Shown here in pieces: positions 1 to 64,000 of a DNA stretch of 64,000 nt. The notes beneath the pieces were generated by a model, which made no database searches, was not told the DNA's origin, and was given only the letters and a program-made list of their open reading frames with translations. The translations under genes and the position numbers were made by a program. Every line of letters starts with the position of its first letter. Position 1 is the stretch's first letter. Origin of the DNA: Candidatus Iainarchaeum sp. (GTDB lineage: Archaea; Iainarchaeota; Iainarchaeia; Iainarchaeales; JAFCCW01); NCBI GenBank assembly GCA_017609985.1, contig JAFCCW010000010.1, positions 1 to 64,000 of the forward strand, given 5' to 3'.

Positions 1-488
1 TGTGCGTAGAACCAGGCTTGTGCGTCTGTGTTTGTGTCGAGTGTTGTGTCTGGCAAGTCAAGTGCAAGTGCGTTTGCGTCAATGTCAGATTCTGTTGGGA
101 TATATGGTTTGTTTTGTAGGTCTGAGTAGTTTCTTGTTGTGATTTGTGTGATGTTGGTTAGTGTGGTGTTGTCGGCTACGTTAGTGTCTGCTAGTGGCAT
201 TATTCCAAGCAGGTCTGCCCAGGTGATTCCTGTTGTGATTCCAGTTAGGTTAGAACCATTTCCATAAAAGTTTCCCCCATAAAAATTGTTAGCTTGAACA
301 CTATTTGAAAAGTTTGCATCAGAACTGAAAGAAGTGTTTCCTAAAAACCCCCAGTTTCCAAGAACAGTTTCGTTATGGGTAGTGTATGCAATGCTTGAAG
401 GAAGCTTAAAAGCAGTGTTATATGTTTCAATCCCAAACCCATTTGAACAAATAAGCAAAACAAATAACAATAATAACTTTTTTTTCAT
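1..488 (-). CDS. N-terminal part of a secreted surface/tail-fibre-like protein (runs off window start)
   Basis: Own minus-strand reading: MKKKLLLLFVLLICSNGFGIETYNTAFKLPSSIAYTTHNETVLGNWGFLGNTSFSSDANFSNSVQANNFYGGNFYGNGSNLTGITTGITWADLL...NYSDLQNKPYIPTESDIDANALALDLPDTTLDTNTDAQAWFYA; signal peptide and GNGSNLTG motif; open to window edge. Confidence 0.85.
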   Translation of the reverse strand, partial: MKKKLLLLFVLLICSNGFGIETYNTAFKLPSSIAYTTHNETVLGNWGFLGNTSFSSDANFSNSVQANNFYGGNFYGNGSNLTGITTGITWADLLGIMPLADTNVADNTTLTNITQITTRNYSDLQNKPYIPTESDIDANALALDLPDTTLDTNTDAQAWFYA

Positions 489-631
489 ATTATCCCCCCT
501 GCCAAAACAAACAGGTTAATTGCAAAAATTGTAATTAAAATTGAATCAAAGAATACTCTAAAAAAAATTAGCAGTTGTCTGCAAGTTTCTTTACCCTGCT
601 GAAAACAAGCAGGTTGAAAATTCAGTTTCAC

Positions 632-1582
632 TTATATTTCCCCTAACTTTTTTCTCTTAAACTTTTTAGCAAACAAAAACAATGCTGTAAAAAGTGCAAT
701 AGTCATAATAACCAATACAGGAACACTTTTTGTTGCAAGAGAAAAGACTCCTGTTGAAAAATTTTCTGTTTCTTCCGGTTTTATTAGTGAAATAATTTTT
801 TGTTTCTGCAAGTCAATCTCTTTTTTTGCCAAATCCAACTCTTTCCCAGTTGTTTTTATTTTTTCTTCCAACGAATCAAGTCTTTTTTGCAGAACATTTT
901 GTTGAATTATAGAAATCGTTCCTGTTTTGTTTGTTCCTTCAACCTGGTTTTTAAGCAACTTTATTTTATTTTGAACTTTTTGTAAGTTGGAAGTAAGCTG
1001 TTCTGTTGTTTGCTGGACTGTCTGTTGTGTAGAGCTTTCTACTGAACCAAAATCTGAATTTAAAGTTTCAATATTTGACTGCATACTGCTCAAGCTTGTT
1101 TCCAAACTGCTGACCTGTGAAACTAATGAATCTATTTCTCCAGAAGAGGAAGAAAATTCAGAAGTTACTTCAAAGCTTTCGTTTGTTTGATCTATTTTAG
1201 TGCCATTGAATGAATGAGCCATTATTGAGTGAGTGCCGGCTGAGTTTTCAACATAAGAAACATATAATCTGGGAGAAGTATCGCCTTCAATAAATGCCTT
1301 TAATATAAATTTTCCATTTTCTGAGTCAATATTAACTGAACCATCATTTAAAGCAGTAATAATTAATTTGTTATCATAAAAAACCTGAGACTGAGTGAAA
1401 GAACTGGTTTCAGGCAGTTCAACTGAAAAAAGAAAAGCGATTTTTGCAGGAGTCTGGGAAGGCAAATCAATAGAAATAGCACTGGCAACAGAAGCAAATA
1501 ATATAAAAAAGGCTAAAGGAATCACTGCTTTTTTGCCAAAACCGGTGCAAAAAACCAAAAGTTTTGTATCTTTCAAATTCAT
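632..1582 (-). CDS. Secreted coiled-coil protein with C-terminal TM anchor
   Basis: 316 aa ORF; N-terminal hydrophobic signal, long coiled coil, C-terminal TM followed by KKFKRKK. Confidence 0.85.
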   Translation of the reverse strand: MNLKDTKLLVFCTGFGKKAVIPLAFFILFASVASAISIDLPSQTPAKIAFLFSVELPETSSFTQSQVFYDNKLIITALNDGSVNIDSENGKFILKAFIEGDTSPRLYVSYVENSAGTHSIMAHSFNGTKIDQTNESFEVTSEFSSSSGEIDSLVSQVSSLETSLSSMQSNIETLNSDFGSVESSTQQTVQQTTEQLTSNLQKVQNKIKLLKNQVEGTNKTGTISIIQQNVLQKRLDSLEEKIKTTGKELDLAKKEIDLQKQKIISLIKPEETENFSTGVFSLATKSVPVLVIMTIALFTALFLFAKKFKRKKLGEI

Positions 1583-1731
1583 TTCATTTTCGCCCTGTTT
1601 TCCTTTACAAACTCCTCAAGCAAATCATTTATAAGTTGAGATGCAGAAGTTTCCATTTCAAGTGCTATGCGTCTGGTCTTATGCCATAATTCTTTGTTAA
1701 GCATTACATTTGTCCTAATTTTTTCACTCAT
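1579..1731 (-). CDS. Short ribbon-helix-helix-like protein
   Basis: Own reading: MSEKIRTNVMLNKELWHKTRRIALEMETSASQLINDLLEEFVKENRAKMK*; ATGA overlap with the 632..1582 gene; below the ORF-track length cutoff. Confidence 0.7.
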   Translation of the reverse strand: MSEKIRTNVMLNKELWHKTRRIALEMETSASQLINDLLEEFVKENRAKMK

Positions 1732-1964
1732 TTCAAAAGAAACAGCTTTATATTATAAAAACCTTTGCATAGGTGTGTAGTTATGCAATTGAATTTGTTC
1801 ATTAAATCAAACACTTTCTCTTAAATTGTTGAGAATGTTTGCTAATATAATTTTTTGCGCCTCAAATAAAAAACCGTTAATTTTAAGGGTTTAAGTTTAG
1901 ATATTTTATAGAAACTGTTTGCATTTTTTTATTAAAGTTTTTTCTGAACTGTATATTTTATGTT

Positions 1965-2564
1965 GTGGTTTTCTTGACTGTTGAAAAAACAAGATTTGAA
2001 ATGGTTAAAAAAAGGCATTCAAAAACATATGTGGATGCAAAGGCAGAAGGTATGGTTGACAGCCAATTGATTTCCCTCTGGGACGCAGTGCTAAAATCGG
2101 AGAATTACTTCAGTTCAAGCGGCTGTGCAGGAAGAATTCTCTTGCTTGGTTTGCCAAAGAATGCTTCAAAAAAAGAAGCCTATTTTCACAGGAAATTTCA
2201 CAGAAAAGTTTTGTTGAGAGAAATCATTGCAGGAGTTGAAGAAAACGAAAAAGGGGAATTATGGCTGAAGCAAGAGCCATTCATTCTTCACATTGGATGC
2301 GAAAACATTTCTGGAGCAAGGGAGCTACTGAAAGTAATGAGGCGAGCAGGAATAAAGAGAGGGGGAATAATGGTTGCAGAACCAGGAAAGTTCATTATTG
2401 AATGTCAGGGGACGCAGAGCCTTTCGCTTCCAGTAAAACAGGGAAAAACACAAATTATTGGAAAAGAAGCCTTGTCAGAACTTGTAAAAGAAGCAAACAA
2501 AAAGCTTGAAAAAAATTACGTTAGTCTGAAAAAATTTGAGAAAGAATTAGATGATATTCTTTAA
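1965..2564 (+). CDS. taw3: tRNA wybutosine-synthesizing protein 3 (TYW3/Taw3 family)
   Basis: SSSGCAGRILLL motif, KxxFHRKFHR, LHIGCENISGARELLKVMRRAGIKRGGI; start may be internal (MVKKRHSKTYVDAK). Confidence 0.8.
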   Translation: MVFLTVEKTRFEMVKKRHSKTYVDAKAEGMVDSQLISLWDAVLKSENYFSSSGCAGRILLLGLPKNASKKEAYFHRKFHRKVLLREIIAGVEENEKGELWLKQEPFILHIGCENISGARELLKVMRRAGIKRGGIMVAEPGKFIIECQGTQSLSLPVKQGKTQIIGKEALSELVKEANKKLEKNYVSLKKFEKELDDIL

Positions 2565-2615
2565 CCCTGCTTTTCACTCTTTTCTGTGCTGTTTTTGATT
2601 TGGTTACTCGCCAGT

Positions 2616-2807
2616 TTAATCTGGGTTCTCTATCATTTGTTTCATTTCCTCTTCTGTCAGTGGCTTTCTCTTGTTTCTGCAAGCAATCAATTTCCTTTTC
2701 AAAATCTGTCCTGCTCTGGAAAAAGGCGATGGCTTTTTGCGGTTTGGTTTCTTTCTCTTCCGAGGAATCATTGCCTTTGGCTTTCTTGGACCCAGAAATC
2801 TAACCAT
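2616..2807 (-). CDS. Small basic protein of unknown function
   Basis: 63 aa from MVRFLGPRKPKAMIPRKRKKPN...; divergent from the thpR start. Confidence 0.45.
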   Translation of the reverse strand: MVRFLGPRKPKAMIPRKRKKPNRKKPSPFSRAGQILKRKLIACRNKRKPLTEEEMKQMIENPD

Positions 2808-2840
2808 AATAAAAAAAAACCATTCACATATAAAACTATT

Positions 2841-3371
2841 ATGCTTGAAAGCAAGAGACTGTTCTTTGCAGTCAATATTCCTGAAAAAGCAAAAAAAGAA
2901 ATTTTTTCGCATTATTCAAAATCACTTCCTTCTTTGCTTAAAATAGTGCCGGAGCAAAACCTGCACTTTACTCTTCTTTTTCTTGGAAATATTCCTGAAA
3001 CTGCTTTGCAGGAAATAAGGCAAAAAGCAGAAAAAGTCAAACAGGAAAAATTCACTGTCCAACTTGGGGGAATAGGCGAATTTGAAAACAAGGTTTTGTG
3101 GGTTGGAGCATTGAGTGGAAGAGAAGAGCTTTCTAGCCTGAATCTTCAGCTTTCAGAATCTTTTGAATCGAAGCAAAAATTTCAGCCACATCTTACGATT
3201 GCAAGAAATCATGTGCTTGAAAAAGAAGAATTCAAATCCCTTGCAAACAAGCTTCAAAAAAACAAGGTTTTGATTGAATTTGAAGTAAACTCTTTTGAAT
3301 TAATGGAAAGTTCTTTGAGGGCAGATGGAGCACACTATTCACAACTTGTTTCCTTTCTCCTTAATCATTAA
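2841..3371 (+). CDS. thpR: RNA 2',3'-cyclic phosphodiesterase (2'-5' RNA ligase family)
   Basis: HFTLLFLG and HLTIAR motifs (two HxT motifs); ATG at 2841 preferred over the track start. Confidence 0.88.
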   Translation: MLESKRLFFAVNIPEKAKKEIFSHYSKSLPSLLKIVPEQNLHFTLLFLGNIPETALQEIRQKAEKVKQEKFTVQLGGIGEFENKVLWVGALSGREELSSLNLQLSESFESKQKFQPHLTIARNHVLEKEEFKSLANKLQKNKVLIEFEVNSFELMESSLRADGAHYSQLVSFLLNH

Positions 3372-3438
3372 ATATAATAACCTCTTTTTCTAATAGTAAA
3401 GCAGGTGATTAGAGATTAAGAAAATTTTTGAAGATGTT

Positions 3439-4791
3439 TTGAAGAAAATAACTCCCTCTGAAAAAAGCTATTCAAGGGATATGCACTTTGCCCAGTCGCT
3501 TGTTGAAAAAATAAAAGCAGTTGAAGGAAAGCATGTGCGGGTGGAGATTGCAGGAAGCTTTGCAAGAAACACTCACCTCAAGGGAGACAATGACATAGAC
3601 TTGTTTGTTCTTTTTCCAAAAACTCTTCCAAGGGAAGACTTTGAAAAAGAAGGATTGCGGATTGGCAAAAACATGTTTCGTGGGCACAGGTGGGAAAAAG
3701 CTTTTTCAGAGCATCCTTACATTCGCGGTTCAATTGACGGATATGATGTGGAAATTGTTCCAAGCTATGATGTGGAGCAAGCTTCCGAACTTCAGTCAGC
3801 AGTGGATAGGTCTGTATTTCATAATAAATATTTGAAGGAAAAGCTGGACAGGGGAAAGAGAGCAGAAATAAGGCTCTTGAAAAAATTTCTTAAAGGAATC
3901 GGGTGCTATGGCGCAGAGTTAAAGACAGGGAGTGTGCCAGGCTATGTGCTTGAACTTCTTGTCCTGGAATATGGTTCTTTTGAAAAAACAATTCAGGCGG
4001 TTTCAGGCTGGCAAAAGGGAACAGTTGTTGACGTTGAAAACCATCTTGGAATAGAAAAAGCAAGGGAAAAATTTGACTCTCACTTGATTGTAGTTGACCC
4101 AACCGACAAAAACAGAAATGTTGCTGCTGCTCTCTCTTACCAGCAGTTTGCTCGTTTTATAGCTGCCTCTCGTGCTTTTCTAAAAAAACCTTCAAAAAAG
4201 TTTTTCTTTGCTCCCAAAGGAAAATCCTGGTCTGTGCCAAAAGTTAAGCAGGCGCTTGCACAAAAAGAACTTGTTGCAATTCACACCCCATATCCAAGCA
4301 AGGCACTTGAAGACATAATGTACGGGCAAATTTTCAGAACAGGAAGAAAAATTGCAGTACAACTTGCAATACACGGATTCACAGTCAAGAGAGACGAAGA
4401 GTTTATTCAGGTTGGAGAAGCAGCAGCAATGGTTTTCGAGCTTGAAAGTGTCAGACTTCAAAAAGTAACCAAAAAAACAGGACCAGAGGTTGCAGATGAA
4501 GAGAACAGTAAGAAATTTCTTGAAGCTCACGCTAGACCAGTTGCCGGACCGCGAATTGAACAAGGCAGATGGATAGTGGAAGTCAAGAGAAAATATCCAG
4601 ATGCAAACAGGTTTTTGAAAGAGTATTCAAAAAAGCTTGGGAAAACAGAAAAAGAGCCTATTCGAAAAGCACTCTCGCGTGCAAAGGTTTTGGATGAAAA
4701 ACAATTAATCAAGCTATACAAGAAAAACAAGGAATTTGCCTGCTTTCTGACAAGGTTCTTGAAGGGAAGGGAAGAGTTTTTGGGGTATTAA
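3439..4791 (+). CDS. cca: CCA tRNA nucleotidyltransferase (archaeal class I)
   Basis: EIAGSFARNTHLKGDNDIDLFVLFP catalytic motif; exact start uncertain (TTG or non-canonical upstream). Confidence 0.93.
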   Translation: MKKITPSEKSYSRDMHFAQSLVEKIKAVEGKHVRVEIAGSFARNTHLKGDNDIDLFVLFPKTLPREDFEKEGLRIGKNMFRGHRWEKAFSEHPYIRGSIDGYDVEIVPSYDVEQASELQSAVDRSVFHNKYLKEKLDRGKRAEIRLLKKFLKGIGCYGAELKTGSVPGYVLELLVLEYGSFEKTIQAVSGWQKGTVVDVENHLGIEKAREKFDSHLIVVDPTDKNRNVAAALSYQQFARFIAASRAFLKKPSKKFFFAPKGKSWSVPKVKQALAQKELVAIHTPYPSKALEDIMYGQIFRTGRKIAVQLAIHGFTVKRDEEFIQVGEAAAMVFELESVRLQKVTKKTGPEVADEENSKKFLEAHARPVAGPRIEQGRWIVEVKRKYPDANRFLKEYSKKLGKTEKEPIRKALSRAKVLDEKQLIKLYKKNKEFACFLTRFLKGREEFLGY

Positions 4792-5460
4792 TTATAGGCT
4801 AATTCCTCTTTTTTTAAGTTCGCTGTTAAATCTTTCAAGAAAATAGTTTCTTGCTTGTTCGTCTTTTATCATTTTTCTAAATTTTGTCATAAAAAATTTC
4901 ACTGCTTTGTTTCTTTCGGATTTAGATGTAAATCTGTACAAAGACCCAATGTCTTGAAAATAAACAAGACTTCCTGCACTTGTGAAAACAAGGTTTGGAG
5001 AATCAACTGCGATGCTGTGGCCTGTTGAGATTATTTTTGCAAAATTTGAAGTAATGGCATCGATTACTCCTCTGTCCATGGGGAGTCTCAAATTGTAAAG
5101 AATCTTTCTCGCATCAGTATTTTTCATCATTTTGGATTGCTTGCCTCTCATAAAACCCTCCATTACTAGAACGTATCTTCCTTCTTGATAGACATAATCC
5201 ATTTTTGGCATTTTCACTCCTGCTTTCTCAAGTTTTGCAATCATGCGTCTGTGCTTTTTGACAGTTACCTTATTGGGGCTTTTGGCTGGTTTGAAAACCT
5301 TTACTGCTACAGGGTGACGTTTTCTGCTTCCGTCTTCTCTTTCAATATCAATTCTTCCTCTAAAAACAGTGCCCTCAGTTCCTCGGCCAAGCTCTTGCTC
5401 AGGATATATTTTAAGTTTTTTTATGTTTCCTCTTCTGAGTTTGTTTCTTGGCACAGGCAT
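4792..5460 (-). CDS. Protein-kinase-like protein (RIO/ABC1-like N-lobe)
   Basis: ELGRGTEGTVFRGRI...VAVKVFKPAK Gly-rich loop and VAVK lysine; start placed at MPVPRNKL because the track ORF reads through a tRNA gene. Confidence 0.7.
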   Translation of the reverse strand: MPVPRNKLRRGNIKKLKIYPEQELGRGTEGTVFRGRIDIEREDGSRKRHPVAVKVFKPAKSPNKVTVKKHRRMIAKLEKAGVKMPKMDYVYQEGRYVLVMEGFMRGKQSKMMKNTDARKILYNLRLPMDRGVIDAITSNFAKIISTGHSIAVDSPNLVFTSAGSLVYFQDIGSLYRFTSKSERNKAVKFFMTKFRKMIKDEQARNYFLERFNSELKKRGISL

Positions 5461-5516
5461 ATAGGAATAATTCCCTAACTTGTATAAATTAGTGCTTGCT
5501 GGCGGTATTTTGGAAG

Positions 5517-5588
5517 TGGACCCGAAGGGATTCGAACCCTCGATCTTTTCGTCCGAAGCGAAACGCCCTTCCACTAGGCTACGGGTCC
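5517..5588 (-). tRNA. tRNA-Arg (anticodon TCG)
   Basis: Minus strand GGACCCG TA GCCTAGTGGAAGGGC G TTTCG CTTCGGA CGAAA AGATC GAGGG TTCGAAT CCCTT CGGGTCC A; all arms fold by eye. Confidence 0.93.
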
Positions 5589-5697
5589 AGTGCTCTCATT
5601 GCTTGTTTTTAACTTCATTGCTTAACTTTAAAAACAATGCGCAATAAAACTATAGTATTGCTAATTCATTTAAATTTAGCAGTTTTTTGGTGATTTT

Positions 5698-5853
5698 ATG
5701 AAGGTTTGTGGAACATGCAATCGAGAGGTAACTGACGATTACGTTGAGTTCAAGTGCCCGTCTTGTGGCAAGTCACGCATTGTGAGATGCGATCACTGCA
5801 GACAACAGGCAAAGCCTTACAAGTGTGAAGAATGCGGCTTTGAAGGGCCATAG
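5698..5853 (+). CDS. Zn-ribbon protein, typical neighbour of aEF-1beta
   Basis: Own reading: MKVCGTCNREVTDDYVEFKCPSCGKSRIVRCDHCRQQAKPYKCEECGFEGP*; four CxxC knuckles. Confidence 0.9.
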   Translation: MKVCGTCNREVTDDYVEFKCPSCGKSRIVRCDHCRQQAKPYKCEECGFEGP

Positions 5854-5856
5854 GAG

Positions 5857-6126
5857 ATGAATGAAATGGGCGACGTGCTGGTTATTTTAAAGATTTATCC
5901 TGAAGGAATTGATGAAATCGAGCTAGTTGAAAAAGGAGTGAAGGGAATAACTGCTGGGGAAGTCAAAGAGGTTAAGAGAGAACCAATTGCCTTTGGAATG
6001 GAACTCATAAAAGCAGGAATTGCAATTCCGGACAAGGAAGAAGGCAGAATGGAAAAGCTTGAAGAAGCACTCAAAGCGCTTCCAGGAGTCAAAGAAGTTG
6101 AAGTAGAAGGAATGACACTTCTCTAA
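5857..6126 (+). CDS. Translation elongation factor aEF-1beta
   Basis: GDVLVILKIYPEG...EPIAFGMELIKAGIAIPDKE...LPGVKEVEVEGM. Confidence 0.9.
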   Translation: MNEMGDVLVILKIYPEGIDEIELVEKGVKGITAGEVKEVKREPIAFGMELIKAGIAIPDKEEGRMEKLEEALKALPGVKEVEVEGMTLL

Positions 6127-6140
6127 GTATACATAACAAA

Positions 6141-6614
6141 TTATTTTCTTCTTCTCGGCGCAGGTTTTCTTTTTCTTTTAGTTTTCTTTTTTGTTGCTAT
6201 TGCCTTTCTCAAAGCATCTGCCTCTTTTGTCCTTTTTGGTCTTTGAAGAATAGTTCCCGCATCGAAAGATTTCATTGTAGCATCTAATCTTCTGCTTATT
6301 GCTTGTATTTCATTAGCGTGGTATTTTCTCTTTTCTGTATTTCTTGTTTTGTACATGCTTAAAAGAGCTCTTGCCTGAGCAGTAATTAAACCCTGTACTG
6401 CATGGAGTGCAACATTTGCTTCCTTAATTTTTTTTGAATCTCTTGATTTTGTGGCTTTTTCAAGTTTCACTAAAACTTCTCTTTTTGATTCCCAAAGCTT
6501 TTTTTCGATGCCTTCGGAGGCAAGGAAAGGTTCTCTTAAAAGTTGTGCTCTGCTTGTTTTTGACAGGCTCTCAAGGAAAGCATCATTTAAATTTGATTCT
6601 GTTTCTTGTTCCAT
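6141..6614 (-). CDS. Hypothetical protein with basic C-terminal tail
   Basis: 157 aa ORF, helical, Lys/Arg-rich tail. Confidence 0.7.
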   Translation of the reverse strand: MEQETESNLNDAFLESLSKTSRAQLLREPFLASEGIEKKLWESKREVLVKLEKATKSRDSKKIKEANVALHAVQGLITAQARALLSMYKTRNTEKRKYHANEIQAISRRLDATMKSFDAGTILQRPKRTKEADALRKAIATKKKTKRKRKPAPRRRK

Positions 6615-6697
6615 TCAAAGAATATTGCTTTCTCAAATAAAAGCTTTTCTTAATTCTGCAATAGTTTTATTGCTTTTTCTCAACAGAATTATTTTGC

Positions 6698-8764
6698 ATG
6701 ATTAAATCCATCAAGCTAGAGAACTGGAAAACCCATCATTCAACTGAACTGGAATTTGGAAAGGGAACAAACGTGCTTGTCGGCGAGATGGGTTCTGGAA
6801 AGTCAAGCGTGATGGACGCGGTTTCTTTTGCCTTGTTTGGAACATTTCCTGCTTTGAAGAGCAAACGGGTTTCAATGGATGAAGTAATTATGGGCAGACC
6901 AAACGAAGCTGATTTTGCAAAAATTTGCCTTGAATTTGACTATCGTGAAAAAAATTTCAGAGTTGAGCGAACAATCAAGCGCGGTGGAAAAGCAAATCAA
7001 GCAAGCTTGTATATTGGTGAAAAACTTTCCGCAGGTCCCAAGGTGGGTGATGTCAACGAACGAATTTCAAAAGAACTAAGTGTGTCATATGACTTGTTTT
7101 CGAGAGCAGTGTACAGCGAACAAAACCAGATTGACTTTTTTTTAAGGCTTAGTCCACGTGACAGAAAAGAGAAATTTGACGAACTTCTTGACCTAAAGCG
7201 TTATGAAACAGCAAGAGCTTCTTGCGTGACTGTTTCAAACAGGCTGGGGCAGAGAGCAAACGATCTTAGAAAATTTGTTGAAGACCAAAAAAACGCTTTC
7301 TCTGGAAAAGAAACTGAAGAGATGAAAAAACGCCTTGAAGAAAAAACAAGAGAGCGCACGGAAACAGAGAACAAGATTTCTTCAGCAAAAAAGATTTCTG
7401 CGGAAGCAGACTTGATTTTGAAAAAACTTGAAGAACAAGAATCAGAATACCGTGTTTTTAACAATGCATTTATTGCAGGAGAAGCTCGTCTGAAAGAAAT
7501 GGCTGATGCAATAGCTGAAGCAGAGAAAAAAATCAAAGGACGCTCAATCAAGGAGATTGCTGAGAAAGTCAAGAAGCTTGAAAAAGAGCTGGATTTGTTA
7601 GAAAAGGAAAAGCAGGAAAACAATGAAAAAGCAATTCAGTTGCAAGCAAGAGCTGATGAGTCTCTTCAAAAAAAATCTGTTGTTGAATCAAAAATAAAAG
7701 ACCTTGAAAAGCATTTTGCAGAGTTGGAGGGGCTGGGAGCAGAGTGTCCAGTTTGCAAGTCCGAGCTTGACGAAAAATCAAAAGCTCAGCTTATTGAAGA
7801 AAATCAAAGCGAGAGAAAAAAACTTGAAGAAAATTTAGCAGAAGAAACAAAAAAATCAGAAAAGATTTTTTTCGAAAAAAACAAGCTGGAAGAAGAAAAA
7901 AGCAATTTTGAAAAAAAATTCAGAGAATTGAGCAATTCAGAGAGACAAGAAAGGGAAATACTCGAAAGTGCAGAAAAGCTTGAAGAAAACAGAAAAAAGT
8001 CAGAAACACTTAAAGAAGAACTTGAAAAAACAAAAGAACAGATTAAAGCGCTTTTATTTGACGAAAAAAAGCTTTCTGAGGCAAGAGAAAAGCTTTCTGA
8101 GGCAAGACTTAATCTTGAAAGATTAATAGGACAAGAAAAATCATTAAAAGATGTAATCGAAGAAATTGAACATGGCATCAAGCTCGCTAAAAAAGCAAGA
8201 GAGCATGTGAAAAAATCTGAAAAAGAGGTTTTGCAACTTGAAGAAATCAAATCCAAGCTTGAACTCTTTCGCGCCTCACTTATTGCTACTCAGGCAGAAT
8301 TAAGGGAAACTCTTGTTGAAGGTGTTAACTCTGCAATGGACACTGTTTGGCAGAGGATTTATCCATACCAAGACTATGTTTCTGCAAGAATGGAAATAGA
8401 ACAGGGAAGTTACGAGCTAAAAGTAAAAACAAGGTCTGGTGCTTGGGTCAGAGTAGAGGGTATTTTGAGCGGGGGGGAAAGAAGCGCTGCTGCTCTATGC
8501 ATTCGCATTGCATTTTCTCTGGTTCTTACTCAGAATCTTAGCTGGTTAATTCTTGACGAGCCAACTCACAATCTTGATAGCAATGCTGTTCGCAAGCTTA
8601 GTGAAATGCTTCGTTCTCAGCTTCCAGAAATGGTTGAACAAATATTTATTATCACGCACGACAAAGAAATGGAAAAAGCAGCTTCTTCAAATCTTTATCT
8701 AATGCAGAGAGACAAAGACAACGATGGCACAACAAAGCCGGTTCTTCAGCAGATAGAGCACTAG
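6698..8764 (+). CDS. rad50: Rad50-like SMC-family DNA repair ATPase
   Basis: Walker A GEMGSGKSS, zinc hook CPVC, signature LSGGERSAAALC, Walker B WLILDEPTHNLD. Confidence 0.92.
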   Translation: MIKSIKLENWKTHHSTELEFGKGTNVLVGEMGSGKSSVMDAVSFALFGTFPALKSKRVSMDEVIMGRPNEADFAKICLEFDYREKNFRVERTIKRGGKANQASLYIGEKLSAGPKVGDVNERISKELSVSYDLFSRAVYSEQNQIDFFLRLSPRDRKEKFDELLDLKRYETARASCVTVSNRLGQRANDLRKFVEDQKNAFSGKETEEMKKRLEEKTRERTETENKISSAKKISAEADLILKKLEEQESEYRVFNNAFIAGEARLKEMADAIAEAEKKIKGRSIKEIAEKVKKLEKELDLLEKEKQENNEKAIQLQARADESLQKKSVVESKIKDLEKHFAELEGLGAECPVCKSELDEKSKAQLIEENQSERKKLEENLAEETKKSEKIFFEKNKLEEEKSNFEKKFRELSNSERQEREILESAEKLEENRKKSETLKEELEKTKEQIKALLFDEKKLSEAREKLSEARLNLERLIGQEKSLKDVIEEIEHGIKLAKKAREHVKKSEKEVLQLEEIKSKLELFRASLIATQAELRETLVEGVNSAMDTVWQRIYPYQDYVSARMEIEQGSYELKVKTRSGAWVRVEGILSGGERSAAALCIRIAFSLVLTQNLSWLILDEPTHNLDSNAVRKLSEMLRSQLPEMVEQIFIITHDKEMEKAASSNLYLMQRDKDNDGTTKPVLQQIEH

Positions 8765-9246
8765 TTTATTTTTCCATTTTTGCCAACAAAGCCAAGTTTT
8801 TTGTTATCCTTGCTTCTAAAGACTCTTTTGGTTACTTCTCTTTCAAGATTGGCACCATAAATTTTGCGAAGTTGCCCAATAACCTCTGCAACTTCTGCTT
8901 TTCCTCTTAACAATCCATTTTCTTTCGCAAGCTCTGCCATTGCAATCATTGAATTTTTATAAACAAGACCTGCTTTGATTCCAGAGATTAGTTTTTGTAT
9001 GTCAATTTTTCCTTTTGAATCAGTAAAGCGCTTTGCAATTTCGGAAATTTCTTCTTCCGTAAAAATTTTTGAAATAAAATTTCGCACATTTGTTTCTCGC
9101 TCTCTAATAGAGGGATATTCATCCCATCTGAACAGCAATCTGATTTTATCAAGAGGGACAGACTCAAAAATATTTATTTCATTATATTTTGGGACGCGAC
9201 CATATTCTAATTCTCCCAGAATCTTGAAGTTCCCCTTATTAACCAT
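8761..9246 (-). CDS. Hypothetical protein
   Basis: 161 aa ORF, convergent 4-bp overlap with the rad50 stop. Confidence 0.75.
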   Translation of the reverse strand: MVNKGNFKILGELEYGRVPKYNEINIFESVPLDKIRLLFRWDEYPSIRERETNVRNFISKIFTEEEISEIAKRFTDSKGKIDIQKLISGIKAGLVYKNSMIAMAELAKENGLLRGKAEVAEVIGQLRKIYGANLEREVTKRVFRSKDNKKLGFVGKNGKIN

Positions 9247-9326
9247 TTGCTGAAGAACTGCCTGACTCTTGCTCTTGGAGAAAGCCTTGTCATAAGAAAA
9301 TAAGCAAGGTGTTATATAAAAAACAG

Positions 9327-9515
9327 CTAGTTTGCGTCTTTAATCATTCTGGAAATATAGCCTGCCATGATGTTTCTGTCGTTTTTTGAAAGAGAAAGAC
9401 CTATTCCGTTAATGACTTCCTTGTTTTTTTCAAAATCCTTTCCAAACTTTTCCTTGTGGTTTTCTAAGAGATATTCTGCTCTTGATTTGATTGATTTTGG
9501 AACAGCTTTTCCCAT
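9327..9515 (-). CDS. rps17e: 30S ribosomal protein eS17
   Basis: MGKAVPKSIKSRAEYLLENHKEKFGKDFEKNKEVI...RNIMAGYISRMIK. Confidence 0.85.
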   Translation of the reverse strand: MGKAVPKSIKSRAEYLLENHKEKFGKDFEKNKEVINGIGLSLSKNDRNIMAGYISRMIKDAN

Positions 9516-9523
9516 AAAAACAC

Positions 9524-9727
9524 CTAATTAAGTTCTACTCTTTTTTCTTCACCATTTGGAAAATGTCTAATGACTGTGAGCGGAAGAACATTGTCTTCAA
9601 GCTCTTTTTTAGCTGTTTCCAAAGGAGTTCCAGCACCTTCTTTTACAAGAGCAGGAGCACCCATTGAAATCTGAAGGGCTCTAGCACCTATGAGCCTTGT
9701 TCTCTCAAATCTTGTTAAAATTGGCAT
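9524..9727 (-). CDS. rpoK: DNA-directed RNA polymerase subunit K (Rpb6-like)
   Basis: [25 protein letters not shown]. Confidence 0.92.
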
Positions 9728-9775
9728 AAAACCACAAAAAGAGTTTATTTCAAATAAACTTGCATTAGATAAGGT

Positions 9776-11323
9776 TTAAAAAGGAATTGTCTTTCTTGCG
9801 CTGAAACTTATTGCGCGGTGTTTTTTAGATATCTCGGGAATTGGAAAAGTAGAGTTTTTTGAAAATTCACGAGCTAACTTCAATGGTTCCTCTGATTTAA
9901 CAAAAGCGCTGTTTCCCTGACAGCAAATGAATCTTTCTCTTCTGTTTCCACTTATTTTTCTAAATTCGTCTATTGTGGAGCTTTTTATTGCATTTATTCC
10001 TTTTGCTATTTCTGAGTGAAAGAAAGAGCTTTTTGGATTTTGAAGTTGTCTGAATAGTTCATTTCTTACAAGGCAGGAATTTTTTTCAAGGCTTTGCATG
10101 AAAATCATTTCACTGGTTTTAGAAGAAACACTTTCTCCAATAATGCCGTGTTTTTCAAAAGCCTTGCTTTTTTGTTTTTCAATATTTTTTGAAGCAAAAA
10201 CAGTTGCTGATGAAAGAGAATCCAACTGGCTTGAAATAAAAGACTCTTTGTTTTTGCAGGTCCAGGCAAGACAAGAATTTCCAGTTATTTTTCCTATTCT
10301 TGTTTTTTCAAGTTCTTGAGCATCCCTAATTGGAACAAAGGCTGTTTCCTGTCGTGAAAAAGGGCCTACTGGAATTGTCTGCAGAAAGAATTCATCCATA
10401 TATTTTATTCTTTTTTCTTTCAGTTCCCTGCTTTTGTGAAATTCTTCTGAAAAAGAGGGAAGGGTTGACTCAAAATAAACTGCGTCCTGCAAAAAGCTCA
10501 CTTCAACTATGGAAGAGGGCAAAACATTGGGGCTGAAAGGACTAACAGGCTTGCAGCAATCGCAATTCAAAGAGTCAACCCCTAAATTAAAAAAAGCAAA
10601 TCCAAGCATTGAACTCCAGACCTTGGAAAAATCAAATTCGACTACATCTGAAAAAACACCGTTAAGATTTGAAACAGGTTCGTAAAAAGAATTGTTTTCT
10701 TTTTCAGGTTTTGGAAAACCAGCTTTGAAAAAAGCATTTTCGAGAGCAATTTCTCCAATTGATATTGAAAGATGATTAACCTGTTCTGCTGGAATTTTTA
10801 AGAGATTTGAGAGCACTATACTGTCAGCTAACCCAATTGCCTTTTGTCTGTCTTGTTCAGCTAAAAGCTCTATTGTTGAATCAAGCGACTCTGCAGTAAA
10901 TCTTGTTTTTGAAGTTGGAACTCGCAGGGGGAGTTTTTCAGGAAGATTGTCTGAAAATCTAAAACAGTCAAAATAACTCCAATTTTTTTCAATTAAAAAC
11001 TGTCTCTCTGGTTCAAGATGAGATATTCCGATTTTGAAAGAAGAATGAATAGCGTTTCTTATTTTCTTGAGATCAGAGTAAGTTGAAGCACTTATTTTAA
11101 TGCTGTTTTTTAAATTTTCAAACTTGCTTTTTTGAGGGTCAAGAGTGAAGAGAAGCTCCCGGATTAACTCTCCAGCTCTGTCCTCTTTTGGTGCAAGAAG
11201 TGAGGGAAAGAAGGTAAAGCGTTCGTTTCTCTTGGTTTCTTCTGAAGAGAATTCTGCAGCAATGCATTTTTTTTCTTCAAGATATCTCACTTCAGTGAGA
11301 AACCAGTGGGTGTCGGGAGACAT
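9776..11323 (-). CDS. Degenerate, probably inactivated family-B DNA polymerase homolog
   Basis: LEPERQFLIEKNW (PolB N-domain-like); LSNLLKIPAEQVNHLSISIGEIALENAFFKAGFPKP resembles the PolB segment after Exo III; YEPVSNLNGVFSDVVEFDFSKVWSSMLGFAFFNLGVDSLNCDCC resembles motif A with SLYPS degraded; no KxxxNSxYG or YGDTDS. Confidence 0.7.
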   Translation of the reverse strand: MSPDTHWFLTEVRYLEEKKCIAAEFSSEETKRNERFTFFPSLLAPKEDRAGELIRELLFTLDPQKSKFENLKNSIKISASTYSDLKKIRNAIHSSFKIGISHLEPERQFLIEKNWSYFDCFRFSDNLPEKLPLRVPTSKTRFTAESLDSTIELLAEQDRQKAIGLADSIVLSNLLKIPAEQVNHLSISIGEIALENAFFKAGFPKPEKENNSFYEPVSNLNGVFSDVVEFDFSKVWSSMLGFAFFNLGVDSLNCDCCKPVSPFSPNVLPSSIVEVSFLQDAVYFESTLPSFSEEFHKSRELKEKRIKYMDEFFLQTIPVGPFSRQETAFVPIRDAQELEKTRIGKITGNSCLAWTCKNKESFISSQLDSLSSATVFASKNIEKQKSKAFEKHGIIGESVSSKTSEMIFMQSLEKNSCLVRNELFRQLQNPKSSFFHSEIAKGINAIKSSTIDEFRKISGNRRERFICCQGNSAFVKSEEPLKLAREFSKNSTFPIPEISKKHRAISFSARKTIPF

Positions 11324-11378
11324 TATGTAAAAGAATGCGTTTCAGTAGCTTTTAAAGAAAACGAAGCTCACGCAGGAT

Positions 11379-11389
11379 TTCCGGTGAAC
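11379..11389 (-). promoter_or_regulatory. GTTCACCGGAA element upstream of the PolB-like gene, with degenerate copy GTTCACTGGAA at 11406-11416
   Basis: Exact 11-mer; TATA-like CTTTTAAAG about 22 nt downstream on the minus strand. Confidence 0.65.
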
Positions 11390-11418
11390 TTGAAAGGATG
11401 GAAAATTCCAGTGAACTT

Positions 11419-12951
11419 TCAGAGAAACTCTTTTGCTTCCTCTTCATTTTGCTTTTTGCTTTCTTCAAATCTTCGTCCTGCGTCTTCAAGGCTTACTTCA
11501 TGCTTTGAATCCTGGCTTTTTTTCTCTCTTACTTTGAAGAACACTGGAAAGGAAACAGCTTCTCCCACGATTAGGGCTTCTCCAACTCGGAGAGAGGTAA
11601 TCATGTCAAGACTTCTCCTATCCAGAGCTTCAGCGCTTTTAGCAACATGGTCAAGATCGTAAGGATTTGTAATTCTGAGAATAATCTTTGTATTGCACTG
11701 GCTGAGAGCAGTTGTGTCAAGCTGTATAGGTCTTTGAGAAACAAGGCAGAGGCTTGCTCCAAATTTTCTTCCCTCTCTAGCAATCGTTCTCATGATTCCT
11801 TTTGCAATAGCAGTATCTTTTCCAGCGCGCTCTGGAATAAACTGGTGTGCTTCCTCTAAGACAAGGAGGAAAGGGGGAAGCAGCTTTTTTCTTCTATCAT
11901 AGAAAAGCCTCTGGGCAAAATAGCTTACAATAATCTGCTTTTTCTTGACATTAATTATATTGCTCAAGTCAATGATTGTGAGTTTGCCTGGCTCCACAAG
12001 GTCAGAAATGCTTGGACTATCCGCTTTTGAGAAAAGCTTTAATTCTTCGAGATGAGAAATCCAGCCAAGAAGCGCAATTTTTGTGTTTTCCTTCATGTCC
12101 TTGTCTCCAGCAATAGCTGTCTGAACATCCTTCAAATCAAATGCTCCAAGGCCACGCCTCATCTCCACGTTAAGATTTGAAATAATTCTTCCCAAATCTC
12201 TTTTCTGGGCTGAAGAGAGGCCGGGAATGATTCCTGAAAGAATTCCAATGCTGAGCTTTGGAACCCCGATTTTCACTTTCTCTGCTTTCACAAGATTTGT
12301 TTTACTGGAAAAATCCTTTTTTCCTTGTTCAGCAGGCTCTGCAAAGCTGGAGTATTCACCGTGCGGGTCAAGCACAACTGTCGCAATTCTTCCCTGCTCC
12401 TGATTTCTCTCTAAAAGCTCTTCAAAGAGAACAGACATCAAGTAACTTTTACCTCCACCGGAAAGAGCCAAAACAGCAAGATGTTTCTTCAAAAGAGAGC
12501 TTAAATTCAGCTTAACATCAAGATCGTGGTATTCAACTTTTCCAAGTTCCAATCCGGTTTCAAGGTCAAAGCCGAGGAACTGTTCCAAGTGCTTGTTGTC
12601 AGCAATCTTTACCTTTGTTCCAGGGGACGGGGGAAAAGAAGGACGCTTTACAAGTTTTTTGGAAAAAACACCAAGAGGTCTTGTCTTTGCAATTAAAAAT
12701 TCCCATTCTTCTGTTGGAAACTGTTCAAATAATTTTTTTCCCTGGCTCTCAAATTCTTTGACTGATTCAGCGCGCTCAAAATATCTGTTTGTTTTAACAA
12801 CATCGTTGACAAGGCAAATCATTGTTCCCTCAGAATAGTCAAGCTCTACAAACATTCCCCTGTGAATCACGCCGGATGTCACAACAAAGTCAACACTGCT
12901 GGGAGAAGGAGATTCAAGCCCTGAAATAACTGTTCCTATTTCTTCATTCAT
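11419..12951 (-). CDS. herA: HerA hexameric ATPase/helicase
   Basis: HerA N-domain, Walker A LSGGGKSYL, VVLDPHGEY, LLVLEEAHQFIPE, SQRPIQLD. Confidence 0.93.
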   Translation of the reverse strand: MNEEIGTVISGLESPSPSSVDFVVTSGVIHRGMFVELDYSEGTMICLVNDVVKTNRYFERAESVKEFESQGKKLFEQFPTEEWEFLIAKTRPLGVFSKKLVKRPSFPPSPGTKVKIADNKHLEQFLGFDLETGLELGKVEYHDLDVKLNLSSLLKKHLAVLALSGGGKSYLMSVLFEELLERNQEQGRIATVVLDPHGEYSSFAEPAEQGKKDFSSKTNLVKAEKVKIGVPKLSIGILSGIIPGLSSAQKRDLGRIISNLNVEMRRGLGAFDLKDVQTAIAGDKDMKENTKIALLGWISHLEELKLFSKADSPSISDLVEPGKLTIIDLSNIINVKKKQIIVSYFAQRLFYDRRKKLLPPFLLVLEEAHQFIPERAGKDTAIAKGIMRTIAREGRKFGASLCLVSQRPIQLDTTALSQCNTKIILRITNPYDLDHVAKSAEALDRRSLDMITSLRVGEALIVGEAVSFPVFFKVREKKSQDSKHEVSLEDAGRRFEESKKQNEEEAKEFL

Positions 12952-13148
12952 TTCTTTTCACCAAGTTTTTTTCTGAACTTATTAATTGTTTTATCATCAG
13001 CCTCTAAAATATATCCCTCAAAACCGCATTCTTCACAATAATAGTTGTTGAAGAAAGCACTTGAAACCTTCCAAGGAGTAATTGGAATCTTTATTCTCTG
13101 CGAACCGCATCTCGGGCAAAATTTTGCAAGCTTTTCTTCTTTTTCCAT
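12948..13148 (-). CDS. Small Zn-finger protein between nurA and herA
   Basis: MEKEEKLAKFCPRCGSQRIKIPITPW...YYCEECGFEGYILEADD; two CxxC; 4-bp overlap with herA start. Confidence 0.82.
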   Translation of the reverse strand: MEKEEKLAKFCPRCGSQRIKIPITPWKVSSAFFNNYYCEECGFEGYILEADDKTINKFRKKLGEKK

Positions 13149-13158
13149 TTTATTGCCT

Positions 13159-14256
13159 CTAAAACGGGCGAGAATCACGCCTCATTCTGACATTAAATTG
13201 TCTTCCAAGCCTGTCAAGAATTTTTTCATACATTATGTTAATTTCATCAGGCCTTAGCCTTGCCCTGAGGTCTGCTTCAATCAAAACAGTTGGATAAGCA
13301 TACTCGCGGTGCATTGAGCTTAACGAGTAAGTAATTGAAGCAATCTTGTCAGCTTTTTTTTCAACATCCTTTGCATCTGCAAGAAATTCAATACGCAATG
13401 GTCTGTCATATTTTGCAGGCTTCAGATAAACAGCATGAACCATTGAAGCCCATTTTTCACTGAAATCGGACAGAATAGGGTGGTCTTTTGCTGTTGGAGA
13501 ATACTTGAAGGCAATGCTTCTCTCCCCCTGTTCCAGCAGATAGTCAAGCAAAACAGAGTCATAGCAGTTGTCCAATGCACTGCCATCAAACTCTTGTTCC
13601 TTTGAAAGCACCTGCTCCTGCAAAATTGTCCTGAATCTTGAACCGCGAGAATCCTCAATACAGGAAACAATAGTGCTCTTGTTTTCCTCTGCGGAGGTGT
13701 AAAGTGCTTCAAAAGAAGCAATAAGCTTTTTGTAAAAATCTGCGACAGCAGAATCACTTCTTGGCTTGTCCATATACTGTGGAATAATGCTGCCGTCCAA
13801 AAACATGTAATTTGGCTTAAATTTTTCAATAGTCTCTCTTGCAGTGTCTATTTCTTCAATAAGGCGCCTCATTGACTTGGAAACCTCAAACTCGTCATTG
13901 TCAAGAGCAGAATTACTCAAATACGGTCTTGGAAAAGAGAACACGCGCGGATAATAATCAGCTTTTTCAAGCTTTCCCTGTTTGTAAGAAAAAACAGCAG
14001 AAACAGTTTTGATAAGAATGATGTCAAGGGAAAACAAGCCCTTTCCAACAAAACCAGAGTCAACACCGGCAACTACTCCACTAACTTCTTGCGATTCAAG
14101 TTTTTTGACAAGATTTTCCTCAAGCAGTTCAGGAGAAGCGTAACCTGACAGGCTTTTTGTTTTAAGCGGAGAAAGCTTTTTTGCAAAATCTCGTCTTCCA
14201 GACTCTGCTCTGGCAATTGTTTCCACTGCATCGCTGATAACAGAATTAAACGACAT
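13159..14256 (-). CDS. nurA: NurA 5'-3' nuclease
   Basis: VSGVVAGVDSGFVGKGLFSLDIILIKTV; MFLDGSIIPQY; operon with herA. Confidence 0.88.
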   Translation of the reverse strand: MSFNSVISDAVETIARAESGRRDFAKKLSPLKTKSLSGYASPELLEENLVKKLESQEVSGVVAGVDSGFVGKGLFSLDIILIKTVSAVFSYKQGKLEKADYYPRVFSFPRPYLSNSALDNDEFEVSKSMRRLIEEIDTARETIEKFKPNYMFLDGSIIPQYMDKPRSDSAVADFYKKLIASFEALYTSAEENKSTIVSCIEDSRGSRFRTILQEQVLSKEQEFDGSALDNCYDSVLLDYLLEQGERSIAFKYSPTAKDHPILSDFSEKWASMVHAVYLKPAKYDRPLRIEFLADAKDVEKKADKIASITYSLSSMHREYAYPTVLIEADLRARLRPDEINIMYEKILDRLGRQFNVRMRRDSRPF

Positions 14257-14304
14257 GAAAAAACATTGTTTGGATGTTTATAAAAAAGCTTTCAGGCTCC
14301 GGCA

Positions 14305-14315
14305 TTCCGGTGAAC
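14305..14315 (-). promoter_or_regulatory. GTTCACCGGAA element upstream of nurA
   Basis: Exact 11-mer; TTTTTTATAAA box about 18 nt downstream, then nurA ATG. Confidence 0.65.
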
Positions 14316-14352
14316 AGGAAAAGAATAAATTGCCTGAAAACATTCTTTTTTA

Positions 14353-15138
14353 GTGGCTAAGAAAAAAGTAATCGCAATAGTTCCTGTATTCAATGAAGCA
14401 AGGGAAAGAAATTATCCCCTGGTTTTGAGAGCATTAACCAAGGCAAAAAAAGAAAGAATAATAGATGGTTTTGTTGTTGTCAATGATGGGAGTACTGACA
14501 GGAGCGAAAGAATTGCGAGAAAGCACAAAGCAGAAGTTATTGGATATCCTGACAACCGGGGAAAGGGTTCTGCAGTTTTAATAGGGTTGGAGCATGCGAA
14601 GAAAGCCGGAGCAGACATTGCAGTTTTGCTTGACGCTGATTTAGAAAATTTATGTTCTGCACATATTCAACAGCTTGTTGAACCAGTTGCAACAGGCAAA
14701 ACAGTTATGGCGGTTGGAAATCCAAGAGAAGCAGGAAAGTTTCCTTTAGATATTACTAATTCAGGTGAACGCGCTCTTGACTTGTCCGACAAATACTTTG
14801 GGGGCTGGATTGAAAGAAAGCAATGGAGTGATTTTTTACAGACCAGCAGGTTTGGAGTTGAACTTGCTCTAAACTATTTTGCAGAGCAAATGACTCGCAA
14901 AAATTATGCGCAAAGACACAGATTAATCAATTTTTCTCCCCCTTTGAATTCTGCATTACCTTATAGAAAGTCTCGTAATGCTGATGATATTCAATTTCGT
15001 GAAATTGACCGAGCCAAGGACTTTATTTCGGCAAGGATTGAAAAAGTAAAAGCTTGGAAACATAAACAAGCAAAGAAGAGACACGAGGCAAGACTGAAGG
15101 AATACGAAGCAAGAGCCGGAAAGGGACATATTAAATAA
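14353..15138 (+). CDS. Family 2-like glycosyltransferase
   Basis: IAIVPVFNEA, VVVNDGSTDRS, NRGKGSAVLIGLEHA, LLDADLENL; GTG start. Confidence 0.85.
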   Translation: MAKKKVIAIVPVFNEARERNYPLVLRALTKAKKERIIDGFVVVNDGSTDRSERIARKHKAEVIGYPDNRGKGSAVLIGLEHAKKAGADIAVLLDADLENLCSAHIQQLVEPVATGKTVMAVGNPREAGKFPLDITNSGERALDLSDKYFGGWIERKQWSDFLQTSRFGVELALNYFAEQMTRKNYAQRHRLINFSPPLNSALPYRKSRNADDIQFREIDRAKDFISARIEKVKAWKHKQAKKRHEARLKEYEARAGKGHIK

Positions 15139-15250
15139 TCTGATAACTTAACAACCTAATCTGCAAATTCTTTAATAAAATTCTTTCAAATCTCAATACA
15201 AAAACCTTAAATTCCAGTTAAGCACTCAGTTTTAAAGGAGGGGATGTTTT

Positions 15251-15460
15251 GTGATAAAATCTGAAATACTGAACAGTGTTTTGATTGTAGCAGGTTTGGG
15301 AATAGCTGTGATTTCAACAGGAATTACTGGTGTTCAAACAGCAGCATTTGCTGGTCCAGCAGAGCTTGGAAGTTTTGCAGGATTTAATGCTGTCGGGGTT
15401 GCTGCAGGAATAGTTGTTCTGTTGATTGGTCTTGTTTTGGCTGCCGGGAATGAGAAATAA
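15251..15460 (+). CDS. Small membrane protein
   Basis: 69 aa, two hydrophobic segments, GTG start after AAAGGAGGGG. Confidence 0.7.
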   Translation: MIKSEILNSVLIVAGLGIAVISTGITGVQTAAFAGPAELGSFAGFNAVGVAAGIVVLLIGLVLAAGNEK

Positions 15461-15490
15461 GTTTTTATAGTTTAAAGCTATTATTTTTCC

Positions 15491-16195
15491 ATGGTTGATT
15501 CGCTTTCAATAGAGCTTGTTTTAAGCCAACTTCAGGCAGATTTTTTGCCAATGGCAATTTACGCATTAGCAATTGTTTTGTACGGAATAATTGTCTGGAA
15601 TTTTTACAGCAGTCTTGGAAGACGAGATATATTTCACGCAGAACACGAGCATGGCATTGGCTGGGTTGTAAAACTAAGAAACAGTGTGAGAAGTGTTTCA
15701 CTATTTCTTGATTACTTAATTGTTTTTCCTTTAATCAGCGTAATCTGGTTCTGCATTCTTTCTTTGTTCATGATATTGTTTTCAAGCACAACCAATATTC
15801 AGGAAAAAATGATTATATCTGTTGCATTAATTTTTGCAACAAGAATCGCTGCTTACTATAATGAAGATCTTGCAAAAGATCTTGCAAAGATTATTCCCTT
15901 TGGTCTCTTAGGCGTTTATCTTGCAGACCCGAAGTTTTTCTCGCTTGATTTAGCAATAAACCAGTTCATGCAGATTCAAAATGTTGAAGTTCTTTCAAAA
16001 ATATCTGTTTCCATTGCCCTTATTATAATGTTGGAATGGGGTCTGAGGCTTCTTTACAAGCTAAAGGTTCTTGCTCTTGGAGAAGCAGAGGATGGAGACG
16101 AAGTTGAAGTTGAAGAAGTAATTGAAGAAAAAATAGAGGAAAAAGTAGAAGAAAAGCTTAATCAAAAAGTAAAACAAATAGAAAAAACAAAATAA
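15491..16195 (+). CDS. Multi-pass membrane protein with acidic C-terminal tail
   Basis: 234 aa, several TM segments. Confidence 0.82.
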   Translation: MVDSLSIELVLSQLQADFLPMAIYALAIVLYGIIVWNFYSSLGRRDIFHAEHEHGIGWVVKLRNSVRSVSLFLDYLIVFPLISVIWFCILSLFMILFSSTTNIQEKMIISVALIFATRIAAYYNEDLAKDLAKIIPFGLLGVYLADPKFFSLDLAINQFMQIQNVEVLSKISVSIALIIMLEWGLRLLYKLKVLALGEAEDGDEVEVEEVIEEKIEEKVEEKLNQKVKQIEKTK

Positions 16196-16220
16196 TTCTT
16201 CTTTTTTTGGAGTAGTTTTT

Positions 16221-17132
16221 ATGAGAAAAGGATATTTGATAGTGTTATTGCTGGCAGTGCTCTGGTCGTTTCCACCAATTATCATAACTGTGCTTGGAGG
16301 CTATTTTGATGCTTTTTCTCAAAACTTTTACAGGTTTTTTTCAGCAGCAGTATTTCTCATAATTATTTCCTATTTGCACAAAAAAGACGAATTTATTGCT
16401 ACTCTTAGAAATCTTCGTCAGTTTATTCTCCCATTTTCTCTGATATCCCTTTTTCAAACACTGTTTGTTATTGGAATTTATCTGACTAGTCCCGCAATAA
16501 CTGCCTTTGTTTCAAAGCTTGACGTAGTGTTTGTTGTTATTTTTGCATATTTTATGTTCAAGGATGAGAGAATGATTATAATGCACAAAGAATTTCTTGT
16601 TCCCGCATTACTTGCCTTTGTTGGAGTAATAGGAGTTGTGCTTGGAAAAGGAGGGGAAATAGGCATTACTTCCGGCGCGCTGATTATTGTGTTTGCAGCA
16701 ATGCTTTGGGGGCTTTACATAAATACAGTAAAAAAAGCAGTTTCTCACATAAATCCATTAATAGCTGTCACTTTCATCTATTCACTTTCAACAATCGTCT
16801 TGCTGGGAATAGCTCTTGTTTTTGGAAAAATGGAAAGCATTCTATCAGCTCCTGTTGAAATAAACCTGCTGTTGATTATTTCAGGAATTCTGTTTGTAGG
16901 AATAGCAAATGCAATGAACTATTTTGTAATAAAGGATATTGGGGCTTCCCTTACTGCAAACTTTCTTTTAATAACTCCTTTTCTTACTGCTCTTTTTTCA
17001 AATATTATTCTCGGAGAAGAAATAACAATTGTCCAGCTTTTCTTTGGACTGATTTTGTTAACTGGTCTTGGATTGCTTGCAAAATACAGAAAGCTATTTG
17101 AAGAACATATTGTTACGCATTCTTCCAAATAA
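16221..17132 (+). CDS. EamA/DMT-family transporter
   Basis: 303 aa, about 10 TM with duplicated EamA-like halves. Confidence 0.85.
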   Translation: MRKGYLIVLLLAVLWSFPPIIITVLGGYFDAFSQNFYRFFSAAVFLIIISYLHKKDEFIATLRNLRQFILPFSLISLFQTLFVIGIYLTSPAITAFVSKLDVVFVVIFAYFMFKDERMIIMHKEFLVPALLAFVGVIGVVLGKGGEIGITSGALIIVFAAMLWGLYINTVKKAVSHINPLIAVTFIYSLSTIVLLGIALVFGKMESILSAPVEINLLLIISGILFVGIANAMNYFVIKDIGASLTANFLLITPFLTALFSNIILGEEITIVQLFFGLILLTGLGLLAKYRKLFEEHIVTHSSK

Positions 17133-17209
17133 TTAATTAGCCTGGTTTCTTTTCCTTATTTTGCTTCTTTTTTTCTTTTCTGTATTTTCTTTCTCTTTTT
17201 TTATTTTCC

Positions 17210-17692
17210 TTATTTTTCTTCTTTGTCTTCCACTTCTTCGCTTACTTCTTTAGGTTCACTTTCAGTTTTGCTTTCTTCTGCTGTTTCTTCTGTTGCAAAA
17301 TCAAATTCTTCTCCTTGAACAAGCATTTTGAAAGCATTGTTGACAAAGCCAAATATTACAAAAGAGTAAATAGTCAGTCCAATAAGCTCAAACCAAATCG
17401 TCCCGAATAAAGGGAGGAGTGCTGCAATAACCACTAAAAGGAGAGCACTTTCTTTTGAAATCATTAATTCAATTCCTGTGAGGATTAGCCAGATAACTAC
17501 AAACAGCTGAGCATAGTAAAAATCAATAGAGCCGGTTATTAAAAAAAATCCAGCCACAATCAAGATTATTTTCAGTTTTTCTACTCCGCCTGATTTGAAG
17601 AAAAAAATAGCTATTGCAATCCAGATTATGAGAGTTAAAACAGCAGAATAATATTCAAGAGCAAGCTCAAGCATTAAATATTTTTTGAGCAA
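17210..17692 (-). CDS. Membrane protein
   Basis: 160 aa, multiple TM, acidic tail. Confidence 0.8.
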   Translation of the reverse strand: MLKKYLMLELALEYYSAVLTLIIWIAIAIFFFKSGGVEKLKIILIVAGFFLITGSIDFYYAQLFVVIWLILTGIELMISKESALLLVVIAALLPLFGTIWFELIGLTIYSFVIFGFVNNAFKMLVQGEEFDFATEETAEESKTESEPKEVSEEVEDKEEK

Positions 17693-17738
17693 AACATTTA
17701 TAATAAAGATAAAAGCCTATAATACTCTTGGTGTGGGA

Positions 17739-18572
17739 ATGACAATATCTTGTAAATATGTTTATTTTTCTCTGTTTCTTGTATTGCTGTTGGGTTTTTC
17801 ATTTTCTTCCCCAATAATAACTGGGTTTGATTTTCCCTCGGAAAAGCTTAATGTTGGAAAAGCAAAAATTGAAGTTTTTGCAGACAGCAAAAACGAAGTC
17901 AAAGAAAAAAATGAACAGAACAACAAAAAAATAACTGTTTTTGAGAGAATAGGCGGGCAATTTTGCTTGCTTGAAAAATGCGGAAACTGGGTTGATGATG
18001 ACTGGGATGGATTGATTGATGAGGGATGTCCCTGCAATGAAGGCGAAAAACAGGACTGTGGTTTTGAAATAGGTTCGTGTTCCAAAGGAGTTCAGGTTTG
18101 TTTTGAGGGTCTTTGGAGCGGAGACTGCATTGGAGCAGTACTTCCAAAAGAGGAAGTTTGCGATAACCTGACAGATGATGATTGTGATGGGCTAGTGGAT
18201 GAATGGTGTGGTTTAGGCAGAATTTACTCTTTTGATATTTTTGTAACAAAAGAAAATCTTCTTTTTGGAATGAAAGTTGTTCCTGATGATTCTGAGGGCG
18301 TGTTTGCAAAAATTAAGAACAAAAAAAACCAGGAAGACAGGAATGCGTCATCAACTCAGCTTTATCGAGAAAGACACGGAGACTTTGATTTAAGAAGTTT
18401 TGAAGGAGAAGGAGTTGAGGAAAACAGTGATTACAATCTTTCAGTTCAATCAGACGCAATCGAAGAAGGCAGAGCAGAGCATTCTTTCAGAACTTGGCTT
18501 GCTTCCTTTGCTGATAAATTCAAAAAGAAAAAAACACAAAAAGATAAAACTAGAATAAGTTCGTATACATAA
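17739..18572 (+). CDS. Secreted protein with MopE-like putative metal-binding repeats
   Basis: Signal peptide MTISCKYVYFSLFLVLLLGFSFS; GNWVDDDWDGLIDEGCPC and CDNLTDDDCDGLVDEWC. Confidence 0.82.
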   Translation: MTISCKYVYFSLFLVLLLGFSFSSPIITGFDFPSEKLNVGKAKIEVFADSKNEVKEKNEQNNKKITVFERIGGQFCLLEKCGNWVDDDWDGLIDEGCPCNEGEKQDCGFEIGSCSKGVQVCFEGLWSGDCIGAVLPKEEVCDNLTDDDCDGLVDEWCGLGRIYSFDIFVTKENLLFGMKVVPDDSEGVFAKIKNKKNQEDRNASSTQLYRERHGDFDLRSFEGEGVEENSDYNLSVQSDAIEEGRAEHSFRTWLASFADKFKKKKTQKDKTRISSYT

Positions 18573-19063
18573 CACCTTAGGAAACACATTCTTACTCAAA
18601 GAAAAAAACTATTTCTCTTTAAAAAATGCTTTTTTCGCCCTTATTTGCCCCCAAAACCCTACCCCTTGTGCATTAAAAGAAGAAAAAACAATTTTTGGTT
18701 TGAATTGCTTTGCTTTATTTCTTAAAAAGTTAGTAATGATAACAAAAATGGTGTTTATTATTTGATTTTTGTGTTTGTTTTTTTACTTGTTTATTTCTTG
18801 TGGTTGGGAATTTGCAAGTTAGTTGCTGTGCAAACAGAAGAAATAATCAAGGGTGTTGCTCTTTTGATATTGGTTTCTAGCGCAGGCGACTTGAAAAAAC
18901 ATGTTTTTGCAATCATTGCAAGGAAAGTCTGAGTTTTGATTCTTGTTTGTTGATTTGATTTGTTTTTTTGTTCTTGAGGGGATTGTTTTTATTGCAATAT
19001 TGTTCAAATTCGGTTCTAAACCCATAAAAAGTATAAGTATACATAATTATTTTAGTGTTTTTT

Positions 19064-19462
19064 TTATAATATCCTTGGTTTGAATGGTTTTTTTGGTGGT
19101 TCGCTCTTATGTTCTGCCTGACATCTGGCCAATCTTTCCACTTGATTTCTACCTTGTGTTTCAATCAAGTCAAGGTCGTGGCCTTTTGAAACACGATCTA
19201 ACACTAGTTCAAGAGCAGTTTCGAATGAATTTGGAACAAAAGAGTTTGGAGCAAGCCTGAAAAGAGTGTTTGCGACCCTGAAAACTCCTTTAATGTCAAT
19301 TTGACCATTCGGATTTGGAGCGGAGCCTTCAACTCTTATTATTTTTTGCCTTCTTTCAATCGCTCTTATCTTTGCAAGCTGTTCTTTTACATATTCAAGG
19401 TCAAGAGAGAATCTTTTTGCGATTCTTTCAGTAAAAGCTTTGTCAAAATCCATGTTTGCCAT
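19064..19462 (-). CDS. Hypothetical protein
   Basis: Start placed at MANMDFDKAFTERIAKRF to limit overlap with upstream Zn-ribbon ORF. Confidence 0.7.
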   Translation of the reverse strand: MANMDFDKAFTERIAKRFSLDLEYVKEQLAKIRAIERRQKIIRVEGSAPNPNGQIDIKGVFRVANTLFRLAPNSFVPNSFETALELVLDRVSKGHDLDLIETQGRNQVERLARCQAEHKSEPPKKPFKPRIL

Positions 19463-19481
19463 AAAAAAATATGGTTTTGTT

Positions 19482-19589
19482 CTATTTATTGTTTGCTCTT
19501 TCATGAACAAACCTGCATCTATTGCATCTGAATCTTGTTTCTGTTCCGGAAATGCGGGTGCTTCCGCAAGCAGGGCATTTTTTCACCAT
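19482..19589 (-). CDS. 35-aa Zn-ribbon microprotein
   Basis: Own reading: MVKKCPACGSTRISGTETRFRCNRCRFVHERANNK*; CPAC/CNRC. Confidence 0.6.
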   Translation of the reverse strand: MVKKCPACGSTRISGTETRFRCNRCRFVHERANNK

Positions 19590-19638
19590 ACAGTTTTTAA
19601 GGATGCTAATCATTAAAATAAATTACTAAGGTGCTTGA

Positions 19639-19929
19639 ATGGATAGGAACACAGGTTTATGGTTTCAGCCTTCACCAGTTGGAGGCATATTTGGCTTTTT
19701 TGGCTGGATTTCATCAATTCTTGCAGGACTATTCATATTTCTGCTGGGATTGGTTTTTCAGTTTGTTTATTATGCAATCTATTTGCCGGAACAGCCAATA
19801 ACTTATGGCGGGCTGGCTTCAATATTGCTTACATCGCTTTTTGCAGGAATTGTAACAGCAGTGCTTGCAAAGCTGTTTTCAAAACCGCCAAATCCAAGAC
19901 AGAGAACAAGAAGAATAGTTGTTGAATAA
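19639..19929 (+). CDS. Small membrane protein
   Basis: 96 aa, two TM segments, basic C-terminus. Confidence 0.75.
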   Translation: MDRNTGLWFQPSPVGGIFGFFGWISSILAGLFIFLLGLVFQFVYYAIYLPEQPITYGGLASILLTSLFAGIVTAVLAKLFSKPPNPRQRTRRIVVE

Positions 19930-19948
19930 GAATAATTGTGGAATAATT

Positions 19949-20410
19949 TCAGTAAGGTTTTGACAAGAGACTGTTTCCAAATGCTTTTTCAAGAACAGTT
20001 GTTGTTCTTGCCTTTTTGAATCTTACTCGCGCAACAAGCTCTGGTTCTTTAGCAAAATGTCTTAAAACAGCTAAAACTCGTTCTCTTCGCGGGCTTTTTA
20101 ACTCTGTTTTTTCAGGATCCTTCAATCTTTCAATTTCTTTCTCGATTGGGTGAAAGTGGGTGAGAGTGTAAAGAACTCGGAAAGGATGTATTCTCTGTTG
20201 TTTTGCAAAAGAATCAATTTTTTGCACATCCAAAGCAGTAAGCCTGTTTTCTGGTTTGCTGTAACAGCTTTCAATGCACTTAGTCCAGAATGCTTTGTGT
20301 TTCTCCATATTTCTTGCAGAAATTTCTGCTCTTTTTTGCTTGCTGAATGGAAATTCAAGTCTTTCCGGTTTTGCTTGTTTTACTGGTTTTGCTGATTTTC
20401 TCACAGGCAT
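19949..20410 (-). CDS. Hypothetical basic protein
   Basis: 153 aa ORF without strong domain signature. Confidence 0.7.
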   Translation of the reverse strand: MPVRKSAKPVKQAKPERLEFPFSKQKRAEISARNMEKHKAFWTKCIESCYSKPENRLTALDVQKIDSFAKQQRIHPFRVLYTLTHFHPIEKEIERLKDPEKTELKSPRRERVLAVLRHFAKEPELVARVRFKKARTTTVLEKAFGNSLLSKPY

Positions 20411-20561
20411 TAAAAGAAAACGAGGTTATACAATAAAATTCTTTCCCTTTTTTGGAAACAATTAAATTTCTGACAGCTATTTATATTTTTGAGCTGATAA
20501 AATTCCATTTTCACGAGTTGTCAAAGCTGTAAGAACTGCTGTTGAAAAAAGAAAGAGAATT

Positions 20562-21050
20562 GTGAAAGAAAATGCAAAACTAAATGCAATCAGTTATGCA
20601 AAAACTGTTCTTCTTCAAGGCGGGAGCGAAGCAAGGCTTGATAAGATTCAGACAGCTATATCTCACATAGTGGGTGATCAAGAACAATGCAGGCATCTTT
20701 TGGAAGTAGTTCCAAACGGAAGATTTGAAGGAAATAGTCTTGCTTTTTCAATATTAAGAGCCTCAATAGAAGCAGCAGGAAATATAGCTGAGGAACGTGA
20801 GGGCGGGAAGAGGTATGCAGGAAAATTGATTAATTTTTGGCTTGCAAGGTCTGTTGGGCCAGGCGGATTCCAAAAAAATCTTGGCTGGGAACTTTCTTCG
20901 CTGAAAACAGGAAGAAATGAGTTAGGGGAAAAATCAGCAGTTTCGAAAAGAATGCAAGGAGTAGTGCTCTCAGAAGAAGTTATCTACAATCAGATTACGA
21001 GAATGCTCAAGCAAAACAGAATAAGCCTTCACGAAAACAGGCTGAAATAA
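20562..21050 (+). CDS. Hypothetical protein
   Basis: 162 aa, GTG start; true start may be slightly upstream. Confidence 0.65.
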   Translation: MKENAKLNAISYAKTVLLQGGSEARLDKIQTAISHIVGDQEQCRHLLEVVPNGRFEGNSLAFSILRASIEAAGNIAEEREGGKRYAGKLINFWLARSVGPGGFQKNLGWELSSLKTGRNELGEKSAVSKRMQGVVLSEEVIYNQITRMLKQNRISLHENRLK

Positions 21051-21133
21051 GCTGTTCACTTTTTATCAGTATTTATTTAAACAATGCACAGGCACTATTT
21101 GTTCAATGAAAAAACCATTTTGGAGGTGAAAAA

Positions 21134-21352
21134 ATGTTTAGTGAAATAAGATTTGGTGGAATAGTGTTAAGCGTGCTGTTGCTGTCCTGGGGAATAACCT
21201 GGCTTGGCAATGACCTTGGCTGGTGGAGCATAGTGTTTCCGTTCTGACCAGTGATAGTTATTGCTCTGGGAATTGGAATGCTAATTGGTTCGCTGAAAAA
21301 AATCAATTTGCCTTTAGTTTCGTTGAAACAATTTATTATCTTTAATCACTGA
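21134..21352 (+). pseudogene. Small two-TM membrane protein interrupted by in-frame TGA at 21245
   Basis: Strong SD (GGAGGTGA) then MFSEIRFGGIVLSVLLLSWGITWLGNDLGWWSIVFPF*PVIVIALGIGMLIGSLKKINLPLVSLKQFIIFNH*; reading continues as a second TM helix in the same frame. Confidence 0.6.
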
Positions 21353-21354
21353 AA

Positions 21355-21365
21355 GTTCACCGGAA
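21355..21365 (+). promoter_or_regulatory. GTTCACCGGAA element upstream of a small Zn protein
   Basis: Exact 11-mer; CTTTTAAAG box about 21 nt downstream. Confidence 0.65.
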
Positions 21366-21435
21366 ACCCTGGGGGCATCGCTTTGCTTTTAAAGAAAAAA
21401 GACGAACTATTAGTCCTAAAAAGGAGGTTGATTAA

Positions 21436-21573
21436 ATGGAAAGAATTGAAGCAAAATGCAGGATTTGTGGAGAAATAATAACTGGAAGGAATGCAGATAG
21501 TTTTAGAACAAACTGGTACCAGCACGAATTGGATTCAGAAAAACATGTTGCTTGCGCGCTAGCAAAATGCTGA
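21436..21573 (+). CDS. 45-aa putative Zn-binding protein
   Basis: Own reading: MERIEAKCRICGEIITGRNADSFRTNWYQHELDSEKHVACALAKC*; AAGGAGG SD. Confidence 0.7.
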   Translation: MERIEAKCRICGEIITGRNADSFRTNWYQHELDSEKHVACALAKC

Positions 21574-21836
21574 ATTAATAAAAGGGGGCTATTTTTCTTT
21601 ATTTTTAGGTTTGTGTTTTTGAGCGGGCCTGTTTTTGTTTTTCAAAAAAACTATTTATTTGTGCCTTGAAAAATCAGGAATTCGCTTGAGTGTGCTGAGA
21701 GTGACGCAGAAAGCGATTTTTTGAAAAAACTGATTTTTCTCTTCTTTGAAAGCATTTAAAAGGATGTGCTATTGAAGTTATCTTATATCAGCATAAATTG
21801 TATGCTGAATAAATATAAAAAAGGTGAAAAAAACAA

Positions 21837-21989
21837 ATGAGCGAAGACAAGTTTGGCAGAAAATTGCACACTGTTACTTGCTCTGAATGCGGAAAGGAAA
21901 CAGAAGTTCCTTTTGAGCCAGACGGAGAAAGACCAGTATACTGCAAGGACTGCTATCAAAAGCACAAAAAGCCAAGAAACGACTACTGA
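21837..21989 (+). CDS. 50-aa Zn-ribbon protein
   Basis: Own reading: MSEDKFGRKLHTVTCSECGKETEVPFEPDGERPVYCKDCYQKHKKPRNDY*. Confidence 0.85.
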   Translation: MSEDKFGRKLHTVTCSECGKETEVPFEPDGERPVYCKDCYQKHKKPRNDY

Positions 21990-22139
21990 TTCTAGACAAT
22001 TAGTTGGGGAATCTTGAGTTATATCTATTTCTTTTATTTTTTTATTTTATGCAAGTTAGGCAAAGCCACACTGTACCCATAACCTATTATACATAACAAT
22101 TTTGGGAATTCTTTTATTCTGCCATGTTCTCTTATTTCC

Positions 22140-22946
22140 ATGCCCAAGGTTTTTAAAGGAAAAGTTGTGCTTGTAATTCCTGTATTCAACGAGGAAGCCA
22201 ATATTGGCAGAGTATTGCCGCCTGCAGTTGAAGCAAGGGGCAAAGGCATTGTTGACGAAATTATAGTGGTTAATGATGGGAGCAGGGACAGGACTGCTGA
22301 GATAGCAAAAAGCTATCCTGGAGTCAAAGTGATTGACTCAGATCCCTCTGGAAGAAAAAAAAACAAGGGAAAAGGAATGGCTTTGTTTAGGGGGTTTGAG
22401 GAAGCTCACAGCCGTGGTGCAGTCGCTGTTGTCACTGCAGATGCGGACTTGCTTAATCTTGAAGCAGAGCATTTTAATCAAATTCTTCGCGAACTTGGGC
22501 GCGAGGGAGTTAGAATGGCTGTTGCAAGAGCGCATGAAAAAATTGGAAGAGGTGCTTTTGGGCCTATAGACTCTCTTTCCGGAGAAAGAGCAGTAAAAAT
22601 GAAGTATTTGAATCCTGTTTTTGAAAACCCTGAAAGATATGTTGGGATAAGGAAGGCTCTTCAGGAGTCAAGGTTTGGAATAGAATCCGCAGTTAATTTC
22701 CTGCTTTCTCAGGAAAAAGGCTTTCCTGTGCATGTGGAGAACAGGGGATGGATAAAGTTTTTTGACACAGTTCCGTTTCTTTGTTCTGAAAAGCCTTTTA
22801 GGAAGGAAGGAAGCGACAGGCAGAAGGTTTCAGCAGAGATTGCTCTTTCAAGGATTGACATGGAAAAGAAAAAAGCAGAGGCTGGTCTAACAGGGATATT
22901 AGGGGAAAGGATCAACCAAATGCTTGGAAAAAGAAGGAGGCGATGA
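22140..22946 (+). CDS. Family 2-like glycosyltransferase
   Basis: VVLVIPVFNEEANIGRVLP, IIVVNDGSRDRT, GKGMALFRGFEEA, VTADADLL. Confidence 0.87.
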   Translation: MPKVFKGKVVLVIPVFNEEANIGRVLPPAVEARGKGIVDEIIVVNDGSRDRTAEIAKSYPGVKVIDSDPSGRKKNKGKGMALFRGFEEAHSRGAVAVVTADADLLNLEAEHFNQILRELGREGVRMAVARAHEKIGRGAFGPIDSLSGERAVKMKYLNPVFENPERYVGIRKALQESRFGIESAVNFLLSQEKGFPVHVENRGWIKFFDTVPFLCSEKPFRKEGSDRQKVSAEIALSRIDMEKKKAEAGLTGILGERINQMLGKRRRR

Positions 22947-22949
22947 CTT

Positions 22950-23291
22950 TTGAGCAAGGTTTTGAACGGAAGAGTTGTGGCAGTAGTGCCTGCATATGAT
23001 GAAGAAGAGCACCTGGAAAACGTGCTTAAAGCTCTTGCAGAAGCAAAAAAAACAAGGTGTTGTTGACGAGATTATTGTAGTTAACGATGGCAGCACTGAT
23101 GAAACAAGAAAAATAGCAGAGAGTCTGTTTTAGAGGTTGACAGAGTAATAAATTTTACAAGAAACAGAGGAAAGGGAGCAGCTGTTTTGGCAGGATTATT
23201 GCATGCCAACCGGTCTGGGGCTGAAGCAGATGCATTGGTTAGGAGTGAATCCAGTGCGCGTGGTGGGAAAAATAAAAGAAAAAAGAAATAA
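22950..23291 (+). pseudogene. Frameshifted, truncated family 2-like glycosyltransferase
   Basis: LSKVLNGRVVAVVPAYDEEEHLENVLKALAEAKK [fs] GVVDEIIVVNDGSTDETRKIAES [fs] VDRVINFTRNRGKGAAVLAGLLHANRSGAEADALV; three frames together match one GT2 N-terminus. Confidence 0.8.
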
Positions 23292-23344
23292 TACGAGTTG
23301 TAGAACAACAAAATTATTTTATTTAACAAAAACAGTTATCTAAT

Positions 23345-23976
23345 ATGCCAAAAAGAGTTCAGCTTTTTCATAGAACACAACCTCATCTTCTTCCACATAT
23401 TGAAAAGCATGGTTTGTTGCCTCCAACTGGTGCTGCAAGGCATGGCGTGCCAAAGCTTGCTCAGAACGAGCGAACTGCAGAAGAGAGAAGAAAAGCAGAC
23501 GAGCTTGTTGACTCTTTTGCTCCGCCTGGCATCAAAATCAGGCGCAAGGGCGCGATTTTTCTGAGTTTTTCCAATGAGGGGCGTCTTGTTTATGGCACGC
23601 CAAATGACAATAGAGTGGGAATCAGTGTCAAGGTTGATCCTAAGAAATGCATGATTTTTGACATGCAGACATATATAACAATGTGCAGAGACAGCTTGCA
23701 AGGGAAAGAACTATCGGAAAGTCTGTGAGAGAAACTGCTAAAGAAATTGCTCGGTGGTACTGGCATACGGCTGTTACGTTAGAGGAATTTCTTAAATATT
23801 ATGTGAAAAATAAAAAAGGCACAATTTGGCGAAGGAAGCCAGATGCTCCTAAATCTCGGTCAGACGGCAGTCTTTTTCCTGATGGTTTTTACTGGCCCGA
23901 AGCTCTCGCAATGGAAAAAATTGAATCAGAATATGTTACGGTTAGGAACCCAAAAATAAAAAATCCAAAAAAATAG
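23345..23976 (+). pseudogene. Single gene split by frameshift; possible ADP-ribosyltransferase-fold protein
   Basis: ORFs 23345-23728 (LFHRTQPHLLPHIEKHGLLPPTG...AIFLSFSNEG) and 23683-23976 (SVRETAKEIARWYWHTAVTLEEFL...WPEALAMEKIESEYV) abut in different frames. Confidence 0.5.
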
Positions 23977-24032
23977 ATTTTGTCTGGTGACAGGAAAATA
24001 AAAACAGTTCTCACTCTAGTTTAAGTGATTGG

Positions 24033-24197
24033 ATGAATCAAAAACTCTTCAAAATCCTGATAATTCTCCTCTGCATTGTTTTAGTGTTTACTTTGACGTT
24101 TTCAGTAATGGGTTATCTAAATCCCTTGTTTTTCTGGGGGATTGCAATAGTGGCTGGCGTGTTTGCTTTCATTGTTCTGCCGAGGATGAATAAGTAG
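24033..24197 (+). CDS. 54-aa two-TM membrane protein
   Basis: Own reading: MNQKLFKILIILLCIVLVFTLTFSVMGYLNPLFFWGIAIVAGVFAFIVLPRMNK*. Confidence 0.65.
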   Translation: MNQKLFKILIILLCIVLVFTLTFSVMGYLNPLFFWGIAIVAGVFAFIVLPRMNK

Positions 24198-24561
24198 AAA
24201 ACAAAGCCAAATTATACATAACAAATAACTGGTTTGTTTCGCTGTAGTTGTCTCTCCGCACAAGCAATAGATTAAGCATCTGGCTTAGTTTGGGAGAAAA
24301 TTCTTCTTTTTCTTTCCCTTTTTGCAGTTTTTATCAAAATCAAGCCCCAGTTTATACATAACACTCTAACCCCTTTTCTTCCAGTAAAACTATCAACATC
24401 GGAATAATCTGCAATTTTTGCAGTCCGAACCCCGTCGCTTCCATTAATTCTTTCAAGATTGGAATAATGGCTAAACAGTTGAAAAACTGCGTTTAATCGC
24501 TCTTTGCTAGCCAAATACGGCAGTTTAGGGGCTTCTTCCTGTATTTGCTCCCCTCACAAGA

Positions 24562-24587
24562 TGCAGGATAATACACATTATCCTGCA
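24562..24587. repeat. Perfect 11-bp hairpin TGCAGGATAAT-ACAC-ATTATCCTGCA
   Basis: Direct reading of an inverted repeat in a non-coding gap. Confidence 0.9.
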
Positions 24588-24716
24588 AAATTCCCTCGTA
24601 AAATATTGGATTTTTGTAAAAAACAGTGTGCGTTTTTGGGTTAGTTTGAGCTGGTTTTTGGTTTGGGTGGGGGGGGCCTCGTGCCCAAAACAGATTCAGG
24701 TTATGTATAAGTCAGT

Positions 24717-25001
24717 TTAATTTTCAGTAAAATCCATCAAGCAATTCTCCAAAATATGCCTCAAATTCTTCTGCTCTGCCAAGAATTCTGTACAACTCAG
24801 CAACCTCTGCAAGCATTCTTCTGGCCCTGTATCGGGCGGAATCAATCTGCTTCGAATTCGCCTAAATTCAGGATTTCCTGGGCCAGCGCCAGATTCAACA
24901 AGTTCGTGCTTTAGCTCGCGCTTTTTCAAGAAATTAGCACGCATTATGTTCAATCCTTGTAATCTCTTCCAAAAAATTTTGGAAATTTCAAGCATTTCCA
25001 A
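24717..25001 (-). CDS. Hypothetical helical protein
   Basis: 94 aa ORF in an otherwise sparse region. Confidence 0.45.
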   Translation of the reverse strand: MEMLEISKIFWKRLQGLNIMRANFLKKRELKHELVESGAGPGNPEFRRIRSRLIPPDTGPEECLQRLLSCTEFLAEQKNLRHILENCLMDFTEN

Positions 25002-25097
25002 ATTTCTTCTTTTAATCTCAGCTCTTAACCAAGGAGCTTCCCTAACTGGTTTTTTCGTTGAGATGTGTGTTTAGTTAGGTTTTTTTGGTCAAAAAAC

Positions 25098-25134
25098 AAA
25101 CCCATTATGTATAATATGGCTACATAACGGGTTT
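25098..25134. repeat. Imperfect 14-bp inverted repeat containing TTATGTATA
   Basis: AAACCCATTATGTA-TAATATGGC-TACATAACGGGTTT; one mismatch. Confidence 0.85.
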
Positions 25135-25185
25135 TGATAAATCTAAATACTGAAAAACTTCACAATCTTTATTCTTTTTTTTTGG

Positions 25186-25899
25186 CTATTTTCTATGCCT
25201 TGATTTTTGTCTCTCAATTCTTTGCTGAATTGAATGTGCAATGTCTTTAATCGTGATTCTTTTTATTTTTCTTTCGTCTGCAGAAGCAGTAGAACTTTCC
25301 ACTCCAGTCTTCGGGAAACTTATTCCATCAACTTTTGCTCCCTTCTGTTCCAATCCTGCTTTCAAATGCCTTGTGAATGACTGTACACACCTGTATCTTA
25401 TTCTTCTTGTTATTTCGTTTCCCAAGGTCAGCCCCATATATTCTCCATAAGCTGTAATCGAAACCTGTTTTCCTAATCTCTGATTGTTTTTCTCAATCCT
25501 TTCGTTTACTTTGTGCATTATTTCTCCTGCAAGAAGCCTGTTTCTTGCAGCAAAAGTCATGCTTGCATCACTTAAAAAAAATTCCACTAAATTTCTTCCA
25601 AATCTTTTTCTTGCAGTTTCTCTGATTCTAACAAGCTTTTCCTTAATTTCTCTGTTTTTTGGATTTTCAAGATTTTCCAGAATGTCATTGTCAAAAGGCC
25701 AGACAATAACCATCATTGTTTCGCCCCTGTTTCCTTTTCCAGCTTTATTAATCCTGTTTTCGTAATCCTGTAAAATTGCCCCGTACTTTCTTTTGTCTGG
25801 AGAATAATGAACTGGCTTTTCAGTTGTTTTTCCCTCGTCTCCCAAAATCCAGTAACCTGGGTGCACTAAAACCTCAAAATTTGTTATTTCTTTTGTCAT
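25186..25899 (-). CDS. Hypothetical protein
   Basis: 237 aa ORF, no recognised domain. Confidence 0.8.
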   Translation of the reverse strand: MTKEITNFEVLVHPGYWILGDEGKTTEKPVHYSPDKRKYGAILQDYENRINKAGKGNRGETMMVIVWPFDNDILENLENPKNREIKEKLVRIRETARKRFGRNLVEFFLSDASMTFAARNRLLAGEIMHKVNERIEKNNQRLGKQVSITAYGEYMGLTLGNEITRRIRYRCVQSFTRHLKAGLEQKGAKVDGISFPKTGVESSTASADERKIKRITIKDIAHSIQQRIERQKSRHRK

Positions 25900-26007
25900 G
25901 TACTAATCTCTCTTTTCTCATTAATAAATTTCTTGTTTTTTTTTATTTTTTTCATATTCTCTTTTAAGAATTTCTATTCATCATCTTTCTGCTAAGAGGT
26001 TGGTTGA

Positions 26008-28977
26008 TTGCAACGCGGAATTTTTGTTGCAGCAGCGCTAGCTTTGCTTGTTCTGCTGTCTGGCTGTTCCACAAAGCTTTCGCACGAGGAGAGGATGCTC
26101 TGCATAGAACTCTCTTCTCAGGCAAAAGCTGCGGTTCCGGAATGCGACACAGAACAAGAATGTTATGTAGAATTAGAGTCTTCTTTGTTTAATTTTTCTC
26201 CTGCTGGCTTTACTCCTGATGGGGAAAAACTGTTCTATAACTTCAAAAACGATGTTGCATTAAGCTGGCTTTACTTTAATCGCGCAAGAGACAATGCTGG
26301 GGAAATCAATTCAATCTGCTCCGCTGACAAGGGCTATGCTTCTCTTCCTCGGAATGTAAATGAATTCAATTCCAACCTGCTTAAGGCATTTGAATACTCT
26401 GATTTAGCTCATTCAAAAGCATTTGCAATAATTGCAATTGATTATTTTTTCTTGGATTCTGAGGAAATTCATCTTATTCGTGAAGAACCTTTGTATGATT
26501 CTTTTCTTGTTTTTGGAAAAAATCTTTCTGATTTTCAGCTAAAAAAATCTGGTTCCACGAGTTTTTCTTCAATTTATTTCTCGCGTTTCTCTGACTTTCA
26601 GAAAAATTCTTCTTATTCTCTTCTGCCTGTTTTTGTAAAGGAATCATCTGTTCTTGGATTGCTTGGAAAATTTGACTCTCATCTTGTCAAAGAAGCTGAT
26701 TTGGGCAAATTTTGGATGCCTATTTTTTCTTCTCTTTTCTCGGATTCAGTGAATTTTTTTATTTCTATTGAGAACACGGGCAATGCAGTTTCTGCTCTGC
26801 GTCAGTTTCCTAGCAACAGTTTGATGCAGGCTTACTCTGGTTTTGTTGGAACAAAAGATTCTAGTCTGGAAGAATTTTCTGCTTTAATGAGCAATCGCTC
26901 TTCTTCTTTTGAGGAAATTGAAAAACGAAACATGGTTCTCAAGGAAAGCATTTCTGAAACTTTCTCTAAAACAAGCTCAAAAATAGATTCTGTTTCTGCA
27001 GGATTTTCTTTTGAGAAAGGATTCATTAAAGAACTTTATTCTGACCTTAACTCTGGTTTTGAAATTTCTTCAAAACAGTATTCAATTTCTGATCTGGAAG
27101 AATTTTCTTCTGATGCAGAATCAACTTTTTTTGACTTGGAGCGGGAGCTTGCTGAAATAAATTCTCTTGAAAATCTTTCAGAAATTTCTCTTGGTTCAAA
27201 AACAAGCAGACTAAAAAATCTGAATGCTGACTCGATCGAATTGCTTGAAAGCATTAACTATCTTGAAGAAGAAGTTTTGCAGGGTCTGCTATTGCTTTGT
27301 GAAAACCGGGTTTCTTCAATTTCCAATTTCCTGAATAATAATTCTGATTCTCTGTCTGAAATGCAGAATCTCTCTGATACAAAATCATTGCTTTCCTATT
27401 CTGTTTCCAAATTTGAATCTGCTGAATCCCAACAAATCAAGCTTGTTGAATGCAGTAAATCCATTGCAAGCCTTAATTTGTTAAAACAGGCATTAGCTGA
27501 TTATGAAATCTACAAACTTTCTTTTTCTGAATCTGTTGAAAAATGCTTTTCTCGTATTGAATTAATTCTTTCAAATCCTGTGTTTTCTGAGCTGGAATTG
27601 CTTGAATTCAAGCAACAGTTTCTTGCACTCAAACAGATTTCTGAGACTGCAGAATTTGAAAGCATTTCACGGCAATGCCTTTCTCTGAAAAAACGAATTT
27701 CAGTTTTTATTCATTCAGCGAAAGAAATCCATGCTATTGAAAATGATTTCAAAGAACTTGAATTGCTTTACTCTGAGTTTTCAGAGCTTCAAGACAAGCT
27801 TTCTATTTTTTCTAAGACAAGCTTTGCTAATGCTGAAACTGCTTTCAAGAAACTAAAATATTCTTTTTCCGAGCAAGGGCTTAATTTAACAGAATCTGAA
27901 TCTATTGAATCTCTCAACAGCCAAATTTCTGAGTTGAAGTCATTTATTGATTTAGAAATTTACGATCAGGTTCTTGAAAGCATTCGCTCAAGAGCCTATT
28001 GGACAGGGGATGAAAACAATAAGACTCTTGTTCTTGAAAATCTTGTTTATCCTTTGAAAACACAGGCAATCATTGAACTGCAGTCTCAATCAAATCTTGT
28101 TCCCTCTGCTTTTTCTTCAAATATTTCCAAAGTCAGATTGCTTGATAACAGCCTCTTAATTGACTTGAATTATATTCCTCTCGGTTCAACAGTCATCAAA
28201 TTTGATAATTTTGATAATAATTCTAGTTTGCAGGATTCAAACACTCTTCTTGAACCAAAAATCCTTGACTTTGGCCAAAATTCTGAAAAAATACTGGCTG
28301 CAAGGCTTGTTTCAGACAAATTTTCAAAAAACCTTGACTCTCTCTATTTACTAAGGGATGTTCTGATTCCGGAAAAAGTTTCTTTTTTCAGAAAAATATT
28401 TGCAGGCACTTCTCCGGAGGAAATGGTTGAAGCAAAGTATATTCCTCCTATTTCTAGTCTCAGGCTGGAAAAAATTGAACAAGAGTCAATTGAATCTGTT
28501 CCAATAACTCTTGCTAGAGACTTTGCAGACTTTGAAAAAGCAGTTTTGGAGGAAAACTGGCTTGAAGCAGCAAAAATTGCTGAAAAAAGAATGCCTGACC
28601 TTGAATCAAAGCTTTCCCTGCTTTCTTCTCGCGAAAAAGAGCTTTCAATAGCTTCGGATTCAGTAAAAGAAGAAGCAATTGCCTCATATAACAATGCCGT
28701 GGCAAAATTCAATGTCTCGCCCCCTAATCAGGATGCAGAGAAAGCAATTCAGGAAGCTGAGGAAGCAATTAAAGAAAATTCTCTAATGCAGTCAATTCTT
28801 CTTTCAAGAAATGCAACAGCTCTTCTTTCAGTTCCAGAGCCAGGAAACCTGGTTGTTCCCTCTGCGATAATTATTTTAGTCATTTCTGCCTTGCTTTTGT
28901 TTTTTGTAAAATACAAACGCAAAAAAGACAGCCAAACAAGAAAAGGCTTTGTGAAAAAGATACTGAAAAACTGGTAA
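26008..28977 (+). CDS. Large lipoprotein-like, coiled-coil surface protein with C-terminal TM
   Basis: 989 aa; ALLVLLSGCS lipobox-like N-terminus; C-terminus VPEPGNLVVPSAIIILVISALLLFFVKYKRKK. Confidence 0.85.
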   Translation: MQRGIFVAAALALLVLLSGCSTKLSHEERMLCIELSSQAKAAVPECDTEQECYVELESSLFNFSPAGFTPDGEKLFYNFKNDVALSWLYFNRARDNAGEINSICSADKGYASLPRNVNEFNSNLLKAFEYSDLAHSKAFAIIAIDYFFLDSEEIHLIREEPLYDSFLVFGKNLSDFQLKKSGSTSFSSIYFSRFSDFQKNSSYSLLPVFVKESSVLGLLGKFDSHLVKEADLGKFWMPIFSSLFSDSVNFFISIENTGNAVSALRQFPSNSLMQAYSGFVGTKDSSLEEFSALMSNRSSSFEEIEKRNMVLKESISETFSKTSSKIDSVSAGFSFEKGFIKELYSDLNSGFEISSKQYSISDLEEFSSDAESTFFDLERELAEINSLENLSEISLGSKTSRLKNLNADSIELLESINYLEEEVLQGLLLLCENRVSSISNFLNNNSDSLSEMQNLSDTKSLLSYSVSKFESAESQQIKLVECSKSIASLNLLKQALADYEIYKLSFSESVEKCFSRIELILSNPVFSELELLEFKQQFLALKQISETAEFESISRQCLSLKKRISVFIHSAKEIHAIENDFKELELLYSEFSELQDKLSIFSKTSFANAETAFKKLKYSFSEQGLNLTESESIESLNSQISELKSFIDLEIYDQVLESIRSRAYWTGDENNKTLVLENLVYPLKTQAIIELQSQSNLVPSAFSSNISKVRLLDNSLLIDLNYIPLGSTVIKFDNFDNNSSLQDSNTLLEPKILDFGQNSEKILAARLVSDKFSKNLDSLYLLRDVLIPEKVSFFRKIFAGTSPEEMVEAKYIPPISSLRLEKIEQESIESVPITLARDFADFEKAVLEENWLEAAKIAEKRMPDLESKLSLLSSREKELSIASDSVKEEAIASYNNAVAKFNVSPPNQDAEKAIQEAEEAIKENSLMQSILLSRNATALLSVPEPGNLVVPSAIIILVISALLLFFVKYKRKKDSQTRKGFVKKILKNW

Positions 28978-28990
28978 TCATTATGTATAA

Positions 28991-30199
28991 TTACCCTTTA
29001 AAGTGGATAAACAAGTAGATTCCTGCTCCAACCAGTAAAAAGAATCCTGCTGCGAAAATAAGTGGTTCTATTTCTTGTTCTTCAAATGCAATGCTTGTCC
29101 CATCGCATACTGCTGTGTTCCCATCCATAAAACTAATCTCACAGCCTATTTTATGGTCTCCTTTGCTGTTTCCTCTGGCAGTTATTGTATATGTTGAACT
29201 TTCTCCTGGCCCAAGATCTGTTATGTATAATCTGTTTTCTGATATTTCAAGCCCGGTTTCTGGATTTAGTTTGATTTCTGCTTGTTCCACACTCCAGTTT
29301 CCTGAATTAATAACTTTTATCTCTATTTGTGTGCTGGCGCCGACATTAAATATTTCTCCTTCTTTTCCAAAACTGGTTGTTAATTCTTTTTTTGGAGCAC
29401 TAACCCAGATAAGAGGATAATTTGATTTTAGCTCTTCTTTTTCTCCAAAAATGTTTTTGTAGCTTGCGGATGCTGCTGGCAAGGTAATTCTTGAAACAAT
29501 ATTTGGTCTAATTGAATAATTTATTTCCTTTGTTTCTCCTGCTCCTATTGTTCCAGTCCATTCTCCATCCCCTTTCAGGACATCAAAAATAACTATGTCT
29601 TTGATTTCTTCAAAAAGAGGTCTCATTCGTTTAATTGTGATTTCTCCTGCTTCACTTCCTGAGTTTTTTATCTTGATTGAAATCTCTATTTCCTCTCCTT
29701 GTTCAGGATTTTTTTGAGAAACTGTTTTTTCAAAGCCTTCAAAATAAGGCTGGAGATAAGCTCCGATAAAGGATGTGTTATTTACAACAATATTTGTTGT
29801 GGTATTTGAAGTAATTCCACAAATTCTTAGCGTGTTTTCTTCCAGTATCTGGCTTTTGTCAAGAAGGATTCTTTGCCAGCAGTTGTCTTCTTCGCAGTGC
29901 ATATCTCTTATGTATACTTTGTTTTCTTCGCCTTGGTTCAGTTTAATGCTTGCTCCGGCAGTATCGCTTTGGAGAGGTGAAAATGAGATATTAATTGAAA
30001 ACAAGGGGTACAGCCCTTCTTTTGTTAAATCAATGTTATTTGGATATAGAAAATTCCAGTAGGCGCAATTTTCAATACTTGCCCCGTCTGATTCAATGCT
30101 TTCAAAGCCCATCTCTTGAAAAGAGCGTTCAAAAACTGTTTCAGCTGATGCTGTTGAAAAAAACAACGCAATTGCTAACAGCAGACAAAGCCTTTTCAT
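28991..30199 (-). CDS. Secreted CARDB-like beta-domain protein with C-terminal TM
   Basis: Signal peptide, repeated IKIKNSGSEAGEITI / IEIKVINSGNWSVEQAEI beta-domains, C-terminal TM. Confidence 0.82.
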   Translation of the reverse strand: MKRLCLLLAIALFFSTASAETVFERSFQEMGFESIESDGASIENCAYWNFLYPNNIDLTKEGLYPLFSINISFSPLQSDTAGASIKLNQGEENKVYIRDMHCEEDNCWQRILLDKSQILEENTLRICGITSNTTTNIVVNNTSFIGAYLQPYFEGFEKTVSQKNPEQGEEIEISIKIKNSGSEAGEITIKRMRPLFEEIKDIVIFDVLKGDGEWTGTIGAGETKEINYSIRPNIVSRITLPAASASYKNIFGEKEELKSNYPLIWVSAPKKELTTSFGKEGEIFNVGASTQIEIKVINSGNWSVEQAEIKLNPETGLEISENRLYITDLGPGESSTYTITARGNSKGDHKIGCEISFMDGNTAVCDGTSIAFEEQEIEPLIFAAGFFLLVGAGIYLFIHFKG

Positions 30200-30690
30200 T
30201 TAATTTTCCCCCTTTGTTCAATCTCTTTCAATATATGCTCCGTTGTTTCTTTAATTGTTTTCTTGCTTGTGACCTCAATTATCTCCTTTTTAGGATATCT
30301 TCTTTCAATATGCTTCTTGCAGTAATCAATTCCCTCGCAGAATACATTGTCCTGTATTTTTTCAGCAGTGTATCCTCTTGATTCAAGCCTGGATTCCAGC
30401 ATCTCTGGATCTGTTCTAATCAAAATCGCAAAGTCAATTGGAATCTTTGTTTCACAAAGCAGGTGCCCTTCAAGCACTATATTTTTTTCTTTTTTTAGAA
30501 ATTTTTTCAGTTCTTGTTCCAGTTTCTTAACATCAACTACTAACTCGTTTTCATCAACATCAAATTCTCCTATTCTTTTTTCAAGAGAAAATTCTTTCTC
30601 GTTTAGTGATTTGCAGCCTAGTTTCTCTGCCAGCATTTTTGAAACAGAAGTTTTTCCCACTCCTGGCGAACCAGTAATCAGCAGTTTCAT
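30196..30690 (-). CDS. AK6/Fap7-type adenylate kinase-like protein
   Basis: LLITGSPGVGKTSVSKMLAEKLG; NIVLEGHLLCE; RLESRGYTAEKIQDNVFCEGIDYC. Confidence 0.88.
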   Translation of the reverse strand: MKLLITGSPGVGKTSVSKMLAEKLGCKSLNEKEFSLEKRIGEFDVDENELVVDVKKLEQELKKFLKKEKNIVLEGHLLCETKIPIDFAILIRTDPEMLESRLESRGYTAEKIQDNVFCEGIDYCKKHIERRYPKKEIIEVTSKKTIKETTEHILKEIEQRGKIK

Positions 30691-30752
30691 ATGCTCTAAT
30701 ATGTTGCGAAAAAAAGATAATTAAAGGGGGAAGGGGATGGGGAAACAAAATA

Positions 30753-30887
30753 TCAGGTTCTAATACACTTTTTAGCAAAAGCGAGCTTCTCGTCTGAGAG
30801 ACAAGTGCCTCCCTGACTTAGGGTCCTACACAACTTAATGGCTTTTTCAGCGCTCATTTTTTCAGTGCAAAGAATATCTTGTTTCAT
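30753..30887 (-). CDS. 44-aa Cys-containing microprotein
   Basis: Own reading: MKQDILCTEKMSAEKAIKLCRTLSQGGTCLSDEKLAFAKKCIRT*. Confidence 0.5.
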   Translation of the reverse strand: MKQDILCTEKMSAEKAIKLCRTLSQGGTCLSDEKLAFAKKCIRT

Positions 30888-31210
30888 CCAAAATCCCTGT
30901 CAGTATAATATGCTAAGTTATTTATATACTTTTCGGTAAAAAAAACCCAAATTAGGCTTTTTTTTAAGTATGGGTAAAACAGGAGGATTTATAGGAAAAA
31001 AGAGCTTCAAATTAGCCTTTTTTCTTATGTATATTTTTATTTTTTTGCGGGTTTTTTAAAAATTTTTTTTGGGAAAAAATAGCCGTTATGTATATTTGTG
31101 CTTTAAAGAAATAATCTATTTCCTTAAGAAACAGAATCTAATCTTGTTGGTTTTATGTCTGTGAATTGTGTTCTTTAAGTAGTTTTTTTCTTTTTCTGCT
31201 TGTCTTCTTT

Positions 31211-33103
31211 TTACTTGAGCCTTACTGCGTCAAGATTCTGGAGTGAAGAAGCATTTACTCTGAACTTGTTTGAGAAATATTTTGAGAGAGACATGCAATT
31301 ATGCTTGTCTCCGTGATTTATCAGAATTCTTTTTGGTTTTGGCTTTAAGTGTGTTACATAACTTGTAAGTTGTCTTATGTCTGAATGTCCTGAAAATCCT
31401 TCCACTGTTTCAACCTTCATGTTTATATTCAATGCTCTTGTTCTTCCCTTTTCAGTTGTTATTGGAATTTCCTTGTTGCCATTCTGTATTTTTCTGCCCA
31501 AACTGCCTTCTCCTTGCCATCCAACAAAAACAAGAGCATTTGCTGGATTTTCCGCCATTTTGTACAAGTATTCTAGTGAAGCACCGCCCGTGAGCATTCC
31601 CGAACTTGCCATAATAATTGCTGAACCATTCTCTAATATTTGATCCCTGTTTGTGTAATCTGCGGTTTCAAAAATTTCTGAAGTAAATGGTGAGTCATTC
31701 TGGAGAATTCTTCTTTGAACATTTTTTCTCAAATACTCTGGATATGCTGTGTGAATTGCTGAAGCCTCTCTAGTCATACCATCAACATAACACTTTGCTT
31801 CAATAAGTCCTTTTCTGTAAAAATTCTCTATAACGAGCATTATTTCCTGTCCTCTTCCCACTGCAAACACTGGAATTAACAGGCTTCCATCTCGCTGAAT
31901 TGTTTCATTAATTATGCGCAATAACTGGTCTTCGCTCATTTGTCTGTTTGGTTGAACATCATTCTTTCCCCCGTAAGTGCTTTCAATTATCAGAGTTTCA
32001 AGCCTTGGATACTTTATATCCACGTTATTGAATAATCTTGTAAACCCGTATTTGATGTCTCCAGTGTAAACAAGATTATGGTCTCCTTCTCCTATGTGCA
32101 TGTGCACTGAAGCACTTCCAAGAATATGTGCTGCATTGTGCAGTGTCATTCTCAAATCCGGAGCAATATCTGTTACTTCCCTGTAATCTCGGGGAATGCT
32201 ATGCGTTATCATATCCTTTACATCTTTTTCGCTGTAAGGTGGTTCTTTTCCTTCCTTTACAAGCACGTCAATGTAATCAAACTGTAGCAAAGTCATCAAG
32301 TCCCTGGTTGGCAAAGTACTGTAAACTGGTCCTTTGTAACCGAGCTTGAACAAGTATGGGATAAATCCAGAGTGATCTAAGTGAGCATGTCCAACAATAA
32401 CAGCGTCCAGTTCGTTCATTGGAAAATTTAGAGAATCAAGATATGGGAATGGTTCGTCTGTTGCAGCAACATTTATTCCACAGTCCATCAAAATCTTTGT
32501 GTTTGTTGTTTCAAGCATTATACAGCTTCTTCCAACCTGTCTAAAGCCTCCGAGTGCAGTTAATCTAACCCATCCCTTGCTGTTTTCTGGAACCTCTCGA
32601 TAAATATTTTCTGCTACTTCTTTTAGGATTTTCTTTCTTTCAGAGCTATTATTGAACAAATGTCTTCTGATTCCTGTGAGAATATCACTTTTTGAAGTTG
32701 GGGCTCTTAAAATATTTGGAGTCCAGCCAGTCTGAAGAATTATTTCCTTTGATGTTTCCCCGCCCTTGCCGATTACAAGCCCTGGTTTCATTACTTCCAT
32801 CACAACCTCTGAAAAAGAGTGATCAAACATCATGTCCTGTATTCCAGCATCTTCCGGAACAATTTCATTAATTTTCTTTTTTGCTTCTTCTTCATCCATC
32901 AGCATGTTCTTTGATGTTCTGATGTTTACTCTTTTCTTTAGTTCGTGAGCAAGCTTTGCTACGTAATTCTCATTTTCAAAAAAAGCTTTTGGGTTTTTTG
33001 TATAAATAGCTACTTCTGGGCCTTCAAGCTCTACTTTTGAAATCTGGGTTTCCCTTGGCAGGATTTCCTGCACAATATCCTCTGTTTCCTTTAGTATTTT
33101 CAT
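31211..33103 (-). CDS. aCPSF1: KH-domain/beta-CASP ribonuclease (transcription termination factor family)
   Basis: N-terminal KH domain with GKGG; HAHLDHSG, GDIKYGFTRLF, beta-CASP; C-terminal NHGDKHNC. Confidence 0.95.
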   Translation of the reverse strand: MKILKETEDIVQEILPRETQISKVELEGPEVAIYTKNPKAFFENENYVAKLAHELKKRVNIRTSKNMLMDEEEAKKKINEIVPEDAGIQDMMFDHSFSEVVMEVMKPGLVIGKGGETSKEIILQTGWTPNILRAPTSKSDILTGIRRHLFNNSSERKKILKEVAENIYREVPENSKGWVRLTALGGFRQVGRSCIMLETTNTKILMDCGINVAATDEPFPYLDSLNFPMNELDAVIVGHAHLDHSGFIPYLFKLGYKGPVYSTLPTRDLMTLLQFDYIDVLVKEGKEPPYSEKDVKDMITHSIPRDYREVTDIAPDLRMTLHNAAHILGSASVHMHIGEGDHNLVYTGDIKYGFTRLFNNVDIKYPRLETLIIESTYGGKNDVQPNRQMSEDQLLRIINETIQRDGSLLIPVFAVGRGQEIMLVIENFYRKGLIEAKCYVDGMTREASAIHTAYPEYLRKNVQRRILQNDSPFTSEIFETADYTNRDQILENGSAIIMASSGMLTGGASLEYLYKMAENPANALVFVGWQGEGSLGRKIQNGNKEIPITTEKGRTRALNINMKVETVEGFSGHSDIRQLTSYVTHLKPKPKRILINHGDKHNCMSLSKYFSNKFRVNASSLQNLDAVRLK

Positions 33104-33154
33104 TTATATCACTGGCCTTTAAGGTCAAGGCAATAAGATAAAGCAAGCGTGAAC

Positions 33155-33805
33155 CTAGTTTGCTTTATTCTCAATGAATTTTTTAACTTTAGCGTCGTCA
33201 ATTTGTCTTACTCCGTTCTGGTCTATGACCATAACAGAAATTGAGACTCCGCCAGAGTAAATATCCCGTTTTTTTGCAGCACTAACTGCTTTTACACAAA
33301 GCGCTATTCCTTCATTCTCTGTTAATCCTGTTTTGTACTGCTGGTCTAGGACGCTTAAAGCAAGCTCTGTTCCCGAACCAGAAACAGCATAGCTCTTTCT
33401 TTCAAGAATTCCGCCGAATGGGGTTATCTCAAAAAGTTCTGGTTCGTTATTTACTCCGCCCAAGATAAACTGGGCAATAAATGGATAATATCTGTTTGCA
33501 TTCAAAACATTTGAAAGATATGCTGCTAATGCCTTTGGAGTAATCATTGTTTCTCTTTCAACCTCGTAGAGGTTTGCATGACTCTTCAAAAAGCGAATAA
33601 CTGTAAGAGAATCTCCAACAGACCCAGCGTTAGTAACTGCAATTCTTTCAGTTATTTCATAAATTTTCTGGGCTTCCTCATCATAAGCAAGGTGACCCAT
33701 TGAAGCACGCATGTCTGCTGCAAGAACTACTGCATTTTCAGTAATAATTCCAACCGTAGTTGTTCCTGTTTTTAAATCCTGTTTTTGATCCAATAAAACC
33801 ACCAA
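33155..33805 (-). CDS. psmB: Proteasome subunit beta
   Basis: TGTTTVGIITENAVVLAADMRASMG; GSGTELALSVLDQ. Confidence 0.95.
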   Translation of the reverse strand: MVVLLDQKQDLKTGTTTVGIITENAVVLAADMRASMGHLAYDEEAQKIYEITERIAVTNAGSVGDSLTVIRFLKSHANLYEVERETMITPKALAAYLSNVLNANRYYPFIAQFILGGVNNEPELFEITPFGGILERKSYAVSGSGTELALSVLDQQYKTGLTENEGIALCVKAVSAAKKRDIYSGGVSISVMVIDQNGVRQIDDAKVKKFIENKAN

Positions 33806-33874
33806 ATAAAAGAGCCTATTTTTTGGTAATAACTTCCTACTGACAAAGGTTTAAAAAGCTAATTTTTGTCTTGT

Positions 33875-34450
33875 TCAAGAAGGCTTTGAAACCACAAGAG
33901 TGTTTCCCTCAAATCTAGGTTTCCAGCCTTTTTTTTCAAGAGATTTCAGAAAATCACTTCTTTTTTGAATATTTCCTGAAATCTGCAATTTTCCAATTCT
34001 TGTTTCTCCACCTTTTCTTACAACTCTCATCATTTCATTAATTACTTCAAACAATTTTTTTTCATAAATTGACGCAGAATAACTTGCAATCAAAAGATCA
34101 AATGATTCTCTTTTGAATGGAAGTTTTGCCCAATTGCCTGTGACAGCTTTTTTAAGTCCTATTTTGTTTGAATATTCTCGCATAGCTTCAAGATTGAATG
34201 CAAGATCAAGCGATACTATATTGAATGGTTTTTTGCTATATTTGTGTCCAAGTCTTGAGAATCCAGAACCTATGTCCAGTACTCTTTTTCCTCGCAGGTC
34301 TTTTTTAGTTAACTTAAGATTTCTTAAAATTTCAGAGGCTGGTCTTTGAGTCATACCCAACCCTTGCCAGATAGCGTCTTCAAAAATTTCCTGCCTTTCT
34401 GCTTTTAATCTTTTAGGGTCAAGTTTTGCAATTCTCTTTCTTCTCAACAT
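33875..34450 (-). CDS. Class I SAM-dependent methyltransferase
   Basis: RVLDIGSGFSRLG; MRVVRKGG. Confidence 0.82.
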   Translation of the reverse strand: MLRRKRIAKLDPKRLKAERQEIFEDAIWQGLGMTQRPASEILRNLKLTKKDLRGKRVLDIGSGFSRLGHKYSKKPFNIVSLDLAFNLEAMREYSNKIGLKKAVTGNWAKLPFKRESFDLLIASYSASIYEKKLFEVINEMMRVVRKGGETRIGKLQISGNIQKRSDFLKSLEKKGWKPRFEGNTLVVSKPS

Positions 34451-34459
34451 ACAATTAGT

Positions 34460-35260
34460 TTACTTTTCTTCCTTTTTATCTTTTGTCGTTCCTTCGGTTT
34501 CTTTTTTTTCTGTTTTGTCTGCTGTTTCTTCTTTCTTAGCACTGCTCTTTTCGCCTGTTTTCTCCTTTCCTTTACTCTTCTCTTTTTTCTTTCCTTCAAA
34601 TTCTTCAACAAACACAACCTTCTTTATTCCAAGATTACTTCCTGTCAGCGAATCAGAAAAAATCTTTTTCAGCTGAGCAATTGCCTGTCCATACTTAGCA
34701 TCAATTCTGACAACTGCTTCTTCTCCCTTTACCTTAAGCTCTGCTTCTCCTTTTGGAAGCCCGCCAAAATATTTTTCAAAAACTGCTTTTGTTCCCTTTT
34801 CCTTGTCAGTAATCTCTTCCTTTATTTCCACATCGAATTCTACGCTTCTTCCAGCCAGGGGGTGGTTGAAGTCTACTCTAACCCTTCCTCCGCTCACTGA
34901 TTGAACACGCGCGTTTCTTCCATTTGCTTCAATAATCATGCCTGGAAAAGGTGTCATTTTCTCTTTTTTAAATTCTTTAAGTGGAATAACCTTTACAAGT
35001 TCTGCGCTTCTCTCTCCAAAAGCCTCGCTTGCTTCTAACTCCAGCTTCTTGTTGTCTCCCTTTTTCATTCCGATTAATGCCTTGTCAAGCCCTTGCACAA
35101 GCTCTCCCTTGCCTGCAACAACAAGAACTGGTTCATATTTGCCATTTCTTGACTCTGCTTGCTTGTCAGCATCTTTTTCTCTTGTTGTGTCAAAAACATC
35201 TCCGCCCACAACTCTTCCAGTATAATCAATTTTTGCTAAACTCCCTTCTTTCAAAGCCAT
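34460..35260 (-). CDS. FKBP-type peptidyl-prolyl isomerase (SlyD-like)
   Basis: AKIDYTGRVVGGDVFDTT; DFNHPLAGRSVEFDVEI; Lys/Glu-rich tail. Confidence 0.92.
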   Translation of the reverse strand: MALKEGSLAKIDYTGRVVGGDVFDTTREKDADKQAESRNGKYEPVLVVAGKGELVQGLDKALIGMKKGDNKKLELEASEAFGERSAELVKVIPLKEFKKEKMTPFPGMIIEANGRNARVQSVSGGRVRVDFNHPLAGRSVEFDVEIKEEITDKEKGTKAVFEKYFGGLPKGEAELKVKGEEAVVRIDAKYGQAIAQLKKIFSDSLTGSNLGIKKVVFVEEFEGKKKEKSKGKEKTGEKSSAKKEETADKTEKKETEGTTKDKKEEK

Positions 35261-35352
35261 TTATCTCACCTTTATAAAAACCCTTTTTAATGCTTTTCAT
35301 ACAAAAAACAGTAATAAGATTGGCTTATGAAACTTTTTTAAAGGTGTGTTAA

Positions 35353-36096
35353 ATGGAAAAATGGCAAACTATTCTCATTCTGATTGTGATTGCAATTGGT
35401 TTTTCAGGACTGAGTTTTTTCGGAAGCCAGAATAATTCGGGAAACAATACTGAGGACATTCCCCCTTTGTTCAATCCAGACCAGAGCCAGGTCACAATGA
35501 TTGCTAAGGGAGTGGAAATAGAAATCGCAAATTTGCTTCCGACAATTTATGTTGAAGCTGAAACAGAGGAGCTTGACGCACAACCAATCGCAGAACAACT
35601 TTACAAGGTTGAAGGAGTAAAGATAGTTAACAATCCAAAGCTCTCACTTCAATACCAGAACTTGCTTACATTCTCGGCAACAATTTCTTTTGAAACAGAT
35701 CAAACTGCTGAAGAAATTCTTGCAAGAATAAATGACCTGAATTCTCTGCCTTTTGTTTCCAAAGTAAGAGGACAAGCTTTCGCAGTTGTAAACCTGCCAG
35801 CTCAGCTTGAACTTAGTCTTCCAAACGATGAGAACACTACAATGCTTCACAAGTTTGAAGAATCAATGGCTAACGCAATAATCTATTCTCTTGACAAAAA
35901 GAACGGGGACACAATCACTGCAGATGTAGCAGTTGTTCTTGCTGGAGAAAAAGCTCTTCAAATAGCAGTTGAAGAACAGGTTCCAGTTCAAGAAATCAGC
36001 GAAGGGGAAGAAACAGAGTTAAGTTCTGAAGACAATACTCTTCCTGAAGAACAGACAGATGAATCACCGGAATCCGATGAAGAAGCAAGCGAATAA
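35353..36096 (+). CDS. Membrane-anchored hypothetical protein
   Basis: 247 aa; N-terminal TM; acidic C-terminus. Confidence 0.8.
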   Translation: MEKWQTILILIVIAIGFSGLSFFGSQNNSGNNTEDIPPLFNPDQSQVTMIAKGVEIEIANLLPTIYVEAETEELDAQPIAEQLYKVEGVKIVNNPKLSLQYQNLLTFSATISFETDQTAEEILARINDLNSLPFVSKVRGQAFAVVNLPAQLELSLPNDENTTMLHKFEESMANAIIYSLDKKNGDTITADVAVVLAGEKALQIAVEEQVPVQEISEGEETELSSEDNTLPEEQTDESPESDEEASE

Positions 36097-36162
36097 CTGT
36101 TAAATAATTATTCTTCATTTTTTTCTTGCACTATCAAATTGTCTTAGTGTCTTAGCTGAATT

Positions 36163-36465
36163 TCAACCATTTCTCTGAGTGACGCTCCTGAATGCCCCTG
36201 TGCCTTGAAATGGTTTGAAAGTAATTTTAGCTTGTTCTCTTGTCATGTTTTTGTCTCTTGCAAGCACTTGCCCAAAACCAGCGTTATCTTTTCCCTTTCT
36301 TTTTAATTTAGCTGTTACTCTTGCTAATTCAGTATTGGAAATTCCCATTCTCCGTTGCTCGTTTTTCCCGCGCTTAAAATCTGCTCCTAATTTGCCACAA
36401 ACATCTTCAAAATGTCTCCTTTGCCCTTTTTTTATCTCTCCCGGTCTTCTTGGAATTTCATTCAT
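36163..36465 (-). CDS. Hypothetical basic protein, overlaps nac
   Basis: 100 aa; overlaps the 3' end of the NAC gene by 8 bp. Confidence 0.65.
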   Translation of the reverse strand: MNEIPRRPGEIKKGQRRHFEDVCGKLGADFKRGKNEQRRMGISNTELARVTAKLKRKGKDNAGFGQVLARDKNMTREQAKITFKPFQGTGAFRSVTQRNG

Positions 36466-36802
36466 CTCCTTTCAGTTCCAGGATTGCTTCTGCTATGTCG
36501 CCCTCGTTTTTCTTCAATGCAGCTTCTGCTTTTTTCTCGTCTACTCCTGCCTGTTCCATTACCATCTTGATGTCTTCTTCCGGAATCTTTTTTCCCTCTT
36601 CTTTTTCTTCGCCCATTATTGTGTAGGTTTTTTGTCCCTGCATTTCAACTGCTGAAACACTTGGCTTTTCTATAACAATTTTTCTGTCTTTTAACTCAAT
36701 CGTAACCCGCTCGGCTTCAAGCTCTTCTGTCTTAATTCCCAGTTGCTTCATCATCTTGCCCATCTGCTTTGGATTCATTCCTTTTCCCATTCCCGGAAAC
36801 AT
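36458..36802 (-). CDS. nac: Nascent polypeptide-associated complex protein
   Basis: Archaeal NAC domain plus C-terminal UBA (VMEQAGVDEKKAEAALKKNEGDIAEAILEL). Confidence 0.92.
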   Translation of the reverse strand: MFPGMGKGMNPKQMGKMMKQLGIKTEELEAERVTIELKDRKIVIEKPSVSAVEMQGQKTYTIMGEEKEEGKKIPEEDIKMVMEQAGVDEKKAEAALKKNEGDIAEAILELKGDE

Positions 36803-36893
36803 TCAATCACCTCTTTTTTTGCCTTGTTTTTTTCTTTCTTATTCATTCTTGTTCCAAAAAACTTATTAACTTCTTGACACTTCTATTTTTTAG

Positions 36894-37538
36894 ATGAGCT
36901 TTATCATCTCATCAGTGGAAAAGTTTAATGAAATAGCTGGAAATGATTTTGAGAGAGATGAGGCTCGAATTTCTGCAATGGAGCATTATTTTTCAAAAGG
37001 GGGAGTAATCAAGGTTGCTCCATCTTCAAATAGTTGGCCTTCTCTACTTTATCCAAATCCTTTAAATCTGAAAACCAAGATTGACAAGCTTTCAACAAAC
37101 AGAGGAATTTTTCTAAAAAAACAGTTTGCTTGGAAACAAAAGTTGAGGGATGCTAGCATTTATGAACTGGCAAACAATGTCAAAAAATTTAAGGAAAAAG
37201 CTTACTGGAAGCATGTTTCCAAGTACATGTCTGACCAGGATTATCGAGCAGATGCTGACTCTGTAAAGCTTCCGATTCATCTCGTTGCAGACAAGCGCTG
37301 GAAGCCAATGATTGAAATGTTTGTGGAAGACTATGACTATAGAAAGAAACTCACAGAAACAGTTGAGAAAAGCATTGTTTACAAAGATGACAAGCGCGTT
37401 GCCCGATTTGCTGACGTAATCCAGTCATTTCGTGTAGACGAATCCACAAAAAAAATCAACGAGCTTCAGGCAAAAATTGATGCAATTGACAAAGACATTG
37501 AATCAATGAAAGAAATGATGAAATGGGGCAAAAGCTAA
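36894..37538 (+). CDS. Hypothetical protein with C-terminal coiled coil
   Basis: 214 aa ORF. Confidence 0.75.
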   Translation: MSFIISSVEKFNEIAGNDFERDEARISAMEHYFSKGGVIKVAPSSNSWPSLLYPNPLNLKTKIDKLSTNRGIFLKKQFAWKQKLRDASIYELANNVKKFKEKAYWKHVSKYMSDQDYRADADSVKLPIHLVADKRWKPMIEMFVEDYDYRKKLTETVEKSIVYKDDKRVARFADVIQSFRVDESTKKINELQAKIDAIDKDIESMKEMMKWGKS

Positions 37539-38377
37539 AATCTTTGTTTTCCCGATGACTCTCCATTGATTGCATTTATTGCATTGTTAATGACAACCAT
37601 TGGAAGCTCGTGGTCTGTTCCTTTCACAGGCCCTAACTGTCTTATTTCTTTAATTCTGCTTTCAAGCTCTGGAATTATTTGTGTTTTGAGAAGTTCAATG
37701 ATTTTTTCTTCTCTTTGTTCATGAGCTTTTCTTGCAATATCTGTAATTCCTTGTGCGCAAAGTCCTGAAAGAGATGGATTGCTGTGCTCTATTCCAAAAA
37801 CTAATCCTTCTGCTGCTTCAATTCTTTTCATTCTAAATCTAATTCCTGCCTTTTTCAAGTGCTCTGCTGCTTCTTCTCTTATTGGTTGGTTGTGCTCATT
37901 TTCAACAGTCTCTGACAAAAAACTTGTTGACCTTTCTCCAATAGTAAAAAGTGTTTCCACAAAAGAATGCCTAAAATAATTCTCTCTTCTTTTTACATCT
38001 TGGCTTGTGGATTCTTTTGATTTTCTTCTTGAAGCAGTAATTATGTCGTGATAGTATGTTCTTCCATCTGCTCCAAGATGATTTATTGCTGCAAGAAGAG
38101 CATTAACTCTTATTTTTGGGTTTTCATATCTAAGCAGTCTGGAAACAATGTCGTGCACAAGCTGTGTTGGAACAGAAGTTCTTATTCTTAGCGCGTTTGC
38201 AAGATACTCTAATTCGGTTTCATCTCCTCTTTCCATAATTTCCGCAATAACTTTCACTGCTTCTCGTCTAAATTCATTCTTGCCCTCTGAAGCAATTTCA
38301 AGAAAAGTATGGGTATTTTCTCTTTCCTGTTCTGGGTCTCTGCCAGACTCTCCTGCTCTTCTATTTCTTCTAATCAT
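37535..38377 (-). CDS. HEAT-repeat-like protein
   Basis: 280 aa all-helical repeats (RREAVKVIAEIMERGDETELEYLANAL; NPKIRVNALLAAINHLG; REEAAEHLKKAGI). Confidence 0.75.
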   Translation of the reverse strand: MIRRNRRAGESGRDPEQERENTHTFLEIASEGKNEFRREAVKVIAEIMERGDETELEYLANALRIRTSVPTQLVHDIVSRLLRYENPKIRVNALLAAINHLGADGRTYYHDIITASRRKSKESTSQDVKRRENYFRHSFVETLFTIGERSTSFLSETVENEHNQPIREEAAEHLKKAGIRFRMKRIEAAEGLVFGIEHSNPSLSGLCAQGITDIARKAHEQREEKIIELLKTQIIPELESRIKEIRQLGPVKGTDHELPMVVINNAINAINGESSGKQRF

Positions 38378-38432
38378 AAAAAGAAAACAATTCGAGTCAA
38401 TAAAACTTTATTGGAAATTTTTCTTCCTTCAA

Positions 38433-38443
38433 GTTCACCGGAA
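38433..38443 (+). promoter_or_regulatory. GTTCACCGGAA element upstream of microprotein/PC4-like unit
   Basis: Exact 11-mer; TATATAAA at 38464-38471 (about 20 nt downstream). Confidence 0.65.
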
Positions 38444-38503
38444 ATCCAGTGTGCTTCAAGCAGTATATAAAGCTCGGAGCAGAACTGTTTACGAGGTGAT
38501 TAA

Positions 38504-38578
38504 ATGAGTGCTTTTAGGATAATGAGGTTTGAAGAAGCTTTAGGAGAAAGAAACGCATTGCGTTCTTTCATTAAATAA
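38504..38578 (+). CDS. 24-aa microprotein or leader peptide
   Basis: GAGGTGATTAA-ATG; MSAFRIMRFEEALGERNALRSFIK*. Confidence 0.4.
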   Translation: MSAFRIMRFEEALGERNALRSFIK

Positions 38579-38636
38579 ATTAATAACCAAACAATCAAAA
38601 CAATTTAACAAACTGAAATGCAAAGGAGGTGGGTCA

Positions 38637-38870
38637 ATGCAACCAGTAAAAAAATATTCTGCAGGCGGCCTTCAGGTCGCAGTATGGGAAAATGAAAGCA
38701 AAACAGGCGGAAAATTCCACACAGTCTCCATGGACAGAAGCTACAAGGACAACAAAGACAATTGGCAGAAAACAAACACTCTACGAGTAAATGATATTCC
38801 AAAAGCAGTTGTTGCTCTTACAAGAGCATATGAATTCGCAGTCCTCAAAGAACCAACAATTGCAGACTAA
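38637..38870 (+). CDS. Small PC4-like/ssDNA-binding-like archaeal protein
   Basis: LQVAVWENESKTGGKFHTVSMDRSYKDNKDNWQKTNTLRVNDIPKAVVALTRAYEFAVLKE; strong SD. Confidence 0.65.
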   Translation: MQPVKKYSAGGLQVAVWENESKTGGKFHTVSMDRSYKDNKDNWQKTNTLRVNDIPKAVVALTRAYEFAVLKEPTIAD

Positions 38871-38909
38871 CTGGAACAACAAAAACAAAAATGCCTGAGC
38901 AGGCTTTGC

Positions 38910-39436
38910 CTATGTTCCATCTCCGACAGTGTATCCGCCTCTGCTCCCAGCCGAAGGCCCTTTTTCTTCCCACAAGTTATCAATCCTCAAAGTAAGATTC
39001 CTTTGTTTTCCTTCAACAACTGCGTCAACTGTTCTTTTCCTGTTTACCCAACCTGTTTCTGGGTCGTGACTAAGAAGATTGAATCTTCCGTGAAGAGTGG
39101 GTTTATTCAACATATAAACTAATCGAGTGTGCCCTCCGGTTTTAATCAAAAACACGCTAGAAACAGGGTGTTCTGTTCTATCTATGGTTATGCTTTTCAC
39201 TGGAACACGTTTTGCTGGAAATTTTTTCCCAACAAGCTCGTCTCTTAACTGGTTAGGGGTTATAGTTTTTTCAGGGGTTGGAATCGTTCTTGCGTTAATT
39301 GGTTCGTCTCCATTTAGCTGTCTTTCAAGTTTTTTTCTTTCCAGTGAAGTTCTTTCGGCAGTTATTGCTTTTCCTGCTCTTTTTCTTGCTTCAGCTGACT
39401 GGACTGTTTTTGCTGGCTCACCCTTGCCTCTAATCA
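38910..39436 (-). CDS. Hypothetical protein
   Basis: Start placed at MIRGKGEPAKTVQ to avoid overlapping the divergent helicase. Confidence 0.65.
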
Positions 39437-39514
39437 TTCTTTTTATTCTTTCAAATACCCTGTAAACAAAAACGCAAACGAGGTATTTAATTGTTTTCTT
39501 TGCCCAATCTTTAA

Positions 39515-41632
39515 ATGCCAAAACAAAAAATAATAAACAAGGTTCTTTCTGCAAACAATTTTCCTTCTTTTAATCCAATGCAGGAAAAGGTTGGCAATAA
39601 CTCAAATTTTAACAAGAGCCTTGTTGTTTCTTCTCCAACTGCTTCTGGCAAGACAGTGGTTGCAGAACTTTTCTCACTCTATTCAATTCTTGTTCAGAAA
39701 AAGAAAGTTATTTACACTTGTCCTTTGCGCGCTCTTGCTTCGGAGCACTTTCGCGATTTCAAGAAAAAATATTCTGATTTAGGAATTCGCTTCACTGTAA
39801 GCACAGGCGACTTTGACTCAACCAGTAAATATCTCTCCAATTATGATTTAATTTTCACAACCTATGAAAAGCTTGATTCTCTTCTCCGGCATCGGGCTGA
39901 CTGGCTTTCTCAGGCTGGCTTGCTTGTTGTTGACGAAGTGCACGAGCTTGACTCGGACAGGGGAGCAACACTTGAAATGGTTATTACAAAAATGCGTTCC
40001 AATTCTCGCCTGCTTTCAGTTCTTGCGCTCTCAGCAACAATTCCTAATGCAAAAGAACTTGCTGACTGGCTTGAAGCAGGTCTTGTTGAAAGTGATTACA
40101 GGCCTGTTAAATTAGAGGAGGGAGTCCAACACAACGGTTATGTAGAATTTCCTTCTGGCTCCAAGCTTTTTCTTAATAACTTGTCTGACCCAATTCATTC
40201 TCTAACCCTTAACACTCTCTCTCTTGGAAAGCAGCAGCTTGTTTTTGCTAACACGAGGAAACGGGCTGAGTCAATCGCAAACCAGCTTGCGCCCAAGGTT
40301 TCAAAAACTCTTTCCAAGGAAGAAATTGACTTGCTTGAAAAAAAATCAAAAAAGATTCTTTCTGCTCTTGAACAGCCGACTGAACAGTGCAAAAAACTTG
40401 CTTCTCTTGTAAAAGAGGGTGTTGCTTTTCATCACGCTGGACTTGTTCAAAAACAAAAAACAGTTGTTGAGGATTCTTTTCGAGAAAATCTTATCAAGCT
40501 AATTTCTTCTACTCCCACGCTTGCTGCTGGAGTCAATCTTCCAGCACACACTGTTGCTATTCCTTCTCTTTACAGATACACGTTTTCCGGAATGCAACGC
40601 ATTCCTGTTCGTGAATACAAGCAGATGGTGGGCAGAGCTGGCAGACCAAAATATGACAAGCAGGGCAGAGGAATTGTTTTTGCAAAAAACGAGTTTGAAG
40701 CAGAAGAGTTGATGCAGAACTATGTTCTTGGAGAGCTTGAAGAAATCCAGTCAAAGCTCGGAATAGAACCTGTTCTTCGCACTCACCTCCTTGCATTGAT
40801 TGCTTCCAACTATGTTTCAAGCCTTGATTCTGCTGAAAAATTTTTCTCAAAAACATTTTTTGCAAAACAGTTTTCCGGAGCAAGCGAACTCTTTTCAATG
40901 ATTTCTGATATTATTGCCGAGCTTTCTGAAATAGGTTTTGTGGAAAGCAATGAAAATAGTTCTGGTTTCAAAGCAACTGCTCTCGGCAACAGGGTTTCAG
41001 AACTTTATCTTGATCCTATTTCTGCAAAGCAGATGATTGATTCATTGCCTGAACTGGACGGCAGAGGAAAAGAGTTTGCAATGCTTTTTTCTCTTTCAAA
41101 CACTTTCGAATTTGCGCCCTGGGTTTCTGTCAGAAAAAATCTTGAACCAGTTATCTGGGAAATGATTCAGGAAAGGCAAGAGCATCTTCCAATAAATCTT
41201 GAAACTGAAATGTATTCTGATCCAAGTCTTCTTCAAAAATTTTATTCTGCTCTGCTTCTCGAACAATGGGTTGAGGAAAAAGGAGAACAGGATATAATGA
41301 AGGAATTCAATGTTCAGCCAGGAATCCTTCACGCAAAACTCATGCGCTGTGACTGGCTTGCTTATTCTCTCAGCGAACTCGCTCGTCTGACAGAAAACAA
41401 GCGTTTACTGAAACCACTTCATGTTCTGAGAAAGCGCTTAAAGCACGGAGTAAAAGAAGAGCTTGTCATGCTCACAGAGGTAAGGGGAATTGGGCGAGTA
41501 AGAGCAAGAAGACTGTGGAGAGCAAAAATCAGGTCTGTGTCTGATCTCAAAAAGGCTGACGAGCAAGATCTTGCAAGAGTTGTGGGTGCAAAAACAGCTG
41601 TTTCAATCAAAAAAAGTATTGGGCAAAAATAG
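39515..41632 (+). CDS. Hel308/Hjm-like superfamily 2 DNA helicase
   Basis: SPTASGKTVVAELF, DEVHELD, ALSATIPNAKELADWL, MVGRAGRPKYD; C-terminal HhH (VRGIGRVRARRLWRA). Confidence 0.9.
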   Translation: MPKQKIINKVLSANNFPSFNPMQEKVGNNSNFNKSLVVSSPTASGKTVVAELFSLYSILVQKKKVIYTCPLRALASEHFRDFKKKYSDLGIRFTVSTGDFDSTSKYLSNYDLIFTTYEKLDSLLRHRADWLSQAGLLVVDEVHELDSDRGATLEMVITKMRSNSRLLSVLALSATIPNAKELADWLEAGLVESDYRPVKLEEGVQHNGYVEFPSGSKLFLNNLSDPIHSLTLNTLSLGKQQLVFANTRKRAESIANQLAPKVSKTLSKEEIDLLEKKSKKILSALEQPTEQCKKLASLVKEGVAFHHAGLVQKQKTVVEDSFRENLIKLISSTPTLAAGVNLPAHTVAIPSLYRYTFSGMQRIPVREYKQMVGRAGRPKYDKQGRGIVFAKNEFEAEELMQNYVLGELEEIQSKLGIEPVLRTHLLALIASNYVSSLDSAEKFFSKTFFAKQFSGASELFSMISDIIAELSEIGFVESNENSSGFKATALGNRVSELYLDPISAKQMIDSLPELDGRGKEFAMLFSLSNTFEFAPWVSVRKNLEPVIWEMIQERQEHLPINLETEMYSDPSLLQKFYSALLLEQWVEEKGEQDIMKEFNVQPGILHAKLMRCDWLAYSLSELARLTENKRLLKPLHVLRKRLKHGVKEELVMLTEVRGIGRVRARRLWRAKIRSVSDLKKADEQDLARVVGAKTAVSIKKSIGQK

Positions 41633-41711
41633 GTTTTTGTTTTTGTAATGCAAGTCCTGATTCAATCCGCAACTTTTATTAACTCAGTTTAGTATATAGA
41701 TTAGGGATTCT

Positions 41712-44700
41712 ATGGGCAAACAAGGCACAAGCACTGTTGTGAACAAGTTAAAGAAAGCCTATTTCTTTTTTGAGGACAAATATTATTCCCTGCTTGACAA
41801 AGTAAATGAAAAAATTCCTGTTTACAAAGTTATTGACCCAGTTGACAACTATGTTCCTTCCTTCATTGTTTTGATTCTTCTCTTTCTCTTCATGCTTTTG
41901 TTCTTTTTTGCGCTTTCTCCAGGCATAATTCAGTTTGTTTCCTCTCTTTTTCTTGGGCAGGGTTTTTCTGCACACATTCTTGTTGTTGACGAGGGAAACA
42001 CTGCGCTTGAAAATGCAAATATTTCTGTGCTTTTTGAGGGAGGTGAATTCCAAGGTGAAACAAATGAATCAGGCCGAGTTGAGCTTTCAATTCCCTCTCG
42101 TCTTGTTGAAGCAAGCCTTCTTGTTGAAAAACAAGGCTTTCTGGATTTTGAAGGAGTTGAATCAATTGAAGCTGACACTGAAACAGAGATTACTCTTAAG
42201 GCAGTTGGCTCTTTAACTGGGCCAAGTAAAACAATTCAGGTTCTTGACAGCAAGTCAAACAAGCTGTTGTCTAATACAACAGTTCGCTTTTCTTTTGACT
42301 GTTCAAGTTCTGTTTCTCCTCCCGCGCCCCAAACCACGTCAACAGGCAAAGTTATTGTTTCAGAAACACTTAACTGCGGAACTCTTCTTGCAACAGTTTC
42401 TGCTTCCGGCTACTATTCTTCAAAAAACTATCCTGTTACAAAATCTTTTGAAACAATTCGTCTTTCTCCAATTGAAGACGAACCCGAACTTAATTCAATT
42501 CTCTATGTTTTTGTTCAAGAAAAAGACTACAATGCTGTTTCTGGAGCAGAAGTAAAGCTTTTTGATTCATTCAATTCTCTTGCAGAACAGTCTGCAACTG
42601 ATTCATCTGGCTCAGCAGTATTTGAGGGAGTTATGCCTGGAACCTATACAGTTCGAGTTTCAGAGGGTTCAAGACTTGAAGAACGGGAGGTTTCGCTTCA
42701 GCCAGGAAGCACGGAAACAATTTCTTTTATTCTCTCCGAAACCCAGCCTGATTCAGAGGACGAGGGAAAAAAACTGTTTCTCAAATTTGTTGACTCTGAA
42801 TCTGATGCCCCGCTTCAGGGCGTAAGAGTCCAGTTTTATATCAATAATTCAATTGAATCTGTTTTCACAACCTACAGCAATGGCTTGTTTGAAAAAAAAG
42901 ATATTCCGATTGATTCCAATGCTGTCATCTCAATAGTTGCTTGGAAACAGGGTTATGTGACAAAAATAATTCTTGAAGAAAATCTTATCATAATGGACAA
43001 TAGCAAGGATACTCCTCAAAAAATAATGTTTCATGCTTCAAACGAGCAGAATTCTGGCACAATAGAGATTGCAGTAACTGACTATGACACTGGAAACGAA
43101 TTAGAGGGAGTTGAAGTATTTCTTTTCAATGAATCTAATCCGGAACAGCCACTTAATCTATTGCCTTCCACAACAGACAGAGGTGGCAGAATAGTTTTTG
43201 AAGACATGCCTCCTGATTCCTATTTTGCAAAAGCAAGGCATGAAGAAAAAGAAGGTTTCTCAGTTCACGAGTCTCTTGCTCCTGGCTCTATTCTTTCGCT
43301 TGAAATAAGTCTTGTTCTTTCACAAGGAATTGTAAATGTTTTTGCATTGAATGAGTATTCTGGCGACGAGATTCAAAGAGCACTTGTTCAAATATTTCAA
43401 GTAAACCAGGATTCTTCCACTGAACAAATTCAAGAAGGTGAAACAAACGAGGATGGAGAATACTCTTCTTTCGGAATTGACTCGGACAAAACAGTGGTTG
43501 CTCGTGTTTCAAAACAGGGTTATCTTTCCTATCTTTCTCCTGCAATTGACATAATTGGAAATGCAGAGCACGAGCTGTTTGCTTTTTTAAAACAATCAGC
43601 TAACTTTGATTCTGATTCAAATATTGTTCTTGAGCTTGAAGGAGTTTACTCTGACTCATCCACTTCTCATCTAGTCAACAAGATTGTTTCAGGAAGCAGT
43701 TATTTTCTCAAGTTTGACTTGGTTGTTTCAACAGACAAGCCCTGTTCTGACCTCGTGTTTCATTCAAGAGCAGGCAATGACTCTTCTCTTGAAAGAGAAA
43801 GCGTTGACTATGTGATTGACTTTTTCAGGCTTGACAAGGTTTCTGCTTCTGGCAATCCATTGATTGTTTTCAGCAAATGCTTTTCTCCAGATTCAGTGTT
43901 TTCAAGCCCTGTTTCCTGCTCTGGGTCAGATGACTCTGCTTCCGTGACCATGAATGCAAAACAGGCAAATATTTACTGGGGCATTGCTCAGCCAAAAACA
44001 GTTTACTCAATAGTTCTTCCTATTTTCATTGAACAAAACTTGCCGGATGGGACAAAAGCAGATGTTAGATGGCGAGCAAAGGCAGTAATTGACGGAAGTG
44101 AATTCGAGACAACAGAATTTATGAGAAGCTTTGTAATTGGAGAAACCTTCTGTGTAAACGATTGTCCTGCCTTCTTATGGGATTTTATTCTTGTTAACGG
44201 AGAAAACAGAGAAAGCCTTGACTCTTTTAACATTGAAAATCCATTTGCTCTGGAACTATCAAAAGATTATGTTCTTGACTTTACTGTTCAAAACACTAGT
44301 AAAAAAAGCTTTAGCAATGCAACTGTTTCACTAGAAAATTTATCTCCCCCTGATTCTGAAACAAGTCAACAGCTATCCTCCTCGTCTCTCTCAATTAGTT
44401 CTCCTTCCCAACCCCATAATATTATTAATTCACAATTTCCTGCTGACTCGGAAATTTCAAGCAACAACTCAGCTGGTGCAAGTGCAGTGGAATTTTCCGC
44501 AGTTCAAGAATCTGCTTTAACAACTTTGTCTCTTTTATACTCAACAAGCCCTTCAATTGAAGCTGTTCCTCCAATTATTTATTTCACAGTTGAACCGCAG
44601 GGTTTTCTTGAGTTTGAAAACCTGCCAGAGGAAGTTTCTCCTTCTCTCTCCCAGATTGTTTCAGGAACTGTGATTGCAGAGAAAGCTGATGGAACAAGAA

Positions 44701-46736
44701 GTCCTGTTTCAAATTCTCTTTTATTGGTTGAGATTGATGGAACCCCGGTCCTGCTTCCTGACAATCTTGCTTACTCTGAAGATCAGGGAGAATTTTCAAT
44801 AGAATTTGTTGAAGATGCTTCTTTTGCTCTAACTTCAAACCCTATTGTTCTTGAATCACTTGCAAAAGATTCAATTAAACTAACTGCAACAGCTTCTGGA
44901 TTTTCTTCTGCGGAAGCAACAGTTGGCGTGGGAGAAAGATATGTTTTTGACCCATCCTATGACTGCATTCTTGTAGAACCAGCCGAGATTGAAATTGAAA
45001 CAGGTTCTTCTTCCCAGCTCACTGTCACTGCAGACAACTGTTTTGAATCAGTTGAAATAGTTATTGCTTCAGATTTGCCAGTTTCTCAAACTTCTTTCAA
45101 TCTTTCTGAAAATGAGTCAAAAACAATTCGCATCTCTGTTTCAGAAGAAACAGTTCCTGGAATTTACACTTCACTGGTTAAAGCAAGATTTGAATCTGAT
45201 GTGAGTTTCTTCAATGCAAGTTCTTTCCGAAGCCTTGTTTCTGATCCAGATTCCTGCTTTGAAATAAGCAAGTCAAGCTTTGATTTTACTTCCTCTGAAA
45301 CAGACATTGCCACAATCACAAACAAATGTTATCAGTTTATTTCCGATCAATGGATTCCGCGCTATTCAATTGACAATTCACGCGTTGAACTATCCTATCA
45401 ATCCAATCAGCCTGACAGCCCTGTAACTTTCCAATGGTGGTTTGAAGCAGACTTAGTAGAACACATTGAAATGGGAACACAGGATGGAGAAGTAGGAGAA
45501 GCTGACGATCCAAATCAATCAGCTTGGGGAGACTGGGCATCATGGCCTTGGCAAGAAGTGATTGATCTTGGAGCTGAGCGACCCTGCGTTGGTTTTGTTT
45601 CAGATTTTAGGGGAAACTATCGCTACGAGCACGGAGCCTGCAAATACGACTATAACTCAGGCAAACTTTTGGGAAAGGCACAGCAGGCAAACGTGAGATG
45701 TGGCTATGCCTGTGTTGACAGCTACAACGAAGAATTTGTTGAAATGGATCAGAATGTTGGGGGCTACGATGACCGTCAAAAAAGATACACTTATGAATGG
45801 GTTCCTGTCACAAGGAATGGAGAGGAAGTAAACATTGGAGCTAACAGAAACTGTGTTGCTTTCATTAACAATTTTGACGCTGGCTACAGATACAATTCCG
45901 GAGGCTGTAGATACAATTCTGTTTCAGGGGATATTGAAGCATTTACTTCACAGGACTTGATAGAATGCGGTTATGTCTGTGTAGAAGACGGCTTTTCAGG
46001 AAACTTTGTTTCAGGCTATACTGAAGAGATTGACAGGGTTGACAGTATACAAAGTGGAGATATTCCTGCCTGGAGAAACATTGGAAGCGTTTGGGATTCT
46101 CACACTTGGATAAATCTTGGAAACATTGAATTCTCTGACACTAGCGAATGTGTTTTGTTTCCTTACCTGTACAGACAGCGTTATAGATATCAGACAGCAG
46201 AATGCAAAGTTGTGCCAACAGGGGAAGTAATTGGGAGACTTGGAAACAATACTCTTTCATGTGGTTACTTGTGCGGTTTAGGTTCTGTTGGAGAAGTTCC
46301 AATTTACTGGGATGATGGCATAAAAATTCCAGTTCACTATTCTGGACAGGACAGTGAAGAAGTGTTCTCTTCATCAATCGAACCAAAAAGAAATTTCATC
46401 TACCTGGTTATGGGCGATGTTTCTTTTTACGAAGTTGACAGAAGCAAGATTTTAGAGCACGGCAAAAGAGACCAATCAAATTCCTATGTTCTGGAAACAA
46501 GTGTTTTGCCGAACCAGTTTTCTTATTTTTCAGACCCGGTTGTCAAGCTTAAAACAAACAGGGAAGATATTGTTGTTTGGCAGGAAGGAACAAGCATTTA
46601 TGCAAAATTCGTTGGTTCTGAAGAAGATGAGGACAATTCTCAAGCAACAGAAATTGTTTTGAGGGATGTGTCTCTTGACACAACCCAGTCTGCTTTCATT
46701 AAAGCAGAGGATTATTCGCAGGGGTTGGAGCAATGA
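41712..46736 (+). CDS. Giant membrane-anchored surface protein with carboxypeptidase-regulatory-like domains and a C-terminal Cys/Tyr triple repeat
   Basis: 1674 aa; N-terminal TM; repeated 'V..G..V.L......TD..G...F.G..PG.Y.V' domains; three CV.F...YRY...C...CGY.C repeats. Confidence 0.88.
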   Translation: MGKQGTSTVVNKLKKAYFFFEDKYYSLLDKVNEKIPVYKVIDPVDNYVPSFIVLILLFLFMLLFFFALSPGIIQFVSSLFLGQGFSAHILVVDEGNTALENANISVLFEGGEFQGETNESGRVELSIPSRLVEASLLVEKQGFLDFEGVESIEADTETEITLKAVGSLTGPSKTIQVLDSKSNKLLSNTTVRFSFDCSSSVSPPAPQTTSTGKVIVSETLNCGTLLATVSASGYYSSKNYPVTKSFETIRLSPIEDEPELNSILYVFVQEKDYNAVSGAEVKLFDSFNSLAEQSATDSSGSAVFEGVMPGTYTVRVSEGSRLEEREVSLQPGSTETISFILSETQPDSEDEGKKLFLKFVDSESDAPLQGVRVQFYINNSIESVFTTYSNGLFEKKDIPIDSNAVISIVAWKQGYVTKIILEENLIIMDNSKDTPQKIMFHASNEQNSGTIEIAVTDYDTGNELEGVEVFLFNESNPEQPLNLLPSTTDRGGRIVFEDMPPDSYFAKARHEEKEGFSVHESLAPGSILSLEISLVLSQGIVNVFALNEYSGDEIQRALVQIFQVNQDSSTEQIQEGETNEDGEYSSFGIDSDKTVVARVSKQGYLSYLSPAIDIIGNAEHELFAFLKQSANFDSDSNIVLELEGVYSDSSTSHLVNKIVSGSSYFLKFDLVVSTDKPCSDLVFHSRAGNDSSLERESVDYVIDFFRLDKVSASGNPLIVFSKCFSPDSVFSSPVSCSGSDDSASVTMNAKQANIYWGIAQPKTVYSIVLPIFIEQNLPDGTKADVRWRAKAVIDGSEFETTEFMRSFVIGETFCVNDCPAFLWDFILVNGENRESLDSFNIENPFALELSKDYVLDFTVQNTSKKSFSNATVSLENLSPPDSETSQQLSSSSLSISSPSQPHNIINSQFPADSEISSNNSAGASAVEFSAVQESALTTLSLLYSTSPSIEAVPPIIYFTVEPQGFLEFENLPEEVSPSLSQIVSGTVIAEKADGTRSPVSNSLLLVEIDGTPVLLPDNLAYSEDQGEFSIEFVEDASFALTSNPIVLESLAKDSIKLTATASGFSSAEATVGVGERYVFDPSYDCILVEPAEIEIETGSSSQLTVTADNCFESVEIVIASDLPVSQTSFNLSENESKTIRISVSEETVPGIYTSLVKARFESDVSFFNASSFRSLVSDPDSCFEISKSSFDFTSSETDIATITNKCYQFISDQWIPRYSIDNSRVELSYQSNQPDSPVTFQWWFEADLVEHIEMGTQDGEVGEADDPNQSAWGDWASWPWQEVIDLGAERPCVGFVSDFRGNYRYEHGACKYDYNSGKLLGKAQQANVRCGYACVDSYNEEFVEMDQNVGGYDDRQKRYTYEWVPVTRNGEEVNIGANRNCVAFINNFDAGYRYNSGGCRYNSVSGDIEAFTSQDLIECGYVCVEDGFSGNFVSGYTEEIDRVDSIQSGDIPAWRNIGSVWDSHTWINLGNIEFSDTSECVLFPYLYRQRYRYQTAECKVVPTGEVIGRLGNNTLSCGYLCGLGSVGEVPIYWDDGIKIPVHYSGQDSEEVFSSSIEPKRNFIYLVMGDVSFYEVDRSKILEHGKRDQSNSYVLETSVLPNQFSYFSDPVVKLKTNREDIVVWQEGTSIYAKFVGSEEDEDNSQATEIVLRDVSLDTTQSAFIKAEDYSQGLEQ

Positions 46737-47437
46737 ACAAAACAGCAAAAATAGCATTGTCTGGAATAGCATTGATTTTCTTGCTTGTCTCAGCACAGGC
46801 TCTTGTTTTTTCATGGGAGTACTCTGTTGAAGATTCAGAGCTTTCAATTTCTTTTTCAAATGACTCTGAAGATAACTCTGTTAGCTCTGTTTCTGAAAAA
46901 ATCAATGTGGAGTATTTTATTGTTGAGGAAGGAATGTCTCTTTCCACACTTTCAGCAAGCGGAACACTCTCTGGCAAAAAAGAATTGTCTGAGACAATCA
47001 GTCTTGCAAAAAAGAATTATTCAATAATTTTCACAGACTTGTCTGCAAAAAAACAGTTTTCAGAAAAAATTTATCTTGCAGGGCTTAAAGAAAACTCTTT
47101 GCTTTCCTGCTCTGAATTAGGCGGAATTGAATGCGAGCAGGGAATGCTTTGCAGAAAAGAAATTGACTCTGCTAAGACAATCAATACAGACAATAGAGAC
47201 AAAACAGACGAAAAAAGCAATGTTCTTACAAACTGCTGTCTTTCATCTTGTTATTATCCTGTTTCCAAAAAAGCTTTTTGCCCTGGTTTTCCAGAGAGTT
47301 TGTTTGGTCAGATTTTCCTTGCTCTGGGAATTGCATTTGTTTTAGTTGTTTCTTTTGCTGGATTCAGATACTGGAAGTTGAGGCAAGAGAGTGTTGAATC
47401 AGAAGGAAACCAGGAAGAAGGTGATTTTGTTGAATAA
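46733..47437 (+). CDS. Secreted single-pass membrane protein
   Basis: Signal peptide, Cys-rich middle, C-terminal TM; ATGA overlap with the giant protein. Confidence 0.85.
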   Translation: MNKTAKIALSGIALIFLLVSAQALVFSWEYSVEDSELSISFSNDSEDNSVSSVSEKINVEYFIVEEGMSLSTLSASGTLSGKKELSETISLAKKNYSIIFTDLSAKKQFSEKIYLAGLKENSLLSCSELGGIECEQGMLCRKEIDSAKTINTDNRDKTDEKSNVLTNCCLSSCYYPVSKKAFCPGFPESLFGQIFLALGIAFVLVVSFAGFRYWKLRQESVESEGNQEEGDFVE

Positions 47438-49415
47438 AAAACTTTTATTTCTTTTCCTGATTTCCCTGCTTGTTTTCTCAGCCCCAGCATCTGCTGATGA
47501 ACTTCCTGATGGTGAGCTTCCGCCAGGAACTGAACTCCCTGATCAGCAGGCAACAAATGTTTTCAATCCAGAACTGGTTGTAATGCCTCCTGTTGACACA
47601 ATAATTCCTTTCAAGAGTGCTGAAAATTCAAAGGAAATTATTCTAATCTGGACTATTAGAAACTTTGGCGAGGTTCCAATGAAAATTACTCAAGCAAGCG
47701 TAACCGGGTGCGGAGAAGGATTTTCCTGCAGTATTCTTAACACTATTGAAGAAATTCCAATTGTTTCAAGAGCTTCAGGGCTGGAGGCTGGTTCTGAACG
47801 GCTTTACGCAATAGTGCGTGTTACTGCTACTCGACCTTTAGGAATTCCTAAGGCCGCAGAAATTGGTTTAAGGTTCAGTTATAGTGAGGACTCTGATTTG
47901 TTTGAAGCAGCTGGTGATGTATTCATTGAACCAAAAACATTTCCTTCTGAAAGACAGGACAAGAACATGCATATTTCTGTCACAAGCGTTCTTTTCGAGG
48001 AACAATTATTCAGAGTAGAACTCTTAAAAGAGGGTTCTTACGAAGGATACTGTGTTGGAGCTAATGGTGCTATTGGTTCAACTGGAGAAGAAGCTCTTCC
48101 AAATATTCTTCTAAACTGGAGCTGGCAAGGAATTCCTTTTGACTTGTGTGACAAAAATATGAGCAAAAAACCTGTTTACTGTGATGCAACCCAGTTTTCA
48201 ATAAGTCTTGCAAAAAAACTTGAGTTGATTGAAAGACTTGATCCGCAGGATTCTGCTCAAGCCTCTGAAATATCTAATCTGACACAATTCCATTCCTATA
48301 TTATAGCTGACTCTTTTACTGGAGACTTCCAGCAAGACTTCGCCAGCTATTTCATTGAAGACTTTGCGCAGGCACCAGATTATTTCAGAAACTATTGGCA
48401 CAAATATTTTGAAAATCCTGAAAGGCTTGTTTTTAATAGCCAACAACTTGAAGCAGGAATTTACAAAATTAGCATAGACTTTGATTTTGAACAATCAAAC
48501 TGGGATTTTTTCGATTCTGCGGGAGAACCTATTGCCACAATAAATATTAGTTTTGAAAAACAATCTAATCCGTTCCCTGATAGCATATTTTATCATATTC
48601 CATTTAATGGCTCTGTTGGACTTTCTTCTGAAAACGGAAGACAAGGTTATGGAATTGGTTACTCTGGAGAAACAATAACAATTTCTGAAATAGAGTCAGG
48701 TCAACTTGTTTCCTCGATTGAATCAAGCGGAGCAAAAATGTTTGCAACATCCAAAGTTTCTGACTTCAAAAAAACAAATCTTGAAAACAGGGGAAACCTG
48801 CTTTCAATTAACCTGCCTCTATCTTCAACTGGCTCAATTTATCTTGCTCCATCTTATGCAAATCCAGTACTTCTTAAGATTTCAGAAAAGGAAAGCAGAG
48901 CAGAAGCTTTCTATCATATTCTCAAAAACCAGGAAAGAATTGAGGGTCTGTCATATGGTTCGCTCTGGACTGGGGTTGCCTCAAGCTTTGAAGATTGTAA
49001 AGACTTTTATGAAGCAAGCCTTTTCAGAAACAGGCAGGATTCTCCTCCATTAGCAGGGAGCTGTGCTTCTCAATCATCTGAATCACTTGGATTCAGATGG
49101 AATTCTGTTCAACCAGGAACACTGTTCCTTGAAACAGTGTTTTATGTTCCAGATTCAGGTTCTTTCATTCTCTCAAATTCTTGCAGACAAACTGATTCAG
49201 TTTTCTATTCAATTCAGGACGGACCAGCAGACAACATAATGCTTAATTATGGTGTTGCTCCTGATTCAATTTCACAAGTCTTTGAACTAGTAAAACAGGA
49301 AAAAGTCTGCGTTTCCACTTCCCCAGAAAGCACTGACTTTTGGTGGAATGAACAAGAAGTATTGAAGGCTTTTGATTCAGTAAAAAAAACAGAGATTCCT
49401 TTCTCTTGTGAGTAA
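47421..49415 (+). CDS. Secreted surface protein
   Basis: Signal peptide LLFLFLISLLVFSAPASA; GTG start at 47421 preferred over track start 47391; overlaps preceding gene. Confidence 0.82.
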   Translation: MILLNKKLLFLFLISLLVFSAPASADELPDGELPPGTELPDQQATNVFNPELVVMPPVDTIIPFKSAENSKEIILIWTIRNFGEVPMKITQASVTGCGEGFSCSILNTIEEIPIVSRASGLEAGSERLYAIVRVTATRPLGIPKAAEIGLRFSYSEDSDLFEAAGDVFIEPKTFPSERQDKNMHISVTSVLFEEQLFRVELLKEGSYEGYCVGANGAIGSTGEEALPNILLNWSWQGIPFDLCDKNMSKKPVYCDATQFSISLAKKLELIERLDPQDSAQASEISNLTQFHSYIIADSFTGDFQQDFASYFIEDFAQAPDYFRNYWHKYFENPERLVFNSQQLEAGIYKISIDFDFEQSNWDFFDSAGEPIATINISFEKQSNPFPDSIFYHIPFNGSVGLSSENGRQGYGIGYSGETITISEIESGQLVSSIESSGAKMFATSKVSDFKKTNLENRGNLLSINLPLSSTGSIYLAPSYANPVLLKISEKESRAEAFYHILKNQERIEGLSYGSLWTGVASSFEDCKDFYEASLFRNRQDSPPLAGSCASQSSESLGFRWNSVQPGTLFLETVFYVPDSGSFILSNSCRQTDSVFYSIQDGPADNIMLNYGVAPDSISQVFELVKQEKVCVSTSPESTDFWWNEQEVLKAFDSVKKTEIPFSCE

Positions 49416-49485
49416 AGATAATCCTGCTCTTGTGACAAAAGATAAAGAACAAAGATAAAAAACAAGTCTCAAAATTCAGATAACT

Positions 49486-50217
49486 TCAGATAACAAAAAC
49501 AACAATTAACAAAATCAGGAACAGAATAAGTGTCTGAAGCCGAAAATCTTTTTTGATTCTTTCAATAATTCCTGAGCCAGACAAGTTTTTATTCTGGCTT
49601 GCTGTTTTTTCTCCAGCTATCTTTACTACGTCTCCGCCATACTCTATCCATTTTTTTGGGTCACAAAGCTCTTGCAGGGTTTCCCTTGCAAGCTCTGCAT
49701 ATCCTTTTTCTTTTTCAGGAATGCTTTCAAGACCAAAAATCTGTCCTGTTGAGGCATTCAGAACAAGGCTTGTTTTATTGCTTTCAACATCTGCCAGGAT
49801 ATGCCATTCTGGAAAGTAAACAAGCTTAATAGATGAAAGAATTATGTCTTCTTTTTCACATTTGTTTTCAGAAGCAAGCTTTGCTTTTGCAATTTTTTCA
49901 ACACTCTCTTGTTCCAGAAAAGTTTTCTTTAATGTAAAATCAGTTTCTTCAATGCTGTTGGTAAGGGAATCTGAAAATTTTTCAATTTCTTCTCCAAGTT
50001 CTTCACTAAAACTTCGGGTAACTGCATTAAGTGCAATAATTCCGTGAACTTCTTTTTCTTTAAAAATGTCAAAGTGAATAAGATAGAATGGAGTTAGAAC
50101 AAGTTCTTGTTCTTCAATTTGGAACAATTTTTTTGTTTTTTCAATGTTTTCTGAAACAGTGTTCCTTGCTTCCTCTCGAGAAATAGATATCGGGAGTGAA
50201 GGATTTCCAAGGAACAC
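49486..50217 (-). CDS. Tail-anchored membrane protein downstream of sepF
   Basis: 243 aa; ISREEARNTVSENI and LVLNASTGQIFGLE segments are PepSY-like; C-terminal TM. Confidence 0.78.
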   Translation of the reverse strand: MFLGNPSLPISISREEARNTVSENIEKTKKLFQIEEQELVLTPFYLIHFDIFKEKEVHGIIALNAVTRSFSEELGEEIEKFSDSLTNSIEETDFTLKKTFLEQESVEKIAKAKLASENKCEKEDIILSSIKLVYFPEWHILADVESNKTSLVLNASTGQIFGLESIPEKEKGYAELARETLQELCDPKKWIEYGGDVVKIAGEKTASQNKNLSGSGIIERIKKDFRLQTLILFLILLIVVFVI

Positions 50218-50232
50218 TTTTCAGCCCTCTAG

Positions 50233-50592
50233 TCATTGATCTTCTTTTTTCTTAATGATTTTAACCTTGCTTGGAGTAATCAAGACTCTGTCCTGTGAAA
50301 TCCTTGCAATGTCTCCGTCAATTCCTTCTATTCCAGTTTTTATTTCGCTTACAAGCTCTTTCAGCTTTATTGCGTTTCTTTTTGACAAAAACTCTATGTT
50401 CAGCAGAATAATGTTTCCTGCCTTTGTTTCATTCAAAACCAGTGCAACATCTTCTTGTTTTTCAAGAGTAAGAGGCTTTACAAAAGCATCTGCGTCCTCG
50501 TAAAGTGTTTCATCTTCTACGTCTAGATTGTTTAAAAAATCCTCAATATCTATTCCTTCTTCTTTTTTCAAAACCTTGTCCAAAAAAGCCAT
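50233..50592 (-). CDS. sepF: Cell division protein SepF
   Basis: FVKPLTLEKQEDVALVLNETKAGNIILLNIEFLSKRNAIKLKELVSEIK...GIDGDIARISQDRVLITPSKVKI. Confidence 0.9.
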   Translation of the reverse strand: MAFLDKVLKKEEGIDIEDFLNNLDVEDETLYEDADAFVKPLTLEKQEDVALVLNETKAGNIILLNIEFLSKRNAIKLKELVSEIKTGIEGIDGDIARISQDRVLITPSKVKIIKKKEDQ

Positions 50593-50740
50593 CGAAAAAC
50601 CACCCCGTCCTGTAAAAAGACCTTTCTAAGTAATTCCCCCAATTACAGTTTTTAATTATATTGTTGGATTTTTCTGGTTTTTCCTGTTATTGTTTTCAAA
50701 TTGGGCGGGTTTTTAATTAACTTCCGGTAATAATAGTTCT

Positions 50741-51958
50741 ATGGCTAACATTTTTGAAGAAGCTCTTTCAAAAAAAACAGTCTTTTGTGACAGGGACATA
50801 ATGACTCCGCACTATGCTCCAAAGAAGCTTCCGTTCAGAGAAAACCAGATTTCTGAAATGACTTCAACTCTCTCTGTTTTAATTGAATCAAAGAGAGCAG
50901 ACAATCTTTTCATTTATGGCAAAACAGGAACTGGCAAGACTGTGAGCACAAAGCATGTTCTTCAACAGCTTTGTGAGTATGCTGACCAGAAAAAAAAATC
51001 TGTAAGAAGCACTTATCTTAACTGCAGAAGCCACAACAGCAAGTACAAGATAATAATCAAGATTTTGAAGAGTTTTTTTCCAGACAAAGACTTTGTTGGT
51101 TACAGTGGAACATTTGTGTATGACAAGCTAATAGAGAACATTGAGGAAAGTCAAGCAAGTCTTGTTATTGCTCTTGATGAAATAGATAAAGTAAAAGATC
51201 TTGATGAAATGGTTTATGCTCTTACAAGATGCAATGACGACATGGACAAGGGTTCGATTTCTTTGGTTGGGATTTCAAACAATCTTTTCTTCAAAGACCG
51301 TCTTGATCCGAGAACAAGAAGCAGTCTTTGCGAAAAAGAACTTGTTTTTCCACCATATAATGCAGAAGAACTTTCAAAGATTCTTTCAGATCGTGTAAAA
51401 ACAGCTTTTAAGGAAGATGTGGTGGAGGAAAGTGCAATAAGCATTGCTTCAGCTATTGCTGCGCAGGAGTCAGGGGATGCAAGAACAGCAGTAATGCTGA
51501 TGTTGCGTGCTGGGGAAATTGCTGACAAAAAAGGTCTTGACAAGATTACTGATGTGGAGGTTAAGAGAGCAAAGCGCAAGGTTGAAGAAGAAATAATTTT
51601 CAACATGGTTTCTACTCTGCCTGAACAGCAACAGCTAGTGCTTTATGCCATTGCTCGTCTGACACTTCAAAGAAAAGGAATTAAAAGAATTTCACGAGTT
51701 GAAGAAGAACCAGTTCTTGTTTCAGGAGAAATCTATGATGAATATTCCCGAATTGCAAAAGAATTCAAGGGAGAAACTGTGAGCATGCGCTGGTGCCAGC
51801 AATACGTCAATGAACTCGAAATGTATGGCCTTATTGCAACAACTGAATCAGGCAAGGGATTCAGAGGAAACACTCGTCTAATAAAACTCGGATTTGATGC
51901 AAAAAAAATAAAGACAGCGATTGAGAAAGAAATAGGTTTTTCTTCACAATCTCTCTGA
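50741..51958 (+). CDS. cdc6: Orc1/Cdc6 replication initiator
   Basis: IYGKTGTGKTVS, LVIALDEIDKV, C-terminal winged helix. Confidence 0.95.
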   Translation: MANIFEEALSKKTVFCDRDIMTPHYAPKKLPFRENQISEMTSTLSVLIESKRADNLFIYGKTGTGKTVSTKHVLQQLCEYADQKKKSVRSTYLNCRSHNSKYKIIIKILKSFFPDKDFVGYSGTFVYDKLIENIEESQASLVIALDEIDKVKDLDEMVYALTRCNDDMDKGSISLVGISNNLFFKDRLDPRTRSSLCEKELVFPPYNAEELSKILSDRVKTAFKEDVVEESAISIASAIAAQESGDARTAVMLMLRAGEIADKKGLDKITDVEVKRAKRKVEEEIIFNMVSTLPEQQQLVLYAIARLTLQRKGIKRISRVEEEPVLVSGEIYDEYSRIAKEFKGETVSMRWCQQYVNELEMYGLIATTESGKGFRGNTRLIKLGFDAKKIKTAIEKEIGFSSQSL

Positions 51959-51997
51959 TTGTTGTACTCTTTGTGCTACACACAAACTCAAAATTAA

Positions 51998-54900
51998 TTA
52001 AACAAACTCAAAAAGCGAAGACTGCTTTTCTTTGTCGTCTACAAAAATTGAGTCAATCTCGCATTCAACAAGTTCTATTCTTTGTTTGAGATAGTCCCTC
52101 AAACCATAGTTATGTATAACTTTCTTTGCTATTTCCAGATATTTTCTTACTGAACCCTGTGCTATTGTCAGAATAAGATTTCCTTTCGGGCACCTAGTGC
52201 AGTTTCCTGTCAATGGAATTCTTCTATATTTTGAATTGCAGTTTGTGCACCTGAAGCTCTGTCTTGAAAAAGCTCTTGCGTTTCCAATAATGTCTGGAAA
52301 GAAATGGCTTGCTAAAACCCGTTCAATCGAGTCTTTGGTATCGACTGCTTCAATTTTTGTCTGCAATTCTGCTTGAGCAGTAATTTTGTCTTCCATGCTT
52401 CCCAGTTGAACATATTTGCTGTATTTTGGCCCTTCATCAAAAGCAGTGGTTTCATGAGTGTATCCTAATCCAGAGTATTGTTCTTCTTTTCCAAGGCGGT
52501 CGTGAACTTTTTCAATTCCTGCTATTGACGCAACAACTCCTTTCTTCATTGTTTCTTCATATAATTCCAGGGGATATTTCCAGCAGGTTTCCATGTCATA
52601 GACTTCATCATCAATTTCTGTTGGCTTAAGCATTACTGTGAAAACAAGCGGTGCATCCATTCTTCCTCCTCTTGACTCTGGCAGATAAGAATGTGAAAAA
52701 TTAAGCAGCCCATCCATTAACAGCATAATTGAATCTTGGTCGCCGTCAATATTTCTTCTTTTTGTTTGATGAAAGTATGGGTGAGCAAAGCAGGCTCTTG
52801 CCTTTGTGAATCCAAGAATTCGTCCAACAATTGCTGCTGAAGTATGGGGTGCTAGTCCAAGAACAAGCTGGCCTACAAGATCTGTTCTGGTTTTAAATCT
52901 GAAAAATGGTTCAAGAGAATAAAACTTTTCCAGTTCATCATCCACAAAGTTTGAAACCTTGACAAAAAAGTCTCCCGCTTCATCGTGAATAATTATGTCT
53001 TGCGGAAATATTTCAATTATCTGGTCTTCTCTTTCAATTCTTTCTCCGTGAATATCTTTTTCATAACCTAACTCTTTGACTTTTTCAAGACTTATCTTTA
53101 TTTCTTTTGGTTTAAAATGAGTTATCGGCGCATTAATGAGTTCGTATCTAATTGTACCGTCTCTGAAAATATTTATTCCATGCCTTGCTCTCAAAAGACC
53201 TTTTTCAATTGGTTCGCAAACTTTGTCTTTGTTAATTGTTCCTTTTACCCCCTTTACTAGTTCCGGCACAGTTATTCCAAGTTTCTTTGAAGCTCGACTA
53301 ACATATTCTTCCAATTCTATTTTTCTTTTGCTATGTGGTTTTGTTTCAGAACCACATTTTGTGCATTTTTCTCCAAAAACATGTTTTTCACACTTTGAAC
53401 ACATGTTTACTTTTTCACTTCTTTCTCCGCAAAAAGGACAGCTTGGAAAGCAGATAATTTTTTCACATTTTTTACAATAATAAGAAGTTATGTCCACTTC
53501 CAATCCCTTGGATCCCGCGGCTCTTTCCTTGTCAATTGCTTTGTTTATTGACCTTGTATTTCCTCCAAAAAGTCCTATTGGAAACAGAACATGTGGATTC
53601 CCAGTCATCTTTCTTGGAGTAGAAGCTTCTGGTCTTCCCATTCTTCCTCCAATAAAAGTTCCTGCTTTGTCAATTATCTTGAATTTTGAAACACTGTTAA
53701 CTAATTCCAGAGAATTTTCTCCACTCATTTTTTGCTCTGTCTTGTTTTCAAGTCCAAGGCTCGCAGTCAAAGCTCTTGCTATATCTTCTTCTATCACAAT
53801 CTTATCGTCAGTTACTCTGTGTGGGATTCCTGCTTTTTCAAGAGATTTTTTAGATTTTTCTTCTTTTTCAAATTCAATTGTTTCTCCTAAATTGCCTTTT
53901 TTTATTTCAGCGACAAGCTCTTTCAATTCATTTGCCTCGAGCAAGGAATAATAAAAAATATATCTTGGGTGGAGTGGAATTTCGTGTTTTTCTGACAAAT
54001 ATTCTGCTGTGCTCCAGTCAACTTCAAGTGGATTCTTTATTGCTTTTTCTTCCCTTTCGCCTCTTTCCTTTGCTTTTTTTTCAAGTTCCAAAGCCCACCA
54101 TTCTTCACAATAGCCTACTCGAACAAGAGGGTGAGCTGAGTGAATGAAATCTCCTACTGGTGCAAGAAGGTCTCCTAGGAACAAAATCTTTTCAACCCTG
54201 CTTCTTAACTCTATTGCCTGTGCAGCAGTTTCAATTCTTAGCACACTACCGTCATCAAGTCTTACAATTGGTCCGTCAATTGAAGAGCAGGCAGCCATCC
54301 CAGCTGCTTTTCCCGGTCTCTCTCCCTTTAATTGGGTTGAAACAGCAATAAATTCATTCAAAGCATACATTGTTGCCGGATGAATTGCTTCCCCCATTGT
54401 ACCCATGTTTCTTCCCCTTCCATATCTTAGTCTAAAACCACCTGGTCTTGAAGGATATGCAAGGATTGGCCTGCCAGCAGCAATTCCGTTCAAAAATTTG
54501 TCATTTGGGCTTATTTCAAGTTCTTGTGATTCAGATTTTCCAACTTTTATAATATCTTCAAGCCAGCTCCAGTCAAGTTCGAGCATTTTTGCATATTTCA
54601 TTATCTTTCTTGCCTTTAATGCAACACCCTCGCTTATCACAAGGCACATTCCTCCCCTTATCCTGTTTGTTGGAATTCTTGGAACATTTTTGTGAACTGC
54701 CACCTCTCTCTTTTCCGTTGGCTCTCCATTAATGCATACTTTGCATCCTTTTGCAATTTTTCTAACCTCTTCTTCAGAAAGCTTATACTGTCTTGAAACA
54801 ATTTCTTCATAAATACTGCATTCTTCAACATATCTTTCAATTTCTTCTTCTGTTGGCTTGTATCTATCCAAAGCCATTAATTCTCTAGCATAGTCTCCAA

Positions 54901-55396
54901 GGATAAGAGGAAGCACTGTTGCTGTTCCGCCCGCGGCTCTAATCGGTCCAGCATAATATATGTCAATATACTTGCTTCCATCAGGATTCTCGCTAATCTG
55001 AACTTTTGGCACTCCATCCAATGGAGCAACAACAACACCTTCTGTTGCAAGAACAAGCCCTGTTTTAATTCCCTGTTCAACTCTTTTTGAGTCATCAGGA
55101 ATAGAACACCATTTTTGTTCAATTATTTCCTTGAAAATTTGAAAAATTGTTTTGTCTCTGTCTCCATTGTGTTCTTCCAGAACAGTTCTGTATCTTTCCG
55201 CAAGTCCTTCTGGTCCAATAATTGTTTCTGCTCGGTCTGCAAGATCTGCCACAGGAGTTGTTTCAATATCAGTACTTATATCAAGTTCTTTTTGCTTTGA
55301 CTTTTTCGCGGTTTCAACTTGTTTTTTTACTTCTTCCCAGATGCTTTCATAATATTTTCTAACAACAGGGCTTGCCACAACCTCTATGCTATCCAT
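51998..55396 (-). CDS. polC: DNA polymerase II (PolD) large subunit DP2
   Basis: MDSIEVVASPVVRKYYESI; GPIRAAGGTA; DGDQDSIMLLMDGLLNFS; Zn-finger regions. Confidence 0.95.
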   Translation of the reverse strand: MDSIEVVASPVVRKYYESIWEEVKKQVETAKKSKQKELDISTDIETTPVADLADRAETIIGPEGLAERYRTVLEEHNGDRDKTIFQIFKEIIEQKWCSIPDDSKRVEQGIKTGLVLATEGVVVAPLDGVPKVQISENPDGSKYIDIYYAGPIRAAGGTATVLPLILGDYARELMALDRYKPTEEEIERYVEECSIYEEIVSRQYKLSEEEVRKIAKGCKVCINGEPTEKREVAVHKNVPRIPTNRIRGGMCLVISEGVALKARKIMKYAKMLELDWSWLEDIIKVGKSESQELEISPNDKFLNGIAAGRPILAYPSRPGGFRLRYGRGRNMGTMGEAIHPATMYALNEFIAVSTQLKGERPGKAAGMAACSSIDGPIVRLDDGSVLRIETAAQAIELRSRVEKILFLGDLLAPVGDFIHSAHPLVRVGYCEEWWALELEKKAKERGEREEKAIKNPLEVDWSTAEYLSEKHEIPLHPRYIFYYSLLEANELKELVAEIKKGNLGETIEFEKEEKSKKSLEKAGIPHRVTDDKIVIEEDIARALTASLGLENKTEQKMSGENSLELVNSVSKFKIIDKAGTFIGGRMGRPEASTPRKMTGNPHVLFPIGLFGGNTRSINKAIDKERAAGSKGLEVDITSYYCKKCEKIICFPSCPFCGERSEKVNMCSKCEKHVFGEKCTKCGSETKPHSKRKIELEEYVSRASKKLGITVPELVKGVKGTINKDKVCEPIEKGLLRARHGINIFRDGTIRYELINAPITHFKPKEIKISLEKVKELGYEKDIHGERIEREDQIIEIFPQDIIIHDEAGDFFVKVSNFVDDELEKFYSLEPFFRFKTRTDLVGQLVLGLAPHTSAAIVGRILGFTKARACFAHPYFHQTKRRNIDGDQDSIMLLMDGLLNFSHSYLPESRGGRMDAPLVFTVMLKPTEIDDEVYDMETCWKYPLELYEETMKKGVVASIAGIEKVHDRLGKEEQYSGLGYTHETTAFDEGPKYSKYVQLGSMEDKITAQAELQTKIEAVDTKDSIERVLASHFFPDIIGNARAFSRQSFRCTNCNSKYRRIPLTGNCTRCPKGNLILTIAQGSVRKYLEIAKKVIHNYGLRDYLKQRIELVECEIDSIFVDDKEKQSSLFEFV

Positions 55397-56827
55397 TGTC
55401 TTCACCCTTGTAAAAATTTCTTTCAAAAATATTTCTTGATTTTAGGTTAACCGTAATTGCGATTCCTGGAGTAGGGACGTGTCCTAATTTTTTTTGATAA
55501 TCTGTTCTTCCCTGAAAACAGCCATTGCTAATAGCAGTTGTTCCGCGATAAGAACCATAGTCTTTGTGATGCATGTCTCCCGACAGGAAAAAGTCTGGTT
55601 CTTCCTTAATTATCATAAAATCTTTTTTTTCCGGAACATAGGGCTGGTTTAATCCATAACTTGGCATTATATCTCGCTTCTTTAACAGTTCAATCATTGC
55701 CTTGCTTGGATTAGTTGGATTTAACCCAGTTATTGAAGCATACAGGTCATGATATGCTGCTCCGTGATAAACAAGCACTTTCAATCCCTCTATTTCAATC
55801 CAGCTTGGAGATCCAACCAAGTGAATATTTTTTGCTTTGTGAAGATCCGGCAAATACTTTTCTGAAACAGCTGGCTGGGGGTCAGCCCATCTTACTGCAT
55901 CGTGCTGTCCAGGATTTATTATTATTTGAATATGCTCTGGAATCTGCAGCATTAATTTTGAAAATTCTTCGTACTGGTCATAAATATCTTTGATGCTTAG
56001 TTCATCAAATTGTGATGGGTATATTCCCACTCCATCAACATTGTCTCCTGTTACAAACAGATATTTTATTTTTCCAACTAATTCTTTTTCTTTTTCTCAG
56101 AAATTGATGCAAAGGAAATATCTCTTTCAGCAGTCCTTGCTGTCTTGATTGTAAGATCTGGCCAGAGAATTTCTTTTGCTATTAACATTTCATTGCTAAG
56201 TTTGGTTGCTTTTACTCCAATCACGTCATCAAGCATTACATAGTCTGCCAGCCTGAACAACTGAGTTTCTTTTTGAGAAACAATCACAATACAGCTCGCA
56301 TCCAAGTCCTCTATTCTTATAGCAATATTTTCATTCTTTGTAACCCATTTTTCTGAAACCATTCCAATTACATCAACATCGTGTCTTACAGGAACACTTT
56401 TCAGCCGGTTCAATGGTTTTGGAGACAGAGTATGTCTTTTTTCAAGAATTTCTTTAAGCAATTTGTACTTGCTTCTAAACAGTTCCAAAAAATTTTCAAC
56501 AGTTCCCTCTGAACAGCTTTGCCCAGTTACATCGTATTCTGTCATGAGTCTAAGTCTTGATTCAACCTCTTTTGACTCTGGCTTGAAACTAGTGTTTCTT
56601 ACTTCCACAAGCGGGTTTTCTAGAGACCCTGCTATTTTTTTTCTGACAGTTTCTTCACTAACAAAGAGTTCATTTTCTTTAACAAGCTGGTCAATTATTT
56701 CTCTGAAGTTATTTTCCTTCAAAAGAGGTATAGCTTCTTTTGAGAGAAGAATATTGTGTTTCTCAGCATACTCTGTTATTTCTCTTGTCTTGTCTGATTC
56801 TTTACTTTCAGTTGTTGAAATGCTCAC
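55389..56827 (-). pseudogene. polB: PolD small subunit DP1, disrupted by frameshift and apparent internal deletion
   Basis: N-terminal ORF 56078-56827 ends ...WPDLTIKTARTAERDISFASISEKKKKN*; C-terminal part resumes in another frame as EKEKELVGKIKYLFVTGDNVDGVGIYPSQFDEL; SDIHVGS-type motif missing. Confidence 0.82.
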
Positions 56828-57111
56828 TTGAATTTCTCCTTTATTGCTTCAAGCTGGGAAATAAGATTCCAGATATCTGTTCTAGTATGCTGTGGCATGT
56901 TTATGTCATTGCTAATGTCGTCAAGAACATATATTGCGGTACTGAAGTTTACTCCGCCTTCTTCAAACTTCAAAACCTTTTCTTTTGCATCTTTAATGTT
57001 TTCTCTGATATTTCTTGGAACATTTCTGTCGTCTATCATTTCATCCATTATTTCAACTGCAGTTTCAATCAGTTTTTTTATTTCTTCAGTCATTTCGCTC
57101 ATTTTAGCCAA
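56824..57111 (-). CDS. UPF0147 family protein
   Basis: MDEMIDDRNVPRNIRENIKDAKEKVL...ISNDINMPQHTRTDIWNLISQLE. Confidence 0.92.
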   Translation of the reverse strand: MAKMSEMTEEIKKLIETAVEIMDEMIDDRNVPRNIRENIKDAKEKVLKFEEGGVNFSTAIYVLDDISNDINMPQHTRTDIWNLISQLEAIKEKFK

Positions 57112-57218
57112 CTCCGATTTGTTCTTTCATTTTCTTTCTCAGAAATTTTCTTTCCCAGAACAAAGTGTTAAGCAAACAGCTTAAGATTCGCTTAACCCAA
57201 TAAAGATATTTCCTGTAA

Positions 57219-58193
57219 TCATTTTAAATAAATCTGCTTGTCAATTTCTTCTTTAAGACTTGATTCGATTCCAACCCCGTCTTTCACTGTCTCGTTTCCA
57301 AGCAATTTCTTTGCTTTTTCAATTTCCTCTTTTGTCGCAATATCTGTTTTGTTAATGACAATAATTATTCTTGGACAAAGTTTTTTGACTTCTTTTAACA
57401 AAGAAACCTGGTCTTCAAGCGAATAACCACATCTCTGAGTTGGGTCTGCAATAAAAACAACAAAATTTGCTAAGTGCTTTAATGCAGTTATTGCTTTTTT
57501 TTCAATATTGTTTCTTTTATTGATTGGTCTGTCCAACAGCCCTGGAGTGTCAATCAGCTGAATTTTTCCCTGTTTTCCGTCAAAGTGTCCAACCAATATT
57601 CCCTTTGTAGTAAAGGGATAGCTTGCAATTTCCGGGTTTGAATCAGTTAGTCTTGAAAGAATCGTGCTTTTTCCAGTATTTGGATAACCTGCCAGAATCA
57701 CTGTTGGCAGAGAAAACTTTATTGAAGGCAGTTCCCTGAGTTTTTGTCCAGCACTGTTGTAAAATTCAATGCTTTTTTTCAAACTTTTTACTGCAGAGGC
57801 TGCTCTTCCAAAAAAGATTCTGCTTTCCTCTTTTCCTATTTTGTCGTCCTGTCGCTTGGATTTTACTTTTCTAATGTACAATTTCTTTAATTTTTCAATA
57901 ATTTTTCTGACCGAGCGCATTTGTGAAACGCTTTTTTTAAGATCTGGAATTGAAATAAGGATTTCAGCTAATTCTTTGTAAAAGGGATTCATGTCATCTA
58001 TTGTTGGCACCTGATTTTCTGCCTTTTCCAAAGTATCATTAATATAGCTTGAAAAAGTCTCTATTCTTCGCGCTTCCTTGCTTTTTTCTCTTTTAAATTT
58101 GTCTCTTTGAGATATCTTAAGAGATTCCTTTCTTGCTCTTCTAAGAGCGTTTTCAACAAGCTTTTCTGGAGCTTCAAGATAGTAGAGTTTCAT
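57219..58193 (-). CDS. NOG1-like GTPase
   Basis: VILAGYPNTGKSTILSRLT; IDTPGLLDRP; INKTD. Confidence 0.93.
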   Translation of the reverse strand: MKLYYLEAPEKLVENALRRARKESLKISQRDKFKREKSKEARRIETFSSYINDTLEKAENQVPTIDDMNPFYKELAEILISIPDLKKSVSQMRSVRKIIEKLKKLYIRKVKSKRQDDKIGKEESRIFFGRAASAVKSLKKSIEFYNSAGQKLRELPSIKFSLPTVILAGYPNTGKSTILSRLTDSNPEIASYPFTTKGILVGHFDGKQGKIQLIDTPGLLDRPINKRNNIEKKAITALKHLANFVVFIADPTQRCGYSLEDQVSLLKEVKKLCPRIIIVINKTDIATKEEIEKAKKLLGNETVKDGVGIESSLKEEIDKQIYLK

Positions 58194-58329
58194 ACAATCA
58201 CTTATCTATTTAATTCTTTCCCACTCCAATCAATTATGTTTCACTGTAATAACTATATATTAACCAAAGGGAGTATTTTAAAGGAGTATTTTTTAGTTTA
58301 TTTTATTTGAGTTTAAAGGAGTTTTTTGA

Positions 58330-59391
58330 ATGAATCTTGATTTTAACCTGTATTCTGGCAATTACAAGCGATTTCTCATAATTCCTGCAATTCTTTTCAT
58401 AGTTTTTGCTTTAATGATTTTTGTTTTTCCAGGCCTTGAACAAGGTCTTGATCTCAAAGGAGGAACACTTTTAGTAATCAAATCAGAAAAATCTGTCGAC
58501 AAAGCAGACATTGAAAAAGTTTTGAAAGACAATTTTGAACTTTCAAACCTGCTTGTAAGCACAACAGCTGGCGCAACAGGCTATGGCACAAACATTGAGT
58601 TTACTGAAAACAAGGTTTTGTCAGAAGCTGATTCCCTGCTTAAAGAAGCAATTGAATCAAACAGTAGGGACAAGGCAAACCAGGCTCTTGCTCTGGTTTC
58701 AGACTTTGCAGTGCCTGAAAAAGACTATGGGGAAAACAATCTTTTCTTTGAAGAAGCAATTCAGACTCTTGAACGTGCAAGAGAAGCTTCAAACCAAAAA
58801 ATGCAGTCTCTGCTTGTTGAAGAGCTTGGCATTGAGGGAGAAGTAGCTTTTCAAAGAAAAGAAATTGGTCCAGCTCTCGGAAAAACATTTTGGGAAACAG
58901 CTCTATGGGTTGGAGTAACTGCTGCAGTTCTTGTAATAATAGTTATTTTCTTTTTCTTTAGGGAAGTTGTGCCAAGCATTGCAGTAATTCTCTCCGCAGT
59001 TCTTGACATAAGCTGTGCTCTTGCTTTAATGGCTTTGTTCAGCATTCCTCTCTCGCTTTCAAGCATTCCTGCTTTGTTAATGCTTGTTGGTTACTCTGTT
59101 GACACAGACATAATGCTCACAACCCGTGTTCTGAAAAGAAAAGAGGGGACTGCTGTGGACAGAACAAGGGAATCAATGAAAACAGGTCTTACAATGACTT
59201 TTACAACTCTTGCTGCTCTCACAGCAATGATTGTGATTTCTTTCACGAGCCAAATGTTTGTAATTTTTGAAATAGCTGCTGTTCTATTATTCGGTCTTAT
59301 TGGAGATTTGCCAAGCACCTGGCTAATGAATGCTCCAATCCTTCTTTGGTATGCTGAAAAAAAGGAAAAAGCAAAAAAGAGCGTGGTTTAA
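58330..59391 (+). CDS. secF: Protein-export membrane protein SecF
   Basis: GLDLKGGTLLVIK; LMLVGYSVDTDIMLTTRVL; six TM. Confidence 0.9.
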   Translation: MNLDFNLYSGNYKRFLIIPAILFIVFALMIFVFPGLEQGLDLKGGTLLVIKSEKSVDKADIEKVLKDNFELSNLLVSTTAGATGYGTNIEFTENKVLSEADSLLKEAIESNSRDKANQALALVSDFAVPEKDYGENNLFFEEAIQTLERAREASNQKMQSLLVEELGIEGEVAFQRKEIGPALGKTFWETALWVGVTAAVLVIIVIFFFFREVVPSIAVILSAVLDISCALALMALFSIPLSLSSIPALLMLVGYSVDTDIMLTTRVLKRKEGTAVDRTRESMKTGLTMTFTTLAALTAMIVISFTSQMFVIFEIAAVLLFGLIGDLPSTWLMNAPILLWYAEKKEKAKKSVV

Positions 59392-61020
59392 TTGAGTGAC
59401 TTAAAGGACTTTGCAAAAAACTGGCGTATTCTTCTCCTTCTAGCATTAGTAATGCTTTCATTTTTATTTATTGGACTGAACGGGCTTCAATTTGGAATAG
59501 ACTTTAGCGGAGGAACACAGTTTCAAATTCATTTAGGTGAAAAAATTACTGACCCTGCTGAAATGTCAAAAATAACTGCTGTTTTGTTTCAAAGAATGGA
59601 TGCTTATGGCTTGAAGGATACAAAGGTTACTTCTTGGGGAAACGAATTTGTTGTAGCTCAATTAGCTGAAACAGACCCTAAACGAGTTGAAGAAATCGAG
59701 TCAGTAATCAAAAAGCAGGGCTTGTTTGAAGTAACTCTTGACGGAAACATAATTTTTACAGGAAACGATATAATTGATATTTCCAGAGACCCTTCCAGAG
59801 GCTATGGTTTCAGAGACCTAGCTAACATGGTTGAATGGCATCTTCCATTTATGCTAAGAGACGCTGCTTCCCAGCGCTTTACTGAAGCAGCGTTTCACAA
59901 ATGTTCTGTTATTTCATATGACCCGTCCAGCGGATATGTTTACGAGTGTGAAAAAACATATTTCTTCCTTGACAGGCCAAGCACAGCAGTTATTGTAATT
60001 CCTCAAGAACTCTTCCTTGCAGACAGACAAGCCTTGCTTGCTGGAAATTCTCTTGAAAGCATTCCTGAAGGCACAAAGATAGAGAATCTTTTGCTAAATG
60101 CTGGAGTTCCAAATATTGTAATAAAAGACAGCAATATTTCCTCTGCGCAAATTCAGAAACTCTCTTCTCTTGCAGAAGAAAAAAGATTTGCTGTTGTTCC
60201 TTCAACTATTGACCAATCCACAAAAGACTTGCTTGAAGGTTTAGGTTTTGAATTATCAGAAATTTCTGTTGCTGCTAATACTTCAATTCCCTGGATTTGG
60301 GAAGTAACTGGTGCACAGCAGATTATTTCTCTTGGAGAAGATATTGCAAACATGGACAAGGCATCTGTTGACCAAGCTGAAAAATTTTCAAATCTTGTAA
60401 TTCGTGGTTTTGCTGGCGATGCAGACACTGCTCAATCCGAGCTAAGAGGTCTTGCGACACTTCTTGAATCAGGTTCTCTTTCAGTTCCTGTCGAAAGTGT
60501 CAGCAAGGAAACAATTTCTCCTCTTCTTGGAGAATCATTCCTCTTCAACGCAGCACTTATTGCATTTGTAGCTTTGCTGGTTGTAGCAATTGTTCTTTAC
60601 ATTAGGTACAGATATCTTCAGTTAATCATTCCAATGGTTTTCACTGCATTGAGTGAGGTAATCTTGATTCTTGGTTTTGCTGCAATGATTCACTGGAATC
60701 TAGATCTTGCCGCAGTTGCAGGAATTCTAGCAGCAGTTGGAACTGGTGTAGATGACCAAATAATAATAACTGATGAGTTAAGCAGAAAAGGAAAAGCAGC
60801 AGAATCAGGCTCTCTGGTCACAAGGATTTCAAGAGCTTTCTTCATAATCATGGCTGCTGCTGCAACAACTATTGCAACAATGTCTCCAATCATATTCCTT
60901 GGATTTGGTTTAGGAAAACTTGTTGGTTTTGCAATAACTACTATTGCCGGAGTAATAATCGGAGTATTCATCACAAGACCTGCGTTTGGAGAAATTGCAA
61001 AGCGCGTAATTAAGGACTAG
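59392..61020 (+). CDS. secD: Protein-export membrane protein SecD
   Basis: GLNGLQFGIDFSGGTQFQI; AAVGTGVDDQIIITDEL; follows secF directly. Confidence 0.92.
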   Translation: MSDLKDFAKNWRILLLLALVMLSFLFIGLNGLQFGIDFSGGTQFQIHLGEKITDPAEMSKITAVLFQRMDAYGLKDTKVTSWGNEFVVAQLAETDPKRVEEIESVIKKQGLFEVTLDGNIIFTGNDIIDISRDPSRGYGFRDLANMVEWHLPFMLRDAASQRFTEAAFHKCSVISYDPSSGYVYECEKTYFFLDRPSTAVIVIPQELFLADRQALLAGNSLESIPEGTKIENLLLNAGVPNIVIKDSNISSAQIQKLSSLAEEKRFAVVPSTIDQSTKDLLEGLGFELSEISVAANTSIPWIWEVTGAQQIISLGEDIANMDKASVDQAEKFSNLVIRGFAGDADTAQSELRGLATLLESGSLSVPVESVSKETISPLLGESFLFNAALIAFVALLVVAIVLYIRYRYLQLIIPMVFTALSEVILILGFAAMIHWNLDLAAVAGILAAVGTGVDDQIIITDELSRKGKAAESGSLVTRISRAFFIIMAAAATTIATMSPIIFLGFGLGKLVGFAITTIAGVIIGVFITRPAFGEIAKRVIKD

Positions 61021-61120
61021 TTCAACATTCAAAGAACTAGTTCAATTTTGTTTAAACTATAAACTAGTTTAAAATTTGTTTAAACCAGTCTAATTTTCAA
61101 ATAGACACTCTAAAGAGTTT

Positions 61121-61600
61121 CTAAATCAGTTCACTAAAATCTTTTATTCCAGTAATTCTTTTAGTCAAATAAAACCAGGACATAATGATTGCTCCAGCCA
61201 TTGCATACCAGCTTGCAACATGCACTGCTTCAGCAAAATCAAGTCCCTGGGAAGAGGAAAGAAGAACAATGTAGACTCTTGCAAGATTCAACAACAGCAA
61301 AGCAATGCTTCCTGCAAGAAAAACCAGAATCTTTTTTTTCAAATCAGGTTTTCTAAGAGAAAAAACAATTGATGCAAGCACTGCGGATGAAACAAGTCCT
61401 GTGCAACTTGCGCCTATTTCAAAGTTTCCATTTTCCATCAACACAAGGTTTTCCTGTCGCTCCAATGAAAGCAGACCTGCTTCTGTTTCCGCAATCCCGT
61501 TCTCTAATGAATCCAATGGAGCTAGAAAAATCAGTGTCTGAAGCACAAGAAACACTGCAAAAAATTTTGCAAGAAAAACAACTGCTTTTTTTTCTACCAT
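61121..61600 (-). CDS. Archaeosortase/exosortase-family protein
   Basis: ASCTGLVSSAVLASIVF (Cys), LLNLARVYIVLLSS (Arg), VHVASWYAMAGAIIMSWF (His) in TM context. Confidence 0.8.
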   Translation of the reverse strand: MVEKKAVVFLAKFFAVFLVLQTLIFLAPLDSLENGIAETEAGLLSLERQENLVLMENGNFEIGASCTGLVSSAVLASIVFSLRKPDLKKKILVFLAGSIALLLLNLARVYIVLLSSSQGLDFAEAVHVASWYAMAGAIIMSWFYLTKRITGIKDFSELI

Positions 61601-62127
61601 GGAACTCGCTTCATTTTTATCTTAAATGCAATCACGTTAGAAATCTTGTGAACAAGAAGGGTCAATATTACGATTATGCCCACTTCCATTAGCTCTGGCA
61701 TATAAAGAAAGCTTCCAAAAAGCAAGGCCCCCACTACAAAATCTAGCTGGTCTACTCCAAATAATGCTTCTCCTCGCTCAATGCTTGCTCGTCTCTTAAA
61801 AAAGCTTGCAATAATATCTCCAAGAACAGCACCTAATGCAACCAGTAAACCATAAAGTGCATAATTGTCTGTTAAACTAAGAGTATAGCTTGGAAACGAA
61901 GTCTGCAAAATCAATCCTGCAAGAGCACCAAAAAATATTCCCGCAACAGTTCCCTGCCATGTTTTTCCGTTTCCAAAAATTCTTTTGTTGTCTAAAAAAT
62001 TGAGTCCAAAATCAATTGGAATGTCTCCTCCAAAAACCATTGCACAAGCATTTGCAATATACATTGGAGCAATCATTAACAATATCTTTAATAGCAAAAA
62101 CAAGCCCATCGAATTACCTATAACCAA
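61594..62127 (-). CDS. carS: CDP-archaeol synthase
   Basis: MYIANACAMVFGGDIPIDFGLNFLDNKRIFGNGKTWQGTVAGIFFG. Confidence 0.9.
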   Translation of the reverse strand: MVIGNSMGLFLLLKILLMIAPMYIANACAMVFGGDIPIDFGLNFLDNKRIFGNGKTWQGTVAGIFFGALAGLILQTSFPSYTLSLTDNYALYGLLVALGAVLGDIIASFFKRRASIERGEALFGVDQLDFVVGALLFGSFLYMPELMEVGIIVILTLLVHKISNVIAFKIKMKRVPW

Positions 62128-62149
62128 AAAACAATTTAAATAGTTCTAG

Positions 62150-62824
62150 TCAAAGAAGAAGAAACAAAACAAAAGCAGTTATTGCTCCTGAAAAACTCCC
62201 TAAAAAATTAACTTCTGTATTATTTAATTTTCCTTTCAGTTCAAGAGTTGCTCCAAAAAAAGAATCAACCAAGCTTCCAACAAAACCAGAGCAAAGAATA
62301 ATCAGAATGCTCAATGGATTGGAATACCAGTAAAAATGAATTCCTCCAATAATCAAAGCTCCCGCAATTGAAGCAAGCAATCCAAGAGTTGTTACTCCTC
62401 CGTCAGTTCCAGGACTAACTTCTTTGAGATTTGTTATAAGTCTTGGTTTTTTCTTTGAAAGCAAGCCTATTTCGCTTGAAAGCGTGTCTGCAAGAGCGGC
62501 AGCCATGGCCCCAAAAAAAGCAATGTCTATATTTGCAATAAGTGCAATAAATGCAGCACTGCTGTTTCCAATAATATTACCTGTTGTTCTTTGTTCGTGA
62601 GACACAGCTCTGTTTTTTCTGCTGATTCTTGTGCTAATATCTGCCACAACAAAAAATAAGACTACTACGAGAAAATGCTTAAAACTTCCAAGTAAATAGA
62701 AAAGTAATCCGATTATTATTCCAATAATCACTCCTTTTTTGTCAAGTGATTTTTTTTTGAGCGAAATTATTGAGAATAAGATAATTATCCCGAGTACGAG
62801 CCCAATTTCAAGAAAAAAGTCCAT
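62150..62824 (-). CDS. DUF92 family membrane protein
   Basis: AALADTLSSEIGLLSKKKPRLITNLKEVSPGTDGGVTTLG; SGFVGSLVDSFFGATLE. Confidence 0.9.
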   Translation of the reverse strand: MDFFLEIGLVLGIIILFSIISLKKKSLDKKGVIIGIIIGLLFYLLGSFKHFLVVVLFFVVADISTRISRKNRAVSHEQRTTGNIIGNSSAAFIALIANIDIAFFGAMAAALADTLSSEIGLLSKKKPRLITNLKEVSPGTDGGVTTLGLLASIAGALIIGGIHFYWYSNPLSILIILCSGFVGSLVDSFFGATLELKGKLNNTEVNFLGSFSGAITAFVLFLLL

Positions 62825-62825
62825 C

Positions 62826-63425
62826 TTATTTCACTTTAAGGGTTGCTGTTTTTGCTATTTCAACTCTCTTAATTGGTGAAATCTTTTTTGCATTCTTAAA
62901 AATTTTAAGAGCAAGCACTCCAAATATTGCTTCTTGTTCAAGCTGTCTAAAGCTCTTTTTTACAGCAGATTTTTCAACAGCTTCTCTCATAATATGGCTT
63001 ATTTTTGTTTTCTGGCTCTTATTTGCCTTTTTTGAAGTAATTGTAATTGCTTTAAGCTTAACCTTGACTTTATCGCTTGTGACAACTGTTTGAACAGTTT
63101 CTATCTTGCTTCTTCTTCTTCTAATAATTCTTTTAAGATATGGTTCGTCAACAACATGTCCCTTTGTTACTGTTAACGCGTTGTCTCCTTGCACGCTTTC
63201 AATCATAAAACTAACTGTAATGTGCCTGTGCTTTCTTTCAGCTGTTAATGAGCCAAGATTAACCTTGAGTGTTCTTCCAATTAAGAGCTCGGGTTTTTCA
63301 GAAGGAGTTTCTCCAAGAACTTTTCTGTCAAATTCTCCTGGAGCGATTATCTTAAACCATCGCTTCTTTTTCCACTTGCTCACAGTTCTTTTTGAACTAC
63401 TTTTTTTGATTTCTTTTTTTCCCAT
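62826..63425 (-). CDS. rps3ae: 30S ribosomal protein eS1 (S3Ae)
   Basis: KWKKKRWFKIIAPGEFDRKVLGETPSEKPELLIGRTLKVNLGSLT. Confidence 0.93.
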   Translation of the reverse strand: MGKKEIKKSSSKRTVSKWKKKRWFKIIAPGEFDRKVLGETPSEKPELLIGRTLKVNLGSLTAERKHRHITVSFMIESVQGDNALTVTKGHVVDEPYLKRIIRRRRSKIETVQTVVTSDKVKVKLKAITITSKKANKSQKTKISHIMREAVEKSAVKKSFRQLEQEAIFGVLALKIFKNAKKISPIKRVEIAKTATLKVK

Positions 63426-63429
63426 AAAA

Positions 63430-63546
63430 TCACTTCATTTTTTGAACAATCTTGTCACATTTTTCAACAATTTCTTCTAGTTCTATTTCCATTTTTTCTT
63501 CCAAAAACTTTTTTTCATCTTTTTTAGCAGAAACCAAAAATTCCAT
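63430..63546 (-). CDS. 38-aa acidic helical microprotein
   Basis: Own reading: MEFLVSAKKDEKKFLEEKMEIELEEIVEKCDKIVQKMK*; between uS15 and eS1. Confidence 0.5.
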   Translation of the reverse strand: MEFLVSAKKDEKKFLEEKMEIELEEIVEKCDKIVQKMK

Positions 63547-63561
63547 TAGCCACCAACTCAA

Positions 63562-64000
63562 TTATTTTGCGAGAAGCTCTGCGGTTTCCTCAGTATATCT
63601 CCAGTCTGCTGGAAGTCTTTTCTTTGACTTGTAATATTTTACTAATCGTCTTATTTTTGAAACAGTCAACTGATGACCTCTTTTAGCACTATAATCCTTG
63701 TTGTTCTCACCCATGTGAGATTTTAATTTAACACTTTTTCTTACCAGATTCATTAAGTCTTCTGGAATCTCGTCAAGAAGATTTTGTTCTCTTAAAATTT
63801 GCTGAACAGTTTTTTCAGTGGCAGCTTTTACATCTGGCACTCCATACTGGTCTCTAAGAATAATTCCTATTTCGCTGGGGGAATGACCTGCATTTGCAAG
63901 GTTAACTATTGCTTCAGTAATTTCCTCTGCATTAAAGGAAACCCAGCTTGGGTTTTCTCTTGAAGCAGGCTTTGTAGAGCCTGATTTTCCTCTTTTTCTC
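63562..64000 (-). CDS. rps15: 30S ribosomal protein uS15 (5' end outside window)
   Basis: Reads to the window edge: KRGKSGSTKPASRENPSWVSFNAEEITEAIVNLANAGHSPSEIGIILRDQYGVPDVKAATEKTVQQIL...; the track start is internal. Confidence 0.93.
   Translation of the reverse strand, partial: RKRGKSGSTKPASRENPSWVSFNAEEITEAIVNLANAGHSPSEIGIILRDQYGVPDVKAATEKTVQQILREQNLLDEIPEDLMNLVRKSVKLKSHMGENNKDYSAKRGHQLTVSKIRRLVKYYKSKKRLPADWRYTEETAELLAK

What the first reader, a model, noticed from the sequence alone, without database searches (positions are those of the whole stretch)
9776..11323. Exonuclease-less, catalytically degraded family-B polymerase homolog
Three collinear PolB landmarks are readable (LEPERQFLIEKNW; LLKIPAEQVNHLSISIGEIALENAFFKAGFPKP; YEPV..LNGVFSDVVEFDFSKVWSSMLGF..F.LGVDSLNCDCC). 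The exonuclease block appears missing, motif A SLYPS is KVWSS, and motifs B and C are not visible. Inactivated PolB paralogs are known in archaea, so a structural role is plausible. Its position next to herA/nurA and the shared promoter element suggest a repair role.
Basis: partly seen in the sequence, partly recalled or inferred. Interest (0 to 1): 0.72.

Follow-up and report, generated by a model that had tools for sequence, protein, structure and literature searches.

The report
Dead DNA polymerase beside HerA–NurA
Almost every genome of one order of tiny archaea (Diapherotrites) carries, beside the genes that trim broken DNA ends, a worn-down DNA polymerase that has lost its catalytic sites but gained a module resembling a docking domain of the replication machinery, so it has probably become a connector protein instead of an enzyme.

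Summary
The 515-aa ORF at 9776–11323 (minus strand) is real and is a degenerate family-B DNA polymerase. It has no Pfam, NCBIfam or PHROG match, but profile–profile alignment with the same phylum's canonical PolBs (score 125 against at most 22 in shuffles), a confident AlphaFold2 model and Foldseek all give PolB. The exonuclease domain and thumb are absent. Motifs B and C are present but destroyed (both motif-C aspartates lost); the motif-A aspartate remains in 23 of 28 relatives. Strong matches occur in 71 of 92 Iainarchaeota (Diapherotrites) genomes and in none of about 200 other archaeal genomes searched. The gene sits in nurA–(Zn ribbon)–herA–[this]–rpoK–S17e; herA is upstream in 30 of 32 loci. 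Related versions in the same slot are 828 aa (with a ruined exonuclease) and about 340–370 aa; two genomes have lost it cleanly. Between motif A and the fingers lies an extra ~95-aa module, the best-conserved part, resembling a GINS B-domain in profile and predicted fold. A promoter box, ACCGG[AC]A, lies 53–62 nt upstream in 20 of 28 relatives; longer matches precede nurA, a Rad3/XPD-type helicase and a radical-SAM repair gene. Most likely a non-catalytic adaptor tying HerA–NurA resection to a replisome factor; the partner is untested.

The parts
9776..11323 (-). Whole gene: catalytically dead, exonuclease-less and thumb-less PolB paralog (called PolBi here), 515 aa
   Evidence: ORF; hhalign vs 27 canonical PolBs prob 98.4, score 125.6; AF2 pLDDT 90.2, pTM 0.87; Foldseek top 50 all family-B polymerases
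10934..11323 (-). PolB N-terminal domain (residues 1-130), ending in the conserved LEPERQFLIEKNWSYFDCF
   Evidence: hhalign of residues 1-135 vs PolB N-terminal domain, collinear 2-127 to 1-140, E 4.4e-4; no match to the exonuclease region
10820..10933 (-). Short linker (residues 131-168) where canonical PolBs have an exonuclease domain of about 230 aa
   Evidence: an 828-aa homolog in L083 still has a degenerate exonuclease region here
10550..10819 (-). Palm part 1 (residues 169-258) with motif A EFDFSKVWSSM (Asp D231 kept) and NCDCCKP, the counterpart of PETLNC.H.EC in the active enzymes
10268..10549 (-). Extra module (residues 259-352), absent from active PolBs; resembles a GINS B-domain; best-conserved part of the protein
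   Evidence: conservation; AF2 of the excised module pLDDT 91.8; Foldseek top hits are GINS chains; hhalign vs Gins51 B-domain prob 89, score 35 vs max 18.7 in 150 shuffles; weak Pfam PSF2_N / Gins51_C matches
10016..10267 (-). Fingers (residues 353-436) with destroyed motif B (413-427)
9779..10015 (-). Palm part 2 (residues 437-515) with destroyed motif C (CCQGNS at 467-472, nt 9908-9925); the protein ends here, thumb absent
11379..11389 (-). Promoter box GTTCACCGGAA, box start 66 nt upstream of the start codon
   Evidence: core ACCGG[AC]A conserved at -53 to -62 in 20/28 relatives, about 0.3 expected
11406..11416 (-). Second copy of the box, GTTCACTGGAA
11349..11356 (-). TATA-like element TTTAAAAG downstream of the boxes
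   Evidence: read from sequence; unproven
14305..14315 (-). Same box before nurA, 59 nt upstream of its start
13159..14256 (-). nurA nuclease
   Evidence: Pfam NurA 1.9e-12
12948..13178 (-). Small zinc-ribbon protein between nurA and herA
   Evidence: weak zinc-ribbon matches; CXXC pairs in sequence; seen in some relatives
11419..12951 (-). herA helicase/translocase
   Evidence: Pfam DUF87/HerA 3e-29; NCBIfam HerA 9e-49, below that model's curated cut-off
9524..9727 (-). rpoK (RNA polymerase subunit K), conserved downstream neighbour
   Evidence: Pfam RNA_pol_Rpb6 1.3e-10
9327..9515 (-). ribosomal protein S17e, conserved neighbour
   Evidence: Pfam 1.2e-11
6698..8764 (+). rad50-like ATPase, convergent conserved neighbour
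   Evidence: Pfam Rad50_zn_hook, AAA_23

Best explanation
SHOWN: the gene encodes a lineage-specific PolB paralog that cannot be a normal polymerase (motif-C aspartates and motif-B residues gone, no exonuclease, no thumb). It is conserved as a protein, lies inside the conserved nurA-herA-rpoK block, and carries an extra conserved module between motif A and the fingers. WELL SUPPORTED: the module is a GINS-B-like protein-docking domain, and the gene shares a conserved promoter box with nurA and other repair genes. INFERRED: the dead PolB core is a scaffold. It associates with HerA-NurA at broken or stalled DNA and uses the GINS-B-like module to contact a replisome factor that normally binds GINS (first candidate the GAN/Cdc45-type RecJ-family protein, otherwise MCM or PolD), so that end resection is guided, restrained or handed over to DNA synthesis. 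It would help but not be indispensable, since two genomes have lost it while keeping nurA-herA-rad50.
For: PolB homology. Catalytic loss. Conservation. HerA linkage in 30 of 32 loci, kept in a different family of the class (L083) and in the eroded short versions. GINS-B-like module; it is the best-conserved region. Shared promoter box. Precedents: the GINS B-domain is a transferable module, also found in archaeal PriS (PMC2861644), and the Gins51 B-domain is what GAN/Cdc45 binds (PMC5484177).
Against: No physical interaction was tested. The GINS-B Foldseek E-values are weak (0.24 at best; probability 0.96), and the long and short relatives do not reach significance against the GINS profile on their own. 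In one lineage (G003, f4) the gene lies away from herA. HerA-NurA exist without it in other genomes, so it is not a core subunit. RpoK and S17e sit next to it too, so neighbourhood alone does not point only to repair.
Confidence: 0.5

Rival explanations
1. A structural member of the HerA-NurA complex itself: the dead PolB binds DNA or HerA/NurA directly and regulates resection, and the extra module contacts HerA or NurA rather than any replisome protein.
For: Tight linkage to nurA-herA and the shared promoter box. HerA is known to have extra partners (PMC4351679).
Against: The GINS-B resemblance of the module points elsewhere. The usual DNA-contacting PolB elements (motif B, motif C, thumb) are gone.
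Confidence: 0.27
2. A replication or transcription regulator unrelated to resection (for example a modulator of the canonical PolB, of PolD, or of RNA polymerase through RpoK), located in the block by history.
For: The neighbours rpoK and S17e are as constant as herA. In lineage f4 the gene is away from herA.
Against: The promoter box is shared with nurA and repair genes rather than with housekeeping genes.
Confidence: 0.15
3. A residual enzyme: the retained motif-A aspartate supports some weak nucleotide- or DNA-dependent activity.
For: D231 is kept in 23/28 members. Archaeal PolB2, once thought dead, has been reported active (PMC4104785, PMC11791011).
Against: Both motif-C aspartates and the motif-B lysine are lost, and the thumb and exonuclease are absent. 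The motif-A Asp itself is N, S or G in five members.
Confidence: 0.05
4. A decaying pseudogene family on its way out.
For: Progressive shrinkage (828 to 515 to about 350 aa) and two clean losses.
Against: Open, full-length and conserved in about 70 genomes, with invariant residues and a conserved promoter.
Confidence: 0.03

Closest known systems
Archaeal PolB2/Dpo2 group ('inactivated' PolB; PMC4104785, PMC11791011)
   Same: Family-B homologs with degraded catalytic motifs, repair-linked operons, archaeal
   Different: PolB2 keeps an exonuclease fold and one motif-C Asp, and lies with iRadA and PPB2. This protein lacks the exonuclease, the thumb and both motif-C Asps, and lies with herA-nurA
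C-terminal, inactive PolB half of eukaryotic DNA polymerase epsilon (PMC7544198)
   Same: Dead PolB kept as a scaffold at a machine that involves GINS
   Different: Fused to an active polymerase, with zinc-binding C-terminal motifs. Here a separate short protein, the GINS-like module is inside it, and it sits with resection genes
Archaeal PriS with a C-terminal GINS B-like domain (PMC2861644)
   Same: A replication polymerase-type protein that acquired a GINS B-domain
   Different: PriS is an active primase with the module at its end. Here it is inserted between motif A and the fingers of a dead PolB
Canonical PolB of the same genome (G000:C26, 806 aa)
   Same: N-terminal domain, palm, fingers and the NC.C.C / WFC cysteines
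   Different: The canonical enzyme has all motifs, exonuclease, thumb and a C-terminal PIP-like tail, and lacks the insert
Poxvirus F12-type inactivated PolB (PMC4304020, title and abstract only)
   Same: Inactivated PolB exapted to another role
   Different: Viral, different role

Membership tests
Family-B DNA polymerase (fold/homology) | Palm-fingers core and N-terminal domain homologous to PolB | tested here: met
   hhalign score 125.6 vs 22.3 max shuffled; Foldseek top 50 all PolB; N-domain E 4.4e-4
Family-B DNA polymerase (active enzyme) | Motif A Asp | tested here: met
   D231, kept in 23/28
Family-B DNA polymerase (active enzyme) | Motif C DTD and motif B K..NS.YG | tested here: not met
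   CCQGNS; K to C417, G to R425; not conserved in the family
Family-B DNA polymerase (active enzyme) | Exonuclease and thumb domains | tested here: not met
   About 40 aa in place of about 230; only 44 aa after motif C
Archaeal PolB2/Dpo2 | Operon with iRadA and PPB2 | tested here: not met
   Neighbours are NurA, zinc ribbon, HerA, RpoK, S17e and Rad50
Archaeal PolB2/Dpo2 | Exonuclease fold retained; one motif-C Asp retained | tested here: not met
   definition from PMC7544198, PMC11791011
Archaeal PolB2/Dpo2 | Groups with PolB2 in a tree | not tested
   No PolB2 sequences were at hand; the tree made here gives only monophyly of this family on a very long stem
GINS B-domain | Sequence profile of the B-domain (YGPF..gd.v.LP..A..L...g.A) | tested here: met
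   hhalign prob 89, score 35 vs 18.7 max of 150 shuffles and at most 16 for windows of the alignment that do not hold the module
GINS B-domain | Fold: three-stranded sheet plus helix plus hairpin | tested here: inconclusive
   Foldseek top hits GINS chains, probability 0.96, TM to 5ghr_B 0.72, but E 0.24 or worse
GINS B-domain | Binds Cdc45/GAN or other GINS partners | not testable with these tools
   Needs binding assays or complex prediction

The most novel reading that the evidence does not exclude
A dead DNA polymerase has been turned into a dedicated coupler: its palm carries a GINS B-like module that docks the CMG-type factor GAN/Cdc45 (or MCM) onto the HerA-NurA end-resection machine. 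This would be a physical bridge between replication forks and break resection, made independently of, but along the same lines as, the inactive half of polymerase epsilon, and controlled by an archaeal repair-gene promoter box.
Probability: 0.3. Interest if true: 0.88.

Novelty: new variant of a known kind. Interest (0 to 1): 0.72.

Why it matters
Inactivated polymerases that serve as scaffolds are known, with polymerase epsilon as the famous case, but how they arise is hard to see. Here one phylum shows the stages side by side in a single gene slot: a long form with a ruined exonuclease, a 515-aa form without exonuclease or thumb, a form of about 350 aa, and clean losses. The gain of a GINS B-like module inside the palm, next to herA–nurA, makes a link between replication machinery and break resection directly testable in archaea. 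The conserved promoter box offers a first handle on a repair regulon in this group of archaea; I found none described in the papers searched. The family has no match in Pfam or NCBIfam, so it is likely to be annotated as hypothetical.

Tried and rejected
(1) Direct family searches (Pfam, NCBIfam, PHROGs) and phmmer against PDB with the single sequence gave nothing useful; only profiles made the homology visible. (2) Filing under PolB2: rejected on tested features (operon, exonuclease fold, motif-C Asp). (3) Placing the family in the PolB tree: two ML trees of palm plus fingers give a very long stem, so whether it came from the phylum's own PolB or another is open; in the first tree the L083 row was truncated by a slip of mine, corrected in the second. 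(4) A zinc finger as a new feature: the CxCC...C cysteines correspond to cysteines already present in the active PolBs of the phylum (NC.H.EC...WFC), so they are inherited, not new. (5) The label 'Mre11' in my neighbourhood scans was wrong: window 3439–4791 is a CCA-adding enzyme by Pfam. (6) A weak PDB profile hit of the insert to glutaminase chains (E 0.023) was set aside as a chance match. (9) Pseudogene decay: rejected on conservation.

Full report
OBSERVATION. The ORF is at 9776–11323 on the minus strand, 515 aa, in the order nurA (13159–14256), zinc ribbon (12948–13178), herA (11419–12951), this gene, rpoK (9524–9727), S17e (9327–9515), all on the minus strand, facing a rad50-like gene (6698–8764, plus). 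It has no match in Pfam or NCBIfam and only a chance-level one in PHROGs. The genome has one separate canonical PolB, 806 aa, on another contig.

IS IT A FAMILY? Yes. Protein search in 57 relatives found it in 50. A profile of 28 members (A1) searched against the 92 genomes of the phylum matched 78. Seven of those 78 show only the weak match to the canonical PolB, so 71 genomes carry strong full or partial matches: 70 of 80 in the window's order and one of 12 others of the class. In 295 genomes spanning the archaeal domain, matches outside the phylum are weak (E 4e-9 to 1e-3) and fall on ORFs of roughly 700–1,700 aa, at the motif-A region or the fingers/motif-B–C region, that is, on what appear to be canonical PolBs. 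Named records identify the group as Candidatus Diapherotrites.

IS IT A POLB? Four lines agree. (a) The profile's weak but repeated matches to canonical PolBs. (b) hhalign with 27 canonical PolBs of the same phylum (A3): probability 98.4, score 125.6, collinear from before motif A to past motif C; column-shuffled and reversed controls reach at most 22.3 and 15.9. The N-terminal domain alone aligns with the PolB N-terminal domain over its whole length (E 4.4e-4) and not with the exonuclease region. (c) AlphaFold2 without templates, pLDDT 90.2, pTM 0.87. (d) Foldseek: the first 50 PDB matches are all family-B polymerases, best 5mdn at E 7e-13; the viral library gives polymerases as well.

WHAT IS LOST. 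Aligned to the own-genome PolB, motif C YGDTDS is CCQGNS; across 28 members Asp is nearly absent at both positions (3 and 1 members). Motif B lysine and glycine are not conserved. The motif-A aspartate D231 is kept in 23 of 28. The exonuclease (about 230 aa in the active enzyme) is replaced by about 40 aa, and only 44 residues follow motif C, so the thumb is absent. A DNA-synthesising role is therefore very unlikely, though the leftover Asp means it should be assayed.

STAGES OF REDUCTION IN ONE SLOT. In G091, another family of the class, the gene directly after herA and before S17e is 828 aa from the likely start; it has the N-domain, a degenerate exonuclease region in which most catalytic residues I could place by eye are replaced, the insert and a dead palm. 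In family f22 the slot between herA and rpoK holds proteins of 338–372 aa that keep PERQFLL and, in two of three, the LPAS element and PL.DA..L; their alignment matches A1 with probability 92.5, score 57.9, against at most 20.5 for shuffles. In G016 and G018 the gene is cleanly missing between herA and rpoK. NurA occurs in 81 of 92 genomes, including ones without this gene, so the protein is an accessory.

NEIGHBOURHOOD. Of 32 loci with the gene examined, 30 have herA upstream on the same strand. The exceptions are G012 (herA–nurA nearby but inverted) and G003 (gene elsewhere). RpoK and S17e follow it almost everywhere. My scans labelled one neighbour 'Mre11'; it is a CCA-adding enzyme.

THE EXTRA MODULE. 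Between NC.CC and WFC the active enzymes have about 15–20 residues; this family has about 95. This is the best-conserved part of the protein by mean conservation (mean majority fraction 0.53 against 0.37–0.47 elsewhere; 14 columns at 90% or more). Folded alone it keeps high confidence (pLDDT 91.8). Foldseek ranks GINS chains first (9moj, 5ghr, 5ghs, CMG structures; probability up to 0.96, but E 0.24 or worse). Individual members show weak Pfam matches to PSF2_N (6 members) and Gins51_C (4 members), two GINS B-domain families. hhalign with Gins51 B-domains from 29 archaeal loci gives probability 89, score 35.05; 150 column shuffles reach 18.7, the reversed profile 8.1, and windows of the alignment that do not hold the module at most 16.1. 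The PriS C-terminal domain, a known GINS-B relative (PMC2861644), also aligns (probability 49). Single sequences from the long and short forms are not significant by themselves. I put about 0.75 on a true GINS-B relationship. The Gins51 B-domain is the part bound by GAN, the archaeal Cdc45 counterpart (PMC5484177), and the B-domain is known to occur in more than one replication protein (PMC2861644). The genome has a Gins51 (L162) and two DHH-family proteins, not further classified.

PROMOTER BOX. The own genome has 11 exact copies against 1 for the backward-read control. Copies start 58–66 nt before the start codons of this gene, nurA, a Rad3/XPD-type helicase (TIGR00604 E 3e-40, below that model's cut-off) and a radical-SAM protein of a putative DNA-repair family (TIGR03916 E 1e-75, below its cut-off), and 94 nt before a Dam-type methylase. 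In relatives the core ACCGG[AC]A stands at -53 to -62 before this gene in 20 of 28 loci, where about 0.3 is expected from the local background, usually followed by a TATA-like TTTAAA stretch; several nurA genes carry the same or a one-letter variant. This supports co-regulation with repair genes; damage induction itself is not shown.

HOW IT MOST LIKELY WORKS. Shown: dead PolB, conserved, with an extra module, in a conserved block, with a shared box. Inferred: a scaffold whose module docks a replisome-type partner to HerA–NurA. HerA–NurA does 5'-3' end resection and HerA has further partners in Sulfolobus (PMC4351679). I give about 0.5 to the coupler reading in its general form, 0.27 to a HerA–NurA-internal role, 0.15 to a role outside repair, and the remainder to residual catalysis or decay.

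COMPARISON. It is not PolB2: no iRadA/PPB2, no exonuclease fold, no motif-C Asp (PMC4104785, PMC7544198, PMC11791011). It works somewhat like the inactive half of polymerase epsilon (PMC7544198), in that a dead PolB has become a scaffold, but it is a separate protein with a different domain plan. No paper surfaced in six library searches that describes it; the library is partial, so absence there is weak evidence. I call it a new variant of a known kind.

Noticed in passing
window 11379-11389, 11406-11416, 14305-14315, 21355-21365, 38433-38443; L183, L184, L185: Candidate repair-regulon box GTTCACYGGAA, 11 in the genome and 5 of them in this window; also before a Rad3/XPD-type helicase, a radical-SAM repair-type protein and a Dam-type methylase.
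   Followed up: partly
window 21436-21570 and 38637-38867: Two small ORFs (45 aa and 77 aa, the first with CXXC) downstream of copies of the box, with no Pfam or NCBIfam match; possible small damage-linked proteins.
   Followed up: no
L121, L100, L110, L095 (HerA 1032-1488 aa); L088 (Rad50 1215 aa); PolB ORFs of 1213-1253 aa in G014, G029, G046, G051: Unusually long HerA, Rad50 and PolB reading frames, with split PolB matches, suggesting inteins or large insertions in several repair and replication genes of this phylum.
   Followed up: no
G010:C15:171813-172931 and G032:C2:68746: Second PolB-like ORFs (760 and 723 aa) in two genomes besides the canonical one.
   Followed up: no
window 12948-13178: Small zinc-ribbon protein overlapping both nurA and herA, found in only some relatives.
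   Followed up: partly
window 8761-9246: 161-aa ORF after S17e with no convincing family; only marginal matches to a winged-helix model and to PqqD.
   Followed up: no
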